Assembly: GCF_026151205.1 (NCBI RefSeq)
Contig: NC_087078.1
Span: 11,232,175-11,296,174, forward strand
Length of the DNA: 64,000 bases
Reading direction: 5' to 3'
DNA from: Bolinopsis microptera
Taxonomy: Eukaryota > Ctenophora > Tentaculata > Lobata > Bolinopsidae
This document shows positions 1-64,000 of this stretch, in pieces (position 1 is the stretch's first letter; the number at the start of each line of letters is the position of its first letter). Made by a program: the position numbers and the translations under genes. The notes beneath the pieces are model-generated. The model searched no databases. It worked only from the letters and a program-made list of their open reading frames with translations, and was not told the DNA's origin.

Positions 1-111
1 GGGGATGGTGTTTTCAGCGACCATAGTACAGGAAACTGGTACTACCGATTTTGCTGCTGCAGGAGGGCTTGATGACTTCGACATGTTCCAAACAACAGAT
101 CAGGAGAAATA
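1..111 (+). CDS. Possible 3'-terminal coding exon (partial)
   Basis: One plus-strand frame is open from the window edge to a TAA at 109-111. It gives about 36 codons ending in GGLDDFDMFQTTDQEK. The acidic DDFDMF pattern is reminiscent of the tails of some trafficking adaptors (for example TOM1-like proteins), but the match is too short to assign. A possible acceptor (ttttcag) lies at 11-17, so the exon could start inside this stretch in another frame. Without upstream sequence this stays a weak call. Confidence 0.25.
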
Positions 112-2060
112 ACTGGACGGTGAATTTGATTTGTAATTTTTTGTTATTTTCAAAAACTTTAAAATGTTAAATATCGATGAAAAAATGTTGAATAGCTTGC
201 ATACCAATTACCAACATTGCTACTCTATGAGTGTATCTTATTGTTTCACGGAAAGAAGTGTTCTCCGAAGTTCACATATTACGTCATCACTGCAACTGAC
301 ATGTGGGCCGGGCGGGAGGGGGTTTCTATAATACTACTTCGTTACTAAATTGTTATAATATAACTAGAAATTAAACAGAATTGAATACCGGCCATCGTCA
401 GATCTAAAAAGCTTCAGATAGACAACGCGTGCACAGTCTTAAACATACTCGCGCGTTCCCTTAAGTTGTAAGATTTTATGTTGTTTATTTTATTATCTCT
501 CAAATGAAGAACGCCGCCCAGAAGAATGAACTTCGATGACATCAAAAACGGAACAATTTTAAGCTATTCCTTGTTTAGAATCATATGACAGGGTTAAATT
601 GATGGTGATGGTTGGATTTAAATTGGAGAAGTTAGCTGCTTTTCATCAATCTAAACAAAAATTACCAAGGAAAATCTCGAATATTTCTCTTGTAAACTTT
701 GTAACTTGATCTACAGACAAGATCATTGAGGACAGGTGACACGAAGGAGTAAAAAGTGAGAGATTGATATTTAGTCTCAATAAAACAGGTCGTGTAACTG
801 GCCTACGTTCGATGTAAACTTATAATTTGCCTCGGTAAAATTAACAACATGTGTCTTAGTCGCAGAGTATTACTTGTGTCTTGTATAAACTAGATATTTG
901 AGCCCGCTGTGCCTCTTTAGGCTATAACAGAAGTGAAGTTTAATATTTGTTCCCAAAAATTGGGCCAGCTTTAATTTTGATTCATTATTTGGAAACATTT
1001 TCATAAACAAATAAATTTCTAAATTTCAATTCCCGTGCAACCTAGTAACCTGTAGTCAGTAAATGTAATTAGGATTATTCCAGTTAATTTAAGTGATGTC
1101 ACCTGCCTGGAACATTCCCCCAATACACATTAGACTCAGCGCTGAGAATGTTCGAGAATAAATTTGAGCTTCAATCTGTCAGACGACATGTGCAGAAGGG
1201 GAGCACATTAAACCAATATTATACTAACAATTATAGGCACATAAAGACTTGAGTATTATTTTTTTCGACGAACATGTAACCGCTGCACTGGTGTTTATTA
1301 ATATATAATATAACTTGTTGTGTGTATTAAAGTAGACCGTGTTTATATTATCTCGTAATATAGCTTAATGCGAGACATACCAATTTGTAACTTAACTCAA
1401 ACAAATGTAGACTTCTCTCTATGTGATGTTAGCTTTTCTATTTTTTTAAAGTAAGGTAAATTAAGTGACAAGCTTCACAACAGGTCATATTAAGTCCGCT
1501 ACTTTCACTGGTAAGGATAAAAAACCAATATTGTTTTTGGAGACAAGTTAGTAGGCACCTGATTTTAAACGTGACCAAATTCTGGGGATTTTAACTTTTT
1601 AACTTGATCAAACGTCTCCATTGTTCACTAGGTGAACAAAAGTTACTTGCTTTGTGGGAGAAATTTCGTCGGAGCTTAAATACGATTACTATTAATTTCT
1701 ATGTGAGTTTCCATTGTCAGCAATTACAATCACCCAATCCGTCAATCCATGCTAAATGATCAGCCAGAAGTGAAAGCCAAAGTAATTCTATTGAGCTATT
1801 GTAGTTGGTTTATCATACTAACGTTATTCCAATGAGCAGATAAAGGGGGTAGATTTCTTTATTCTTTTTAATTCTAAACAGCAGCATACACATGGTTAAA
1901 AGATTGATGTGTAGTTGATGTTAAATACAAAGCAGCTAGGGCGCCTATTTTGTTAAACCGTACAGAAATTGAACCTGAAATGGGAACAATATAGGGTGGA
2001 ATTATGTTGAAGTTAAACTGTCGGGAGATTTTTGCAGTACATTAAGGTGGAAATATCTAA
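112..2060. other. Intergenic, no gene recognised
   Basis: AT-rich sequence with frequent stops in all frames. I see no long ORF, RNA gene or clear repeat. Confidence 0.5.
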
Positions 2061-2388
2061 GGGGCCGTCCATAAATTACTTCGGTTAATTAGGTAACATT
2101 TTTGAACCCCCTCTGCCAGGCCATAGTCAGTAGTCACCTTAAAATTGAAATCCTTCCGCCCCCACCCCTTTTTTCCCCGATTCCGACGATTGTACTTATT
2201 GTACTTTTCGAGAGAGAGTCAGATTAGCGAGATGTTAAATCAGTCGCCAGAATACTAAGTCATATTTCACTTTCAGATTACAGATGTTAGATGTCGTGTT
2301 GAGCCAAACCACCACCCCCATCGTCGTCAAAAGTCGTAAAATCAGGAACCCCTCCCCTTGTTTGACAAAGTAAATAACGGATGGCCCC
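2061..2388. mobile_element. MITE with GGGGCC termini and TAA target-site duplication
   Basis: The left end GGGGCCGTCCATAAATTACT is matched by the inverted right end (GGGGCCATCCGTTATTTACT on the other strand). The trinucleotide TAA flanks both ends (2058-2060 and 2389-2391). A 3-bp TWA duplication with short TIRs is typical of PIF/Harbinger-type non-autonomous elements. At 328 bp it is too short for a transposase, and the superfamily is an inference. Confidence 0.65.
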
Positions 2389-2786
2389 TAATTGATATCT
2401 ATCCAATTTTGTGCCCAGTTTTAAAATTAAAAAATTAATAAATAAATTTGAATTATGGACCCCTCGGCTCCCCCATTCTATCACGTGTACGTGGAGTTAT
2501 TTATAAATTCTTTATTTCCACAGATGAAGGAAATTGTTTCTCAAGAACACACCGGCAGTCGGCACTACACCATGGCTCCCATCATCAACAAATCACAGCT
2601 GAATAAAGAGATGTCATGCTGTTACAACTTTTCAAATAATGAGATCAAATGAAAATGAGTAACATGATGACGTAGCATTCTTAAGAACATTTCATTGTCA
2701 AAACAAAAGCCAAAACGTTTTGAAAATGATGATTTATTATTGAACATTTTGCTCAGTAGGTGAAATGGGTGCGGTGCTGCGTACAT

Positions 2787-3172
2787 AACTGTAATGTATA
2801 CAAATCACCACTGTGTACAGAACTGTAATGTATACAGATCACCACTGTGTACAGAACTGTAATGTATACAGATCACCACTGTGTACAGAACTGTAATGTA
2901 TACAGATCACCACTGTGTACAGAACTGTAATGTATACAGATCACCACTGTGTACAGAACTGTAATGTATACAGATCACCACTGTGTACAGAACTGTAATG
3001 TATACAGATCACCACTGTGTACAGAACTGTAATGTATACAGATCACCACTGTGTACAGAACTGTAATGTATACAGATCACCACTGTGTACAGAACTGTAA
3101 TGTATACAGATCACCACTGTGTACAGAACTGTAATGTATACAGATCACCACTGTGTACAGAACTGTAATGTA
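2787..3172. repeat. 34-bp minisatellite, about 11 copies
   Basis: Near-identical tandem copies of a 34-bp unit beginning aactgtaatgtatacagatc and ending gtgtacag. The first copy has a single-base change (caaatc for cagatc). No coding frame is preserved. Confidence 0.95.
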
Positions 3173-4140
3173 ATAATGCCATAATTCGGAGATTGTATTT
3201 AAACAATATTATAATCCTAAAATAGTTAGCCAGTTCTAGTCCTAGATCATACCTAATCTGAATTTCAAGCGTGATCTAACCCTTAACTGCTTAAATAAAC
3301 TTCCTATCCAGTCAGTCATACGTACCACGTACTACGTAGTCATGCTTATTTCTTATGGTAGGTCCTAACTCACAATGATAGTAAAACTGTAAACTTTACA
3401 AGAACTATAAAAGTATGCTTCACTGAGTACATGGCACTGTGAAAGACAATAGTACCGTGCACCTATACTAAACATGTACAGCCGTACTACATTCATACAA
3501 ACAATGAGATAAAGCGCGTACATTGACTGTACTGCACTGGTCTGGTCTACAAAGGGGACCTTTAGATGTGAAATAAAGTATAAAGTAGGTGCCTTTAGGG
3601 AATGTAAAGTTAATTAGTAGATGTGCGGAGATGTGTTATCAAATGGTTATTTATAGCAACTCAATCTTACTCAATGCTGTACGAGCAAGGTTGTAGTAGG
3701 TGTGATTTTAGTTGTATTTCACGTAATGGCGCGGTCCACAGGTTAAAACACAATAAACTACATAGCAGTATTATACAAATATGCGGAAGAGGAATGTGTG
3801 ACGTGAGTGGAGAAGTGTGCAATTACTGAGTTATTCGGCAAATTACTTACTTCAACCTAAAATACGGTATATCGTGGTTTGAGATAAATCAGGGCGCAGT
3901 AAATTGGGGTTTTAATGTACATAATGTTTGCTGCAATGTTACTGTTAGCTGCAATCTTATGTTAGCTGTAATGTTAGCTGTAATGTTAACCTGTACTATT
4001 AGCTCTAATGCAAGCTGTGATGTTAGGTGTAATTAGGAACCGACCGGAATGGGCTTTTGGCTGCCCATGCCGGACCGGATTTTGCCGGATATCGATCTAT
4101 TATACGGTTAGCCGGATTTTGCCGGACCGGAACCGGTTAT
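3173..4140. other. Non-coding; degenerate ttagctgtaa and ccgga repeats
   Basis: No gene seen. At 3945-4030 there is a degenerate run of about 12-bp units resembling tgttagctgtaa. At 4045-4135 there is a CCGG-rich patch in which gccggattttgccgga-like words occur twice. Confidence 0.5.
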
Positions 4141-4173
4141 TAGGAAGAGCAAATATAAGGCTGCTACACTAGA

Positions 4174-4578
4174 ATGCTAAGGATGGCACTAAATGTGGAC
4201 TGGAAGCAGCGCAAAACCAACAAAGAAGTCTATGGCAACCTGCTGAGAGCAACCATGAAGATCCAAGAGTGCAGAATGCGACTAGCTGGCCATATCCACC
4301 GGCACCCAGAATTAGTCGCAAACCGCTTGCTACTTTGGGAACCAACTCATGGGTTGCGGAGTAGGGGAAGACCAGCCATGACTTATGTTGATAGCCTACG
4401 AGCTGACACGGGTCTCAACGACACTGGAGAAATGGACCGACTTATGGCGGATAGAGTTCTATGGAGACAGCGCAATGCGCATCAATACTCGGTTGCTGAA
4501 GCCGCCTTATTTCAAGTAAGTCAAGTCAAATTAAGGTTTTTTAAAAACATATGTCTCAGACCACAGCTAGATCTGTGA
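4174..4578 (+). pseudogene. LINE pol C-terminal fragment
   Basis: A 134-codon ORF whose first ~110 residues match the tail seen after the reverse transcriptase in many animal LINE polyproteins. The pattern is LRMALNVDW, TNKEVYGNL, RRMRLAGH-like (here CRMRLAGHIHRH), LLLWEPTHG, RGRP and TYVDSLRADTGL. No reverse transcriptase or endonuclease is present upstream, so this is a 5'-truncated remnant. The last 20 residues are unrelated flank. Confidence 0.7.
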
Positions 4579-4604
4579 ATTTTAGGCAGACCCACTCGTA
4601 GTCG

Positions 4605-4770
4605 ACAGCAAATGGTGGGTCTGCACTTTAGAGTTTAGAAGAGTGGGTCTGGCAACCAGAATGGTGGGTCTTCGCCCTAGAAGAATGGGTCTGGCAACCA
4701 GAATGGTGGGTTTGCATTCTAGAATAGTGGGTCTTCAAAAATCCCACCATTCTGGTCTTCAGAAATACAC
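4605..4770. repeat. Degenerate ~50-bp tandem repeat
   Basis: The words gtgggtctggcaaccagaat and ggtgggtcttc recur about three times with drift. The last copy is partly inverted (cccaccattctgg at 4743-4755). Confidence 0.6.
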
Positions 4771-6059
4771 GAGAAAAAATGTGGAAATTAAAATAATCTT
4801 TACCAGGGTTATAAAAATTCTCATAAGACTTGAGGTTTGCAGTTAAATTAGTACACTTTCAATTACGTCACGTAAGACGATTTATCTTTAATGATGAAAG
4901 ATCACCATGAAAGAAGCCCAAAATGCTGGCAGACAGCCAGCATGTGTGGGAACTAAAACTTAAAGTGCTAGCCAATTATAGACAGCAGGAACTTCAGTAA
5001 GCAATACTCCCGAATCATTCAAATAACAAATTCCTACCTGGATCATCATGCCAACCGCAGCTCAGTTCACATCAAGAAACAAACCTAAAAATATCAAAAA
5101 AACGACCGCAAAAATCCAAATTCTGCGTTACACTTACAGTAGGACGAAAAATTGATGACGAAAAAAACCATTAATATAGCATATTTCAATTCAATTATAA
5201 AATGTACTATCTACTGAACGTATAATATGGTACTCCTGGCAAACGGGCACAATAAAGACAAACCCTGCACACAGGATAAGGAACATGTTGCAAAGGACGA
5301 CTGCTATCCCATGAGGCACAAATTAGATTAGTGTGAAGGTGACAAATGTCTATCACCCAATGAGGAGAGGCCGTGAACATTTCACTAGCCAATAGGAGCG
5401 CAGTATTCTGCAAACCTGCCCTCATTAGATTACCATAGGAACGCCAAGTGTATTAGGTTACACTTGGAACGCAAAGGTTACCTCTTACTCATGCTTAATT
5501 CTATGATACATGGAATATCAAACTATTTTTTATATAATTAGAAGGTGTTAACTCTGTCAAGGGATCATTTGCACCCGCACTTAAGTTTGCCTCTAATAAT
5601 CATCCCTCAATGAAAATTCGTTTATCATGTCTGTTGAGAAAACCCCAAATTATGTGAGGTACGGGACATAATCAGCGGTCGGTCCGAATCAGCTGATAGT
5701 TATATTGTTTAGATAACCAGCATCTTTAGTCTCTACCCTCCAGCCTGGAAACTGCCGATATATGTTTATCTAAAAGAGGAAAAGTGGTCAGCCGGCTTAT
5801 AGGGATCGAGATCCCTATAAGACGGCTGACCAGGTACCTCTCCTCATTTAGACCCTCAATCAAGTTTCCTGTCATTCGGATGAGTCGACCGAGGAGATCA
5901 CATAGCTGTAATGATTTAAACTAATTACAGCACTACAAATCTATATATAATACATAACATGAAGACTTTGTTGTAACTTTGTATGAAAAGCATTAATAGA
6001 TCCAATGTAAGGACTTACTTATCAACTTATTGGATGTAATGTATTATAACAGTATAATA
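4771..6059. other. Non-coding with one 48-bp palindrome
   Basis: No gene recognised. At 5785-5832 an almost perfect palindrome (tggtcagccggcttataggg and its inverse) could form a long hairpin. It may be the relic of an inverted-repeat element, but no target-site duplication is clear. Confidence 0.5.
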
Positions 6060-6732
6060 CAGGGTGGCCCATAAGTGACTACCCACACGCAACCTCTTAA
6101 TAACTCACGTAATTCGTCTCTAAATTGCACCAAAATTTCAGAGATTATAGATATGGGTCAAACTTAGATTTCCTGAAAGTTTCGTAAGCCACGCCCAATT
6201 ACAGTGGGCGTGGCGTGACACTCCCTCTTTTTCACTATTGTCTTCATAAAATGAGAACGCTTTAAGCTAAGAACTCAAAATTTTTTGCACACATTTGGCT
6301 TGATAATTGAAAACTTTTCCAAAAGTTTCAAGTTCATTGGTTAAAATATGGCTGAGTTATGACCATTTTAAAATCCATCGGATATGTGATCCGAGCACTC
6401 AGTCACGTATCCGATGAGTTTTGAAATGGTCATAACTTAGCCATATTTTAACCAATGAACTTGAAACTTTGGGAAAAGTTTTCAATTATCAAGCCAAATG
6501 TGTGCAAAAAATTTTGAGTTCTTAGCTTAAAGCGTTCTCATTTTATGAAGACAATAGTGAAAAAGAGGGAGTGTCACGCCACGCCCACTGTAATTGAGCG
6601 TGGCTTACGAAACTTTCAGGAAATTTAAGTTTGACCCATATCTATAATCTCTGAAATTTTGGTGCAATTTGGAGATGAATTACGTGAGTTATTAAGAGGT
6701 TGCGTGTGGGTAGTCACTTATGGGCCACCCTG
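6060..6732. mobile_element. Foldback mariner-type MITE, TA target site
   Basis: The element is a giant palindrome. It begins CAGGGTGGCCCATAAGTGAC and ends with the inverse complement, and the two ~330-bp arms match almost throughout, with the centre near 6395. It is flanked by TA on both sides (6058-6059 and 6733-6734). CAGGGTG termini with TA duplication are typical of mariner-like elements. No transposase is encoded. ORFs reading out of the right end are fortuitous. Confidence 0.85.
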
Positions 6733-6979
6733 TATATTGTATTTAAACGTATAATATATTGTACATGTAAAATAATATATTATGTAAGTATATTACTAGT
6801 ATTACTATGTAACTGGTTATTTCTAATTCTAGGTTATTCTTGTGAGTTCTTCTGGCAAAAGAAAGTTCTAGAACTAGAGGAAATAACCAATATTCAATAT
6901 TTCTTTCAATGCGGCTCATTAAATCGCCCAATGGTTGGTTTCCAAGAAATACACCTCACTGTATTTTTCTTCCTTTCAG

Positions 6980-7024
6980 ATGACCAGAAGGAAGCGGACC
7001 AGACAGGAACTTTCCCTGCACAAG
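6980..7024 (+). CDS. Possible orphan 45-nt exon
   Basis: A pyrimidine-rich acceptor (tttttcttcctttcag) precedes 45 nt ending CACAAG, followed by gtattt as a possible donor. One frame reads DQKEADQTGTFPAQ. I cannot link it to neighbouring exons, so it may be coincidental. Confidence 0.2.
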
Positions 7025-7872
7025 GTATTTATGTTACACTTAGCTGGTGTAGCTAGTGAGAGAACAGTGAAACTCTGAGGTACCGTTTGGGGGAGGTTAG
7101 AGGCGTGGTGTATCAGGGTTTGTGGTAAATCGGGTTTTTATGACTAGTATTACCTATAATGTACCCCAAATCACGCAGGTGACTAGTCACTGTACCCTGA
7201 CTTTCGTCTCCCAGTATTGTTAAAACTAGCTTGTGGTCCAGCTTCATTTCCTCCTCAAATGAAGCTAACCCCATTTACCAATAACTAATGAATTTACTAA
7301 TAACTAATGAATTTGCCATTTTTACTGTCATACAAGCTCTAAACGAACAGACTTGTAACTATTTTCTTAATTTATTAGTTTCAACAACTGATCAGAATAT
7401 CAGATGTTCAATTACGGCGACTTATGCAGAATCTGAAATTAACACTGGAAATTGAAGCATTGCACATGTTTCTATGAGTACGAACCGAGGTGAAGAAATC
7501 GTAGCCGTTCTGCGAGGTCTTCGTTTTTAGTAGCGATCACTCTCATGCACACATCTGTATGTCCGTTAATGTACTATGTTACCAAACTGAGAGATGAGGT
7601 AGCCCCGAGCTCTAGTGGTCGTTGGAAGTAGGGTGAAGCAAATGTGTTATCTGAAACTATGATCGGCATCTCTTTTCCTTGGATATATGTCGCGTCGATA
7701 TACAGTATACACAAATACACCTCACTTATAGTAGTAGCTAGGTTATGTGCCCAATAAGTAAGCCGGAAATGTCTGTGGCTGTATAATGTTGAGCTCAGTT
7801 TTCATTGTCAGTTACAATTTGTAATACCGTGCAAATCCACATTCCACACCAGTCAATAGTACCAATAATATA
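7025..7872. other. Non-coding, nothing recognised
   Basis: No ORF, RNA gene or repeat that I can support. Confidence 0.5.
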
Positions 7873-8258
7873 AGAGCAGGTATACATTCTATAGTGTGAA
7901 AATACCGGGTATACATTAGTGATAGAGCAGGTATACATTCTATAGTGTGAAAATACCGGGTATACATTAGTAATAGAGCAGGTATACATTCTATAGTGTG
8001 AAAATACCGGATATACATTAGTAATAGAGCAGGTATACATTCTATAGTGTGAAAATACCGGGTATACATTAGTAATAGAGCAGGTATACATTCTATAGTG
8101 TGAAAATACCGGGTATACATTAGTAATAGAGCAGGTATACATTCTATAGTGTGAAAATACCGGGTATACATTAGTAATAGAGCAGGTATACATTCTATAG
8201 TGTGAAAATACCGGGTATACATTAGTAATAGAGCAGGTATACATTCTATAGTGTGAAC
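7873..8258. repeat. 51-bp minisatellite, about 7.5 copies
   Basis: Tandem units of 51 bp starting agagcaggtatacattctat, nearly identical. Because 51 is a multiple of three, two minus-strand frames stay open through the array and give 17-residue repeats. I treat these as a by-product of the period, not as genes. Confidence 0.95.
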
Positions 8259-10461
8259 ATTTGAAAATACCGGGTACAATATAGAGTAGTGCGTGTTGTG
8301 AGGTTGAGCAGGTGTTACTATTGAATTGCTTGCGGAGGTCAATTTCACCAACTGAGAAGCAGGACTTTTAATAAAATTCTAAAAATCCCAAATATTCTGC
8401 TTCTCACTGAGTTTACTCCTGAAAATAAACTCTCTAATTCATTTTCTTTCAGTGAAAAACATTTGGCAGGTAATCGAAATGTAACGTCCACTCTTGATGA
8501 TAACTTATAGCATTATGGTCTTATAACGAGTTAGTTTTAAGGAACAAATAGACAAATCAAACCAGATCATGCAAGTTTCCTACCACTTAAGCACTAACAC
8601 AGTATTCACTACTCAGTACACACCAGTAGTCAGTACTCAGTAGTGATATAATAAGTAGTAATTAGTTACAGATTATTTTCCTCTAGTATTAGATTTATAG
8701 CCTGTTTTACAAACTGTTTTGATGCACATCTCCGACTAAGATCTGCAGGGAAGCTGCGCAGATGGAACTCAGCTAGGAATGTTATCATCTTATGTTGTTA
8801 TGACAACAGTTGTTATCACAGATTGGAATGATTGGCTTGTACAATCTTACAATCTCAATTCTCAATTAAAGCTGCACGGTTACCTGTGATAGTTACTGTA
8901 ACCAGATGGTATTATCATTAGAGCATGTTCATGATGCGTCGACACAAACAAAGGATTCGCAGTGATAATGCCGCTTCAATTTATTAATGTGATGAATATT
9001 TATTAGAGTAATATTTTACCCGCAACATCACTGTATGAAAAAGCTGTACAGACCACAGATAAAGGAGAAATAATGGATAATGGTACATTGTGTTGGTTAG
9101 ATTTTAACATATTTTGTTAAATATCAGTAAATATGGTAATTCTGGAGTACTTTCAAAGGGCGTTTTATAAATGTGTAAATATGTTTCTTTTTTTTTTAAT
9201 GTCTCATTTTATATATTCTCCAGAACTATCTCTAAACATTTAAAATCAAAATAAGGTAATTCTAGGGCCACTTATTAAGTTATTACCAGCTAATTAGGGC
9301 CACTAATTAGGGCCACTGATTACCAGCTACAGTAAAGTGTATCAACACTTCCCTCTCCTGGGGATATAGTGGACAGGTCTGACAAGTAACGAGATTATCA
9401 TTAATTAGGTGATAATCAGTACTAATTGTGTGATAATCAGTACTAATTATGTGAATAATGTACACTTCCTCATACCGTGGTATGGTTGTAGTCTCTAGTT
9501 GAGTAGTTGCAGTCTACTTCATTATATGCACCAAAAGACTCATCACATTTATCACTTTTCGTTATAATGCGTGGTGTATTAATATTGTGGTGTATAAATA
9601 TTTAATACCTAGCTTGGTATAATTTACAAAGAACTTCAACTTCCAGCATAGATTCCCCAGCACCAAACACCAAACATTGAAGTAAATTAACATCATAGGT
9701 ACTAGGAAATGTAATGAATTTCCAGGAATACCAGCTGATATATCATCTGATATTCATGGAAATTCATTACATTCTCTGTTAAGGAGCATCAAATCGAGAA
9801 TGTAAGGGTCAGGTAAAGATTCAGAGCTTCTCAAATCGCAAACAGTGCAGCATTTTATTTTGAAATGGTTGTTGATAAATCAAACGTTACCTAAAGATAT
9901 TTAATTTCAATTGTATGATAATGTTTGTCCAACAAATTATTTAATTTGTTGGACAAATAAAACAATTTGATGTTTTAGATAAACAATTATTATCCAATTT
10001 ACAGACCCTAACCCCTTGTATTCTATCAGGAATAACACTCGTACGTGTTTTGCAACAATAAAATAGCTGAGCTCGTAAATAAATGTTATTATATTGTATA
10101 ATAGTGTACTCTGGGCCTAGACGGTGATAACCTTATTCATATCTCATATAATAAAGCGGTTATTCTACAATCAAATTAGTGGATCATACCCACACTTGAT
10201 AACACATTTAGAGGGCTTCAGTAACATTATAACTTTATAAATACAATTATCTTGTTATGCAGCAGGTTAACAATATTGAATATTCACATCTGTGACCATG
10301 TGATCAGGTGACCATGTGCCGAGGTGATCACTGATCAGGGGTTATTCAGATATCAAGGATATGTGAGATATAAGCGTGAGTGCAAACATTGATATATTAT
10401 TATTAATCGTCAGCTGACGCTGACTGACCAGCGCAATATATTTGCAATATTTCTTGTCAGC
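8259..10461. other. Non-coding; two perfect hairpins
   Basis: No gene recognised. Direct repeats of gtgataatcagtactaatt occur near 9407-9450. Two inverted repeats stand out. Arms at 9708-9730 and 9751-9773 (aatgtaatgaatttcca) are separated by 20 bp. A 34-bp near-perfect palindrome lies at 9924-9957 (tttgtccaacaaat, 6-bp centre). Confidence 0.5.
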
Positions 10462-10559
10462 TTAACGGGTGATACTCGTAAAATTAGAAATATTATTTCA
10501 AATCCAAGTCCAACTCGGTGCGCATATATTTGTAAAGGTACGGTTATAAACCTACATTT
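10462..10559. repeat. Short dispersed element, copy 1 (TTAACGGG family)
   Basis: Starts TTAACGGGTGATACTCGTAA, contains AGTCCAACTCGG followed by GCGC, and ends near AAACCTACA. The same ordered boxes recur at 29185-29279, so this is a short repeat family rather than chance. Confidence 0.6.
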
Positions 10560-10627
10560 ACAATCGTTAGCTAGCGTTGGCTTACTAGCTGGGCGGAGCT
10601 CAACTTACTGGCCATCGCAGAAAACAG

Positions 10628-10768
10628 TCCGATAACTAGCGCTGGATAGCGACAACTAGCGCTGGATGGCGACAAGTAGCGCTGGATAGCGACAACTAGC
10701 GCTGGTAGGCGACAAGTAGCGCTGGATAGCGCTAGTTGTCGCCATCCAGCGCTAGTTGTCGCGTTTTG
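10628..10768. repeat. 20-bp tandem repeat with terminal inversion
   Basis: About five units of the type actagcgctggatagcgaca, followed by the same motif in opposite orientation (gctagttgtcgccatccagc). The block can fold back on itself. Confidence 0.85.
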
Positions 10769-12766
10769 ACTATCGCAAAAGAACCCATGTGTCTAACTAA
10801 TATGTGTCGTGTCTTGATACCTTAGTTTAAATCAAACGTCAAGTTTCGGGAGTTAAACAAACCAAATCTACATTATTTAAGAGTAATATCAGTTATCACC
10901 ACAGTGTTCCTTGTTAAGTTGTTAAAGCATCAGAGTTTTGATACTTCGATACTTTGATAGATACGAAGTGGAGATAGAGAAATAAGAGAAATTAGAGATG
11001 TTTTAACAAGATAACGATATTCCTCATTCGAACCTTAAAATACCAATAGCTGGAACTATTGGCTATCGTGAAGTATTTGTTTCCTCTTCTGATGTTGTAA
11101 AATTCTGAGAAGTTTCCGTGTATAACTATTATAAGTAATCCCAGTAATCTTCTTGGAGCACCATTACCAACTAAACGTATGCAAGTTTGTCTAGATTAGA
11201 GCAGAGAGAAGGTCTAGTTCCACACCATAGCGTAATTTAGGTTAGTGAGGTATTTAAATATGTTTATATTATATTATATATTCCATAAATTATATGCTAT
11301 GCAGTACACGTGCGGCTAATACCATGAAAATGTGATCTTTAATTTCCATCCTTTGCTTATTAAAGTAGTACTGCTAGTTTAATATCTGTGCACTAAAGAA
11401 ACCACGCTCCAAAAAACCTGGCAGCTTTACCGTTTGGATAACTAATGTAATCAACAATTGACGTAATGATGCAAATTACAGTAATCAGTATGTCAATCCC
11501 ATGTCAATTATCTTACCTAAATATGTGAGCAGTAGTTGTTATAACGAGATAACAGTAAGTGGTTACAAGTTGGTGATTTAACTTGAGATATTGGATAAAT
11601 GCGGAACTTTTGGCGGCAATATAAGAAGATAAAAGAAGTTCATCATTCTATTGTTCTATTTTACTTCTACGAATTACAAAGTCAGTACCAAGTGAGCGTG
11701 GTGCCAATTTGGTGCGTAGACATTCAGAAAGTTTCTATTCTATTATTAGAACACAAATGACCTAAATATATCCTATATTCTATAATTAACAAACAAATGG
11801 CCTTGATATTTCCTATATCGTATATAATTATCAAACAAATAGCCCTTGTACATTATATTGCACAATAAGCCGGATATCAGTACTTTTGGGAATACTTTCA
11901 AATTTAAATACTTTACACTTTTGGCAGTAGAAAGATAATCAGTGTCCACATTGTACTAGTAATACAGAGCTCGGTCCCTGTTTGAACTGTTTCCCTGCCA
12001 CAATCCAACGTTACATTGGTGCATTTTTACATCAGGTAAAGTTGATAAAATGAGAGGTTTCAGTGTAAATTCCAAAATCATAATATTACAGTTAGTTGAA
12101 GGATTTCCAGAGGATCTGCGCTAAATTTAGTGGACACAGCTTCAACTAACATGGGTATTATTACTGAGGGGGAGGTAGTCTGGACTGGGGGGGGGGGGGG
12201 GGGGGGGAGGTAGTCTGGACATTAAACAGGTGACGATAATAACAACTTGAACCGTTAAGCTTAATGATACAGCACCAGAGTCCCAGTAAATCAGTAAGCG
12301 GTTTCAAGATGATATTATCACATGTTTAACTTACAAATTACAATATACATATCAGATTAAGTTACATGTCAGTACCACTTCCGGGGTTGATATTTAATAC
12401 TCTTATACACGTGACTGGAAAGATGCCAATAAAGTGCAAATAGAACTTCTCTTTTTACAGTGATACTAGGGTTATTGCTACATTTGATGGATAAAGAAAC
12501 AGTTTGATCAAAAAAAAAGGAAATTTGTTACTTTTTGAGTTGTTCCGATACAGTTCTAGATAATATATTTCTGTAAAAAGTACAACTACATTATACATTT
12601 GAATACACATAGTGATCCTAGTAAAAGTATTATAGAGTAAAGGATTTACAATGTATGTACATTGTACAACTACATACCATGGCGGCCACAGGCCAATGGC
12701 CATGTTGCATACCAAACCAACGGGCAACGGTGTAATATGAAATCTAGGTTCATTGTACATGATGGG
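10769..12766. other. Non-coding; poly-G tract at about 12188-12208
   Basis: AT-rich with no supported gene. A run of more than 20 G residues interrupts a short duplication of ggaggtagtctggac. Confidence 0.5.
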
Positions 12767-12910
12767 TTAGAGTCTTACGCCGTAGAGACTTACGCCGTAG
12801 AGTCTTACGCCGTAGAGTCTTACGCCGTAGAGTCTTACGCCGTAGAGTCTTACGCCGTAGAGTCTTACGCCGTAGAGTCTTATTCCGTAGAGTCTTACGC
12901 CGTAGAGTCC
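12767..12910. repeat. 15-bp minisatellite, about 10 copies
   Basis: Tandem copies of gtagagtcttacgcc with few changes. The unit is five codons long, so a plus-strand frame reads YAVES repeatedly inside a 100-codon ORF (12662-12964). No start context, splice site or flanking domain supports a gene. Confidence 0.95.
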
Positions 12911-14416
12911 CGGACCCATGCACAACGTGTGCATGCTTCTCGAATTAACTTTTTAAATAATTAAATTCCTTTTGCCAATTACGGAGTATTCAATTTTGTG
13001 CACTGTTCACCGAATTTAAATGTAAAACAACCGTTTTATTCCTCATAACACAGATAAGAGTACAAAATATGTTATGAAAGTATGAATCACATGTGATTAT
13101 GAAGGTACGCGTCACATGGAATAACGAATATCACGTGGTACGAATATTTGGCAACTAACAAGTGCTGTGCTGTGCTGACACTATCAACTAGACTTAGTAC
13201 ACTGCACGGTAGACTTTCTATGTGGGAGTGAGGAGGCTGTGTGAATCATTATAACTATAACAGCTATTTTATTATAACTGTAACAGTTGCAACTTGCAAG
13301 TAGGTAGTGATAGTAGCTTCATCACGCTGTGATTACTAGAATTAGAAGTGGTATCCGATTAGTAGGATGATAGAAGAAGTGGTGTAAACTGTAAAGACGG
13401 AGGATGAGAGGAAATGTTTTGTCTGCAGAGAAGAGGTTTTTTAAATAGATTGGGTTCGCGGAGGCCTACAATTATTACAAAAATAGGTTTACAAAATAGG
13501 TGAAAGTTCCCGTATTATAAAATGTAAATCAGGGCTAAGTGACTGATCAATATAAACTTTGAGTAATAAGGGGAGGAATTGAACATGGCCCGCGCCGGGT
13601 GTTTTTATAGCAAAGTACATACATTATAAAAGTTGATATATATTTAGATTTAGCTAGATAAGGCTTGTAAGGACGCTTGTACGGCAAAATGTTGACTAGC
13701 GACTTCCGATACTTGTTGAAATCTGACACCATTATCAACCAGCATAATAACAAGTGATGTAGTAGATTAGCACACCTGGACTCAAAACCACAAATTTGCG
13801 TGTAACTCTGTATAGTACACTGGTTAAATTATGTTTTTTTTGTTGCTTTTTCAGCGATTGTGTGGTCAAGGAAAAGTGTGTAGGATATTTGATGTTTATA
13901 TTAGTTTATAGGGACAGTTTCGATTTTTGTTCACTGCAACTTTTATTTTTTATAGGAGTAAAAAAAAGAGTTATCTGACGGAAACCGTTATGTTTAAATC
14001 AAACTTAAATGAAGAAACAACAACACAGTTTTTAATGGTATATTTAGCTACAAAATAAATTGTACTGAAAACAAGAATGAAACGAACACGACAATTAATA
14101 TATCATTGTCACAGGAAAACTAATCATCCGATCAGGAACTTAAAAAAACGAGAGACTAAGTTATCAAACAGCAACTTTGGGAAGATTGCTTTAAATATCA
14201 TGGAATATCTCCTATCAATTAGATAGGTAATCATTTATCGCCGAATTGATGGAACTTTATTAAACTGAATGCATTGAATTATTTTAGGAAACCTATTAAT
14301 ATAAATGCTCGAACCAAGGACTCTCCTATAGGAAGTATATTGATATCCACAAGTAATCAACATCCTTAGCAGGAGTGAAGGTCCATGTCTCTGAGTTTAG
14401 AACACTGCTGTAGGAC
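12911..14416. other. Non-coding, nothing recognised
   Basis: No ORF with recognisable content, RNA gene or repeat. Confidence 0.5.
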
Positions 14417-14868
14417 ACAGGTAACTACAGGTAACTACAGGTAACCACAGGTAACCACAGGTAACCACAGGTAACCACAGGTAGTGCAGGTAACTACAGG
14501 TAACCACAAGTAACCACGGGTAACCACAGGTAACCACAGGTATCTACAGGTAACCACAGGTAACTACAGGTAACCACAGGTAACTACAGGTAACTACAGG
14601 TAACTACAGATTAAACCACATGTAACTACATGTAACCACAGGTAACTACAGGTAACCACAGGAAACTACAGGTAACCACAGGTAACCACAGGTAACCACA
14701 GGTAACCACAGGTAACCACAGGTAACTACAAATAACTACAGGTAAGCACAGGTAACCACAGGTAACCACAAGTAACCACAGGTAACCACAGGTAACTACA
14801 GGTAACCACAGGTAACCACAGGTAACCACAGGTAACCACAGGTAACTACAGGTAACCACAGGTAACTA
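14417..14868. repeat. 10-bp minisatellite (aggtaaccac), about 45 copies
   Basis: A long array of aggtaaccac and aggtaactac decamers with scattered substitutions. Each unit carries a GGTAA word, so the array resembles a string of weak plus-strand splice donors. The minus-strand ORF across it (WLPVVTCGYL repeat) is a by-product. Confidence 0.95.
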
Positions 14869-15520
14869 AAGCTTCCAGACTCTCGAGATCTGGTGCAGAC
14901 CTATCACATGTATCATAATTATTATGGTTAGTGTTTTTATTGTAATAAACATATTGTGAGCTAGCAGGAGTTCGGTGATGAGGCCGAAGACTTAATCCTA
15001 GGCCAAAAGCCGACAACTATTAAAGAAGAAGAAGAAGAAAATGCACACAGATTTTATTGGTCAACTTATTAAATCAAATACACACAGAATTAAGGGCGAC
15101 TGGAATACAATGCACAAAATATTTCATCGCAAGTTAAAACGAAACAATCAAATTGAATCACGTCCAACCAGACGGCAATTGTGAACTTCTAATATCTTGA
15201 TTCTTGATCCTTCCCAGAGGTATTGCAACTAAAAATGTCGCTCTCATTTATATTTATTAACTGGTTAATATAAATTTATCAAAAATCAACTACCAAAATA
15301 ATGCTAAAATATTTAACTAAATCTACTTTACAGTATTCCAAAATTATCAAAGTTATGCAAACAAGTTTAATGCAAAAATGTGATCACTTTTACATAACGT
15401 GAACATAAAGCACTGTGAAACATCAAATCCAATCAAAGTTTTTCAAACGATCACACACGCAAACAACAGCTGCACTCTTAAAACTAAGATTGTGCACATT
15501 CCAACCGAAAGTATTTGAAT
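14869..15520. other. 3' flank of the OXR1-type gene
   Basis: Probably contains the 3' UTR of the minus-strand gene above it. A short (gaa)n run at 15027-15040. No other feature seen. Confidence 0.4.
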
Positions 15521-18500
15521 TTATCCGATGTTGTAAAAATTGCCCCTGTACTGTCCACTTGCCCGGCTTTTTTCACTGGTCACTGACACACTATCGCTAT
15601 CATCTTGAACCGTTTCGTCTGTAAAATACCAAACCTCAACTGTAAGAACATTGAAGGATGACTCTGAGCTTAGTGTATCGTTGTGGAATGTCAAGGACCG
15701 ATTACTGGTTCCTTTTTCAAGCATCTCGTCTAGATAAAGAGCAAAGTTACCATCTCCAGCCCCTACAGTGAAATACTCGTGTGTTCCCATCATGAAATAA
15801 TGGTTGGAACCCTGCCAGAAGTAGCATTTCTCGTCAGGGGACAGTCTGAAGAGGAATGTCTCACCAGAGCCGTAATATTTGGGAGATTGAATGATTCCCT
15901 CGGAGAGATACGCCCCAAACACATACTGCCGTGTATCCTTTATCAGCAAGATACAGGGTAAATCCTGATAAGGCTCACAGTGGTTGTACAAAGACCGTAG
16001 TGACATCCCGTGAACCTTCAGGCTGTAAGCTAGGAGCATGTCTATTCCAATGATGTGACAGGGAAGATACGGCTGCAACTGACCCATCATATCTTCCGTT
16101 AAAAGAACTGATTTTCCGGCCGGATAATTCAGTGTCCCTGAAAAAGGCTCGCTCATCAGATCGGAGTCTACTTCCCGAGGGACAAACTGAGGCGTGCGAT
16201 CTGGAAGAGTTGCATCTGCAAGGCTGGTCCAGTAGTCCTCGTCACATTTCATCAGACAGTTGGAAGTGTCGTCCATTGGTGATAGGTGAGGACACAACTG
16301 GTAGAAATTGTTCATTAACTCAGATACATCCTCCTCTGGAACACACACCCAGAAGTGTGCCTTGCTGTAACCTTCCTCTGTCTCGAACTGATATGAAGGC
16401 TTTCCATGGGTCCTGGTGCAGCAAATTGCGTGAAGGGAAATGAAGATCGAGTACTCGTGTTTATTTGCATTCTCCATAAGAGTTTGCATCTGATTTGTGT
16501 TCTCATCAATTTTCTCAAAGAATGCTTTTGTGGCTAGTGTTGTGTCGGAATCAATTCTATTAATCCTCCCTTCTGGGACATAAGCAGTAGTGTTGAGTGG
16601 ATCGAAATTTGAATTGAAGTTCGGGATGAGAATTTTGTTGTCTTCGCCACCAATGGAAAATGGATTGACCCGTTTGCTGGCAGAGTATCGCCTGGACGCA
16701 AAACCCTCAAACTCATGCTCACAGGCAAAACCCTCAAACTCATGCTTACATGTTGGAGAGTATATGACTGGTGATTGAACAACTGGAGAGTGCCCTAGCT
16801 CAATCTCCCCGGAGGACAGCTCCAGAAAATCTGTGATGGCATGACCTACTTCTGGAGTGGCTGACCCCACGGACCCATGACCAAAATCATTATTTGGATC
16901 AATGATTTTGATTCTAAGCGCCTCCTCTAAATTGTCCTCCTCTAAGCTGACCTCCATGCGAATGTTCTCTTCACCAGACTGGACAGGTGTACCATGACAG
17001 AGCTGATATTTAAGTTCTGTGCACTTCTCACAAGCGTTCTCCACACCAGTGGTGGATTGGATGTTCCCGAGCAATCTCTCAAAAGACTCAAACATGAGTA
17101 TTTCACAGATTGAGTCAAGAGGGATGCTAACGTTGTAATTGTTCTGACCGTTTTGTATAACCAGTTTATCTGAAACATGGGCACGAAACATGAAAGCGTT
17201 TGAAGTCATGAGAGTAGTTCCTCCAACTGAACCATCAAACCTTGTGATCCTCTTCATTGGGTATTTGAAAATTGACTTCTTTGGTGAGGGTGGTATTTTT
17301 TGATCAACAGGATGCAAAGGTGTTTCCGCCACAACAGTTTCATTGCTTTGGAAAATTCTGGGTACAAGAACGCTTTGACCAGGGAAAATGAAGTCTGAAG
17401 TAAGTGCATTGAGCTGTTTCAGCATATTTGGAGATACATTGAACTTCAATGCAATAGTATTGAGAGTTTCATTGTCACTCACAAGATAGCTAACGCTACC
17501 TTCCCTAGATTTTTGCTTTTTCGCCTGTCTCATATTCTGATCCTTTTTAGGCTCATTTGCATTGCCATCCTCCATAATGTCGTGGTGATACAATGGCGAG
17601 TCCTTATCGTTAAAAAAGTCGTCCAATACTGAATAATCCCGGTCTTTATTCCTGGGAGTCAGATTCAAAACTTTGAGATCAGCTTGGTTTGACTCCACAT
17701 CACATTCCGATTCTGAACTTTCATAATCTGTTACAGGGGGTGTGGGGACAGCTGGTGAGTCGTGTTCGTAGTCATCAAATCCCGGGAGATCTGTGTCCAG
17801 CTTCCTTAATTCTCTCTGAGAATATAAAGTATTAAAGTGAGACCAAATTAAAAAGGGTAGTTTGCTGAGTGCTGGGATATGTTAGAGGAAAACTCTTGAC
17901 TAACACACTTTTCATGATTATTACATGTTACAGATTATGAACCATTGAACATTATAGATATTATAATTAGCAGTTTTCAGTATGTGTAAACTCTAGATAT
18001 ATACGATGATAGCCAAAAAACAAATAAATCAGTCTTAGTGTTCTAATTTTTAATGATTGTAGAGAAGAACCATTTATCAACAGACAAAAATTGCAATATT
18101 CTAGCACTGCAGTAGTCATATTATAATTAATGACGCACCTTGCATGCGCATGCTATAATCATATTAACTTTCCTTGTTAATATACATTTCTGTCTGTTTA
18201 GCTTTTTGGTACTGGGTATAATTTGAGTATCATAATAAGGCGACTTGAGCCCTTTTTTGTCTGAATTGTGTACGTCTGAAGTCTGAGTGTTCTTGAGTGG
18301 GTCTGATGGTTCTCCATCTTGATCGGTAAAAGTCGCATTTTCAGAACTGTCAGTATTTGTATGTTTCTGATTGTTGAATTTTATTGAGTCAGAGTATTTT
18401 TAACTTATGGTATTTCTAATTCTATAAGAAAAAGTATATAAAAGTTGACACTTGATAATCTTGTATTTCATTGACATACATTATTAAAACAAAAATTGCC

Positions 18501-18921
18501 AGAACTTGACACTGATAGATTACCCTATCATCAATTATGGAGTTTATGTTAGATTCATCCTCAGCCACTGTTAAAATCTCAAAGAGATCATCATCTAAAC
18601 TGTCCACATTACTCAGCTGACAGTAATACAAAATAATATTATTAGGTCAGATAGTATAGCTAAACCTTTCAGTTAGATTTTTGAACAGCCTAGTACAGTA
18701 TTTGAACAATGAGCATATTATGACATATATTTTTAACAGGAACATTTGAAACTTCATTTGTCCAACTACAAAGTGACTGACATAGTGGTGACATAACATA
18801 AATGAACATGGCAAACCTCAAGTTCGTTGTAATCTGAAACATCAATGTTGAAGATGTACGTTTTGATGGAGTCAAGTAGGCCGGAAGCTGGATGTAGAGA
18901 ATTAGCAGTTTCCTGGGACAT
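15521..18921 (-). CDS. OXR1: OXR1/NCOA7-type TLDc protein, complete gene
   Basis: Three exons join in phase 0. Exon 1 is 18921-18817 (ATG, starts MSQETANSLH). Exon 2 is 18616-18524 (LSNVDSLDDDLFEIL). Exon 3 is 17815-15521 and carries most of the protein. The total is about 830 residues. Domains: LysM around residues 174-219 (SVSYLVSDNETLNTIALKFN, ending FPGQSVLVPR), a GRAM-like segment around 240-320 (RITRFDGSVGGTTLM), and a C-terminal TLDc domain around 660-810 (PCHIIGIDMLLAYSLKVHGM, QYVFGAYLSEG, ending LTVEVWYF). LysM-GRAM-TLDc is the order of long OXR1/NCOA7 isoforms, which protect cells from oxidative stress and can regulate the V-ATPase. The frame is open 39 codons past the GTG at 17698, up to a clean acceptor, so the start lies in exon 1. 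A 76-codon cassette exon may exist at 18366-18139. Confidence 0.9.
18139..18366 (-). CDS. OXR1: Possible cassette exon of the OXR1-type gene
   Basis: An open 228-nt segment (76 codons, KHTNTDSSEN ... IIACACK) lies between exons 2 and 3. It has a cag acceptor at 18367-18369 and a strong donor (AAG then gtgcgt). Length and phase (0-0) would let it be included or skipped without shifting the frame. The acidic, Ser/Thr-rich content resembles the linkers of this protein. Use of this exon is an inference. Confidence 0.4.
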
Positions 18922-19400
18922 GGTGCTCTACAATCATGTCTGGTATTTCATTCAATAACCTAGTGAAAGTGATGTTTTAAAGTTAACAACAGTTGCATAT
19001 GCGTATTAAAGGTCAAAGGATGATAACCGGCAAAATGTGAGAAACCTTTTTTTCATGGACACTCTCCTAGAACCGACCCCAGGAGACACATCTTTCGCCC
19101 ACACATCTCTCTCTCAGAATGGGTGTAAACAAAGCCAAATTATCGTATTTATATAAAAGTAACAATAAACCTATTGCCTTTTAACCGTTACCTCCAGATA
19201 AGAAAAAATAACGACAACTAACACATTTCTTCGAAATCAAATGATTATTTTTCATTAATTCTGAAAAATTATTTTTCATATTCACATTCATGACAAAATG
19301 AAGTTAATTGATCAATTGTGTTACGAAGATCCTACAGACTGTATAGTAGATGGACAATTTTAATACTTTCAACACTACTATATAACAAATAATTTCAGGT
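18922..19400. other. Upstream region of OXR1-type gene
   Basis: Presumed promoter and 5' UTR for the minus-strand gene. No specific motif can be assigned. Confidence 0.3.
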
Positions 19401-19840
19401 ATGGCTACCGATGAGTAATCCGTTGGAGTAAAGTCTGCCGGTGTCCTGGGTGTGATGGATCTGAGTTAGATGGCAGGTTGTGGAGGTGGTAACCGTTTCT
19501 TCCTATTGCCCTGGTAGTCTTGTACTACCAGGGCTCCTGCGGTCTGGTACGAGGTTAGTTTTATTGTTAGAGATCTAGTGATGTTTGAAATTTATTAACT
19601 CCTTTTAGCTACTTCTCCTTTAGATAAGTATTGCATTCTTTTTTCTGCTATACAGTTCTTTACAACACCTCTGTTCATTATAATTCAAATTTTTTTCACT
19701 CGGAACTATAAATCTCTGGCCTATTAACTGTTTCAGATCCAGATTGCTAGGGTTTACAACGGTGCACTGAAACATCCTGCTGTTGATCTCTTATCTGGAT
19801 CACCCAGTCTCCTCCCGATCCTCCCACACTTCACAACAAG

Positions 19841-21352
19841 ATGCCAATACTGCCCGCCAACTTCCTCGCCTTACTGCAAAACTTATCTCTTGAAGTAAAG
19901 CAACACATGCATACCCTCCTTACTCAGAGTATCCTGGACAGTCTGAAAGAGAAAAAGCTTGCTTCTAAAATAGAACGTATAGATGAAAAGAAGAAGGAAA
20001 AGAAAACGAAGAAGGAAACTACTGTTCAAAATGTCTCGTATAGCCCACATACGCTCGTAGAGCACGTTCCAGTTCTCCCTGGAATGGATGAAAATCTATT
20101 CCAGAAAATCACAGAAGAATTAGATTCAATGAATCTTGAAGGCAAATCTAATAAAGTCCACACCCTATGGCTAAGCCCTTCATCAGAAGACTACTGCTTT
20201 GGTAACATAGTCAACAAGCCACATCCCATCAACAACTTCCCTAGCATCTTTAAGTTGATGGGACTTATTAATGACCTCCCCTCCACCACCAACAACATGG
20301 ATGCTTGCCTTGTTACTAGGTACGACACTCAGCAAGCTAAGTTAAGCCTCCATAAAGACGATGAAGACCTAATAATATCACCGTCCAGCTCCATTTGCAC
20401 TTACTCAATAGGGGCTCCGCGGTCACTTGAGTTTGTGCTCGATACAACCCAAGTAGAACAACGCACAACTAGGGCCTCTAGGTCAAGGCCAGCCCAAGAG
20501 TTGATTAACGCAGACTTCACCCTTCCTGCCACCAATGGCACACTGAACATCATGAAGCCTGGTGCACAGCAAGTCATGAGGCACAGGATTGCCCCAGGAG
20601 TTGCACCTTCTGACAATGAAATTTGTTGGAGGTATAGTCTCTCCTTCAGAAATTTAACCACACCTTCCTCTTCCCCTTCATCTCCTATTCTTCCCTCTCC
20701 TACATCCGACAGTCCTAATAAGGTACCCCCAAAAGCTCCCATCACAGGCTCTCAAAAACACCAGAAGTCTATCATCCTCATTGCTGGTGACTCCTTTGCT
20801 GCTCGATTGGACGCTGATCGCCTCAGTAGAGGTAAAGAAACTGTCACCAATATAGCTAAGGGTGGGCTTAAGATCTCAGCTATACAGAAATCTATTGAGG
20901 CCTTTCATACAAAGAACCCTCTTGTGCAGGTAAAGAAACTGTTCTTAAGCTTCGGTGCCAACGACATCCGGTACTGTACCCAGGGTGTCAATCATCTCAA
21001 GACCCCTGTGAGTGACCTTATGAAGACAGCAAAAAAACTTTATCCAAATGCACGTGTTTTTGTACAAGCTATTCCACCAGTCCACCCCAACGGACAAGAT
21101 AAAATCCCTGGTAATGTTTGTGCTATGAATAATTTGATCTTTGATCGCTGCTCTAGGCATAAACTGTTTTACCTTGATGTTTTTTGGGCTTTCTTAGACC
21201 GCTATGGAAACAGAAACGAGAGATTATTTCCTAAATGTGACAAAAGGGGCTTTTATGATATTCATCCCAGCCCAAAGGCTGGGATGCCAGTGTTGGCAAA
21301 GTTCTATCTCAGAATCATACACTCAAAGTGGTTTAATCCATTGGGATACTGA
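19841..21352 (+). CDS. LINE ORF1: AlkB-like dioxygenase fused to SGNH esterase
   Basis: Intact 503-residue ORF from ATG. After a lysine-rich coiled N-terminus (to about residue 65) comes an AlkB-like 2-oxoglutarate/Fe(II) oxygenase region around residues 80-270. The HxD metal ligands appear as LHKDDED, followed by TYSIGAPRSLEFV. The distal His lies in IMKPGAQQVMRHRI and the oxoglutarate-binding Arg in RYSLSFR. After a Ser/Pro-rich linker, an SGNH/GDSL hydrolase spans about 308-495: block I is IAGDSFAARLD, block III is SFGANDIR, and the catalytic Asp-x-x-His is DIHPSP. An esterase in ORF1 is known for CR1-type LINEs. The AlkB partner could act on alkylated element RNA or DNA, but that role is inference. 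Confidence 0.8.
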   Translation: MPILPANFLALLQNLSLEVKQHMHTLLTQSILDSLKEKKLASKIERIDEKKKEKKTKKETTVQNVSYSPHTLVEHVPVLPGMDENLFQKITEELDSMNLEGKSNKVHTLWLSPSSEDYCFGNIVNKPHPINNFPSIFKLMGLINDLPSTTNNMDACLVTRYDTQQAKLSLHKDDEDLIISPSSSICTYSIGAPRSLEFVLDTTQVEQRTTRASRSRPAQELINADFTLPATNGTLNIMKPGAQQVMRHRIAPGVAPSDNEICWRYSLSFRNLTTPSSSPSSPILPSPTSDSPNKVPPKAPITGSQKHQKSIILIAGDSFAARLDADRLSRGKETVTNIAKGGLKISAIQKSIEAFHTKNPLVQVKKLFLSFGANDIRYCTQGVNHLKTPVSDLMKTAKKLYPNARVFVQAIPPVHPNGQDKIPGNVCAMNNLIFDRCSRHKLFYLDVFWAFLDRYGNRNERLFPKCDKRGFYDIHPSPKAGMPVLAKFYLRIIHSKWFNPLGY

Positions 21353-21546
21353 TGTGGTAATTCAATTCAATATTTAAATTTTTCATTGTCTGCATCAGTA
21401 TCCTATTGGATCTGATCATTTGGATGTTATTTATATGTATTCAAACGAAGTGATAGCATAATGTATGTTACTTCATATTATAGCACAATACCTAACAAAA
21501 CACAACGGCGAGACACAATTCTGTTAATAATATACTTTAAAGTTCC

Positions 21547-23373
21547 ATGGGAATATCGGCTCAACAACACCGTGTTGCAACTGGTATGTTTTCTAGGTAT
21601 GTTATCATCAGTAAAAGTAATAGAGGTAACGGGGAAAATTTGTTGTCCTGTCTTCTGTCTTGTCATATGTTGTGTGCTCTATTGGGTATATTTTATTTTT
21701 ATGTTATTTTGTATATATTTTCCTCGACTATCGATGCTAATATACTCCCTGGTGCTCCCCTACAACCTAAAATACACTCTGTACCATGTTTGAGGTCATC
21801 CATAAATCTTTACTTTATGGTAATATTTTGTACCATTTTTCTCAGACACTTTAAACTTGTGTATAGGGGGGAGGGGGGCATTGGGACAGCCTTAGCTGCA
21901 ATTTCTGTAAAATTGCTATCTACCACAAAAACCGAACTGTCACCTACCATGTCACCGAAACAGACTGTTAAGTTACTTTTCGGTATAACCAGCAGCTGGC
22001 TTGGGGTCATGTCTAGGTGTGGTCTGGTTTTTCTATCTCTCCTTAATATTTCCCTGATAGTAATTTGTAATTGTTCCTTACTGAACCCTGGACCAAATTT
22101 ATCCGTTGTTTACAATAATGTCCATGGTTTCCTAAATACACGCGATTTAGCATCAGGAACACCACCACTAAATATGACCAAGATACATGAATTCCATGGT
22201 TATATCTACAAACATAAGCCTCACATCATTATTCTAAACGAGACATGGCTGAAAAATTCCATTCTCAGTAATGAGGTGCTCCCTGACAAATACAAAGTAT
22301 TTAGGCTTGACCGATCCTTAAGATCGCATCCAGTGGATGCAACCCAGCCCAAGAAATTCAGAAAAAACGGTGGTGGTGTTCTGATTGCCCATAGAACAGA
22401 CATTGATATCTCGAGTCTAAAGTTCTCTAAAGTTAGTGTTCAAGCTGAATTATTATCCATCATAATTAAGACTCAGTGTGGAAGAAACTTTTGTATATCA
22501 ACACATCAATTTTATAGAGTAGGAACGCTTGGCTTAGATAATTTTGAATCTTTCAAGAAACATTTTGTTACTTTAGCATCTGCCAGAAAATTGCAAAGGC
22601 ACATTCTGGTAGGTGACTTTAATTTGGCTTCGATTTCCTGGCCAGATGGTCAGTCATCTTGCCAGCTACCTTCTAGCTTTGTAAATTTTCTCACTGATGA
22701 CCTCGGACATACACAACTTATTAGCTCCCCTACTCACAAGTCAGGCAACACCTTAGATCTTGTGTTCACTAACATTCAAAACCTTATTAAGAATGTTAAA
22801 GTTTTAGATCAAAACGAAATGTGTATGTCCGACCACTTTTGTATCACATTTGACATTGATATTAAGACCAAGTATATTAAGCAGCCTAAAAGAAAGATCT
22901 TTAATTATAGTAAAGGTAATTTTAGGGGCCTGAATTCTGAGTTATTTAGCATCGATTGGGATAGTATATTTGAGTGTAATGATCCTTATCTTGCCTGGAG
23001 TCGATTCAGAGGAGTTCTCGGTGCAGCCTGTGACCGATGGATCCCTAAAAAGACCATCAAGTCTCAGTTCCAGCCCCCATGGTATGACTCCGAATGTGAT
23101 CGTCTCCTACGAAATAAGGAGAAATGGAGAATAAGGCATAAGGGGAGCAACTCTGAGTCTCATAAACAAAAGTTTCGTGCATTTCGCACAAAATTTAAAA
23201 ATTTGATGGACGAAAGAATGAGACTCAGTGTTGAGGATGACTCCGATGATGCTCTTATCTCCAAGAAATTCTGGACCTACGTTAAATCTAAATCAAAGTC
23301 AACCAGGATCCCTGAAACTGTCAAATATCATAATCGCTTTCGAAACAATCCATTTGATCAAGCTGCCCTTTTT
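21547..23373 (+). pseudogene. LINE ORF2, N-terminal part: APE-type endonuclease
   Basis: The open frame runs from 21547 to the insertion point at 23373, then into foreign sequence to 23430. APE endonuclease motifs are visible: LNETWLK, GGGVLIAHR, LVGDFNLASISWP and CMSDHFCITFDID. Upstream is a hydrophobic stretch followed by LLNPGPN, a degenerate form of the 2A-type NPGP signal seen in some LINE polyproteins. The real start could be any ATG after 21547. The reading frame resumes after the first insert as NKYFYEQFSQ (24238-24269), so the ORF was intact before being split. Confidence 0.8.
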
Positions 23374-24233
23374 AGTAGAGGCTCTTACGGGCAAAAAGAC
23401 GTGTTTTCTGCTACGAGTTTAGAGACCTAACCGCTAATTGGACACAATAGTATGATGTCTAAGGATCGATAATATGTTAAGAAGTATAAATTTGGCCTTA
23501 TTAGTCACGTGCTATACCAATGCGCGTTTTAAACTTTGACAGTCTATTACTCTAAGGCAAATAGAGTAATTATATTCATATTTTGTCAGCAATAAGATCA
23601 CATTATTTTCTATTTAGTGTGAAAATATGAGCTAGAACGGACATAATCTCGCTGAGTTATAGCTGTTTGAAATTTATGATGAACGCGCGGGTGCCAATTG
23701 ATAACAACTAAATGCTTTTGCGCGTAGTGCGCGTCGAAAATTTGGCAAAAACGCTTGCGGAGTGAAAATATTCAAACTTCGATAAAGTATATGAAGTGGG
23801 TACTTCTCGGAAAGGAAAAATTTAGGCAAACACGATGTAACTATTTTTGGGTTGATTTAATACAACTGCAAAAAATTATTCAGACTTCAAGCAAAAAAGT
23901 CAAAATTTTTACCACTTTTTTGGATTTTTACCTCAGAACAAATAGAGGGATTTGTTTTATTTTTATACAATCTTGTGCGGCTGTCTTTTAGCTATCTTTA
24001 TGCAAGTTTTGCCGACATGCCAACAAAATTAACTTGCTCAAAATATCAAAAAACATGGTTTTTTGGCCTATTTTTGGCCCAAAAATCGGTTTTTTTGCGA
24101 TTTTACCCCAGAACAATCAGTCCAATCATCTTGAAACCACTTTCAATCGATTCTACGGTCAAAAATACGTCTAGTAAGGTGTATCTGGGGTCCCTAACGT
24201 ATCGAGCAGACAATGCCCGTAAGAGCCTCTACT
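23374..24233. mobile_element. 860-bp DNA element with 19-bp perfect TIRs, inside LINE ORF2
   Basis: The left end AGTAGAGGCTCTTACGGGC is repeated exactly in inverse at 24215-24233. Inserted between LINE codons for ALF and NKYF. The flank is T-rich, so the target duplication is ambiguous (a TTTT/TTTTA-like tract on both sides). No transposase is visible: internal ORFs are short and of low complexity. Non-autonomous, superfamily unknown. Confidence 0.8.
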
Positions 24234-24269
24234 ATTTTAACAAATATTTTTATGAGCAGTTTTCTCAAG

Positions 24270-25557
24270 GAAAGAAAAATTTTTTTTTAGGAAAGAAAAA
24301 TTTTTATTTACCACAAAACAATCAATACATAATGTTATATTCATAAATAAATTCAAATTTCAATTTCAAACACATATACAGTACGCCGCGCACACGGCCA
24401 CAATTTTCAATTGTTCAGAAATTCGTAGGTCAGCTGTAGGCGCCGCGCACAGGATCTATTTAATTGTTATCTTACAATTACATGTCGCATTTCTTAATTA
24501 CTAGAGCCAAAATTTCAGAAGCAAAATAATTTAAAACATATTTCTGTCGTTCACGCAGTACAGGCCGTGAGCACTGCGATCTAATTAATAGATCGAATAA
24601 TAATAATGGAGAAATTCCAAAAACCGCGCGCTCGTTATTTGTGATTAAATTGAGTGCGCGCCTCTGTGAACAGCAGTACCGCTCAAGCATGAAGTACTAA
24701 GCGGTACGCAGTTCTGCGTGAGGCGTAGACATTTGTAGCACACGTTTCATTCAACTAATCAATTATGTGACATGTAATTATATTATAGCAAAAAGAATAT
24801 TAATTTTAGTAATAATTGACGTAAACATATGTGTTTAAATAACATTTATAATCTAGCGAGTTACCAATAATATAATACTATTTGTTTGTATTATTGATTA
24901 TATATGTTTACACTAGCCTATATTATGATGGAGATATACATTATATAATTGCTCCAATAATCAACACTGCTAAACAACAAATACATACTCGCCCATCGAT
25001 GAAGCAGTCGCCAAAACAAAGCTCAAAGTTAATATACCTTCGTACTTCGTTTTGGAAACTGTAGAATGCCAGTAAATAATTAGTGTTTCAATCGTGTATT
25101 CGATGGGCAAGCACTCGCCACTCGAGGCCGAGACAAACGGCACCGGCTCCGCCCCGCAACCATGAAGTAATGTAAGCAGTAAGGCGGGGCGGTGGTGTGC
25201 GCCGTTTATACGGCCCACAGCACGAGACATTTTGAGCTCCAAGACTTAAAACTATAAAAGTCCCGAGTTATATTAAACGTAGCGACTTACCATCGTCAGC
25301 CGTCAAAAATTTAGAATTTGTATGTTATAAACTCTACATCTGATATCAGTATAACATGTAATTTAGTTTGTTATTGGCTAAATTTTTAACTCGATTAAGC
25401 GATGCAGACGTATGAACTAGGCTCCTCCTCCGTCAAAAACACAATGAGAGGGGATTGTGGAAGGACACGAACACTATTCGTTAACTCGTACCCCGGGTAC
25501 CCCCTAGAACTATGTCCCATCAGAGAGAGCCCATCACCCGTCAGATCGAAAACAGTG
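24270..25557. mobile_element. Unidentified 1.29 kb insertion with TCAAG duplication
   Basis: TCAAG is repeated on both sides (24265-24269 and 25558-25562). Removing the insert restores the LINE frame (EQFSQ continuing as ESDYGIDIDF). The insert starts GAAAGAAAAATTTT and ends GATCGAAAACAGTG, with no terminal inverted repeats and no TG/CA ends. It has a local GC-rich block at 25100-25230. No protein was recognised. Confidence 0.65.
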
Positions 25558-27011
25558 TCAAGAGAGCGATTATGGCATTGACATAGATTTTCGTGATGAT
25601 TGTTTTTCAAGTCTTGTGTTTATTAGAGAAGATGTTCTGTTGATTCTTAAAAAGTTAAATCCTAACAAGGCCCCTGGCCCTGATGGGATTCATAGGAGAG
25701 TCCTCAAAAACTGTGCCCAAAGCCTTGCATACCCACTTAGTGTTTTATTTAACCTGTCTTTCTCGAGCGGATGCATACCCCCTGATTGGGAGCTGGCACT
25801 TGTAGTACCAGTGCACAAAAAGGGCGATAAGTCTTCGGTTGAGAACTACAGGCCTATCTCGTTAACATCTCTTGTAATGAAAGTCTTTGAAAGGTGCATA
25901 AAGACTGCATTATACGCTGCATGTTCTGATCTGTTGGATGACCGACAACACGGTTTTGTTAATGAACGTTCATGCACAACCCAAATGATACCTTTCACGG
26001 ACAATCTTGCACTTGCATTGAATAACAGGTCCAGGACTGATATAATATATTTTGATTTTGCGAAAGCTTTTGATAGCGTTTCGCATGACCTCATTTTAAG
26101 TAAATTAAAGAATATTTTTAATGTCGATGGACTTATGCTTAAATTTATTAAGTCCTATCTTGAGGGGCGACAACAACAAGTAGTGATAGGAGGCCAAACG
26201 TCTTCTTCTCTACCAGTTCGGTCTGGTGTCCCTCAAGGTTCTATACTTGGCCCTTTATTGTTTGTAATATTTATAAATGACATGTTCTCCTGTGTCTCTG
26301 AAGGCACCAATATCGCCCTTTATGCAGATGACACTAAAATTTGGAGGGAGATCTTTGGTTACCCTGACCATCACATAATCCAAAATGACATCAACAGATT
26401 ATATGATTGGTCAGTGAGAAATCGAATGAAGTTCCACCCACAAAAGTGCAAAGCCCTCTCTGTGTCCCTGCAAAGAAACGTGCTGGATAACTTGCCATTC
26501 AATACCTTCTTTTATAAACTTTCTGGAAGTGATATTGACTTTGTGCCCTCTCAGTCAGATTTAGGAGTCGCAATAAACTCCAGGTTTAATTGGGGTGCAC
26601 AATGTAAAGCGCTTGTTTCCAAAGCTACCTCTAGACTTGGACTACTTAAGAGAACATGTCATTTCACTACTGATAAAAGGCAGAAAAGATCGTTCTATTT
26701 AGCGTTAATTAGGTCTATATTTGAACATTGTTCTGTCATATGGTCCCCTCAATCTGCAACTCATCTTCAACAGTTTGTTGCTATCCAAAAGAGGGCTATT
26801 AAATGGATCAATGGTGAACCTTACTCCAGTTATAATGACGATAAACTTGCTACAGAGCAAAAGAAACTAAATATTCTCCCTGTTAAACAGAAGTTTATTT
26901 ATAACGATCTTATGACCTTCTATAAAATAGTGAATAGCATAATTCCAGTTTCGCTCCCTACATATATAGTCCTATGCCGTCCAGAGGGCACCCGATACAC
27001 TAGGCACAATG
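25558..27011 (+). pseudogene. LINE ORF2, reverse transcriptase part
   Basis: The frame is open from the insert junction and appears as a 469-codon ORF from 25616. It carries the reverse transcriptase core: KAPGPDGIHRRVLKNC, VPVHKKGDKSSVENYRPISL, FDFAKAFDSVSHD, SGVPQGSILGPLLFVIFIND and the catalytic YADD (ALYADDTKIW). The thumb region follows (SDLGVAINSRFNW). The frame is cut at the codon after RHN by the solo LTR and ends 14 nt into it. Confidence 0.85.
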
Positions 27012-27842
27012 TGTTAGAATCTTAATTCTATTTGTAGCTTGTTTTTGTACTTCATATTACTAACCCAGTATCTCACTTTAGCAAAGGTTTAGTTCCAGTG
27101 ATTGTATATACAGTGTTGGGGTAAAGGGACTCCAGAAGGCAGACAAGGCTCGACTCCAGACTCTAGTTGAAGTAACAGAAGAGAGAGGAGTGTCCAGTGT
27201 TTAGTTGACTCCAGACTCTAGCGAAGCAGAAGGGAGAGGAGTGACGTTGTCGACTCCAGACTCTAGCGTAGCAGAAGGGAGAGGAGTGACGTTGTTTTAG
27301 TGATCCCACAGATTCCAGTCGACAGATACTATCTGTGTTCTGTGACGTGGAAAGAGTGGTAAGTAGTTTATAGTTATAGTTCAGTAGTTTAGTCTAGGAG
27401 TTCCCGCTTCCTCTTTCACTTTCATTTATAGTTTCACGTGGATTACCTTTCACTTTACTCACGGTAGTTTTCCCCCAGGGTTTTTTATTATAGTTATCAG
27501 TTCCAGTTTAGTTGAAGTCCTCATCATTCAGAAGTACCTCATATAGTAAGAAGAACATCATCATCAGAGTAATAGTTTTAATTTAATAGTTGTTTAATCT
27601 AATAGTAAAAAGACATTATTTAGTTTAGTATTGAATTGTGTATTAGGTAAAGCAGTGTGAGTAACTGAGTCACACCAATCACCTTTTAATCACTCATTCA
27701 CTATTTGAGGGTGAGTACATAGAGTAACAAGGTTACATTTGAAACACCATTTATTTGTATAACCTCTTTATTCATCTAATTTGTATTTATAATAATTGAG
27801 TATTATTTGTTATTTAATTAACCCAAGAACAGGGTTCCAACA
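27012..27842. mobile_element. Solo LTR with CAATG target-site duplication
   Basis: Begins TGTTAGAATC and ends GGTTCCAACA, so it has the TG...CA ends and short inverted tips of a retroviral-type LTR. CAATG is duplicated at 27007-27011 and 27843-27847. It holds an internal ~40-bp tandem repeat (actccagactctagcg, 27170-27300). No gag or pol is present, so the element was reduced by LTR-LTR recombination. Confidence 0.85.
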
Positions 27843-28059
27843 CAATGCTCAAATAATTGATATGTCGGATACTTCAACTTACATGAGTACCACTGTGCCC
27901 TGCTCAGATGCCTTCCGAAATAGCTTTTTTCATAGTATAGATCTATGCTGAAATGGAATAGTCTACCAGTATGTATCCGGCAGTCAGAGCGGATTTCTAC
28001 TTTTAAGGCCAAACTGATCAAGTACCTCTGGGCTACCGATACAGTCTGGCCAGATTAGC
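27843..28059 (+). pseudogene. LINE ORF2, C-terminal tail
   Basis: Continuation of the pol reading frame after the LTR (AQIIDMSD, then CSDAFRNSFFHSIDL). A small indel near 27950 shifts the frame before NSLP-like and STFKAKLIKYLWATD sequence that ends at a TAG. The copy is decayed and not competent. Confidence 0.7.
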
Positions 28060-28630
28060 TCATCAGTCTTATGAGTCTCAGAAATTTTTTTTTGTTGGTT
28101 ACAATTCTGTCCGTCCAATTTCCTATCTGCTTGTCCTTTTCTTTTTTCTTATCAGTTGTGACGGAATTGTAATGAACAAAATCCTTATAATTATTTATGA
28201 TATGTTTGATTTCTTGTTAATGTTTGTCATTCAAATTTGGTAGACGGCCCCAACGTTAATGTGGCTCTTGCTATGTGTTGGTTCAGCCGAATTAATTATT
28301 ATATAATCAAGTTTATTTTTCTCGTTAGTTGTCATCCGGCCAAACATTAAGCAACCTATATTGCAGTACCATTTACCATTTAGTATATCAAAATATGTCA
28401 TTGTAATTTTGCATGGCTGAAATGTAACGCTTGATTTATATATATATAATGATTAATTGAATTTTCAAATAAAAAATGAATTTATGAATAATGAGTTAAT
28501 GAATTATATGATAGAGTGAGTTATAACATGAAACTGAGGGCATTTTTTAAAAAAAATTTTAAGAGAGGCTGGGCAGTGGGCCTGGTAGGCCTACGAGAGG
28601 ATAGCATGGATGCTTTGCCTACCTCTGGGG

Positions 28631-28927
28631 AAGTGGCGTAACATTGCCTGTTGGCGCCCCCCCCCCCCCCGCCGAAAAAGCGCCCCCCTGTTGGCGCCCC
28701 CTCCCCTTTTGGTGCCCCTCCCTAAAATTTAACTTGAATTAGGTGATTTTAGAGGATAAGCAGGTAAAATCTCTAAAAAAGTGTGTATCTAAAGCAAAAC
28801 GTGCAGTTTTGCTAGTACTTCAGTTAAGTTTTTGAAATTGTCCCACATTCAAACGACGATTTGGCGCCCCCCTAAGACGGCGACTCCCCCCACAGCGGGG
28901 TCAGCGGGGCCCTTTGTTACGCCACTG
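28631..28927. mobile_element. hAT-type MITE, 8-bp target-site duplication
   Basis: Ends are aAGTGGCGTAAC and GTTACGCCACTg, flanked by an exact 8-bp duplication CTCTGGGG (28623-28630 and 28928-28935). The interior is rich in C runs and ggcgcccc words. An 8-bp duplication with CAGTGGCGTAAC-like tips points to hAT. At 297 bp it has no coding capacity. Confidence 0.85.
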
Positions 28928-28976
28928 CTCTGGGGTATGGCAGTTCTGTGGGAGGATGCCGGTGGAATCAAGATGT

Positions 28977-31421
28977 GTAATCTGTGGGCATGAAGGTTAC
29001 CATTAATATGTTACGAAAATTATCCACATTGACTTTTTTTTCAGAATTACATGCAGTCTAGTTAACAGTTATATACAGAGTGAAAATTTCTAAAACTACG
29101 CACCCATTTTTGGAGTTAGAAAGACCTATAGTTGTATACTTCTTTTGATTTAGTTATAAAATAGGATTATAACTTAATTAAGGGTTAACGGGTGATACTC
29201 GTAAAATATCTGTTCCATATATTGGGACCGTCGACGAGTCCAACTCGGCGCGCGTCTTGGTAGGTTGTAAACCTACAAATTAAGGGGGGGGGGGGGGGGG
29301 GTCTTCATCAAAATTCTCTAGAAATTGATTTTATAGTTGTTTCTGATAGAATGGAGTGATATCTATCAGCTGCTTTTGCAGGTCCCGTGGAAAAACATTG
29401 TATTTACTTTCTTTTTTTAAAATTGTATTTTACTTATTCGATTTTGAAAATCTTGGACTTGGAAAAATCGTCAAAAAATGAGGTCCAAGATTTTGGTCAG
29501 AAATATACAAAAAGACCCTGTTATGTTTTTTAAACTCCAAAACACCTAATAGTTGTCACAGAGCTGGGCCTGGGGTGTGAAAATAGTCAGGGTTATTATT
29601 AATTGGAGGACGTCGCCGCTTCGATGCACCACGCAATGCAATGCAAACTATCAAGATTTCAAAGGGTTGACATCGTCAATCAACAGCAAGTCCAACTCTG
29701 TGCCTTACAAATTGTTAATGGATTGATCCGGCGCACACCAACGACAGCACATTCAATTTCATACATATGAAATAGTTTGTATAACCTGCTTTATTTTGCA
29801 TTAATAAGTTGACGTGTTACGACCAAAATTGAAGAGGAATCGTTTAAGATCACTGCATCAAAGTATGCGCCTCAACAAAAGCTACTTATGCTTTTTACGG
29901 AGAAATAAGATAATAGTGTTTTTGAGTATGTTGATCTGTTTCAAAAGCATTCTGAGTGATTTATATAAGGGCATATACTGATTTTAAATACATTGCAAAA
30001 GATTTGATATCGATTCATGAAGTTTAAAAAAAGTTACTGCAATACTGTAGGCGCAGTAATTTTTGAATTTTGAGGCAAAGCTTTAATTTTGGTTATTTAA
30101 CATACTTCCAGGATGAATCGCTGTTCTAAATTCTTTATAAGTTCTGTTATAAAATTTAGAGAGAATAATCAATGAAACAAGAAATTTCAATGAAACAAGA
30201 AATTTAATTTTAGCACATTTTACAGAATAAAAAGATGTAAAACAATTCATAAAATATAATGCACATTTTGGTGTATGACTTTTTGTCCTTGACTGCTTGT
30301 TTGGTTTCGGAAGGACAGGTAACTTACGGGGCAAGGAATGCGCGTGCCTGGAAGCTTTTGCATACACCGAAACGCTAGTTCAGTCAAGTTTTTAGAGACA
30401 AGGCTCACATTAGGACTAAAAGAAAAATTGTTAACAGACATTAGGGGTTCTGTTTAAAGCGGAATGCGACTGCATTTAATGCGGAATGCGACTGCTTTTC
30501 TTGTTGATGGATCGTTAATAGACTTTTGTGCTTTCACGCTTATGATCATTTGTCATAAATACTCTATATTGTACCATTGCTTTTATTTAAACTACCGTGT
30601 ACAATTAAATAAACATGTGAGAATTTGATGTCTTTTGTATCGACTGTATGTTATATCCCTATATAATATAACAAAATCATGATTACATAGCATGGCAATT
30701 GTGTGAGAACATAAGGCAACTATTATATGCTAAAACAACTAAGGCTGTATGGTTTGACTCAGAAAAATAGAAACACGCTATATGCAGTATTATTAATTAT
30801 ACTGCTCATTTATGTTGTCACTTGGACACAAAGACCTATCACATCTGTCAAAGAATATTACACTCCCCTTACAAGCAAACTATCTCCCTGTATGGTGAGT
30901 GAAATTATTAAAGCTATCAGTGAATATCAGGTATGTAAATTGATAAGCTCAAGAAGTACCATCTTATTTTGTATAATTATGTTTTTTTGTACGATTACTT
31001 TGGTGGCTACAAAAATATCTCACAAAAAAGAATAAATTATACTATCATTTCTGTCGTATTCGGAACTCTTAGATATTAATTTTCTATTCAGGTTGAAATC
31101 GATTGCAAAAGATTTTACCATACATGTTCAAACAGCGATTGGAAGAAATGTGTGAAAGAAGCCTTCCTATTTGCATGGACCAATTACCACAAGTTTGTCC
31201 TCATAAGTATAACTTCTTTTTGCTATTATTGGATAAAAGTTAAGAAGTTAGAAAATTTGTTTGAGGAGAGAAATATAGTTTTTATTATCATAGACGAAAT
31301 ATCTATATTTCTTTCAATTTTTGGTAGCAATCTTAACATTTATTATCTCTCAGTTTTGCCTGGGGACATGACCATTTGAAGCCTGAAAGCAGAGGATACG
31401 ATGACAGCCTATTTGGTCTTG
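28977..31421. repeat. Tandem unit A of the GH47 5' end (no LINE)
   Basis: First of three direct copies of a block that starts taatctgtgggcatgaaggt and ends inside mannosidase exon 3 (tatttggtcttgg). Unit A is about 2.45 kb. It lacks the LINE fragment found in units B and C and has the uninterrupted site aatactgtaggcgcag at 30041-30054. It carries a private 95-bp insert at 29185-29279. Confidence 0.9.
29185..29279. repeat. Short dispersed element, copy 2 (TTAACGGG family)
   Basis: A 95-bp insertion unique to unit A, flanked by TTAAGGG on both sides. Same order of boxes as 10462-10559: TTAACGGGTGATACTCGTAA, GAGTCCAACTCGG, and the terminal hairpin GTAGGTTGTAAACCTAC. No coding capacity. Confidence 0.7.
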
Positions 31422-31422
31422 G
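30727..31422 (+). pseudogene. GH47 mannosidase exons 1, 2 and partial 3, copy A
   Basis: Exon 1 copy at 30727-30930 ([10 protein letters not shown], signal anchor) and exon 2 copy at 31092-31192, both with intact splice sites, then exon 3 from 31354 broken at the unit junction. Read through the junction, exon 3 runs into a stop within a few codons. Differences from the functional copy include N for K at residue 14 and W for R in exon 2. It could act as an alternative promoter and first-exon set if spliced to the intact exon 3 at 39823. Confidence 0.8.
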
Positions 31423-32390
31423 TAATCTGTGGGCATGAAGGTTACCATTAATATGTTACGAAAATTATCCACATTGACTTTTTTTTCAGAATTACATGCA
31501 GTCTAGTTAACAGTTATATACAGAGTGAAAATTTCTAAAACTACACACCCATTTTTGGAGTTAGAAAGACCTATAGTTGTATACTTCTTTTGATTTAGTT
31601 ATAAAATAAGATTATAACTTAATTAAGGGGGGGGGGGGGGGGGGTCTTCATCAAAATTCTCTAGAAATTGATTTTATAGTTGTTTCTGATAGAATGGAGT
31701 GATATCTATCAGCTGCTTTTGCAGGTCCCGTGGAAAAACATTGTATTTACTTTCTTTTTTTTAAATTGTATTTTACTTATTCGATTTTGAAAATCTTGGA
31801 CCTGGAAAAATCGTCAAAAAATGAGGTCCAAGATTTTGGTCAGAAATATACAAAAAGACCCTGTTATGTTTTTTAAACTCCAAAACACCTAATAGTTGTC
31901 ACAGAGCTGGGCCTGGGGTGTGAAAATAGTCAGGGTTATTATTAATTGGAGGACGTCGCCGCTTCGATGCACCACGCAATGTAATGCAAACTATCAAGAT
32001 TTCAAAGGGTTGACATCGTCAATCAACAGCAAGTCCAACTCTGTGCCTTACAAATTGTTAATGGACTGATCCGGCGCACACCAACGACAGCACATTCAAT
32101 TTCATACGTATGAAATAGTTTATATAACCTGCTTTATTTTGCATTAATAAGTTGACGTGTTACGACCAAAATTGAAGAGGAATCGTTTAAGATCACTGCA
32201 TCAAAGTATGCGCCTCAACAAAAGCTACTTATGCTTTTTACGGAGAAATAAGATAATAGTGTTTTTGAGTATGTTGATCTGTTTCAAAAGCATTCTGAGT
32301 GATTTATATAAGGGCATATACTGATTTTAAATACATTGCAAAAGATTTGATATCGATTCATGAAGTTTAAAAAAAGTTACTGCAATACTG

Positions 32391-34279
32391 AAAAGTGGAA
32401 CAATGCCATTGGCATGTAAAATTGCATCAGTCACTCCAATTCTTAAAACTGGTGACCCTAATGATCCAAATAACTACCGGCCAATATCCATACTCCCCCT
32501 ACTTGGAAAATGCATAGAATATTTTGTTAACCAACAGCTTACAGAGTATGTTGAAACCAATAAACTGCTTACCAACCATCAGTATGGATTTAGAAAAGAT
32601 CATTCCACCACTTTTCTAATGCTTAATCTATTTGATAAAATATTTACGTCTAAGGAATCACAGAAGAAACCTGCAATTGTATTCTTAGATATTAAAAAGG
32701 CCTTTGACACAGTAAGCCATAATATTTTATTAAAAAAACTTAAGTATTATGGAGTTGATGGCTTTGTCATAAAGTGGTTCAAAAGCTACCTTGGGGACAG
32801 AAAGCAGCACACCAAAATACGTGGTAATGTAAGCACATCACTCCCTGTTAAAACAGGTGTGCCACAGGGTAGCATATTAGGACCAATTCTATTTAGTTTA
32901 TTCATAAATGATCTCAGTAGAAATTGCACACAATCTACTGTTTACTTATTTGCAGATGACAGTGCACTATATTTTGATAACATTTCCCGAGGCATATATG
33001 AGAATGTAATTAAGGATATGAAAATTGTGTATGAATGGCTTAGAATCAACAAGCTGAGGCTAAATGCTGCAAAATCTTCATTCATTGTATTTGATAGATC
33101 ACCTAATCTGGACACGTTGTCAATCCCTCTGGATTTGGAAAAAGAATGCCTATTTATAGAAGAAACTAAATCTCAAAAATATTTAGGTCTCATGATAGAC
33201 AATTTATTGAACTTTCAAGACCATATTGATTATTTGAAATCAAAAATTGCTAAAAGAATAGGGGCATTATACAGGTCGAAAAATCTTCTTCCACTGAAAT
33301 ATAGAAAAATGTTTGTAAATGCTCTTATGCTCCCCCAATTTGACTACCTGGATATAATATGGTGTAGGGCTGCCAAAACCAAACTTAATTCTCTTGATAT
33401 ATTATACAAGAAAGTAGCAAAAATTGCTCTGGATGTTCATTGGCAGGAACCATCAGTAAATGTATATCGAAATATGAAGTGGTTACCCTTACACTTAAGA
33501 AGACAACTCCATCTATCAACGTATATGTATAAAATTCTTAATGAGGCTGCACCATCATCATTCACAGATAAATTTTCTTATGTATCCGGAGGATCACGTG
33601 ATGCTGAGAGGTGCAACCTTTATATTCACAAATCCAGAACACACAAAACCTTTACATATTTAGGTGCAAAATGTTGGAATACAATTCCAGAGAACATAAG
33701 GACTATAGAATGTAGTGTAAAATTCTCACAATGTATGAAATCTAAATTTATGTCAGATGTAATTCAAGGAGTCTCATCCTATGAAATAAACAATAGTTTC
33801 GACTATTTCTACACTCTAGCTATGTGACAACTGAAACAAATTTTATGGTGCTGGAGTTTTTGTCGGGTGGAAAGGCCCCCTGTATTATACATGACCTATT
33901 TCCAGAAGTATAGAACTTTAAACATCTCCTTTACTCGTTCCCATTTGTTATCATTGCCAATCTATTATTGTTCTATACTTCTCTGTATATAACTGTAAAT
34001 AACATTACTAATGTAATCCCAAAGTGGGCATCTATGTAATCTTAATTGTTACCTTCATGCCCACAGTTCACTGTTAAATCATATCTTATTTTATCACTCA
34101 TTAATTTATTACTCATTATGTTTTACATACTATATCCTTATGTCCCTAAGGGTGTTCTGCTAACATTTTTCGACTGACTTGAATGTCCTGCACAGCAGAT
34201 TGAAGCTTCTTAAATTATTTTTTATTCTTATTGTATTGCTGTGTAAATTTGATTCTAATTCTAATTCTAATTCTAATTC
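32391..34279 (+). mobile_element. 5'-truncated LINE in unit B
   Basis: Inserted between copies of TACTG (32386-32390 and 34280-34284). The same target site is empty in unit A. The 3' end is a short ttctaa/attcta microsatellite, a LINE-type tail. The 5' end is truncated inside the reverse transcriptase region. Confidence 0.85.
32403..33827 (+). CDS. LINE reverse transcriptase fragment (unit B)
   Basis: 474-residue open frame with the reverse transcriptase core: ITPILKTGD-like start (VTPILKTGDPNDPNNYRPIS), FLDIKKAFDTVSHNILLKKL, TGVPQGSILGPILFSLFIND and the catalytic FADD (LFADDSALYF). Its tail has the Jockey/CR1-group pattern (FTYLGAKCWNTIPENIR). It lacks the endonuclease and the start of the reverse transcriptase because the insertion is 5'-truncated, so it cannot mobilise itself. 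The encoded protein is identical to the unit C copy. Confidence 0.85.
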   Translation: MPLACKIASVTPILKTGDPNDPNNYRPISILPLLGKCIEYFVNQQLTEYVETNKLLTNHQYGFRKDHSTTFLMLNLFDKIFTSKESQKKPAIVFLDIKKAFDTVSHNILLKKLKYYGVDGFVIKWFKSYLGDRKQHTKIRGNVSTSLPVKTGVPQGSILGPILFSLFINDLSRNCTQSTVYLFADDSALYFDNISRGIYENVIKDMKIVYEWLRINKLRLNAAKSSFIVFDRSPNLDTLSIPLDLEKECLFIEETKSQKYLGLMIDNLLNFQDHIDYLKSKIAKRIGALYRSKNLLPLKYRKMFVNALMLPQFDYLDIIWCRAAKTKLNSLDILYKKVAKIALDVHWQEPSVNVYRNMKWLPLHLRRQLHLSTYMYKILNEAAPSSFTDKFSYVSGGSRDAERCNLYIHKSRTHKTFTYLGAKCWNTIPENIRTIECSVKFSQCMKSKFMSDVIQGVSSYEINNSFDYFYTLAM

Positions 34280-34960
34280 TACTGAAGGCGCAGTAATTTT
34301 TGAATTTTGAGGCAAAGCTTTAATTTTGGTTATTTAATATACTTCCAGGATGAATCGCTGTTCTAAATTCTTTATAAGTTCTGTTATAAATAGAGAGAAT
34401 AATCAATGAAACAAGAAATTTCAATGAAACAAGAAATTTAATTTTAGCACATTTTACAGAATAAAAAGATGTAAAACAATTCATAAAATATAATGCACAT
34501 TTTGGTGTATGACTTTTTGTCCTTGACTGCTTGTTTGGTTTCGGAAGGACAGGTAACTTACGGGGCAAGGAATGCGCGTGCCTGGAAGCTTTTGCATACA
34601 CCGAAACGCTAGTTCAGTCAAGTTTTTAGAGACAAGGCTCACATTAGGACTAAAAGAAAAATTGTTAACAGACATTAGGGGTTCTGTTTAAAGCGGAATG
34701 CGACTGCATTTAATGCGGAATGCGACTGCTTTTCTTGTTGATGGATCGTTAATAGACTTTTGTGCTTTCACGCTTATGATCATTTGTCATAAATACTCTA
34801 TATTGTACCATTGCTTTTATTTAAACTACCGTGTACAATTAAATAAACATGTGAGAATTTGATGTCTTTTGTATCGACTGTATGTTATATCCCTATATAA
34901 TATAACAAAATCATGATTACATAGCATGGCAATTGTGTGAGAACATAAGGCAACTATTAT

Positions 34961-35656
34961 ATGCTAAAACAACTAAGGCTGTATGGTTTGACTCAGAAAA
35001 ATAGAAACACGCTATATGCAGTATTATTAATTATACTGCTCATTTATGTTGTCACTTGGACACAAAGACCTATCACATCTGTCAAAGAATATTACACTCC
35101 CCTTACAAGCAAACTATCTCCCTGTATGGTGAGTGAAATTATTAAAGCTATCAGTGAATATCAGGTATGTAAATTGATAAGCTCAAGAAGTACCATCTTA
35201 TTTTGTATAATTATGTTTTTTTGTACGATTACTTTGGTGGCTACAAAAATATCTCACAAAAAAGAATAAATTATACTATCATTTCTGTCGTATTCGGAAC
35301 TCTTAGATATTAATTTTCTATTCAGGTTGAAATCGATTGCAAAAGATTTTACCATACATGTTCAAACAGCGATTGGAAGAAATGTGTGAAAGAAGCCTTC
35401 CTATTTGCATGGACCAATTACCACAAGTTTGTCCTCATAAGTATAACTTCTTTTTGCTATTATTGGATAAAAGTTAAGAAGTTAGAAAATTTGTTTGAGG
35501 AGAGAAATATAGTTTTTATTATCATAGACGAAATATCTATATTTCTTTCAATTTTTGGTAGCAATCTTAACATTTATTATCTCTCAGTTTTGCCTGGGGA
35601 CATGACCATTTGAAGCCTGAAAGCAGAGGATACGATGACAGCCTATTTGGTCTTGG
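34961..35656 (+). pseudogene. GH47 mannosidase exons 1, 2 and partial 3, copy B
   Basis: Same structure as copy A: exon 1 at 34961-35164, exon 2 at 35326-35426, exon 3 from 35588 cut at the unit junction. Splice sites of exons 1 and 2 are intact. Shares the N (residue 14) and W variants with copy A. Confidence 0.8.
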
Positions 35657-36630
35657 TAATCTGTGGGCATGAAGGTTACCATTAATATGTTACGAAAATT
35701 ATCCACATTGACTTTTTTTTCAGAATTACATGCAGTCTAGTTAACAGTTATATACAGAGTGAAAATTTCTAAAACTACACACCCATTTTTGGAGTTAGAA
35801 AGACCTATAGTTGTATACTTCTTTTGATTTAGTTATAAAATAAGATTATAACTTAATTAAGGGGGGGGGGGGGGGGGGGGGGGGTCTTCATCAAAATTCT
35901 CTAGAAATTGATTTTATAGTTGTTTCTGATAGAATGGAGTGATATCTATCAGCTGCTTTTGCAGGTCCCGTGGAAAAACATTGTATTTACTTTCTTTTTT
36001 TTAAATTGTATTTTACTTATTCGATTTTGAAAATCTTGGACCTGGAAAAATCGTCAAAAAATGAGGTCCAAGATTTTGGTCAGAAATATACAAAAAGACC
36101 CTGTTATGTTTTTTAAACTCCAAAACACCTAATAGTTGTCACAGAGCTGGGCCTGGGGTGTGAAAATAGTCAGGGTTATTATTAATTGGAGGACGTCGCC
36201 GCTTCGATGCACCACGCAATGTAATGCAAACTATCAAGATTTCAAAGGGTTGACATCGTCAATCAACAGCAAGTCCAACTCTGTGCCTTACAAATTGTTA
36301 ATGGACTGATCCGGCGCACACCAACGACAGCACATTCAATTTCATACGTATGAAATAGTTTATATAACCTGCTTTATTTTGCATTAATAAGTTGACGTGT
36401 TACGACCAAAATTGAAGAGGAATCGTTTAAGATCACTGCATCAAAGTATGCGCCTCAACAAAAGCTACTTATGCTTTTTACGGAGAAATAAGATAATAGT
36501 GTTTTTGAGTATGTTGATCTGTTTCAAAAGCATTCTGAGTGATTTATATAAGGGCATATACTGATTTTAAATACATTGCAAAAGATTTGATATCGATTCA
36601 TGAAGTTTAAAAAAAGTTACTGCAATACTG

Positions 36631-38519
36631 AAAAGTGGAACAATGCCATTGGCATGTAAAATTGCATCAGTCACTCCAATTCTTAAAACTGGTGACCCTA
36701 ATGATCCAAATAACTACCGGCCAATATCCATACTCCCCCTACTTGGAAAATGCATAGAATATTTTGTTAACCAACAGCTTACAGAGTATGTTGAAACCAA
36801 TAAACTGCTTACCAACCATCAGTATGGATTTAGAAAAGATCATTCCACCACTTTTCTAATGCTTAATCTATTTGATAAAATATTTACGTCTAAGGAATCA
36901 CAGAAGAAACCTGCAATTGTATTCTTAGATATTAAAAAGGCCTTTGACACAGTAAGCCATAATATTTTATTAAAAAAACTTAAGTATTATGGAGTTGATG
37001 GCTTTGTCATAAAGTGGTTCAAAAGCTACCTTGGGGACAGAAAGCAGCACACCAAAATACGTGGTAATGTAAGCACATCACTCCCTGTTAAAACAGGTGT
37101 GCCACAGGGTAGCATATTAGGACCAATTCTATTTAGTTTATTCATAAATGATCTCAGTAGAAATTGCACACAATCTACTGTTTACTTATTTGCAGATGAC
37201 AGTGCACTATATTTTGATAACATTTCCCGAGGCATATATGAGAATGTAATTAAGGATATGAAAATTGTGTATGAATGGCTTAGAATCAACAAGCTGAGGC
37301 TAAATGCTGCAAAATCTTCATTCATTGTATTTGATAGATCACCTAATCTGGACACGTTGTCAATCCCTCTGGATTTGGAAAAAGAATGCCTATTTATAGA
37401 AGAAACTAAATCTCAAAAATATTTAGGTCTCATGATAGACAATTTATTGAACTTTCAAGACCATATTGATTATTTGAAATCAAAAATTGCTAAAAGAATA
37501 GGGGCATTATACAGGTCGAAAAATCTTCTTCCACTGAAATATAGAAAAATGTTTGTAAATGCTCTTATGCTCCCCCAATTTGACTACCTGGATATAATAT
37601 GGTGTAGGGCTGCCAAAACCAAACTTAATTCTCTTGATATATTATACAAGAAAGTAGCAAAAATTGCTCTGGATGTTCATTGGCAGGAACCATCAGTAAA
37701 TGTATATCGAAATATGAAGTGGTTACCCTTACACTTAAGAAGACAACTCCATCTATCAACGTATATGTATAAAATTCTTAATGAGGCTGCACCATCATCA
37801 TTCACAGATAAATTTTCTTATGTATCCGGAGGATCACGTGATGCTGAGAGGTGCAACCTTTATATTCACAAATCCAGAACACACAAAACCTTTACATATT
37901 TAGGTGCAAAATGTTGGAATACAATTCCAGAGAACATAAGGACTATAGAATGTAGTGTAAAATTCTCACAATGTATGAAATCTAAATTTATGTCAGATGT
38001 AATTCAAGGAGTCTCATCCTATGAAATAAACAATAGTTTCGACTATTTCTACACTCTAGCTATGTGACAACTGAAACAAATTTTATGGTGCTGGAGTTTT
38101 TGTCGGGTGGAAAGGCCCCCTGTATTATACATGACCTATTTCCAGAAGTATAGAACTTTAAACATCTCCTTTACTCGTTCCCATTTGTTATCATTGCCAA
38201 TCTATTATTGTTCTATACTTCTCTGTATATAACTGTAAATAACATTACTAATGTAATCCCAAAGTGGGCATCTATGTAATCTTAATTGTTACCTTCATGC
38301 CCACAGTTCACTGTTAAATCATATCTTATTTTATCACTCATTAATTTATTACTCATTATGTTTTACATACTATATCCTTATGTCCCTAAGGGTGTTCTGC
38401 TAACATTTTTCGACTGACTTGAATGTCCTGCACAGCAGATTGAAGCTTCTTAAATTATTTTTTATTCTTATTGTATTGCTGTGTAAATTTGATTCTAATT
38501 CTAATTCTAATTCTAATTC
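36631..38519 (+). mobile_element. 5'-truncated LINE in unit C
   Basis: Same insertion, target site and 3' tail as the copy in unit B, so it was multiplied by the tandem duplication and not inserted twice. Confidence 0.85.
36643..38067 (+). CDS. LINE reverse transcriptase fragment (unit C)
   Basis: 474-residue ORF with a protein sequence identical to that at 32403-33827, including FADD and the GAKCWN tail. The identity dates the B/C duplication as recent. Confidence 0.85.
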   Translation: MPLACKIASVTPILKTGDPNDPNNYRPISILPLLGKCIEYFVNQQLTEYVETNKLLTNHQYGFRKDHSTTFLMLNLFDKIFTSKESQKKPAIVFLDIKKAFDTVSHNILLKKLKYYGVDGFVIKWFKSYLGDRKQHTKIRGNVSTSLPVKTGVPQGSILGPILFSLFINDLSRNCTQSTVYLFADDSALYFDNISRGIYENVIKDMKIVYEWLRINKLRLNAAKSSFIVFDRSPNLDTLSIPLDLEKECLFIEETKSQKYLGLMIDNLLNFQDHIDYLKSKIAKRIGALYRSKNLLPLKYRKMFVNALMLPQFDYLDIIWCRAAKTKLNSLDILYKKVAKIALDVHWQEPSVNVYRNMKWLPLHLRRQLHLSTYMYKILNEAAPSSFTDKFSYVSGGSRDAERCNLYIHKSRTHKTFTYLGAKCWNTIPENIRTIECSVKFSQCMKSKFMSDVIQGVSSYEINNSFDYFYTLAM

Positions 38520-39195
38520 TACTGAAGGCGCAGTAATTTTTGAATTTTGAGGCAAAGCTTTAATTTTGGTTATTTAATATACTTCCAGGATGAATCGCTG
38601 TTCTAAATTCTTTATAAGTTCTGTTATAAATAGAGAGAATAATCAATGAAACAAGAAATTTCAATGAAACAAGAAATTTAATTTTAGCACATTTTACAGA
38701 ATAAAAAGATGTAAAACAATTCATAAAATATAATGCACATTTTGGTGTATGACTTTTTGTCCTTGACTGCTTGTTTGGTTTCGGAAGGACAGGTAACTTA
38801 CGGGGCAAGGAATGCGCGTGCCTGGAAGCTTTTGCATACACCGAAACGCTAGTTCAGTCAAGTTTTTAGAGACAAGGCTCACATTAGGACTAAAAGAAAA
38901 ATTGTTAACAGACATTAGGGGTTCTGTTTAAAGCGGAATGCGACTGCATTTAATGCGGAATGCGACTGCTTTTCTTGTTGATGGATCGTTAATAGACTTT
39001 TGTGCTTTCACGCTTATGATCATTTGTCATAAATACTCTATATTGTACCATTGCTTTAAACTACCGTGTACAATTAAATAAACATGTGAGAATTTGATGT
39101 CTTTTGTATCGACTGTATGTTATATCCCTATATAATATAACAAAATCATGATTACATAGCATGGCAATTGTGTGAGAACATAAGGCAACTATTAT

Positions 39196-42100
39196 ATGCT
39201 AAAACAACTAAGGCTGTATGGTTTGACTCAGAAAAAAAGAAACACGCTATATGCAGTATTATTAATTATACTGCTCATTTATGTTGTCACTTGGACACAA
39301 AGACCTATCACATCTGTCAAAGAATATTACACTCCCCTTACAAGCAAACTATCTCCCTGTATGGTGAGTGAAATTATTAAAGCTATCAGTGAATATCAGG
39401 TATGTAAATTGATAAGCTCAAGAAGTACCATCTTATTTTGTATAATTATGTTTTTTTGTACGATTACTTTGGTGGCTACAAAAATATCTCACAAAAAAGA
39501 ATAAATTATACTATCATTTCTGTCGTATTCGGAACTCTTAGATATTAATTTTCTATTCAGGTTGAAATCGATTGCAAAAGATTTTACCATACATGTTCAA
39601 ACAGCGATCGGAAGAAATGTGTGAAAGAAGCCTTCCTATTTGCATGGACCAATTACCACAAGTTTGTCCTCATAAGTATAACTTCTTTTTGCTATTATTG
39701 GATAAAAGTTAAGAAGTTAGAAAATTTGTTTGAGGAGAGAAATATAGTTTTTATTATCATAGACGAAATATCTATATTTCTTTCAATTTTTGGTAGCAAT
39801 CTTAACATTTATTATCTCTCAGTTTTGCCTGGGGACATGACCATTTGAAGCCTGAAAGCAGAGGATACGATGACAGCCTATTTGGTCTTGGTGCCACTCT
39901 TATTGACAGCCTGACTTCACTTCACCTTCTTGGGTTTAAAGAAGAGCTAGCTGTTTCCAGGGTGAGTTGCTTGGATGTTTTGGATTAGCTTGACTTTAAC
40001 TCTTTCATGTTGCTAGCAGTGAGCATTAACAAAGTTTAATCAATGCGTTCTTGTCTTGATTAGATAGCTTTTCATTACTTTTGGAAATCCAGTGGTTAAA
40101 TATCAACAAAATTCAGAGGTGAACATTTGAAGGTAATTTATCCCTACCATTTTAAGGCCTGGATAGAGAAGTCATTTGACCCAAAGAAGAGTTATGGCAA
40201 GATAAGTCTGTTTGAAGTAACGATCCGACTGATTGGCTCTCTCATCTCCACTTATCACCTCACTGGAGATAAACTCTATCTTGACAAGGCCATGGTAAGA
40301 TCCTGAGTGTTGTAATTTTGTAATGAATAGGTAAGATCTTTATTTTCTGAAAAAGGAGCTCAGATAAAGTAGTACCAATAAAATAACCAAGAGCATCGGT
40401 TAACAATGAAGTTTTCAATAAAATCCAGCGTTAAAGTTGTACTATAACATACGGCCTCAATCAGGAAATCGGCAACATCAGCATGCATTGTTTCAAAGAC
40501 TCTGAAATCCCCCACATAGGACTGTCTCTCTCAGAGGGGACCTGTAACACCGACCAGGCTAAAGAGTGTCTTTTCGAAGACTGTAGCAACTCAGAGGCTT
40601 GCAAGTATTATTACTGTAAAGCAGAAATATCAGAGGTTGGCACGTTAGGTCTGGAGTTCCGCGCTCTCAGCGCAGCTTCTGGTCAGTTAATAATATATTA
40701 ACTTGTGTTAATCTATTAATTTCAAGTTTACCTAAAAAGAAATCTGATGAGCTTTATTTATGTTTTTTAGATCTTGTAGATTCCATCTTATTTTCACAGG
40801 TGATATGAGATACTGGAAGACGGTGAATAAGACCAGTGACAAGTTATTGGAATACAAAACATGGCATGGACTTGTTTCTCGTTTTTTATACAAAGTGAGT
40901 TGTAATTTGTAGATCGTTATGCTAATTATGAGCTTATTTCGATTTCATTAAAATATTTTTATTAGATGAGAATATAATTCATGATAAAACTATAAAAAAT
41001 TAAGAAAGACATGGTTTTAATTCTTATATTTGATCCTTCGAACAGCTGTTGAGCAATGAAACGCAAACATAATCTTAGCAAAATGAATATATTTCTTTTA
41101 TCCTCAGCATTTAATCAGTCACATAATCTGAGAATATCAATGGTTAGTTTGAAAATGTCAAAAATTCTCATCAAAAATGTAGTAATGTCTCAAAAAATTA
41201 ATTTAGCATCTCGTAAAAATGGAATAGTTTAAAATCGGAACAAAATTAATCGCATATACTATAATAATGTGGAGTCTGCAGTAGTTCATTTAATCAAAAA
41301 GACGCAATTCAAAAATTGATAGACTGCATATATAAACAAAAAATGGACGATTTAAAAATAAAATTCGGGACACCATGAAAAATTAGCTTCCAGAAACGGA
41401 ATTCACATTGTTCAGGCCAAACGGATAAAGTGTCTTCAATTTGTTAATATAAAACTGTTCTGACTTTCTAATATTATCTGGGGATGTAGAACACAAAATA
41501 TCAAAATGGAAACTTTCATTGAAAACAGATCTATCCCTCAAATTATGAACTGAAAAAAGATGTGCCCCTAAAACATTCTCGTCATCAAAATCTCTGTGGC
41601 TCTCAACATTCCCCTTACTACTCGCCTCTAAAATCTCATAATATTTACTGCGATGACCATTCACACGTTGGCTGAGGCTGGTGACTGTTTTTCCCACGTA
41701 TACGTTATTAACAGTACAAAGTTTGCATGTCGCGCCGTACACAATGTTGCGTGTCTTACAGTTACCACCTTGAGTTCTGACTGAGTGTCCATTATTGGAG
41801 ACCATGGAATTGCCACTAACAAGGTGACAAGTTTGGCAGGGTCTGCCTTTCTTCTTCTCACCAGGTTTGGTGCATGGGTCAGTTGTTCTTGACTCTGAAC
41901 CTAAGGCAAGCTTCTTTCTCTTGAATAAAGTGTCCTTTAAGTTAGGGGCTCGCCTGGTCACCACTTGGAGTTTAGGGATCCTCTCAGGGTTCTCACTGCT
42001 CCATGTACGGCTATTTGAGATGATGTTACTGGCCTCTTTAGCCTTTTCCTTGGTTTCCTCATAGCCCGCACCGAATGTAACAATCCATGGTGTGAAAGAA

Positions 42101-45100
42101 GGGGGACCCTGATCCTTTGCCTTGTACTGTAAAGTTCTTGGTATCGATCTGACATCACTGATGACCTCTCTCACCATATCAGTAGGATATGAAGACCGTT
42201 CAAAAAACAACTGAAGCTCTGCCAATCTCTCATCTCATGGTTTTAATTCAAGGGAGAAAAACATCAATCAAGGACAATCATCGATCATATAACTGAGAAA
42301 GTGATAGCATTGCGGAATGCCTACATTTAATCCTTCACACTTGTATATAATATATTGAATGCACTACTTATAATGAAATGAAAATAAAATCATCAAAAAC
42401 TGAAACCAAAAAATCACAAACCATATCAGTTTTGTTATTTATGTCGAAACGTGAAAGATTTGATAAGAAAGACAATTAAACCTATCAAAAATTATTTTGA
42501 TCAGTATTCTTTTTAATTCACAACATTTAAATTTATACATCCAACAAACAATAAAGTAAATAGTTCATCCATTCTGCCGTTTAAGCAGTCATTGTTCATT
42601 TAACTGGTTCGTTCTGTCATTTTCCTGCCTCTTTCTTTCAATTTCCTGCTTTACTTTTTCTATATTTCTGCCCCAGTTCTTCCTCCTGCAAATATTAAGA
42701 GTTTCTTTAATTATTACTTTCTCCATAAAAACCTTGTTTTTTAGTGATCATATAAAAAATGTGAAACAGTCCTTTGAATAACGAATTTTATATTATTAAA
42801 ATGAAGAGCTGCCCATGTGACACGACCACATGGGGAGACAAAATAGCAAAGAAAAGCAGCCCCGTGCATCAAATACCTGGTATCATTTCAGTTGTAGTGC
42901 CGGGAATGAGGTAGTTTAGCACCTGGACCTTCAAACGGAGAAACTTTCGGAAGCTTTTCACTGTCAGACTATAGATGTAAAAATTACTGATGGTGTTAAG
43001 AAAGAGGAAAGAAATACCCAGCCTAAAAAAGGTGTTGTGGAAAAAGCTCTGACTTTTGTTTTCCGTCTGGACAAGAGCTTGACTGACTCGATACACCACA
43101 TAAGGTATCGTGGAAACACAGGAAACAGTTGCTGTCAGAACTGTTGTGATGATTCCTTGCCACTTGAGACTGCCTCGGCTCCGCTTCACCACTCGTTTAG
43201 CAATGAGCATGAGGTTGATGGTGGAGCCTACCACGAGACATGTTGGGATGAAGTGAACTAATGTCATTATGAGAGGTCTTAACCACTGCCATATGTCAGC
43301 TGAGTAACCAAAGGCACATAGGTAGCTTCTATATGAGAAGTATACGTCACTCTTATCTATCATGCTTATGAAGATTAGGGTCGTGCTCAAAATGGTCAAC
43401 CAGCAGCCAGCACAAACCATATGGACTGTTTTCCTTGTTGTTATTCGTAGTGGAGACTTGAGGATCGCCAGCTTACTCACAGCCATGGTGCAAATAAGAA
43501 GGCCAGATACAGTGTAACAGATGTGACTCAAGTAGGCGGAAATGTAGCAGAGAGTCTCTCCAAGGACCCAATCACCAGCAACAAGAGAGATCATCATGGG
43601 GACCACCATAGTGATAGAAACTAAAATATCGCTCACTGCAATGTGCTCGATGATGATGACGACAACTTTGTGAAGTCTAAAGGCCCTGTACTTGATGGAT
43701 GCTATCAGAATAGTCATATCCCCTATTATGGAGGATAGCACGACAAATAGGTAGAATCCAGCCCAAGTGTATCTAGCGGACTTGCTATGGATTCCCCACA
43801 AAGTTTTGTTGTTATACTCGTATTCATAAACTGGGTAGGTCACCATTTTGAGGAAGCCAAGGTTTGCGGTAGTGAGTGAACGACAATGCAAAGAGGGGCG
43901 ACTATAAAAAACTATAAATCGGCAAGGTATTTTAAGGTTCCTAGGAATTTGCTACTCAGTAAGAGATTTTATGATTTGGAATAGCTCTCCTCATTTCAAC
44001 TGTCCTCTTAAAAGAAATTGTATGATTGGAGAATCGGTGTGATACGGAGCTTGGGACAGATGTAGTTACCTTCAAGGAACTATTATTTCAGCTAATTCTG
44101 AAGATAACTTGCATCACTGTAAAACTTTCAGAAGAAACAAATGATATTCTACCGAAAACAGCTGTTTAGTGCTCACCAGGTGGTCACCTTCAGTGGTCAA
44201 TATTAAGCTAAAATGTACATATTGTGATATATAAAAGTATATATAGCGAGCATGTTTACCAGTCCCATAACTCTTGCCGTTTTCTTAATTAAGCCGCTCG
44301 GAAATTACCCACAGACAGACACACAAACATTTTGGAATTATTAGTGTAGATTGCGTGCAGCTGCAACTTAACTGCCGCATGACAATATAGCATCAAAATT
44401 AAATTTAACTTGAGTCATAGCAACATTATCAGATCTTTGAATATACTACTAATAAAAGCTTAACGGCGCCTGAATTCTTTCATCAACTGTGCCAATGAGA
44501 CTATGAGAGTGACAGTGTGGTCAGGTCGACTTAACCAGCTCGAGTATTATATACCAGCTAGTTGCTAGCATACGCACTAACTCCACTAAAGTATATAATG
44601 TATAATAGTATAGTGTCTGATGTTATCATCTAGCGCCAGCATTTAGTTGAATATTATTTATTCAGTGTGTATGTACATATTTTATTGATTGATTGTGTAA
44701 TTTCCGAGCGGCTTTATTACGAAAACGGTAAGTTTAGGTTATTTCGGTATAGTTTAGACAAAACAGCTGCATGAAATAATAGTTCCTTGCAGGTAACTAC
44801 ATCTGTCCCAAGCTCCGTATTACACCGATTCTCCAATCATAAAATTTCTTTTAAGAGGACAGTTGAATTTAAAATGAGGAGATCTATTTTGAATCATAAA
44901 ATCTCTTACTGAGTAGCAAATTCCTTGGAACCTTAAAAAACCTTGCCGATTTATAGTTTTTTATAATCGCCCCTCTTTGCATTGTCGTTCACTCACTACC
45001 GTAAACCTTGGCTTCCTCAAAATGGTGACCTACCCAGTTTATGAATACGAGTATAACAACAAAACTTTGTGGGGAATCCATAGCAAGTCCACTAGATACA

Positions 45101-48097
45101 CTTGGGCTGGATTCTACCTATTATTTATTGATTGATCGTGTATTAAATTGGTGATAAATAATAAAATCTTTTCTCAATACTCGAAGATTATATCACCTAC
45201 CTTGCCTCACTTTGCCTCTATATAATGTTATGTTATGTCTACCTTGCCTCACTTTGCCTCTATAAAATGTTATGTTATGTCTACTTTGCCTCACTTTGCC
45301 TCTATATAATGTTATGTTATGTCTACCTTGCCTCACTTTGCCTCCCCTAGGATGAAGGAAGGTATGTGGAGTCAAGTGATGTTGCCGCTGGACCAGGTGT
45401 TGACAGCTATTACGAGTATTTGTTGAAACAGTGGGTTCACAGTAATTTCACTGCAACTAGATTCAAATCCCAGTACTTAAAGGTCAGTTTATTTTTCAGG
45501 CATCAGTCGACTGATTTAACGGCTGATTAGTGATTACTAAGGGAATGTTAGGGAATGTTAGGGAATGTTAGGGAATGTTAGGGAATTGAATCTAACGAAA
45601 ATTCAATTCTACTTCGTTAGTAAAAATGTGCAAATTTTCAAATGTACTTGATAGTTCATTTAAATAACATTGCAGTGACAGGAACAAATAATTTTGGGCC
45701 ATTTTTTGTCATTTTAGCCGAGATATTGTAAATCATTAAATTAATAAATTTCTGATTTACTGGTAACTGCCATCAATTATTTTGCAATACAACAAAATAA
45801 AATGTTGAACCTGATCAGGCAGTGGAAGGTATGAAGGAGAGGCTAATGGTGTGGGTGCGACTACGGGGTCGGAGAGTAAGCGTATTGGGACACCGCGCTA
45901 ACAACGTCACTCTATCTGCTGATCTTCACCATCTCTCCTGCTTCCTTCCCGGCACTCTCGCTCTCGGTCACTTTTATGGGTAGGTAACCCTTTTTATTGT
46001 ACTTACCTTGATTTATTGGTTTGGGACATATTCAAAGCGAAAATTAAGTCTAAATGGTAAATTTCTCATATACGGAAAACTTAGAGAATCAGCCATGAGT
46101 TTATCAGCTTTTATGGAATTTGTTTGACATGGCTGAACTTGAGCTCCGGGTGATTCATCAGGCTTGTTTCACTAAAATTACAAACGCCTTTAATCTCCCA
46201 ACATTTCTGACGTGAAATGCTAGAAACCAAGAAGTAGAACAGAAAAAGGTGACATAACAAGTCTCTGTATCTTGGGGGTTAATTCAGACCAGTCAAGTAA
46301 TTAGTTTCAGTTCAAATGATTTCAAAGTTGGTTAAGCTATCCTAGATAATATGTTCTTCAGGTAGTGAGGATGACTCGGTTTTTTGTGGAATCACGTTAT
46401 TTACATGTGCGACACGAACTGAAGTGCGACAGAGAATTTTAAAGTTTTGATGTAGACAAGAGCGTAGTCGTGTATAAGTTGAGGTAAAATTAAAAGATAT
46501 ATCATTAGATTACAGTTTACACACACAAAATGTTCAATTCAAAATCATGGTTCCAACACACGAAAAGTCCAATCTGTCATAATCATCGTAGTTATCAATC
46601 ACAGCGTGCAGCCCATCAAGGATCGGAAACCGTTGTGCCAACCCTCGGCGATGTTGGAACTTCTGGAGAATCCGGCCATGACGGCATCCGGCATCAGGTT
46701 GATTCCAGATCGTAGTAGTCTCTTGGTAGTAGTGGGCCAGGTCACCTCCACAGCGTTTGATCAGGGCTCTCTCATAGATCTGTTCCGTACAGGACGGATC
46801 CGATCTTGAATTTGTTGACAGTTATTGTTACCTTGGATTTTAACTGCATCAATCTGGTCGATCTGGAAGAGCTGTTAATAAAACTTGAACTTATTTTGTA
46901 GGGTTCAGTCCGGTTGTGGATGGATTTAATTCTAAGGGCGAAGTTCTAAGCACTGAAGGCGTTATTTGTTTTGACATTTAAATCATATAACTATAAGTAT
47001 TGTTACTTTCAGATTACCGAAGTGGCATCTTGATCTAGCGGAAGAAATAATGCAGAGCTGTTATTACTTGTACACCACCCAACCCACAGGTCTGTAATAA
47101 ACATATTTACATTTAAATATCATATAATTATCTAAGTTATATAAGTTGGTTTAGCACCACGTGTGACTGCTTGTGATAATTTAGCTACTAAGCTCTGAGC
47201 TGTGATCTCTTCTTTTTATTCTGTATTACTTTAAACGTTGATTAGACAGCAATATTGTGTGCCCAGGTTTAGCAGCTGAGTTTGTGAGATTCCGGCCTGA
47301 AGGGGTGGAGGCCCTGTCTTCAGAGAATCATCTGCGGCCTGAAACTGTGGAGAGTTTGTTTGTGTTGTGGCGTATTACGGGCAATGAGAAGTACAGGGAC
47401 ATGGCTTGGAACATATTTCAGGTTGGTGGAGGAGTTGACTTGTTTTATTAATTAAGGTTTATTATGGGAGGTTTATATAATATGTAACTTTTTTTCCTTT
47501 TCTTTTTTTTCCCTTTTGAAGTGAAGTACCCAAAAACCTCCGACCGGCGCTCGACCGGCGCCCGACCGGCGCCCGATCGACCTCTAACCAACCTCCGACC
47601 AACCTCCGACCAACCTCCGACCGACCTCCGACCGACCTCCGACCGGCGTTCACCTACCTCCGACCGGCGCCCGACCGACCAGCCTTGTCTGTTCTATGAC
47701 CAAATTCTCTTGCTCCAAAATATCCCTGCAAAACTTTTCCAGTATTTTGAAGTTTTAATGCACGTATTAAAAAAACTTATCAGCCATTAGAAAAACATAG
47801 TACACAACTTTACACGATTCACTAAATATGCGATATAATTAACTACTTCATTGCTTGTTTTTACAGGCGTTTGAGAGGGTTAGCAGAAACTGTAATGGCT
47901 ACACAGCAGTATACGACGTAAGGGATGTCCACACTGTCACTCTAGATGTCACAGAGTCATTCTTCTTAGCAGAGACTCTCAAATATTTATACTTGTTGTT
48001 TGAGGACGATGTTGATGTTTTGTCGTTTGACAAGTGGGTTTTCAATACAGAGGCTCACCCTTTACCCATATTTGATGATTTTCAGGGATGGTATTAA
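39196..48097 (+). CDS. MAN1B1: GH47 alpha-1,2-mannosidase, ER MAN1B1 type, 11 exons
   Basis: Exons: 39196-39399, 39561-39661, 39823-39961, 40157-40294, 40465-40681, 40800-40894, 45351-45482, 45819-45979, 47013-47089, 47267-47421, 47867-48097. They have GT-AG borders and agree in phase, giving 549 codons. Type II membrane topology: short cytosolic tail, signal anchor about residues 17-34. Catalytic-domain motifs: [38 protein letters not shown] (Glu258), [11 protein letters not shown] (Asp316), [20 protein letters not shown] (Glu447), [16 protein letters not shown] and FNTEAHPLP (Thr534, calcium ligand). The three catalytic acids are present. The family trims mannose from N-glycans in the ER/Golgi and marks misfolded glycoproteins. 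Oddities: a Cys-rich segment in exon 5 replaces the usual PPRWTSDS-like loop, and the Arg usual before DSYYEY is absent ([10 protein letters not shown]). Intron 6 hosts a nested GPCR. Confidence 0.93.
41383..42225 (-). pseudogene. Penelope-like element fragment with GIY-YIG endonuclease
   Basis: An open 280-codon frame in intron 6 of the mannosidase gene, antisense to it. The C-terminal third has GIY-YIG features: [19 protein letters not shown], then a terminal [20 protein letters not shown] that is typical of Penelope-like and related retroelements. A Cys-rich patch ([17 protein letters not shown]) precedes it. No reverse transcriptase remains and the frame opens with a non-ATG codon, so it is a 5'-truncated remnant. 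Confidence 0.75.
42869..43846 (-). CDS. Orphan class A-like GPCR, single exon, nested in GH47 intron 6
   Basis: 325-residue seven-helix protein. The ATG at 43846 ([15 protein letters not shown]) is preferred because the frame upstream opens only with a TTG. NNKT near the N-terminus is a possible glycosylation site. TM1 has [12 protein letters not shown] (D where Asn1.50 is usual), TM2 keeps the Asp ([10 protein letters not shown]), the TM3 end reads AVSKLAI in place of DRY, TM6 lacks CWxP, and TM7 has NTISNFYIY in place of NPxxY. Cys residues before TM3 (ETLCYISAY) and in loop 2 (YLCAFGY) can form the usual disulfide. Ligand unknown. The degenerate micro-switches suggest unusual signalling. 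The 5' third is duplicated in inverse at 44696-45122. Confidence 0.85.
   Translation of the reverse strand: MVTYPVYEYEYNNKTLWGIHSKSARYTWAGFYLFVVLSSIIGDMTILIASIKYRAFRLHKVVVIIIEHIAVSDILVSITMVVPMMISLVAGDWVLGETLCYISAYLSHICYTVSGLLICTMAVSKLAILKSPLRITTRKTVHMVCAGCWLTILSTTLIFISMIDKSDVYFSYRSYLCAFGYSADIWQWLRPLIMTLVHFIPTCLVVGSTINLMLIAKRVVKRSRGSLKWQGIITTVLTATVSCVSTIPYVVYRVSQALVQTENKSQSFFHNTFFRLGISFLFLNTISNFYIYSLTVKSFRKFLRLKVQVLNYLIPGTTTEMIPGI
43746..45122. repeat. Inverted partial duplication of GPCR 5' end and upstream region
   Basis: The arm 44696-45122 is the inverse of 43746-44307. Both contain the GPCR start (ATGGTGACCTACCCAGTTTA), coding sequence to the first helix (about 33 codons), the 5' UTR and an upstream box around gccgctcggaaatta. 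The left arm has about 130 bp more. The spacer is about 390 bp. The copied piece ends abruptly after ttctacctatt. Confidence 0.85.
44982..45122 (+). pseudogene. Truncated GPCR copy (inverted duplicate)
   Basis: Starts with the same ATG context as the intact GPCR ([20 protein letters not shown]) and runs into foreign sequence within TM1. One substitution (Thr for Ala in KSARYTW). Confidence 0.8.
45195..45345. repeat. 42-bp tandem repeat of an intron pyrimidine tract
   Basis: About 3.5 copies of a unit reading ctaccttgcctcactttgcc then tctatataatgttatgttatgt in part. The last copy leads straight into the cctcccctag acceptor of mannosidase exon 7, so the array multiplies its polypyrimidine tract. 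Confidence 0.9.
45540..45588. repeat. Short decamer repeat (gggaatgtta)
   Basis: Four to five tandem copies in intron 7 of the mannosidase gene. Confidence 0.9.
46590..46800 (-). pseudogene. MULE-type transposase fragment
   Basis: Minus strand, intron 8 of the mannosidase gene. One frame reads [13 protein letters not shown], then [20 protein letters not shown] and a stop. The N-x-x-EGWHNGF pattern is characteristic of the C-terminal part of MULE transposases. The other frames are also protein-like, suggesting frameshifts. Short and decayed. Confidence 0.5.
47535..47690. repeat. 11-bp GC-rich repeat (ctccgaccaac / cgaccggcgcc)
   Basis: About a dozen degenerate units in intron 10, rich in CCGACC. 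Short ORFs on both strands over it are by-products. Confidence 0.85.
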
Positions 48098-49190
48098 GGT
48101 CACGTTCTAAATCGTGAACCTTGGTGTTGTTGATTCAATATGTGAGATGGTTCAGTTGCATAGTAGTGTCCGAATTGCACTGATTCTAGCCCGAGTAGTG
48201 TTCGAAAGGGCGCCCTGTTTTGACATACCTCCTGAGCCGGTACTCATTTCCTCTCTGAGCTAGCTAGTGTATATCAGTTTCTTGTTGGTGTTTTGTCTGT
48301 GTTTGTTTGTCCGTAGTAGGAATTTACTGTAACTTTGGAGACTGGGCGCAGTAATGTCCCAGAGGGTTTGTAACATCATGGATGCTGACTAAGCTTACCT
48401 GATCCTCTCCAACTTGTATTAGTACACTACTTCATTCACACCAGTCATTTCACTACATTAAACTGATTGAGATTATGCCCTTTGTACATGCTGAAGCGAT
48501 ATGCTATGATGAGTGGAATATGAGTTAGGATCAGTTTGGTCCGTTTCATGGCAAAAACATTTATTGATGTGAGATGGATATGATATCACCGCAATAGCCA
48601 TATCATTCATACTATTGTGCTCCATTTCAAGACCAAATTAATGATCCAACTTTTGTTAACTCATTTTAGTATGCGGTATCGAAAAGGTTTTCCTTACAGT
48701 CATGTTAACTTACAAGTATTATTTGTGTTTCATTCCTAAGTTATATTAACAATTAACAGTGAGCTTATGTTCTATCTTTTGTTATCTTTGTTGGTCGAAA
48801 AAAAAACAGGATAACAGTAACGCGCCAAGTCTTACCTTAAATTCGTTATCGTAATAGTGCAACACGTACGTATTTTCACGCGCGCGCACGCCAATTTATT
48901 GTACTTTTTTATCTCTATCACGCATTATTTGAACAACATGTTTTCGTTTAGTTGGTTTTTCTACGTCAATAGCTGGGGGACTCCGAATCGTATAGTAGAT
49001 CGCATGCTCGTGTCCTCGTGAGTCGTGACACTAAATTTCTGAATTGAGGTACTCAAGCTTCAGAGTTGTAATGACGTGATCGTCTTCGAATCAATCCTAA
49101 GTGGTCGTTCACATATTACGTAATCAATTATATTTTAGCAATTTTTGCCACCCCCCTCTTGACAGCAAAATTACGTAACCATGACCTGAC
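48098..49190. other. 3' flank of the mannosidase gene
   Basis: Contains the presumed 3' UTR. No other gene seen. Confidence 0.4.
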
Positions 49191-49305
49191 CTTGGAGGAC
49201 TTCGCCGCTTCGACGCGCCGCGCAAACTAGCATTCTTGCTTCGCATCGTCGATCGTTGAGCTCTGCTTCGCAGAGCAACGATCTCGACGGATTGACATCG
49301 TTAAG
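49191..49305. repeat. Short dispersed repeat (GGAGGAC...TCGCCGCTTCGA family)
   Basis: Shares the word ttggaggac, tcgccgcttcga and a distal gattgacatcgt with 29602-29682 and the equivalent sites of units B and C. Contains its own hairpin (cgttgagctctgcttcgcag). Confidence 0.55.
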
Positions 49306-49316
49306 GCCTGACCCCC

Positions 49317-50457
49317 TAGTCCATTCATTTAAGGACAGGTGCCTGCAAATCTTCAGATACTCACGAAACTTTGCACAGACCTTCCCAAAGGTATGAATAA
49401 ACGATTTTCGGTTGGAGACATTTTTACCGTGGGGAAAACCCAGGACACAGGAGGGCCATCATAGCGCGATGCGTTACTGTGCCGCGCCGAGCTGCCATGA
49501 ATTGACATGACATCGTCAATTAAGAGGGCCACACCCATATTTACCCAATAACGTTACTGACCCTTTGCTTCTGAAGGTCGTAGAGACTTCAAAATAGGCT
49601 TAAACGAAGCCGCATATGCATGTTTATATAGGAGTTATTGATCAACACATGGCCTAAAATTCTTACTTTTCGAGAAATTCGCCAAAAACCATTTTGAGCG
49701 TGGCGCTGAGCCCATTTTACTAAATTTTGATAGGATCGTGATAGAGTCTTCGGATAGAGTGCAAAAGAACCGCAATTGGCATATTTATATATAACTTACG
49801 AAGAAACATATGCCTTAAAGTGCTTACTTTTTCAGTTATTGGCGAAAAACTGATTTTCGCCGGTTCCAGAAATCATGCAAAAATATGGGTATCTGGTAAA
49901 TTGGGCTATACTATGAAGGCCGTAGAGATTTTTGAATGAATGCAAATTGTGCAGAATGGCCATGTTTATATACAACTTATGAAGCAACATGTACCCTAAA
50001 ATGTTTACTTTTCGAGTTAGCACTTTAAGGCATATGTTTCTTCGTAAGTCATATATAATTATGCCAATTGCGGTTCTTTTGTACTCCATCCGAAGACTCT
50101 ATCACGATCCTATCAAAAGTTAGTAAAATGAGCTCAGCGCCACGCCCAAAATGGTTTTTGGCGAATTTCTCGAAAAGTAAGGATTTTAGGCCATGTGTTG
50201 ATCAATAACTCCTATATAAACATGCATATGCGGCTTCGTTTAAGCCTATTTTGAAGTCTCTACGACCTTCAGAAGCAAAGGGTCAGTAACGTTATTGGGT
50301 AAATATGGGTGTGGCCCTCCTGGGTTTTCCCCACGGTAAAAAATGTCTCCAACCGAAAATCGTTTATTCATACCTTTGGGAAGGTCTGTGCAAAGTTTCG
50401 TGAGTATCTGAAAATTTGCAGGTTCATTTCCATAAATGTCCATATATGACCGGACTA
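49317..50457. mobile_element. 1.14 kb foldback element
   Basis: Two long arms in inverse orientation (about 49317-49846 and 50020-50457), with tips TAGTCC and GGACTA. Matching blocks include gaaactttgcacagaccttc, ccgaaaatcgtttattcata and tgcatatgcggcttcgttta. The left arm carries an extra ~75 bp (49452-49530) absent from the right. It sits against poly-C (50458-50480). No transposase. Confidence 0.85.
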
Positions 50458-50697
50458 CCCCCCCCCCCCCCCCCCCCCCCTTTTTGACTTTTTTCCCTGG
50501 AAAACACTTCTCTAAGTTTTATGTCATGCTACCCTGATCTTTAGGAGCTGAAGTCATTGTTATGATATCCGGCCAAGCACCTTTCAAACTACTTACTATA
50601 TAATCGGATATCCGATTGATTTCTAAATTTTATCACTATCAGAGTGAAATTGAGTGGAATTGGAATTACAATATTGTCAAATTGTTATCACTCTAGA

Positions 50698-51110
50698 TAG
50701 TTAGGGAGGATATGTCAGGAATATCAATGGCGTGGGATTAGTTTAGTAAAAGCAATTTGACTTCAAGAATCACTAGTTGGAAGCCTAAACTAAAGGATTC
50801 TTATAGGTGGCAATTTTTATTTTGGCGGGAACACCCATATACGGGCCACGCCCTTTTTTAAAAATCCGAAAAATCCGAAATGCTTATATTGATAGTAGAC
50901 TAGGCTTGTGGGGTACCAAAAGAAAGGTAATGACCCACTGAAGTCAGGAAAAATAAATGTGGGGTTCCCTGCCCTTCCATATGGGCGAAAACGGCGAAAT
51001 CGACGAAAACGGGCGAGAAAATGACATTTTTTGAAAATTGTTCTATACTAGGCATGTGGGGTACTAAAAGAAGCGTAATGGTCCAGTGAGTGAATATAAT
51101 CACCTTGTGG
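50698..51110 (+). repeat. Left terminal inverted repeat
   Basis: Inverse of 55165-55555 with scattered mismatches and small indels, strongest over the outer ~230 bp. Confidence 0.9.
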
Positions 51111-51476
51111 GCCTCCAAAATGTATCAGGTGGGCATAAACAGCGTGACTAGATTCGGAAGAATACTTGAATGTTCTGCTTGCGCTCAGAGGGTTATTTCA
51201 TTACAGAGCAGTGCATGCATTTATTAATTTATATTATATCCCGGGCGTATACTAAGTAGGGTGGAAATATCTCATAATATATATATACTAGAAAACCCGT
51301 GGTCACAGGGAAGAAGGTAATAGTATTTTTATCTATCTTTACAGTCAGTTTAGTAGTCAGTTTTTGTTGCATCAGAAAATATCCGTCACAACCAAAGATA
51401 CAGCCGAATTAAATGTAAAACACGTTAAACACAACGTAATTACCACAAAATCGATAAAAATCGCGCTCGTAAATAT

Positions 51477-53417
51477 TTGCACGTGCAGGTTCGTGTACAG
51501 TGTACCAATCTTCGTTACCATGGTTACTATGCAATCTTTTGCTTTTTACGTGGGCGGTCGTACAGACAGACAGACAGAGATATATACAGCGATTCAACTA
51601 TAGAAGACAATGAACCTATCTACCATGCTATTGACAATGTAGATGTTGAGAATGATGATTGGAATGGCAAAGGAGAGCTCCATGGGACAGCAATGATGGT
51701 ATTGCAGAAGAGAACTACTGCCATGATAGCTAACTCATCTCCTCAGCTCCTACTAAATCGTAAGAAGAAGCTTCGGTCAATACGCTCAACTGAAGAAGAG
51801 CAGTTACTGCCGCACTGTGCTAAGCCAACTCCTCCTAACCTCAATTATGATACATACCACACAATGGAAGCTGCGGAACTACCCAAGATGCAAGATGAAA
51901 ATTGGGCTCTGCTTAAAAACACAGTGCCAGAGCCAGAAACTGTCCCTACATGGAAAGGCCTAAATTCCCTTATCAATGAGAGACCCGGCTATATGACACT
52001 GCGAGAAATGCTGCCGCCTCTTTACACCTCTCCAACAGACTGGTCAACCTTGTACGGAGCACTGAAGATTTGTCAAGGTATCACCACTCAAGTTACTCCT
52101 GGAAGAAAGACAATTATTAGCCTTGATATGCAGCTTTATATAAAAGCTGTCCAGCTACAAAGTAAAGGAGATGTTAACGATGGTATGGTCTTCAGAATGG
52201 GTGAACTCCATGCAGTGTTTGTCACGTGCAGAGTGGTAGGCAAACAAATCAGTGAGAGTGGATTTGACCATATGTTCATCCGGTGTGGGATCTATGGTCC
52301 CACAACCATGGGTCAAATCATAGATGGCAAACATATGCAGCGTTGCCTTACAGCCTACATGATCCTGTACCTTGCTCTACATGAAGTCATGTTAAATAAC
52401 ATCTTTGAGGATGACCAGCTAATGCGTGACCAAGTGAATGCTGCAATTACTACTTTCTCAACCAAAGTAGGTCCTTCCTATGAGACCCAGTCTGCTTTAT
52501 TAGATCTATTTGATGAACTTACCGAGGAATTGAAAAAGACTGATTACTATGAGAAGGTGAAGACGTACAGGAGTAACCTGAAGAAGCAGGCAAAGTTCTT
52601 TGATAACATAATGACCAGCATAGAAGATCTGATGATGTTTATCCGTGCAACTAGAACCGCTAACTGGAAGATGCACCTTCAGTCCCTCTCTCAATTGGTC
52701 AAGTACTTCTTTGCCTTAGACTTCCAGAATTATGCGAGGATGACACCTGTCTACCTTGCTTCCATGAAGAAGTTGCAAACTCATGACACTGAAACATGGA
52801 CGTATCTAGATGAGGGTAACTTTGGATGTTGGACGTCTGACATTCCCTTTGTTTGCCTAGGGGGAGATCATGCAATGGAGCAGGGAATCAGGGGGTTTAA
52901 GACTACAGGAGGGCCTTCACATATGACGTCTGACCATGATGCTAGGAATGTTTATTTCAAATCAGCCCCAGCAATGGCAAGAACAGTGACTGATTTTAAA
53001 CAGACGTACCACATCAAGAAGAAGGATGAGAGAGACCTTCACTACGAGCTCACTGGTGGCAGTAACAGAGTACTCTGCTCTAATGTCAGGCTAATGGTAG
53101 AGGCAATGAATGAGATGGATGTTACGTTCAATGAGAGTGATGTTGTCCACAATGTAATGTCCCGCTGTGTTTTAGAGAATGACCATGGTCTGCTGAACAT
53201 CTGTGAACTTGGACGGGCGGCTGAGGACACATTCGTGACTGAAAGAATACTTGGAGATGAGCCAGTTTGGTCACCGATGAAGAAATTGAAGCTGTATCTT
53301 TTCAGAGACTCGGTTAAGGCTGTCAAGGTCAAGGTCGCCAAAGGATTTGTAATCATGAAGGAGGAGAGGGGCATGATGACCAAATGGATGATAGCCTCAA
53401 AGAACAGGCTGAAATAG
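51477..53417 (+). CDS. Transposon ORF1: large conserved protein of unknown fold
   Basis: The frame is open for 646 codons but opens with TTG. The first good ATG in frame is near 51693. Recognisable conserved stretches are LDMQLYIKAVQLQ, FRMGELHAVFVTCRVVGKQI, SGFDHMFIRCGIYG, and, before the stop, KVAKGFVIMKEER then MTKWMIASKNR. These are the hallmarks I associate with the N-terminal half of a family of large uncharacterised invertebrate proteins in which this part is followed in one chain by the nuclease-like part of ORF2. No catalytic motif is evident here. The stop at 53415-53417 comes where the family should continue, so a -1 shift or a lost base separates the halves. Confidence 0.75.
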   Translation: MHVQVRVQCTNLRYHGYYAIFCFLRGRSYRQTDRDIYSDSTIEDNEPIYHAIDNVDVENDDWNGKGELHGTAMMVLQKRTTAMIANSSPQLLLNRKKKLRSIRSTEEEQLLPHCAKPTPPNLNYDTYHTMEAAELPKMQDENWALLKNTVPEPETVPTWKGLNSLINERPGYMTLREMLPPLYTSPTDWSTLYGALKICQGITTQVTPGRKTIISLDMQLYIKAVQLQSKGDVNDGMVFRMGELHAVFVTCRVVGKQISESGFDHMFIRCGIYGPTTMGQIIDGKHMQRCLTAYMILYLALHEVMLNNIFEDDQLMRDQVNAAITTFSTKVGPSYETQSALLDLFDELTEELKKTDYYEKVKTYRSNLKKQAKFFDNIMTSIEDLMMFIRATRTANWKMHLQSLSQLVKYFFALDFQNYARMTPVYLASMKKLQTHDTETWTYLDEGNFGCWTSDIPFVCLGGDHAMEQGIRGFKTTGGPSHMTSDHDARNVYFKSAPAMARTVTDFKQTYHIKKKDERDLHYELTGGSNRVLCSNVRLMVEAMNEMDVTFNESDVVHNVMSRCVLENDHGLLNICELGRAAEDTFVTERILGDEPVWSPMKKLKLYLFRDSVKAVKVKVAKGFVIMKEERGMMTKWMIASKNRLK

Positions 53418-54895
53418 ACCTTCAGGCGATCACAGCCAGGCATGAGTTCACAGTCGTGCCAAGGGCACTGTGCTCTGCCGATGGTATGCCACATCCCTGT
53501 AAGGATAAGTACCTGCTCCTCTCAACCCTAGAAGAACATGTTGGGTATCAGGTGACACCTCCTGCTAAACCTCCTGCTAAAGCCAGCTATATCATCATTG
53601 ACGCCATGGCGATCGTAAACAAGATCTCCATTGAGCTACCGCAGAATAAGATCAACACCGTGCAAGACTTTGGTGATCATTTCGTCAAGCGTGTAGCTGG
53701 TGAATCAAGAGGCTTTGAGAATGTCCTTCTAGTGTTTGATAGATATGATTTCCCCATGTCACTAAAAGCAATGACCAGAGATCAGAGGACTAATGGAAAA
53801 CAAGTGCAGTTCAGACTAGCTCATAACACAGACATAGGAAAGCTCAAAACAAAGATGCTACTCTCCCACGTCAAGACCAAAGTCACGCTTACGAAGATCC
53901 TAGCAGAACGGGCAGAGGAGGCATTCATAGCATCAGAAGCAAGCTACACCGTTGTCTATGGAGAAACTATCAAATCTAACATGGACATGATGGCAAATGA
54001 GACTGATCACACACAAGAGGAAGCTGATACCCTGATGATCAAGCTGGTCAATGTCATTATATCAGCAGTGACTTCATCATACATTGTCGTGAGCTCTCCA
54101 GACACAGACGTGTTTGTTCTCCTTCTATTACCAGCTCTCACTGCTCATCACCAGCGACAGACTGGAGTTGATGAATGGAATAAGATTGTCGTCAGAACAG
54201 GAACCAAAGCCAAGCACAGAGATCTGCCCATGGACTACTTTATTGGTAAACTAGATGAACACCTTGTAGCAGGTATGGTTGGGTTTCACTCCTTCAGTGG
54301 GTGCGATCAAATAGGAACGTACCATGGTATCTCCAAAGCGAGGCTCCTCAAGCTGTATCTAGCTTCTACATCTGATGAAGTGCGCTGCTTTAGTATGTTA
54401 AGTGAAGATGATGTAGATATGGAAGCGTTGAATGGTGGTTTGGAACAGTTCCTGATGAAGGCATACATGACTAAAGGTATTGTAGCTGTCAGTATTGGTG
54501 AATTACGGTGGCAATTATTCAGCAAGAAACAGCTCACCTCAGAGAAGTTACCCCCGACAATGGGAGCACTGAAGTGGAAGATCCTCAGAAGCCATTATGT
54601 GACAATTGTCTGGAAGAGATCACTGCTGAGCTTTGAGGCTATTTACCCTGACCCTCTCCAATTTGGGTGGTTATCCAACCCTTCAGGGAATGCTCATCTA
54701 GCCTTGGTGCCTATCCTAACAGATGAGCCACCGGTGCCTGAAGCCACGCTGGACATGACGGATTGTGGTTGCAAGAAAACCAAGTGTATTGCAGGGTCAT
54801 GTTCATGTAGAAAGGTTGGCTTGAGGTGCACTGCACTGTGCCGCTGTGTAGATTGTTCAAACATCAGTGACCTTGACAATGATCTAGAGATTTAG
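53384..54895 (+). CDS. Transposon ORF2: XPG/FEN-like PIN nuclease with CXC tail
   Basis: 503 codons from ATG at 53384, overlapping ORF1 by 34 nt in the -1 frame. The spacing of acidic motifs matches the XPG/FEN-like branch of PIN nucleases: an N-terminal Asp (YIIIDAMAIVNK), FDRYD, QEEADTLMIKL (like the EAEA motif), SSPDTDVFVLLL (like the ED-SD motif) and HSFSGCDQIGTYHGISK (like GCDYxPGIxGIG). The C-terminus has a CXC/tesmin-type cluster (CGCKKTKC, CSCRKVGLRC, CRCVDCSN) that may bind DNA. The nuclease assignment is by motif reading only. A transposition role follows from its location between long TIRs. Confidence 0.75.
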   Translation: MDDSLKEQAEIDLQAITARHEFTVVPRALCSADGMPHPCKDKYLLLSTLEEHVGYQVTPPAKPPAKASYIIIDAMAIVNKISIELPQNKINTVQDFGDHFVKRVAGESRGFENVLLVFDRYDFPMSLKAMTRDQRTNGKQVQFRLAHNTDIGKLKTKMLLSHVKTKVTLTKILAERAEEAFIASEASYTVVYGETIKSNMDMMANETDHTQEEADTLMIKLVNVIISAVTSSYIVVSSPDTDVFVLLLLPALTAHHQRQTGVDEWNKIVVRTGTKAKHRDLPMDYFIGKLDEHLVAGMVGFHSFSGCDQIGTYHGISKARLLKLYLASTSDEVRCFSMLSEDDVDMEALNGGLEQFLMKAYMTKGIVAVSIGELRWQLFSKKQLTSEKLPPTMGALKWKILRSHYVTIVWKRSLLSFEAIYPDPLQFGWLSNPSGNAHLALVPILTDEPPVPEATLDMTDCGCKKTKCIAGSCSCRKVGLRCTALCRCVDCSNISDLDNDLEI

Positions 54896-55164
54896 ATTTT
54901 AGCTGACGTCTAATTATGAACAATGTGAAATCTGACACAAGTATACATGATTTAGAGATTACTTGTATTTGATGTTTTCAGTGAAATTTTGTTGTTTATT
55001 TGTAATGTTGTTTGTTTATTTCCAATAAGTTGATCAGGACATGGTTTTTACACACAACTTTTGTCTTTGTTTTGTTTTCAAGAGGCAGGAAATAAAAATC
55101 ATGAAAAACAAGAATTACTGCGTAACGTTCAATACAAAGTTTTTGGAAAATGTTTAGTCACTGT

Positions 55165-55555
55165 TATAATCACTCACAGGACCATTACGCTTCTTTTGGT
55201 ACCCCACATGGCTAGTATAGAACAATTTTCAAACAAGGCAATTATCTTGCCAATTTTCGCCGTTTTCGCCTTTTATGCCCGTATGGTGTATTGGGAAGAG
55301 CCAAACTTATTTTCACTGAGTTCAGTGGGCCAATACCTTTCTTTTGGTACCCCACAAGCCTAGTCTACTATCAATATAAGCATTTCGGATTTTTCGGATT
55401 TTTAAAAAAGGGCGTGGCCCGTATAGGGGTGTTCCCGCCAAAATAAAAATTGCCACCTATAAAAATCCTTTAGTTTAGGCTTCCAACTAGTGATTCTTGA
55501 AGTCAAATTGCTTTTACTAAACTAATCCCACGCCATTACATACCCTCCCTAACTA
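55165..55555 (-). repeat. Right terminal inverted repeat
   Basis: Partner of the left TIR. Ends CCCTCCCTAACTA against AGA. Confidence 0.9.
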
Positions 55556-55558
55556 AGA

Positions 55559-56665
55559 GGGTACTAAAAAAGAAAATTTTGATTACGTAATCAACAGCCA
55601 AACCTGACAAGAATATTAGTTGTTTCCGATCAGACCTTGTTGTCGAGTTTCACAGTCAAAGGCTGTTTCTCGCTTCCAGAATCGATTTCCTCGTAACATA
55701 CATCGCTCATTCAAATTTTAGTTAAAAGTACGTTTAATGTAGTCATTTTACAAAAGATTAGCCGAAAATGTACACGTAACCCTTCTCCACAATACGTATT
55801 ATTATATCGCAGAACAATTGAAACTCTAACATTTTCTTCGTTTTTTGGTAATATTTTGAGATAAATAAACACAATACAAAGACAAAAAATCCTTGCAAAT
55901 ACACGAAGAGAAACTCACACGAATGAAAACAGCAAATAAGGGGAACTAGTGCACCGCTCTGGGGAGCGTGCTTGCATTTTTAGTGCCCGTCTCAAAAGTG
56001 TACCGATCCCGTAATAAAGACGGTACACAATCGAGCGGGACACGGTACGCCGGATCAAGTGGTCAGAATATGCCCTGAGTCTCCACTCTCGGGGCATATA
56101 AAGACCCTGACCCACACACTCACCCTGAGCATCAAAAGTTCCAACGTCTCGTCCTTTTCGGATATAGCCTCTTACGCGTTGTTTTGGCACTGGATAAGAT
56201 GGTAGTAGAATATGATAACGCAGGCGTTAACCGTTACACTTTAAATTTGAGGCCGTTATGTAGCTGTCTGTTCATCATATCTCTCCCTCATGTATTTCTC
56301 GTAATATCGCAGCGTAGCAGTGTCGTGATGTGTCACGTGATATGACTCACGACCACCGTAATTGGTAATCTATAGTCTCACTACTGTATAACTGGGTAAT
56401 TGCTTATAATATCAACAGTATAGTTGATGATTTGTCAAATGTTCGCTCTGCATGAATATTGAGCCGGTGCGACTGTGTATAAGTTTGGAAAGGAAAACAT
56501 TAACACACTCAAGATTTCACAACTAAATCCCCATCCAAACTGAACAAGGTCCTCAACCACACAACCACAGTTCGACCGGCGACCAACACCACTTTGTACT
56601 GCAGACCACACAACATGATCACCAAACACTGAGATAGAGACACAGAGCAGATTAATCCAGGAATG
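55559..56665. other. Spacer between transposon and SPRED gene
   Basis: No supported gene. Should include the 3' UTR of the minus-strand SPRED gene (below 56666). Confidence 0.4.
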
Positions 56666-59600
56666 TTAACCCCGGCTCTCTGACATGGACCTCTGAACCA
56701 CGTTCACATTAGGAGAGGCTGCCCGTCTGTCCGGGACCAGCTCGCTCTGTGCGCGTTGCACCTGGGGGGTGACACGCCCACGTGCAGTTCGCACGTGCTG
56801 CCCCTCGTCCACCTCGAAACCCATCATGTGAGCCTGTTCGGCCTCCTCCTCGTCATAATCCTCCTCCTCCTCCTCCTGGGGGAGAGATATCCGCACAGTG
56901 AGGGGCTCCAGTTGGGAGCTCACTCGAGGTTGCTCGGTTATCACTCTGTCTCCTTCAGATCCGTACCCACCGTCCTCTTGACCCTCCCTGAAATAAGAGC
57001 ATGCTAGGATGGTACATCTGAAAAGAGTTACAATAAACGATAAACTGATTGTTTGTGAGATATTGGTCTTACATCGAAAGTCTTACACCGGAAGTAATAG
57101 TGTTTGTTTTCATTATTTCAACACAAATCATTTCATAATAGTTTTCAGAGTGACTGAAAGTCATAAAAACATGTGCAACAGTGAACCCAAAAAATTGGAG
57201 ATTTGGCATTTAGAACATGAATGAACCATAAATTAACTTAATTGGTAATATTAATGCCGTAATGATCTGATGCTCTAATCTTCTTGGAGCATTAGCCACT
57301 ACAATATAATAGTGGAAATATGTATTGGAAATGTTACCCTTACAGTTATTACCTTACGAGATATACTTAAATGGTACGAAAGTCGGTGGTTTTTCGAAAA
57401 AACACCATATTTTTGGACTACCAAAATTTAGGTCACCATCATTATTTTCCCCAAATTATTTTTCACGTATTTTCCTTAATTATAACTTTATCGATTTACT
57501 CTCAACTTATCAATATAGTATTAGTAAGTTATAGATATGGTTCATCAAACAATCGATGAACACTAGTATTCTATCATTGAATTGCTTTAAAAATTATTTT
57601 GGACACGTTCCATTAAAAATAAGCAAGCTCTGTCACGACTATATTGTCCACGGCGGTGAAATTTCGGGATTAGTGAAAGATAACAAACACTGTCGGTCTC
57701 CTATACCCTCTGGAGGATTATAAGTTAAGTTGAGGCTAACTTTCAAAGGCTCGGATAAATTGTTTACAAGATGGAACAGCTGATCAGAGAAGATCTTTGT
57801 ATTCAATTTTCTCAAATATTAAGTTTCATTTTTGTAAAATAAGGAGATGGAAAAAATCCCCAAATACTATGATTTAAGTCGGGGTACGAAATGTGGCGGT
57901 TTTCGGAAAAAATTCCCATATTTTCGTTCCCAAATCATTTAGGTCACCGGAATTATGTCGAACATAAATATGTCTCGTAAGGTATACAAAAGCATTCCAA
58001 ATACAAGGAGTGAGTAAATTGCAAAATCTCAACAAGCTTATATATCAAACATCACTATCATGGACACTTCAAACCATCAACAAGAACTGACTACAGAAAA
58101 GTGCTCAACTTATCAAACCCAATACAAATGGCAAATCACTCTGAACTTACCGAGCTATAGAAAAACTAGCTATTCTTTTTGAACATGTTGTCTGAAAGTT
58201 GTTTTTTAGGGTGACCGACAACTGAACCCAATTAAACCTAGTTCCCACTAACCAATCAGCTTAATAGGTTAGGGGCAGGGCTAGGGTTAGGGTTAGGGTT
58301 AGGGTTAGGGTTAGGGTTAGGGTTAGGGTTAGGGTTAGGGTTAGGGTTAGGGCTAGGGTTAGGGTTAGGGTTAGGGTTAGTCTAAATTGTCTAAATTGGG
58401 TTCAGTTGTCCGGTAGCCGTTTTTTATAAAAGAAAAATTTATATTTTATTTGGCAGACCTCCAGTAAACCCATGAAATAAAGCAATCGTATTCGTCAAAG
58501 GACAACTAAACAGAAATCTTGCATCTTAGTTTCTTAAGTTGAAGTTGGCCCCTGATTTGTATGTGTTTTTCGGTTGTGATAATCAATTAGTTTTAAAACA
58601 ATACCCAACAAGCTCCGATTACCCCTTTAAACATAATTTCCCGATTAGACTACTTACTTTCTCTTGCTTGGTACCATGGTGGTTTTTTTCTTGATTGTAG
58701 TCAGGGAATGAGGTCCTCCTGTCAATCCAGCGTGCTGGGCTGCCAGCTCACAAACATTTAGTGGACACCTGGTTATAATAAACAGGGTCACATCATTGTT
58801 ATAATAAACATGGTCACATTATCAGACCTAAATCAGATTTCTATACATTTCACTTGCAATATTGAAGTTAAATTACATAATTCTTTGACTGTGGCTGACA
58901 CCATCATTACTGACTTGTCGATTTCATATCAAACGCTCATCATAATTACATGATCCACCATGTGACCACCATGTTGGACGTACCAGAAAACGAGACAAGG
59001 CGCACATACGACGGAGAGGAAACCCAACAAACACCAGTAAGTTGTGGTCATGCCGGCCCCGGGGCGACATCTCCCAATATCCTGGCCCTCGTCGTCTAGT
59101 GTGTCCTTCGTGAGATGGTACCTGAAGGAGACAATCTAGTCAGTCGTTGAGTGAGTCGTTCTAACTTAAACTACATTTATATTTTCAGCTATACAAGTTG
59201 TTGCGATCATCATGCTCATGGGGATTCCGAATTTCAAACTATTTAGTGTGTTAATTATTGGCGGATGGAAATTATAAGGCAATTTATTTGGTCTTTATTA
59301 ATTCAACGAATAAGGTTATTTATTAGTTAAATAAGGAAGGGTTATACCATGCTCCCTTGTAGCAGACGACACAGCAGGCACGATCCAGGGTCTCCCTCAT
59401 TTTGTTGGGAGCTGAGGGACATAACTCATCAGGGGATACCTCCTCGCCGAAATCAAACTGTTTGTTGCAATACCTGCAGTAATTGGTTCTTTTAGTTGTG
59501 ACCGTTTGTGGATTTGATAATTGGTGGATTAATTAAGCTGATAATACTGCGATAAAAAATTTTGTTCGGAAAGTGAGAAGAATCAGGAATAAGAGCAATC

Positions 59601-60139
59601 GCATGTTGCTGCTAGATGAATATCTGCTGATGGAATAGTTATAAATAGATTTTCCGGCAGAGGATCCTCTCTAATGTTCCAAACTTACTTGCATCGCTGA
59701 AATTTCTCCTCCTTTATCTCTGAGGAATACTCCTCTTCATCCGGTTTACCTTGTTGCTGAATATTACCGGAGACTGGAGTTGACGAATCACCTGAGTTTA
59801 TAAAACAATAAAGTCTGCAGAAATGATAAAACTGCTTTGATACATCCATGCATCATGGTTACTCGACGACATAGAGAATTTGCGACAGATTAGATAACGA
59901 ATGAATGATTACATGATAACATTAACTACCGTATAATCACTAGTCAAAACCTTGGTAACAATTAAATGAAAACTTACCAGTCTTAACAATAACAGCACTT
60001 TTCGTGTTCTCTGCCAGGGTGCCGGAGGGCTTGGGTCCGGCGGCGGCAGCGGCGGCGGGGCCCGAGCCTGAGGTTATTGGGTCGCAGTCAACTAGCTGCG
60101 AACTGGAGGAGATTTCACTCCACTGGTGTGAATAATACC
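56666..60139 (-). CDS. SPRED: SPRED (Sprouty-related) protein, C-terminal half, 6 exons
   Basis: Exons in transcript order: 60139-59977, 59791-59689, 59473-59348, 59121-58984, 58768-58658, 56987-56666 (TAA). Phases agree across the last five junctions. The Cys-rich Sprouty domain is built from RCKYCNKQFDFGEE, CPSAPNKMRETLDRACCVVC, GAWYHLTKD, TTTYWCLLGFLSVVCAPCLV and WCPLNVCELAAQHAG. This order matches the end of SPRED1/2, which block Ras-Raf-MAPK signalling at the membrane through palmitoylated Cys. The tail after it (acidic EEEEEDYDEEEAEQ, ending SMSESRG) is longer than in vertebrate SPREDs. The EVH1 domain is not visible and should lie past the window. In the first exon here, the frame that is open from the acceptor needs one base less in an A5 run (59998-60002) to join the next exon. 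Confidence 0.85.
58215..58413. mobile_element. Small inverted-repeat element filled with telomere hexamers
   Basis: Ends are CCGACAACTGAACCCAATTA and the inverse of CCGGACAACTGAACCCAATT. The centre is a (TTAGGG)n block at 58281-58380, about 16 units with one CTAGGG variant. Lies in the last intron of the SPRED gene. About 200 bp, no coding capacity. Confidence 0.7.
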
Positions 60140-61400
60140 CTGAAAAACAAGAGCCTGTAAATCATCTGATCACTGGTGTGAATAATACCCTGAAAAACAA
60201 GAGCCTGTAAATCAGATCACTGGTGTGAATAATACCCTGAAAAACAAGAGCCTCTAAATCATCTGATCACTGGTGTGAATAATACCCTGAAAAACAAGAG
60301 CCTGTAAATCATCTGATCACTGGTGTGAATAATACCCTGAAAAACAAGAGCCTGTAAATCATCTGATCACTGGTGTGAATAATACCCTGAAAAACAAGAG
60401 CCTGTAAATCAGATCACTGGTGTGAATAATACCCTGAAAAACAAGAGCCTGTAAATCATCTGATCACTGGTGTGAATAATACCCTGAAAAACAAGAGCCT
60501 GTAAATCATCTGATCACTGGTGTGAATAATACCCTGAAAAACAAGAGCCTGTAAATCATCTGATCACTGGTGTGAATAATACCCTGAAAAACAAGAGCCT
60601 GTAAATCATCTGATCACTGGTGTGAATAATACCCTGAAAAACAAGAGCCTGTAAATCATCTGATCACTGGTGTGAATAATACCCTGAAAAACAAGAGCCT
60701 GTGAATCATCTGATCACTGGTGTGAATAATACCCTGAAAAACAAGAGCCTGTAAATCATCTGATCACTGGTGTGAATAATACCCTGAAAAACAAGAGCCT
60801 GTAAATCATCTTATCACTGGTGTGAATAATACCCTGAAAAACAAGAGCCTGTAAATCATCTGATCACTGGTGTGAATAATACCCTGAAAAACAAGAGCCT
60901 GTAAATCATCTGATCACTGGTGTGAATAATACCCTGAAAAACAAGAGCCTGTAAATCATCTTATCACTGGTGTGAATAATACCCTGAAAAACAAGAGCCT
61001 GTAAATCATCTGATCACTGGTGTGAATAATACCCTGAAAAACAAGAGCCTCTAAATCATCTGATCACTGGTGTGAATAATACCCTGAAAAACAAGAGCCT
61101 GTAAATCATCTGATCACTGGTGTGAATAATACCCTGAAAAACAAGAGCCTGTAAATCATCTGATCACTGGTGTGAATAATACCCTGAAAAACAAGAGCCT
61201 GTAAATCATTTGATCACTGGTGTGAATAATACCCTGAAAAACAAGAGCCTCTAAATCATCTGATCACTGGTGTGAATAATACCCTGAAAAACAAGAGCCT
61301 GTAAATCATCTGATCACTGGTGTGAATAATACCCTGAAAAATAAGAGCCTGTAAATCATCTGATCACTGGTGTGAATAATACCCTGAAAAACAAGAGCAT
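60121..61400. repeat. 50-bp minisatellite (~25 copies) containing a splice acceptor
   Basis: Tandem units of about 50 bp (some 46 bp) reading cactggtgtgaataatac then cctgaaaaacaagagc on the plus strand. On the SPRED strand every unit holds gctcttgtttttcag followed by ggtattattcacaccagtg, which is the 3' splice site and first 19 nt of the exon at 60139-59977. The array fills the end of the upstream intron. Confidence 0.95.
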
Positions 61401-64000
61401 ATAACAACTATATTGTGGATGAACGACTATGGATGAACGATTATGGCCTACAATTATTGATTTGAAAATAAATAAATAAAATGACCTGATAATGATTGGT
61501 TCCAATTTCCAAATAGCCTTTCATATTGCTCAAGCCATGTTAGCTGTAAGAGGGAGATTGTACAGAATAAGAGTTCATTACAGGTTAAAATATTTGTCTT
61601 AATTCAAAGAAAGAAAACACGTTCCACGACCTACAAAAATCATTCGAAAACCACGATCAAAGAAAATTCAAAAGTAGAAAGCGCTCTTAATGATTTTATT
61701 TATCCTCAATGTAAATCATTCGAAAACAAAAACCATTCGAAAACCACGATCAAAGAAAATTCAAAAGTAGAAAGCGCTCTTAATGATTTTATTTATCCTG
61801 AATGTATATCCGACTGAGTGACGAGTGTACATACGACTGTTATTAATGAAAATATAACACGTTCCACGACCAACAAAATTCCTTTGAAAACCACGATAAA
61901 AAAGTTCAAAAGTAGAAAGCGCTCTTAATGATTTTATTTATCCTGAATGTATATCCGACTGAATGTATATCCGACTGTTATAACACCTTTAAAATTATAG
62001 TGCACGTCCTGGAAATCGATTGCAAGAAAGAAAAATATATTACATTATGGGAGTTATACTTCAGAAACTAAATACAACCAGCTATCATCAGGTAAAAGGT
62101 ACACCGAAAGGCCAGACTCAAGAAGGAGAGAGATCAAACATTTGGAATTAGAGCATACGATTTAGTTGTGGTTAATTAGGTTATTGTGCTGGCTGCATAA
62201 TGTGTGTGGTTGTGCAGGTATAGTAAAACAATTTGCTCAATTAGTCAGTCAGTTTGCATAATCTTGACTCAGAAAGTATCATGATCTTGCTGTTTAATGT
62301 TGTGTATTTAGCTAATTGAGCTACAGAAATGCTAGTCAGTGGTCGTCAGGATTTTTCCATTTTACTAGATAGGGTTTGTGATGGTCGTAAGTTCCGCTAA
62401 AGTAAGTCTACTTGAATCCAGTGGCGTAACGTTGCCAAAGGAAAATGTTATACTGAACATTTAAGCTCGGTTTATGTCCCATATCTCGGTTAAAAGATTT
62501 GTCTGGAAATTATTTTGAACAAGCTAAGAGATCAAAGAAATTTATGGCATAATACCGGTTACCGCCATGTGTGCGATTTTAAATTTCTATGCCTTTAATC
62601 CGACTGATATACATGATGTAAGAACTATGTTTGTAGATTTTCCAGTTAAGTTTATCTCAACACCATGATGTGGCATGTGCTCGGGCAAACCAGAACCCAT
62701 CTATCAACAGATGCCTCGGATCGGCCTACACCTATAAGTATAGCAGGTCTTTCCGGGTAGTAAAGTTTTAGTGTAATCGATTGCATTGCTTGTGGTAGTA
62801 TAGGCACCGTACGCCTCTACCTATCTCAAAATGCCTTGCAGTCCCTCACTGAGGTTCCTCCCTGCAGTCCCTCACTGAGGTTCCTCCCTGCATGCAGTCC
62901 CTCCCTGCAGACCCCCAGAGTATGCGGTCCCTTCATCCTTGCTTACCATGCTACTTCTAGGAGTCGTACCCTCCTGGCTTGGCAGGATCAGGGACATTTC
63001 AATTCGATGGATTCAAATAATAACAATGTTCAGTAATTGCAAGAAACGCAGGTCTGTTATTCAGGAGTAAAATCCTTCTCGACAACTAAGAACGTTGTAT
63101 CATACCTATCGAATTATTAAATCATTATGATACAATGCTGAAACAAATATTACAGGCACTAGCATCACGGAATTACAATGCAAATAATAAAATACTATAA
63201 CAAAATACTGTGCAACTAAAAATTAGAGCTTATAGTTATACTTATAGGGGACGCCGTGACTTTTAACAATGGGCAGTATAAATCAAGTTTGCTGTGTGAG
63301 CTATACTAATAACTGCTTCGAATTGTATCGATATAATTTTACATGGAAAATGGAGATGTAGTCTGGGTGCTTTTCACGCTATTGTTTTGCCCTTACTTGC
63401 GTATTGTTGCCCAGAGCTCTAGGCGAGCTTATAAATCCACGGACACTGTAAGTGTAAATCAGACTATATAGGTATAGAGTATGTTTTGTCTCAGATATGC
63501 ATCTTAAGTGAGTGTTCTTGACTAGCTCCGTACTTTCTTAGACTTAGAGTGTAGGGGCCACTGCTGGAGTTTACCATGCATTGATCTTATATTTACAATA
63601 ATTCTGCAATCAATATTCGATGATCAATTATGTGTGAGTGATTGATTTTAGCAGAAATCGGTATTCGGTTATTAATGTTAGTGTTACAAAGGAGTAGGTA
63701 CAGATATAGGCCAGAAGGCAGAAACTTGCTACAAAACGGGTGAATGTGTAGAAACACTGGCCTGAAACAAAATAAGAAATGCAAAAATGTTAGAAGTTTC
63801 TATCATTTACACGTTTAACTATTTGCTCTCGTTGCAAAGTTGCAACGCTTTATAATATACGTCTACACGATATAATGCTACTTTTTCACAAGTAATATTC
63901 ACGAACAGGTGTGAATCTATCGAATATCTGGTATGGGTGCATGGTGTTAGAAATTGGAAGTGTTGACCAAGAAAACGCCGCAAGATGTCTGAATTTCTCC
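61401..64000. other. Non-coding; local repeats, no gene recognised
   Basis: A ~75-90-bp unit (ccacgatcaaagaaaattca, then gtagaaagcgctcttaatga) occurs three times at about 61640-61960. A hAT-like tip (cagtggcgtaacgttgcc) lies at 62421-62438 without a visible partner. A ~29-bp duplication (gcagtccctcactgaggttc) lies at 62838-62895. The SPRED EVH1 exons were looked for and not found. Confidence 0.5.

Follow-up and report, generated by a model that had tools for sequence, protein, structure and literature searches.

The window analyzed here, a 64,000-nucleotide stretch of the Bolinopsis microptera genome, contains a 4.9-kb copy of a transposable element spanning positions 50698..55555. Most of its interior is occupied by ORF1 and ORF2, which lie on the plus strand and overlap in different frames. 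The element comprises the following features.

50695..50697, no strand: target-site duplication (TSD) AGA, left copy; the joined flanks match other genome places across the junction
50698..51099, plus strand: left terminal inverted repeat (TIR), 402 bp, starting TAGTTAGGGAGG
50896..50941, plus strand: 46-nt subterminal repeat, outer unit of the left arm, forming inverted-repeat pairs
51044..51089, plus strand: 46-nt subterminal repeat, inner unit of the left arm, forming inverted-repeat pairs
51477..53417, plus strand: ORF1, 646 aa, front part of the single gene of the element, with a predicted DDE transposase domain
53384..53417, plus strand: frame-shift zone, i.e., the ORF1/ORF2 overlap, which relatives read through in one frame
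53384..54895, plus strand: ORF2, 503 aa, rear part of the same gene, with a predicted FEN/EXO1/XPG-type nuclease fold
54761..54862, plus strand: CXC (Tesmin/TSO1-like) cysteine-rich tail, Pfam PF03638, E 5.3e-06
55164..55555, minus strand: right TIR, 392 bp, terminating at 55555
55556..55558, no strand: TSD AGA, right copy, an exact duplicate of the left AGA

The borders, the long TIRs, and the element as such were confirmed. As proposed in a first-pass annotation of this DNA, the element is bounded by inverted repeats of about 400 bp: over their full length, the arms share 357 of 406 alignment columns (92.0% identity over ungapped columns), with a single 10-bp indel close to the tip, and an inverted-repeat search recovered them as two blocks free of gaps, one of 237 nt at 96% and the other of 123 nt at 85%. 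The 3-bp flank duplication AGA is likewise present at both borders. The inner and outer units of the 46-nt subterminal repeats match between opposite arms at 80-83% and are possible transposase-binding repeats. A run of 23 C lies a little before the element (50458-50480), and an Rfam scan of the window gave no match at the gathering cut-off. Elsewhere in the window, an exact 3191-bp duplicate (31627-34817 and 35867-39057, 4240 bp apart) holds two identical 474-aa ORFs resembling reverse transcriptase and represents either a tandem duplication of recent origin or a duplicate introduced by the assembly. Two long ORFs on the minus strand resemble, by eye, a LysM/TLDc protein (15521-17698) and a rhodopsin-like receptor (42869-43891), and both are presumably host genes.

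The mobility of the element was examined through further copies of its ends. A genome search with the outer 265 bp as a query found 29 places, and 14 end-bearing stretches were fetched and examined for TSDs along with the window copy. Both ends could be read in 11 of these 15 loci, the other four (L034, L039, L040, and L041) having no readable pair of ends. All 11 readable copies carry an exact 3-bp TSD (AGA, TTC, CAC, TAA, CAA, TAA, TAT, ATA, AAA, GTA, and AAT), and a 4-bp TSD was found in none of them. Since two random 3-mers from the window agree with a probability of 0.019, duplications in 11 of 11 readable copies with these ends are not a product of chance. The flanks of the window insertion were also joined into a 249-nt query, for which the best 40 of 506 candidates were scored. 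At least 39 other places in the genome span the junction, starting at query positions 1-9 and reaching 175-184 of 249 with 88-93% identity, and the 40th match is the window itself, stopping at the junction (138). The 39 places are known by coordinates only, the target triplet of each falling outside that reading. These matches cross the junction, and the element thus lies within a dispersed repeat that is present elsewhere without it. Nine of the 11 readable copies (L029-L033 and L035-L038) are 1.4 to 4.8 kb long, most of them about 3.6 kb, with L038 at 1.4 kb and L037 at 4.8 kb. Their similarity to the window element is confined to the outer 146-161 bp (about 94-99% identical). Among themselves, they are about 98-99% alike over long stretches, and they look like non-autonomous passengers. 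The interior of L029 is largely an inverted repeat itself (about 1.38 kb at 90%).

The absence of a DDE/DDD transposase noted in the first-pass annotation holds for ORF2 but not for the element, as a DDE fold is predicted in ORF1. Structure prediction gives ORF1 an RNase H core that is interrupted by a long helical insertion ahead of E. This predicted core covers residues about 45-511 (window 51609-53009), with D53 (51633-51635), D217 (52125-52127), and E468 (52878-52880) as candidate catalytic residues and a GELH motif containing H245. By prediction, therefore, the element encodes a DDE transposase, located in ORF1. An RNase H transposase fold, which the annotation had set against its own interpretation, is predicted for ORF1 and not for ORF2, whose FEN fold rules it out as the DDE transposase. 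In both the RNase H core and the placement of the helical insertion, the ORF1 model resembles the P element and hAT (Hermes) transposases, from which the window element differs in its 3-bp TSD, its additional nuclease and CXC domain, and an identity of only 6-8% in structural alignments. P element and hAT TSDs are 8 bp long, and both systems are excluded by the 3-bp TSD despite the similar fold. These structure comparisons, like those of the nuclease, are second looks within Foldseek's best 1000 chains. In Pfam, ORF1 has a single match, below its cut-off. DUF6589 touches the transposase core in 5 of 29 scanned relatives (E up to 0.1) and is marginally above its cut-off in P0021 and P0108; in a DUF6589 search, the own genome had two weak places, neither of which exceeded the cut-off, and 14 control genomes had no match. 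The literature searched yielded no link between DUF6589 and Academ, with 0 occurrences of DUF6589 in PMC10799480. When a profile of the transposase alignment was run against the PDB, nine sequences were listed, none of them a DDE enzyme.

The predicted fold of ORF2 (residues 42-425, window 53507-54658) matches EXO1, FEN1, and XPG in structure comparison, in agreement with the XPG/FEN-like nuclease first proposed from five acidic motifs. All five are present by position and in the proposed order, namely, D73 (IDAMA), D119 (FDRYD), E212/E213/D215 (EEADT), D240/D242 (SPDTDV), and D308 (SGCD), and D240-T241-D242 is invariant across 50 aligned sequences. Sequence identity is 14% with human EXO1 and about 10-14% with FEN1/EXO1/XPG; a profile search reached EXO1 at no better than E 0.05, and Pfam XPG had no match in ORF2 at E up to 10. 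The cysteine cluster is a CXC tail, with PF03638 scoring 27.1 bits against a curated cut-off of 23.5 and a match to LIN54 at E 0.0099; among relatives, PF03638 lies above the cut-off in L011 and below it in L026. By its predicted fold and ordered acidic residues, ORF2 thus qualifies as a nuclease of the FEN/EXO1/XPG superfamily with predicted activity. It differs from FEN1, EXO1, and XPG themselves in being fused behind a transposase and encoded by a mobile element. Related uncharacterized proteins, which the annotation had placed in cnidarian and other invertebrate genomes, come from sources including Hydra vulgaris, Actinostola, Nymphon, Eptatretus, and Pinctada.

The two overlapping ORFs of the first-pass annotation describe the window copy correctly but not the gene, which is a single frame in relatives. 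P0067 (962 aa) covers both parts in one frame, with 99% identity to ORF1 (467 residues) and 98% identity to ORF2 (498 residues), and the two parts likewise share a single frame in P0069, P0072, and others. As both parts are fused in relatives, a true two-ORF gene is ruled out. According to two profiles, all 22 collected proteins with a length of at least 1250 aa have the transposase followed by the nuclease in one frame, 9 of them from genome loci and 13 from the protein database; the 13 database proteins are part of the transposase profile, and none of the 22 is part of the nuclease profile. These 22 proteins are not an unbiased sample, because the queries held the nuclease or the fused protein. 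Among the seven proteins of 1000-1249 aa, four match both profiles (P0098 partly) and three (P0070, P0099, and P0108) match the transposase alone, although P0070 looks truncated, since the first ORF2 residues match in it. The window copy is without the front 300-490 residues of its relatives, whose N-terminal region with Cys/His residues it lacks. Just one further close gene-bearing copy turned up, namely, L042, which represents the L009 insertion. Like the window copy, it is short of this part at the front, and it also carries an internal deletion and a reverse-transcriptase-like ORF. By eye, the latter type of ORF was noted in L009, the other copy of this family, at 7069-9033 on the minus strand (655 aa). 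Frame-shifted and short at the front, the window copy is probably inactive.

Transposase and nuclease distances among relatives are strongly correlated (r 0.97 over 23 proteins, with 0 of 9999 permutations as high), and restricting the comparison to pairs with a transposase distance above 0.5 (232 of 253) gives a correlation of 0.93. The set comprised proteins of 1100 aa or more, after dropping the near-identical L012 and L021 and proteins with under 250 nuclease residues. The nuclease is an old partner of the transposase in these proteins. It is extremely unlikely that a transposon of a known superfamily simply picked up a FEN1/EXO1 gene from its host in this genome: the nuclease does share its fold with host repair enzymes, but its low identity to human EXO1 and its lack of a Pfam XPG match speak against such an origin, and the one-frame fusion in 22 proteins, 13 of them from the protein database, together with the correlated divergence, leads us to reject it.

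At least 85 ORF2-like places exist in the genome at E up to 0.001 (best 85 of 188 candidates scored), and 20 gene-bearing loci were fetched for family analysis. The families are A (the window copy and L009), B (L010-L014, with 99.3-99.8% identity over long matches), C (L015-L017), D (L018-L023 and L025), E (L026-L028), and F (L024). The gene lies between paired TIRs in 12 of the 20 loci (L009, L010-L014, L018, L020-L023, and L026), i.e., in 5 of 5 loci of family B (by coordinates only), 5 of 7 of family D, and 1 of 3 of family E (L026). Neither family C nor family F has a TIR within the fetched 9.5 kb. In L019 and L025, the right end is present, and the left end would lie beyond the stretch according to the alignment to L018 and L021; L027 shows its right end, and L028 has a partial TIR pair cut by the locus edge. 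Family D has 3-bp TSDs in L020 (CCT), L021 (GCA), and L023 (TAC), and L026 has no TSD at the border set. Families A, B, and D have similar element ends (TAGTTAGGGAGG, TAGTAAGGGG, and TACTCTAGTAGCAGGGAGG, respectively). Complete elements of families B and D measure about 7-7.7 kb. Tandem arrays were seen before the gene in L011 of family B (538-1216, 42-bp unit × 16) and behind it in L016 of family C (6865-8637, 196-bp unit × 9). The 8 of 20 fetched loci whose stretch does not include both TIRs in full would suit a domesticated or ordinary host gene family lying by accident between repeats. This is very unlikely given the five nearly identical family-B copies, each between paired ends, and a window copy that is itself frame-shifted; for the window locus, it is also contradicted by the 3-bp TSDs and the junction-spanning flank matches.

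The window element is very likely a decayed cut-and-paste DNA transposon of the AcademX type within the Academ superfamily, an assignment made by matching descriptions only. AcademX elements carry an XPG-type nuclease. The sources for Academ and AcademX are reportedly Kapitonov and Jurka 2010 and Kojima 2020. In the available part of Kojima and Bao 2023 (PMC10045372), AcademX elements encode a nuclease and have 3- or 4-bp TSDs, AcademH elements encode a helicase and have 9- or 10-bp TSDs, and the difference in TSDs is related to the encoded nuclease versus helicase. Academ is listed among the superfamilies with a DDD/E transposase in the accessible text of PMC9587614, the 2010 Repbase report naming Academ is cited in the reference list of PMC4455052, and a bivalve study, as far as its available text goes, gives a mean length of 5565 bp for curated Academ elements (PMC10294476). 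Apart from the accessible part of PMC10045372, the literature searched contained nothing that describes the nuclease domain of Academ. The window element shares with AcademX, as described there, a DDD/E transposase (with a predicted RNase H fold), a nuclease in the same element, and a TSD whose 3 bp fall within the described range of 3 or 4 bp. The present analysis also identified a CXC tail, a fold match of the P/hAT type, and a fold resembling EXO1. AcademH, the other Academ lineage, likewise carries an accessory enzyme, but its helicase and 9- or 10-bp TSDs in that part of the source differ from the nuclease and 3-bp TSD found here; Pfam scans of the ORFs and their relatives contained no helicase family, and AcademH is excluded on both grounds. 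Kolobok lineages also add a DNA enzyme (nucleases or helicases) to a DDE transposase in the available text of PMC9587614; however, these enzymes are lambda-exonuclease-like, His-Me, DnaQ, or RecQ, and the TTAA-specific 4-bp TSD given there excludes Kolobok against eleven 3-bp TSDs of varied sequence.

The first-pass annotation had placed the coding sequences in an unnamed transposon group. A reading close to it is a group outside Academ whose own DDE transposase independently gained a FEN-type nuclease, and it draws on the fact that Academ was set against the element by description and not by sequence, and on DUF6589, which touches the transposase core of some relatives and is itself of unknown function. 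With all three features printed for AcademX in the accessible text present in the element, we consider this reading unlikely and the group probably not unnamed. Given the fit to the already named AcademX, the element is probably not a new kind of transposon. The earlier interpretation as a whole is thus partly supported, its calls of the boundaries, the 3-bp duplication, the nuclease, the CXC tail, and the link to uncharacterized invertebrate proteins holding up.

In the mechanism that we propose for AcademX-type elements such as this one, an intact copy would have TIRs of about 400 bp and one gene for a protein of 1.4-1.6 kaa that runs from an N-terminal Cys/His region through a DDE transposase (RNase H fold, helical insertion) and a FEN/EXO1-type nuclease to a CXC domain. 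Transposition would most likely be cut-and-paste, with the N-terminal region, and perhaps the CXC domain, binding the subterminal repeats. Because of the predicted fold and the duplications, the DDE domain would be expected to cut and join the TIRs, inserting them with a 3-bp stagger, and the CXC domain would help DNA binding. With a DDE transposase predicted in ORF1, the nuclease would be the partner of a classical transposase and not the transposase itself. By analogy with its enzyme family, the FEN-type domain would most likely trim unpaired 5′ nucleotides at excised or inserted ends or cut the second strand. More tentatively, the flap nuclease could be a working part of transposition, with strand transfer by the P/hAT-like DDE enzyme complemented, within a single polypeptide, by second-strand cutting or 5′-flap removal by the FEN/EXO1-type enzyme, and this division could set the 3-bp TSD and separate these elements from the helicase-bearing lineage. 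The Tn7 two-nuclease scheme consists of TnsB/TnsA, and as part of the same tentative reading, the two-enzyme division might be its eukaryotic counterpart in principle.

These results tie uncharacterized invertebrate proteins, with Hydra, a sea anemone, a sea spider, a hagfish, and a pearl oyster among their sources, to a transposon type. They also provide predicted structures for both enzymes, namely, a DDE core of the P/hAT type and a nuclease resembling EXO1/FEN1, which evolve in step within one protein, and make testable the question of why a cut-and-paste transposon has its own flap nuclease.
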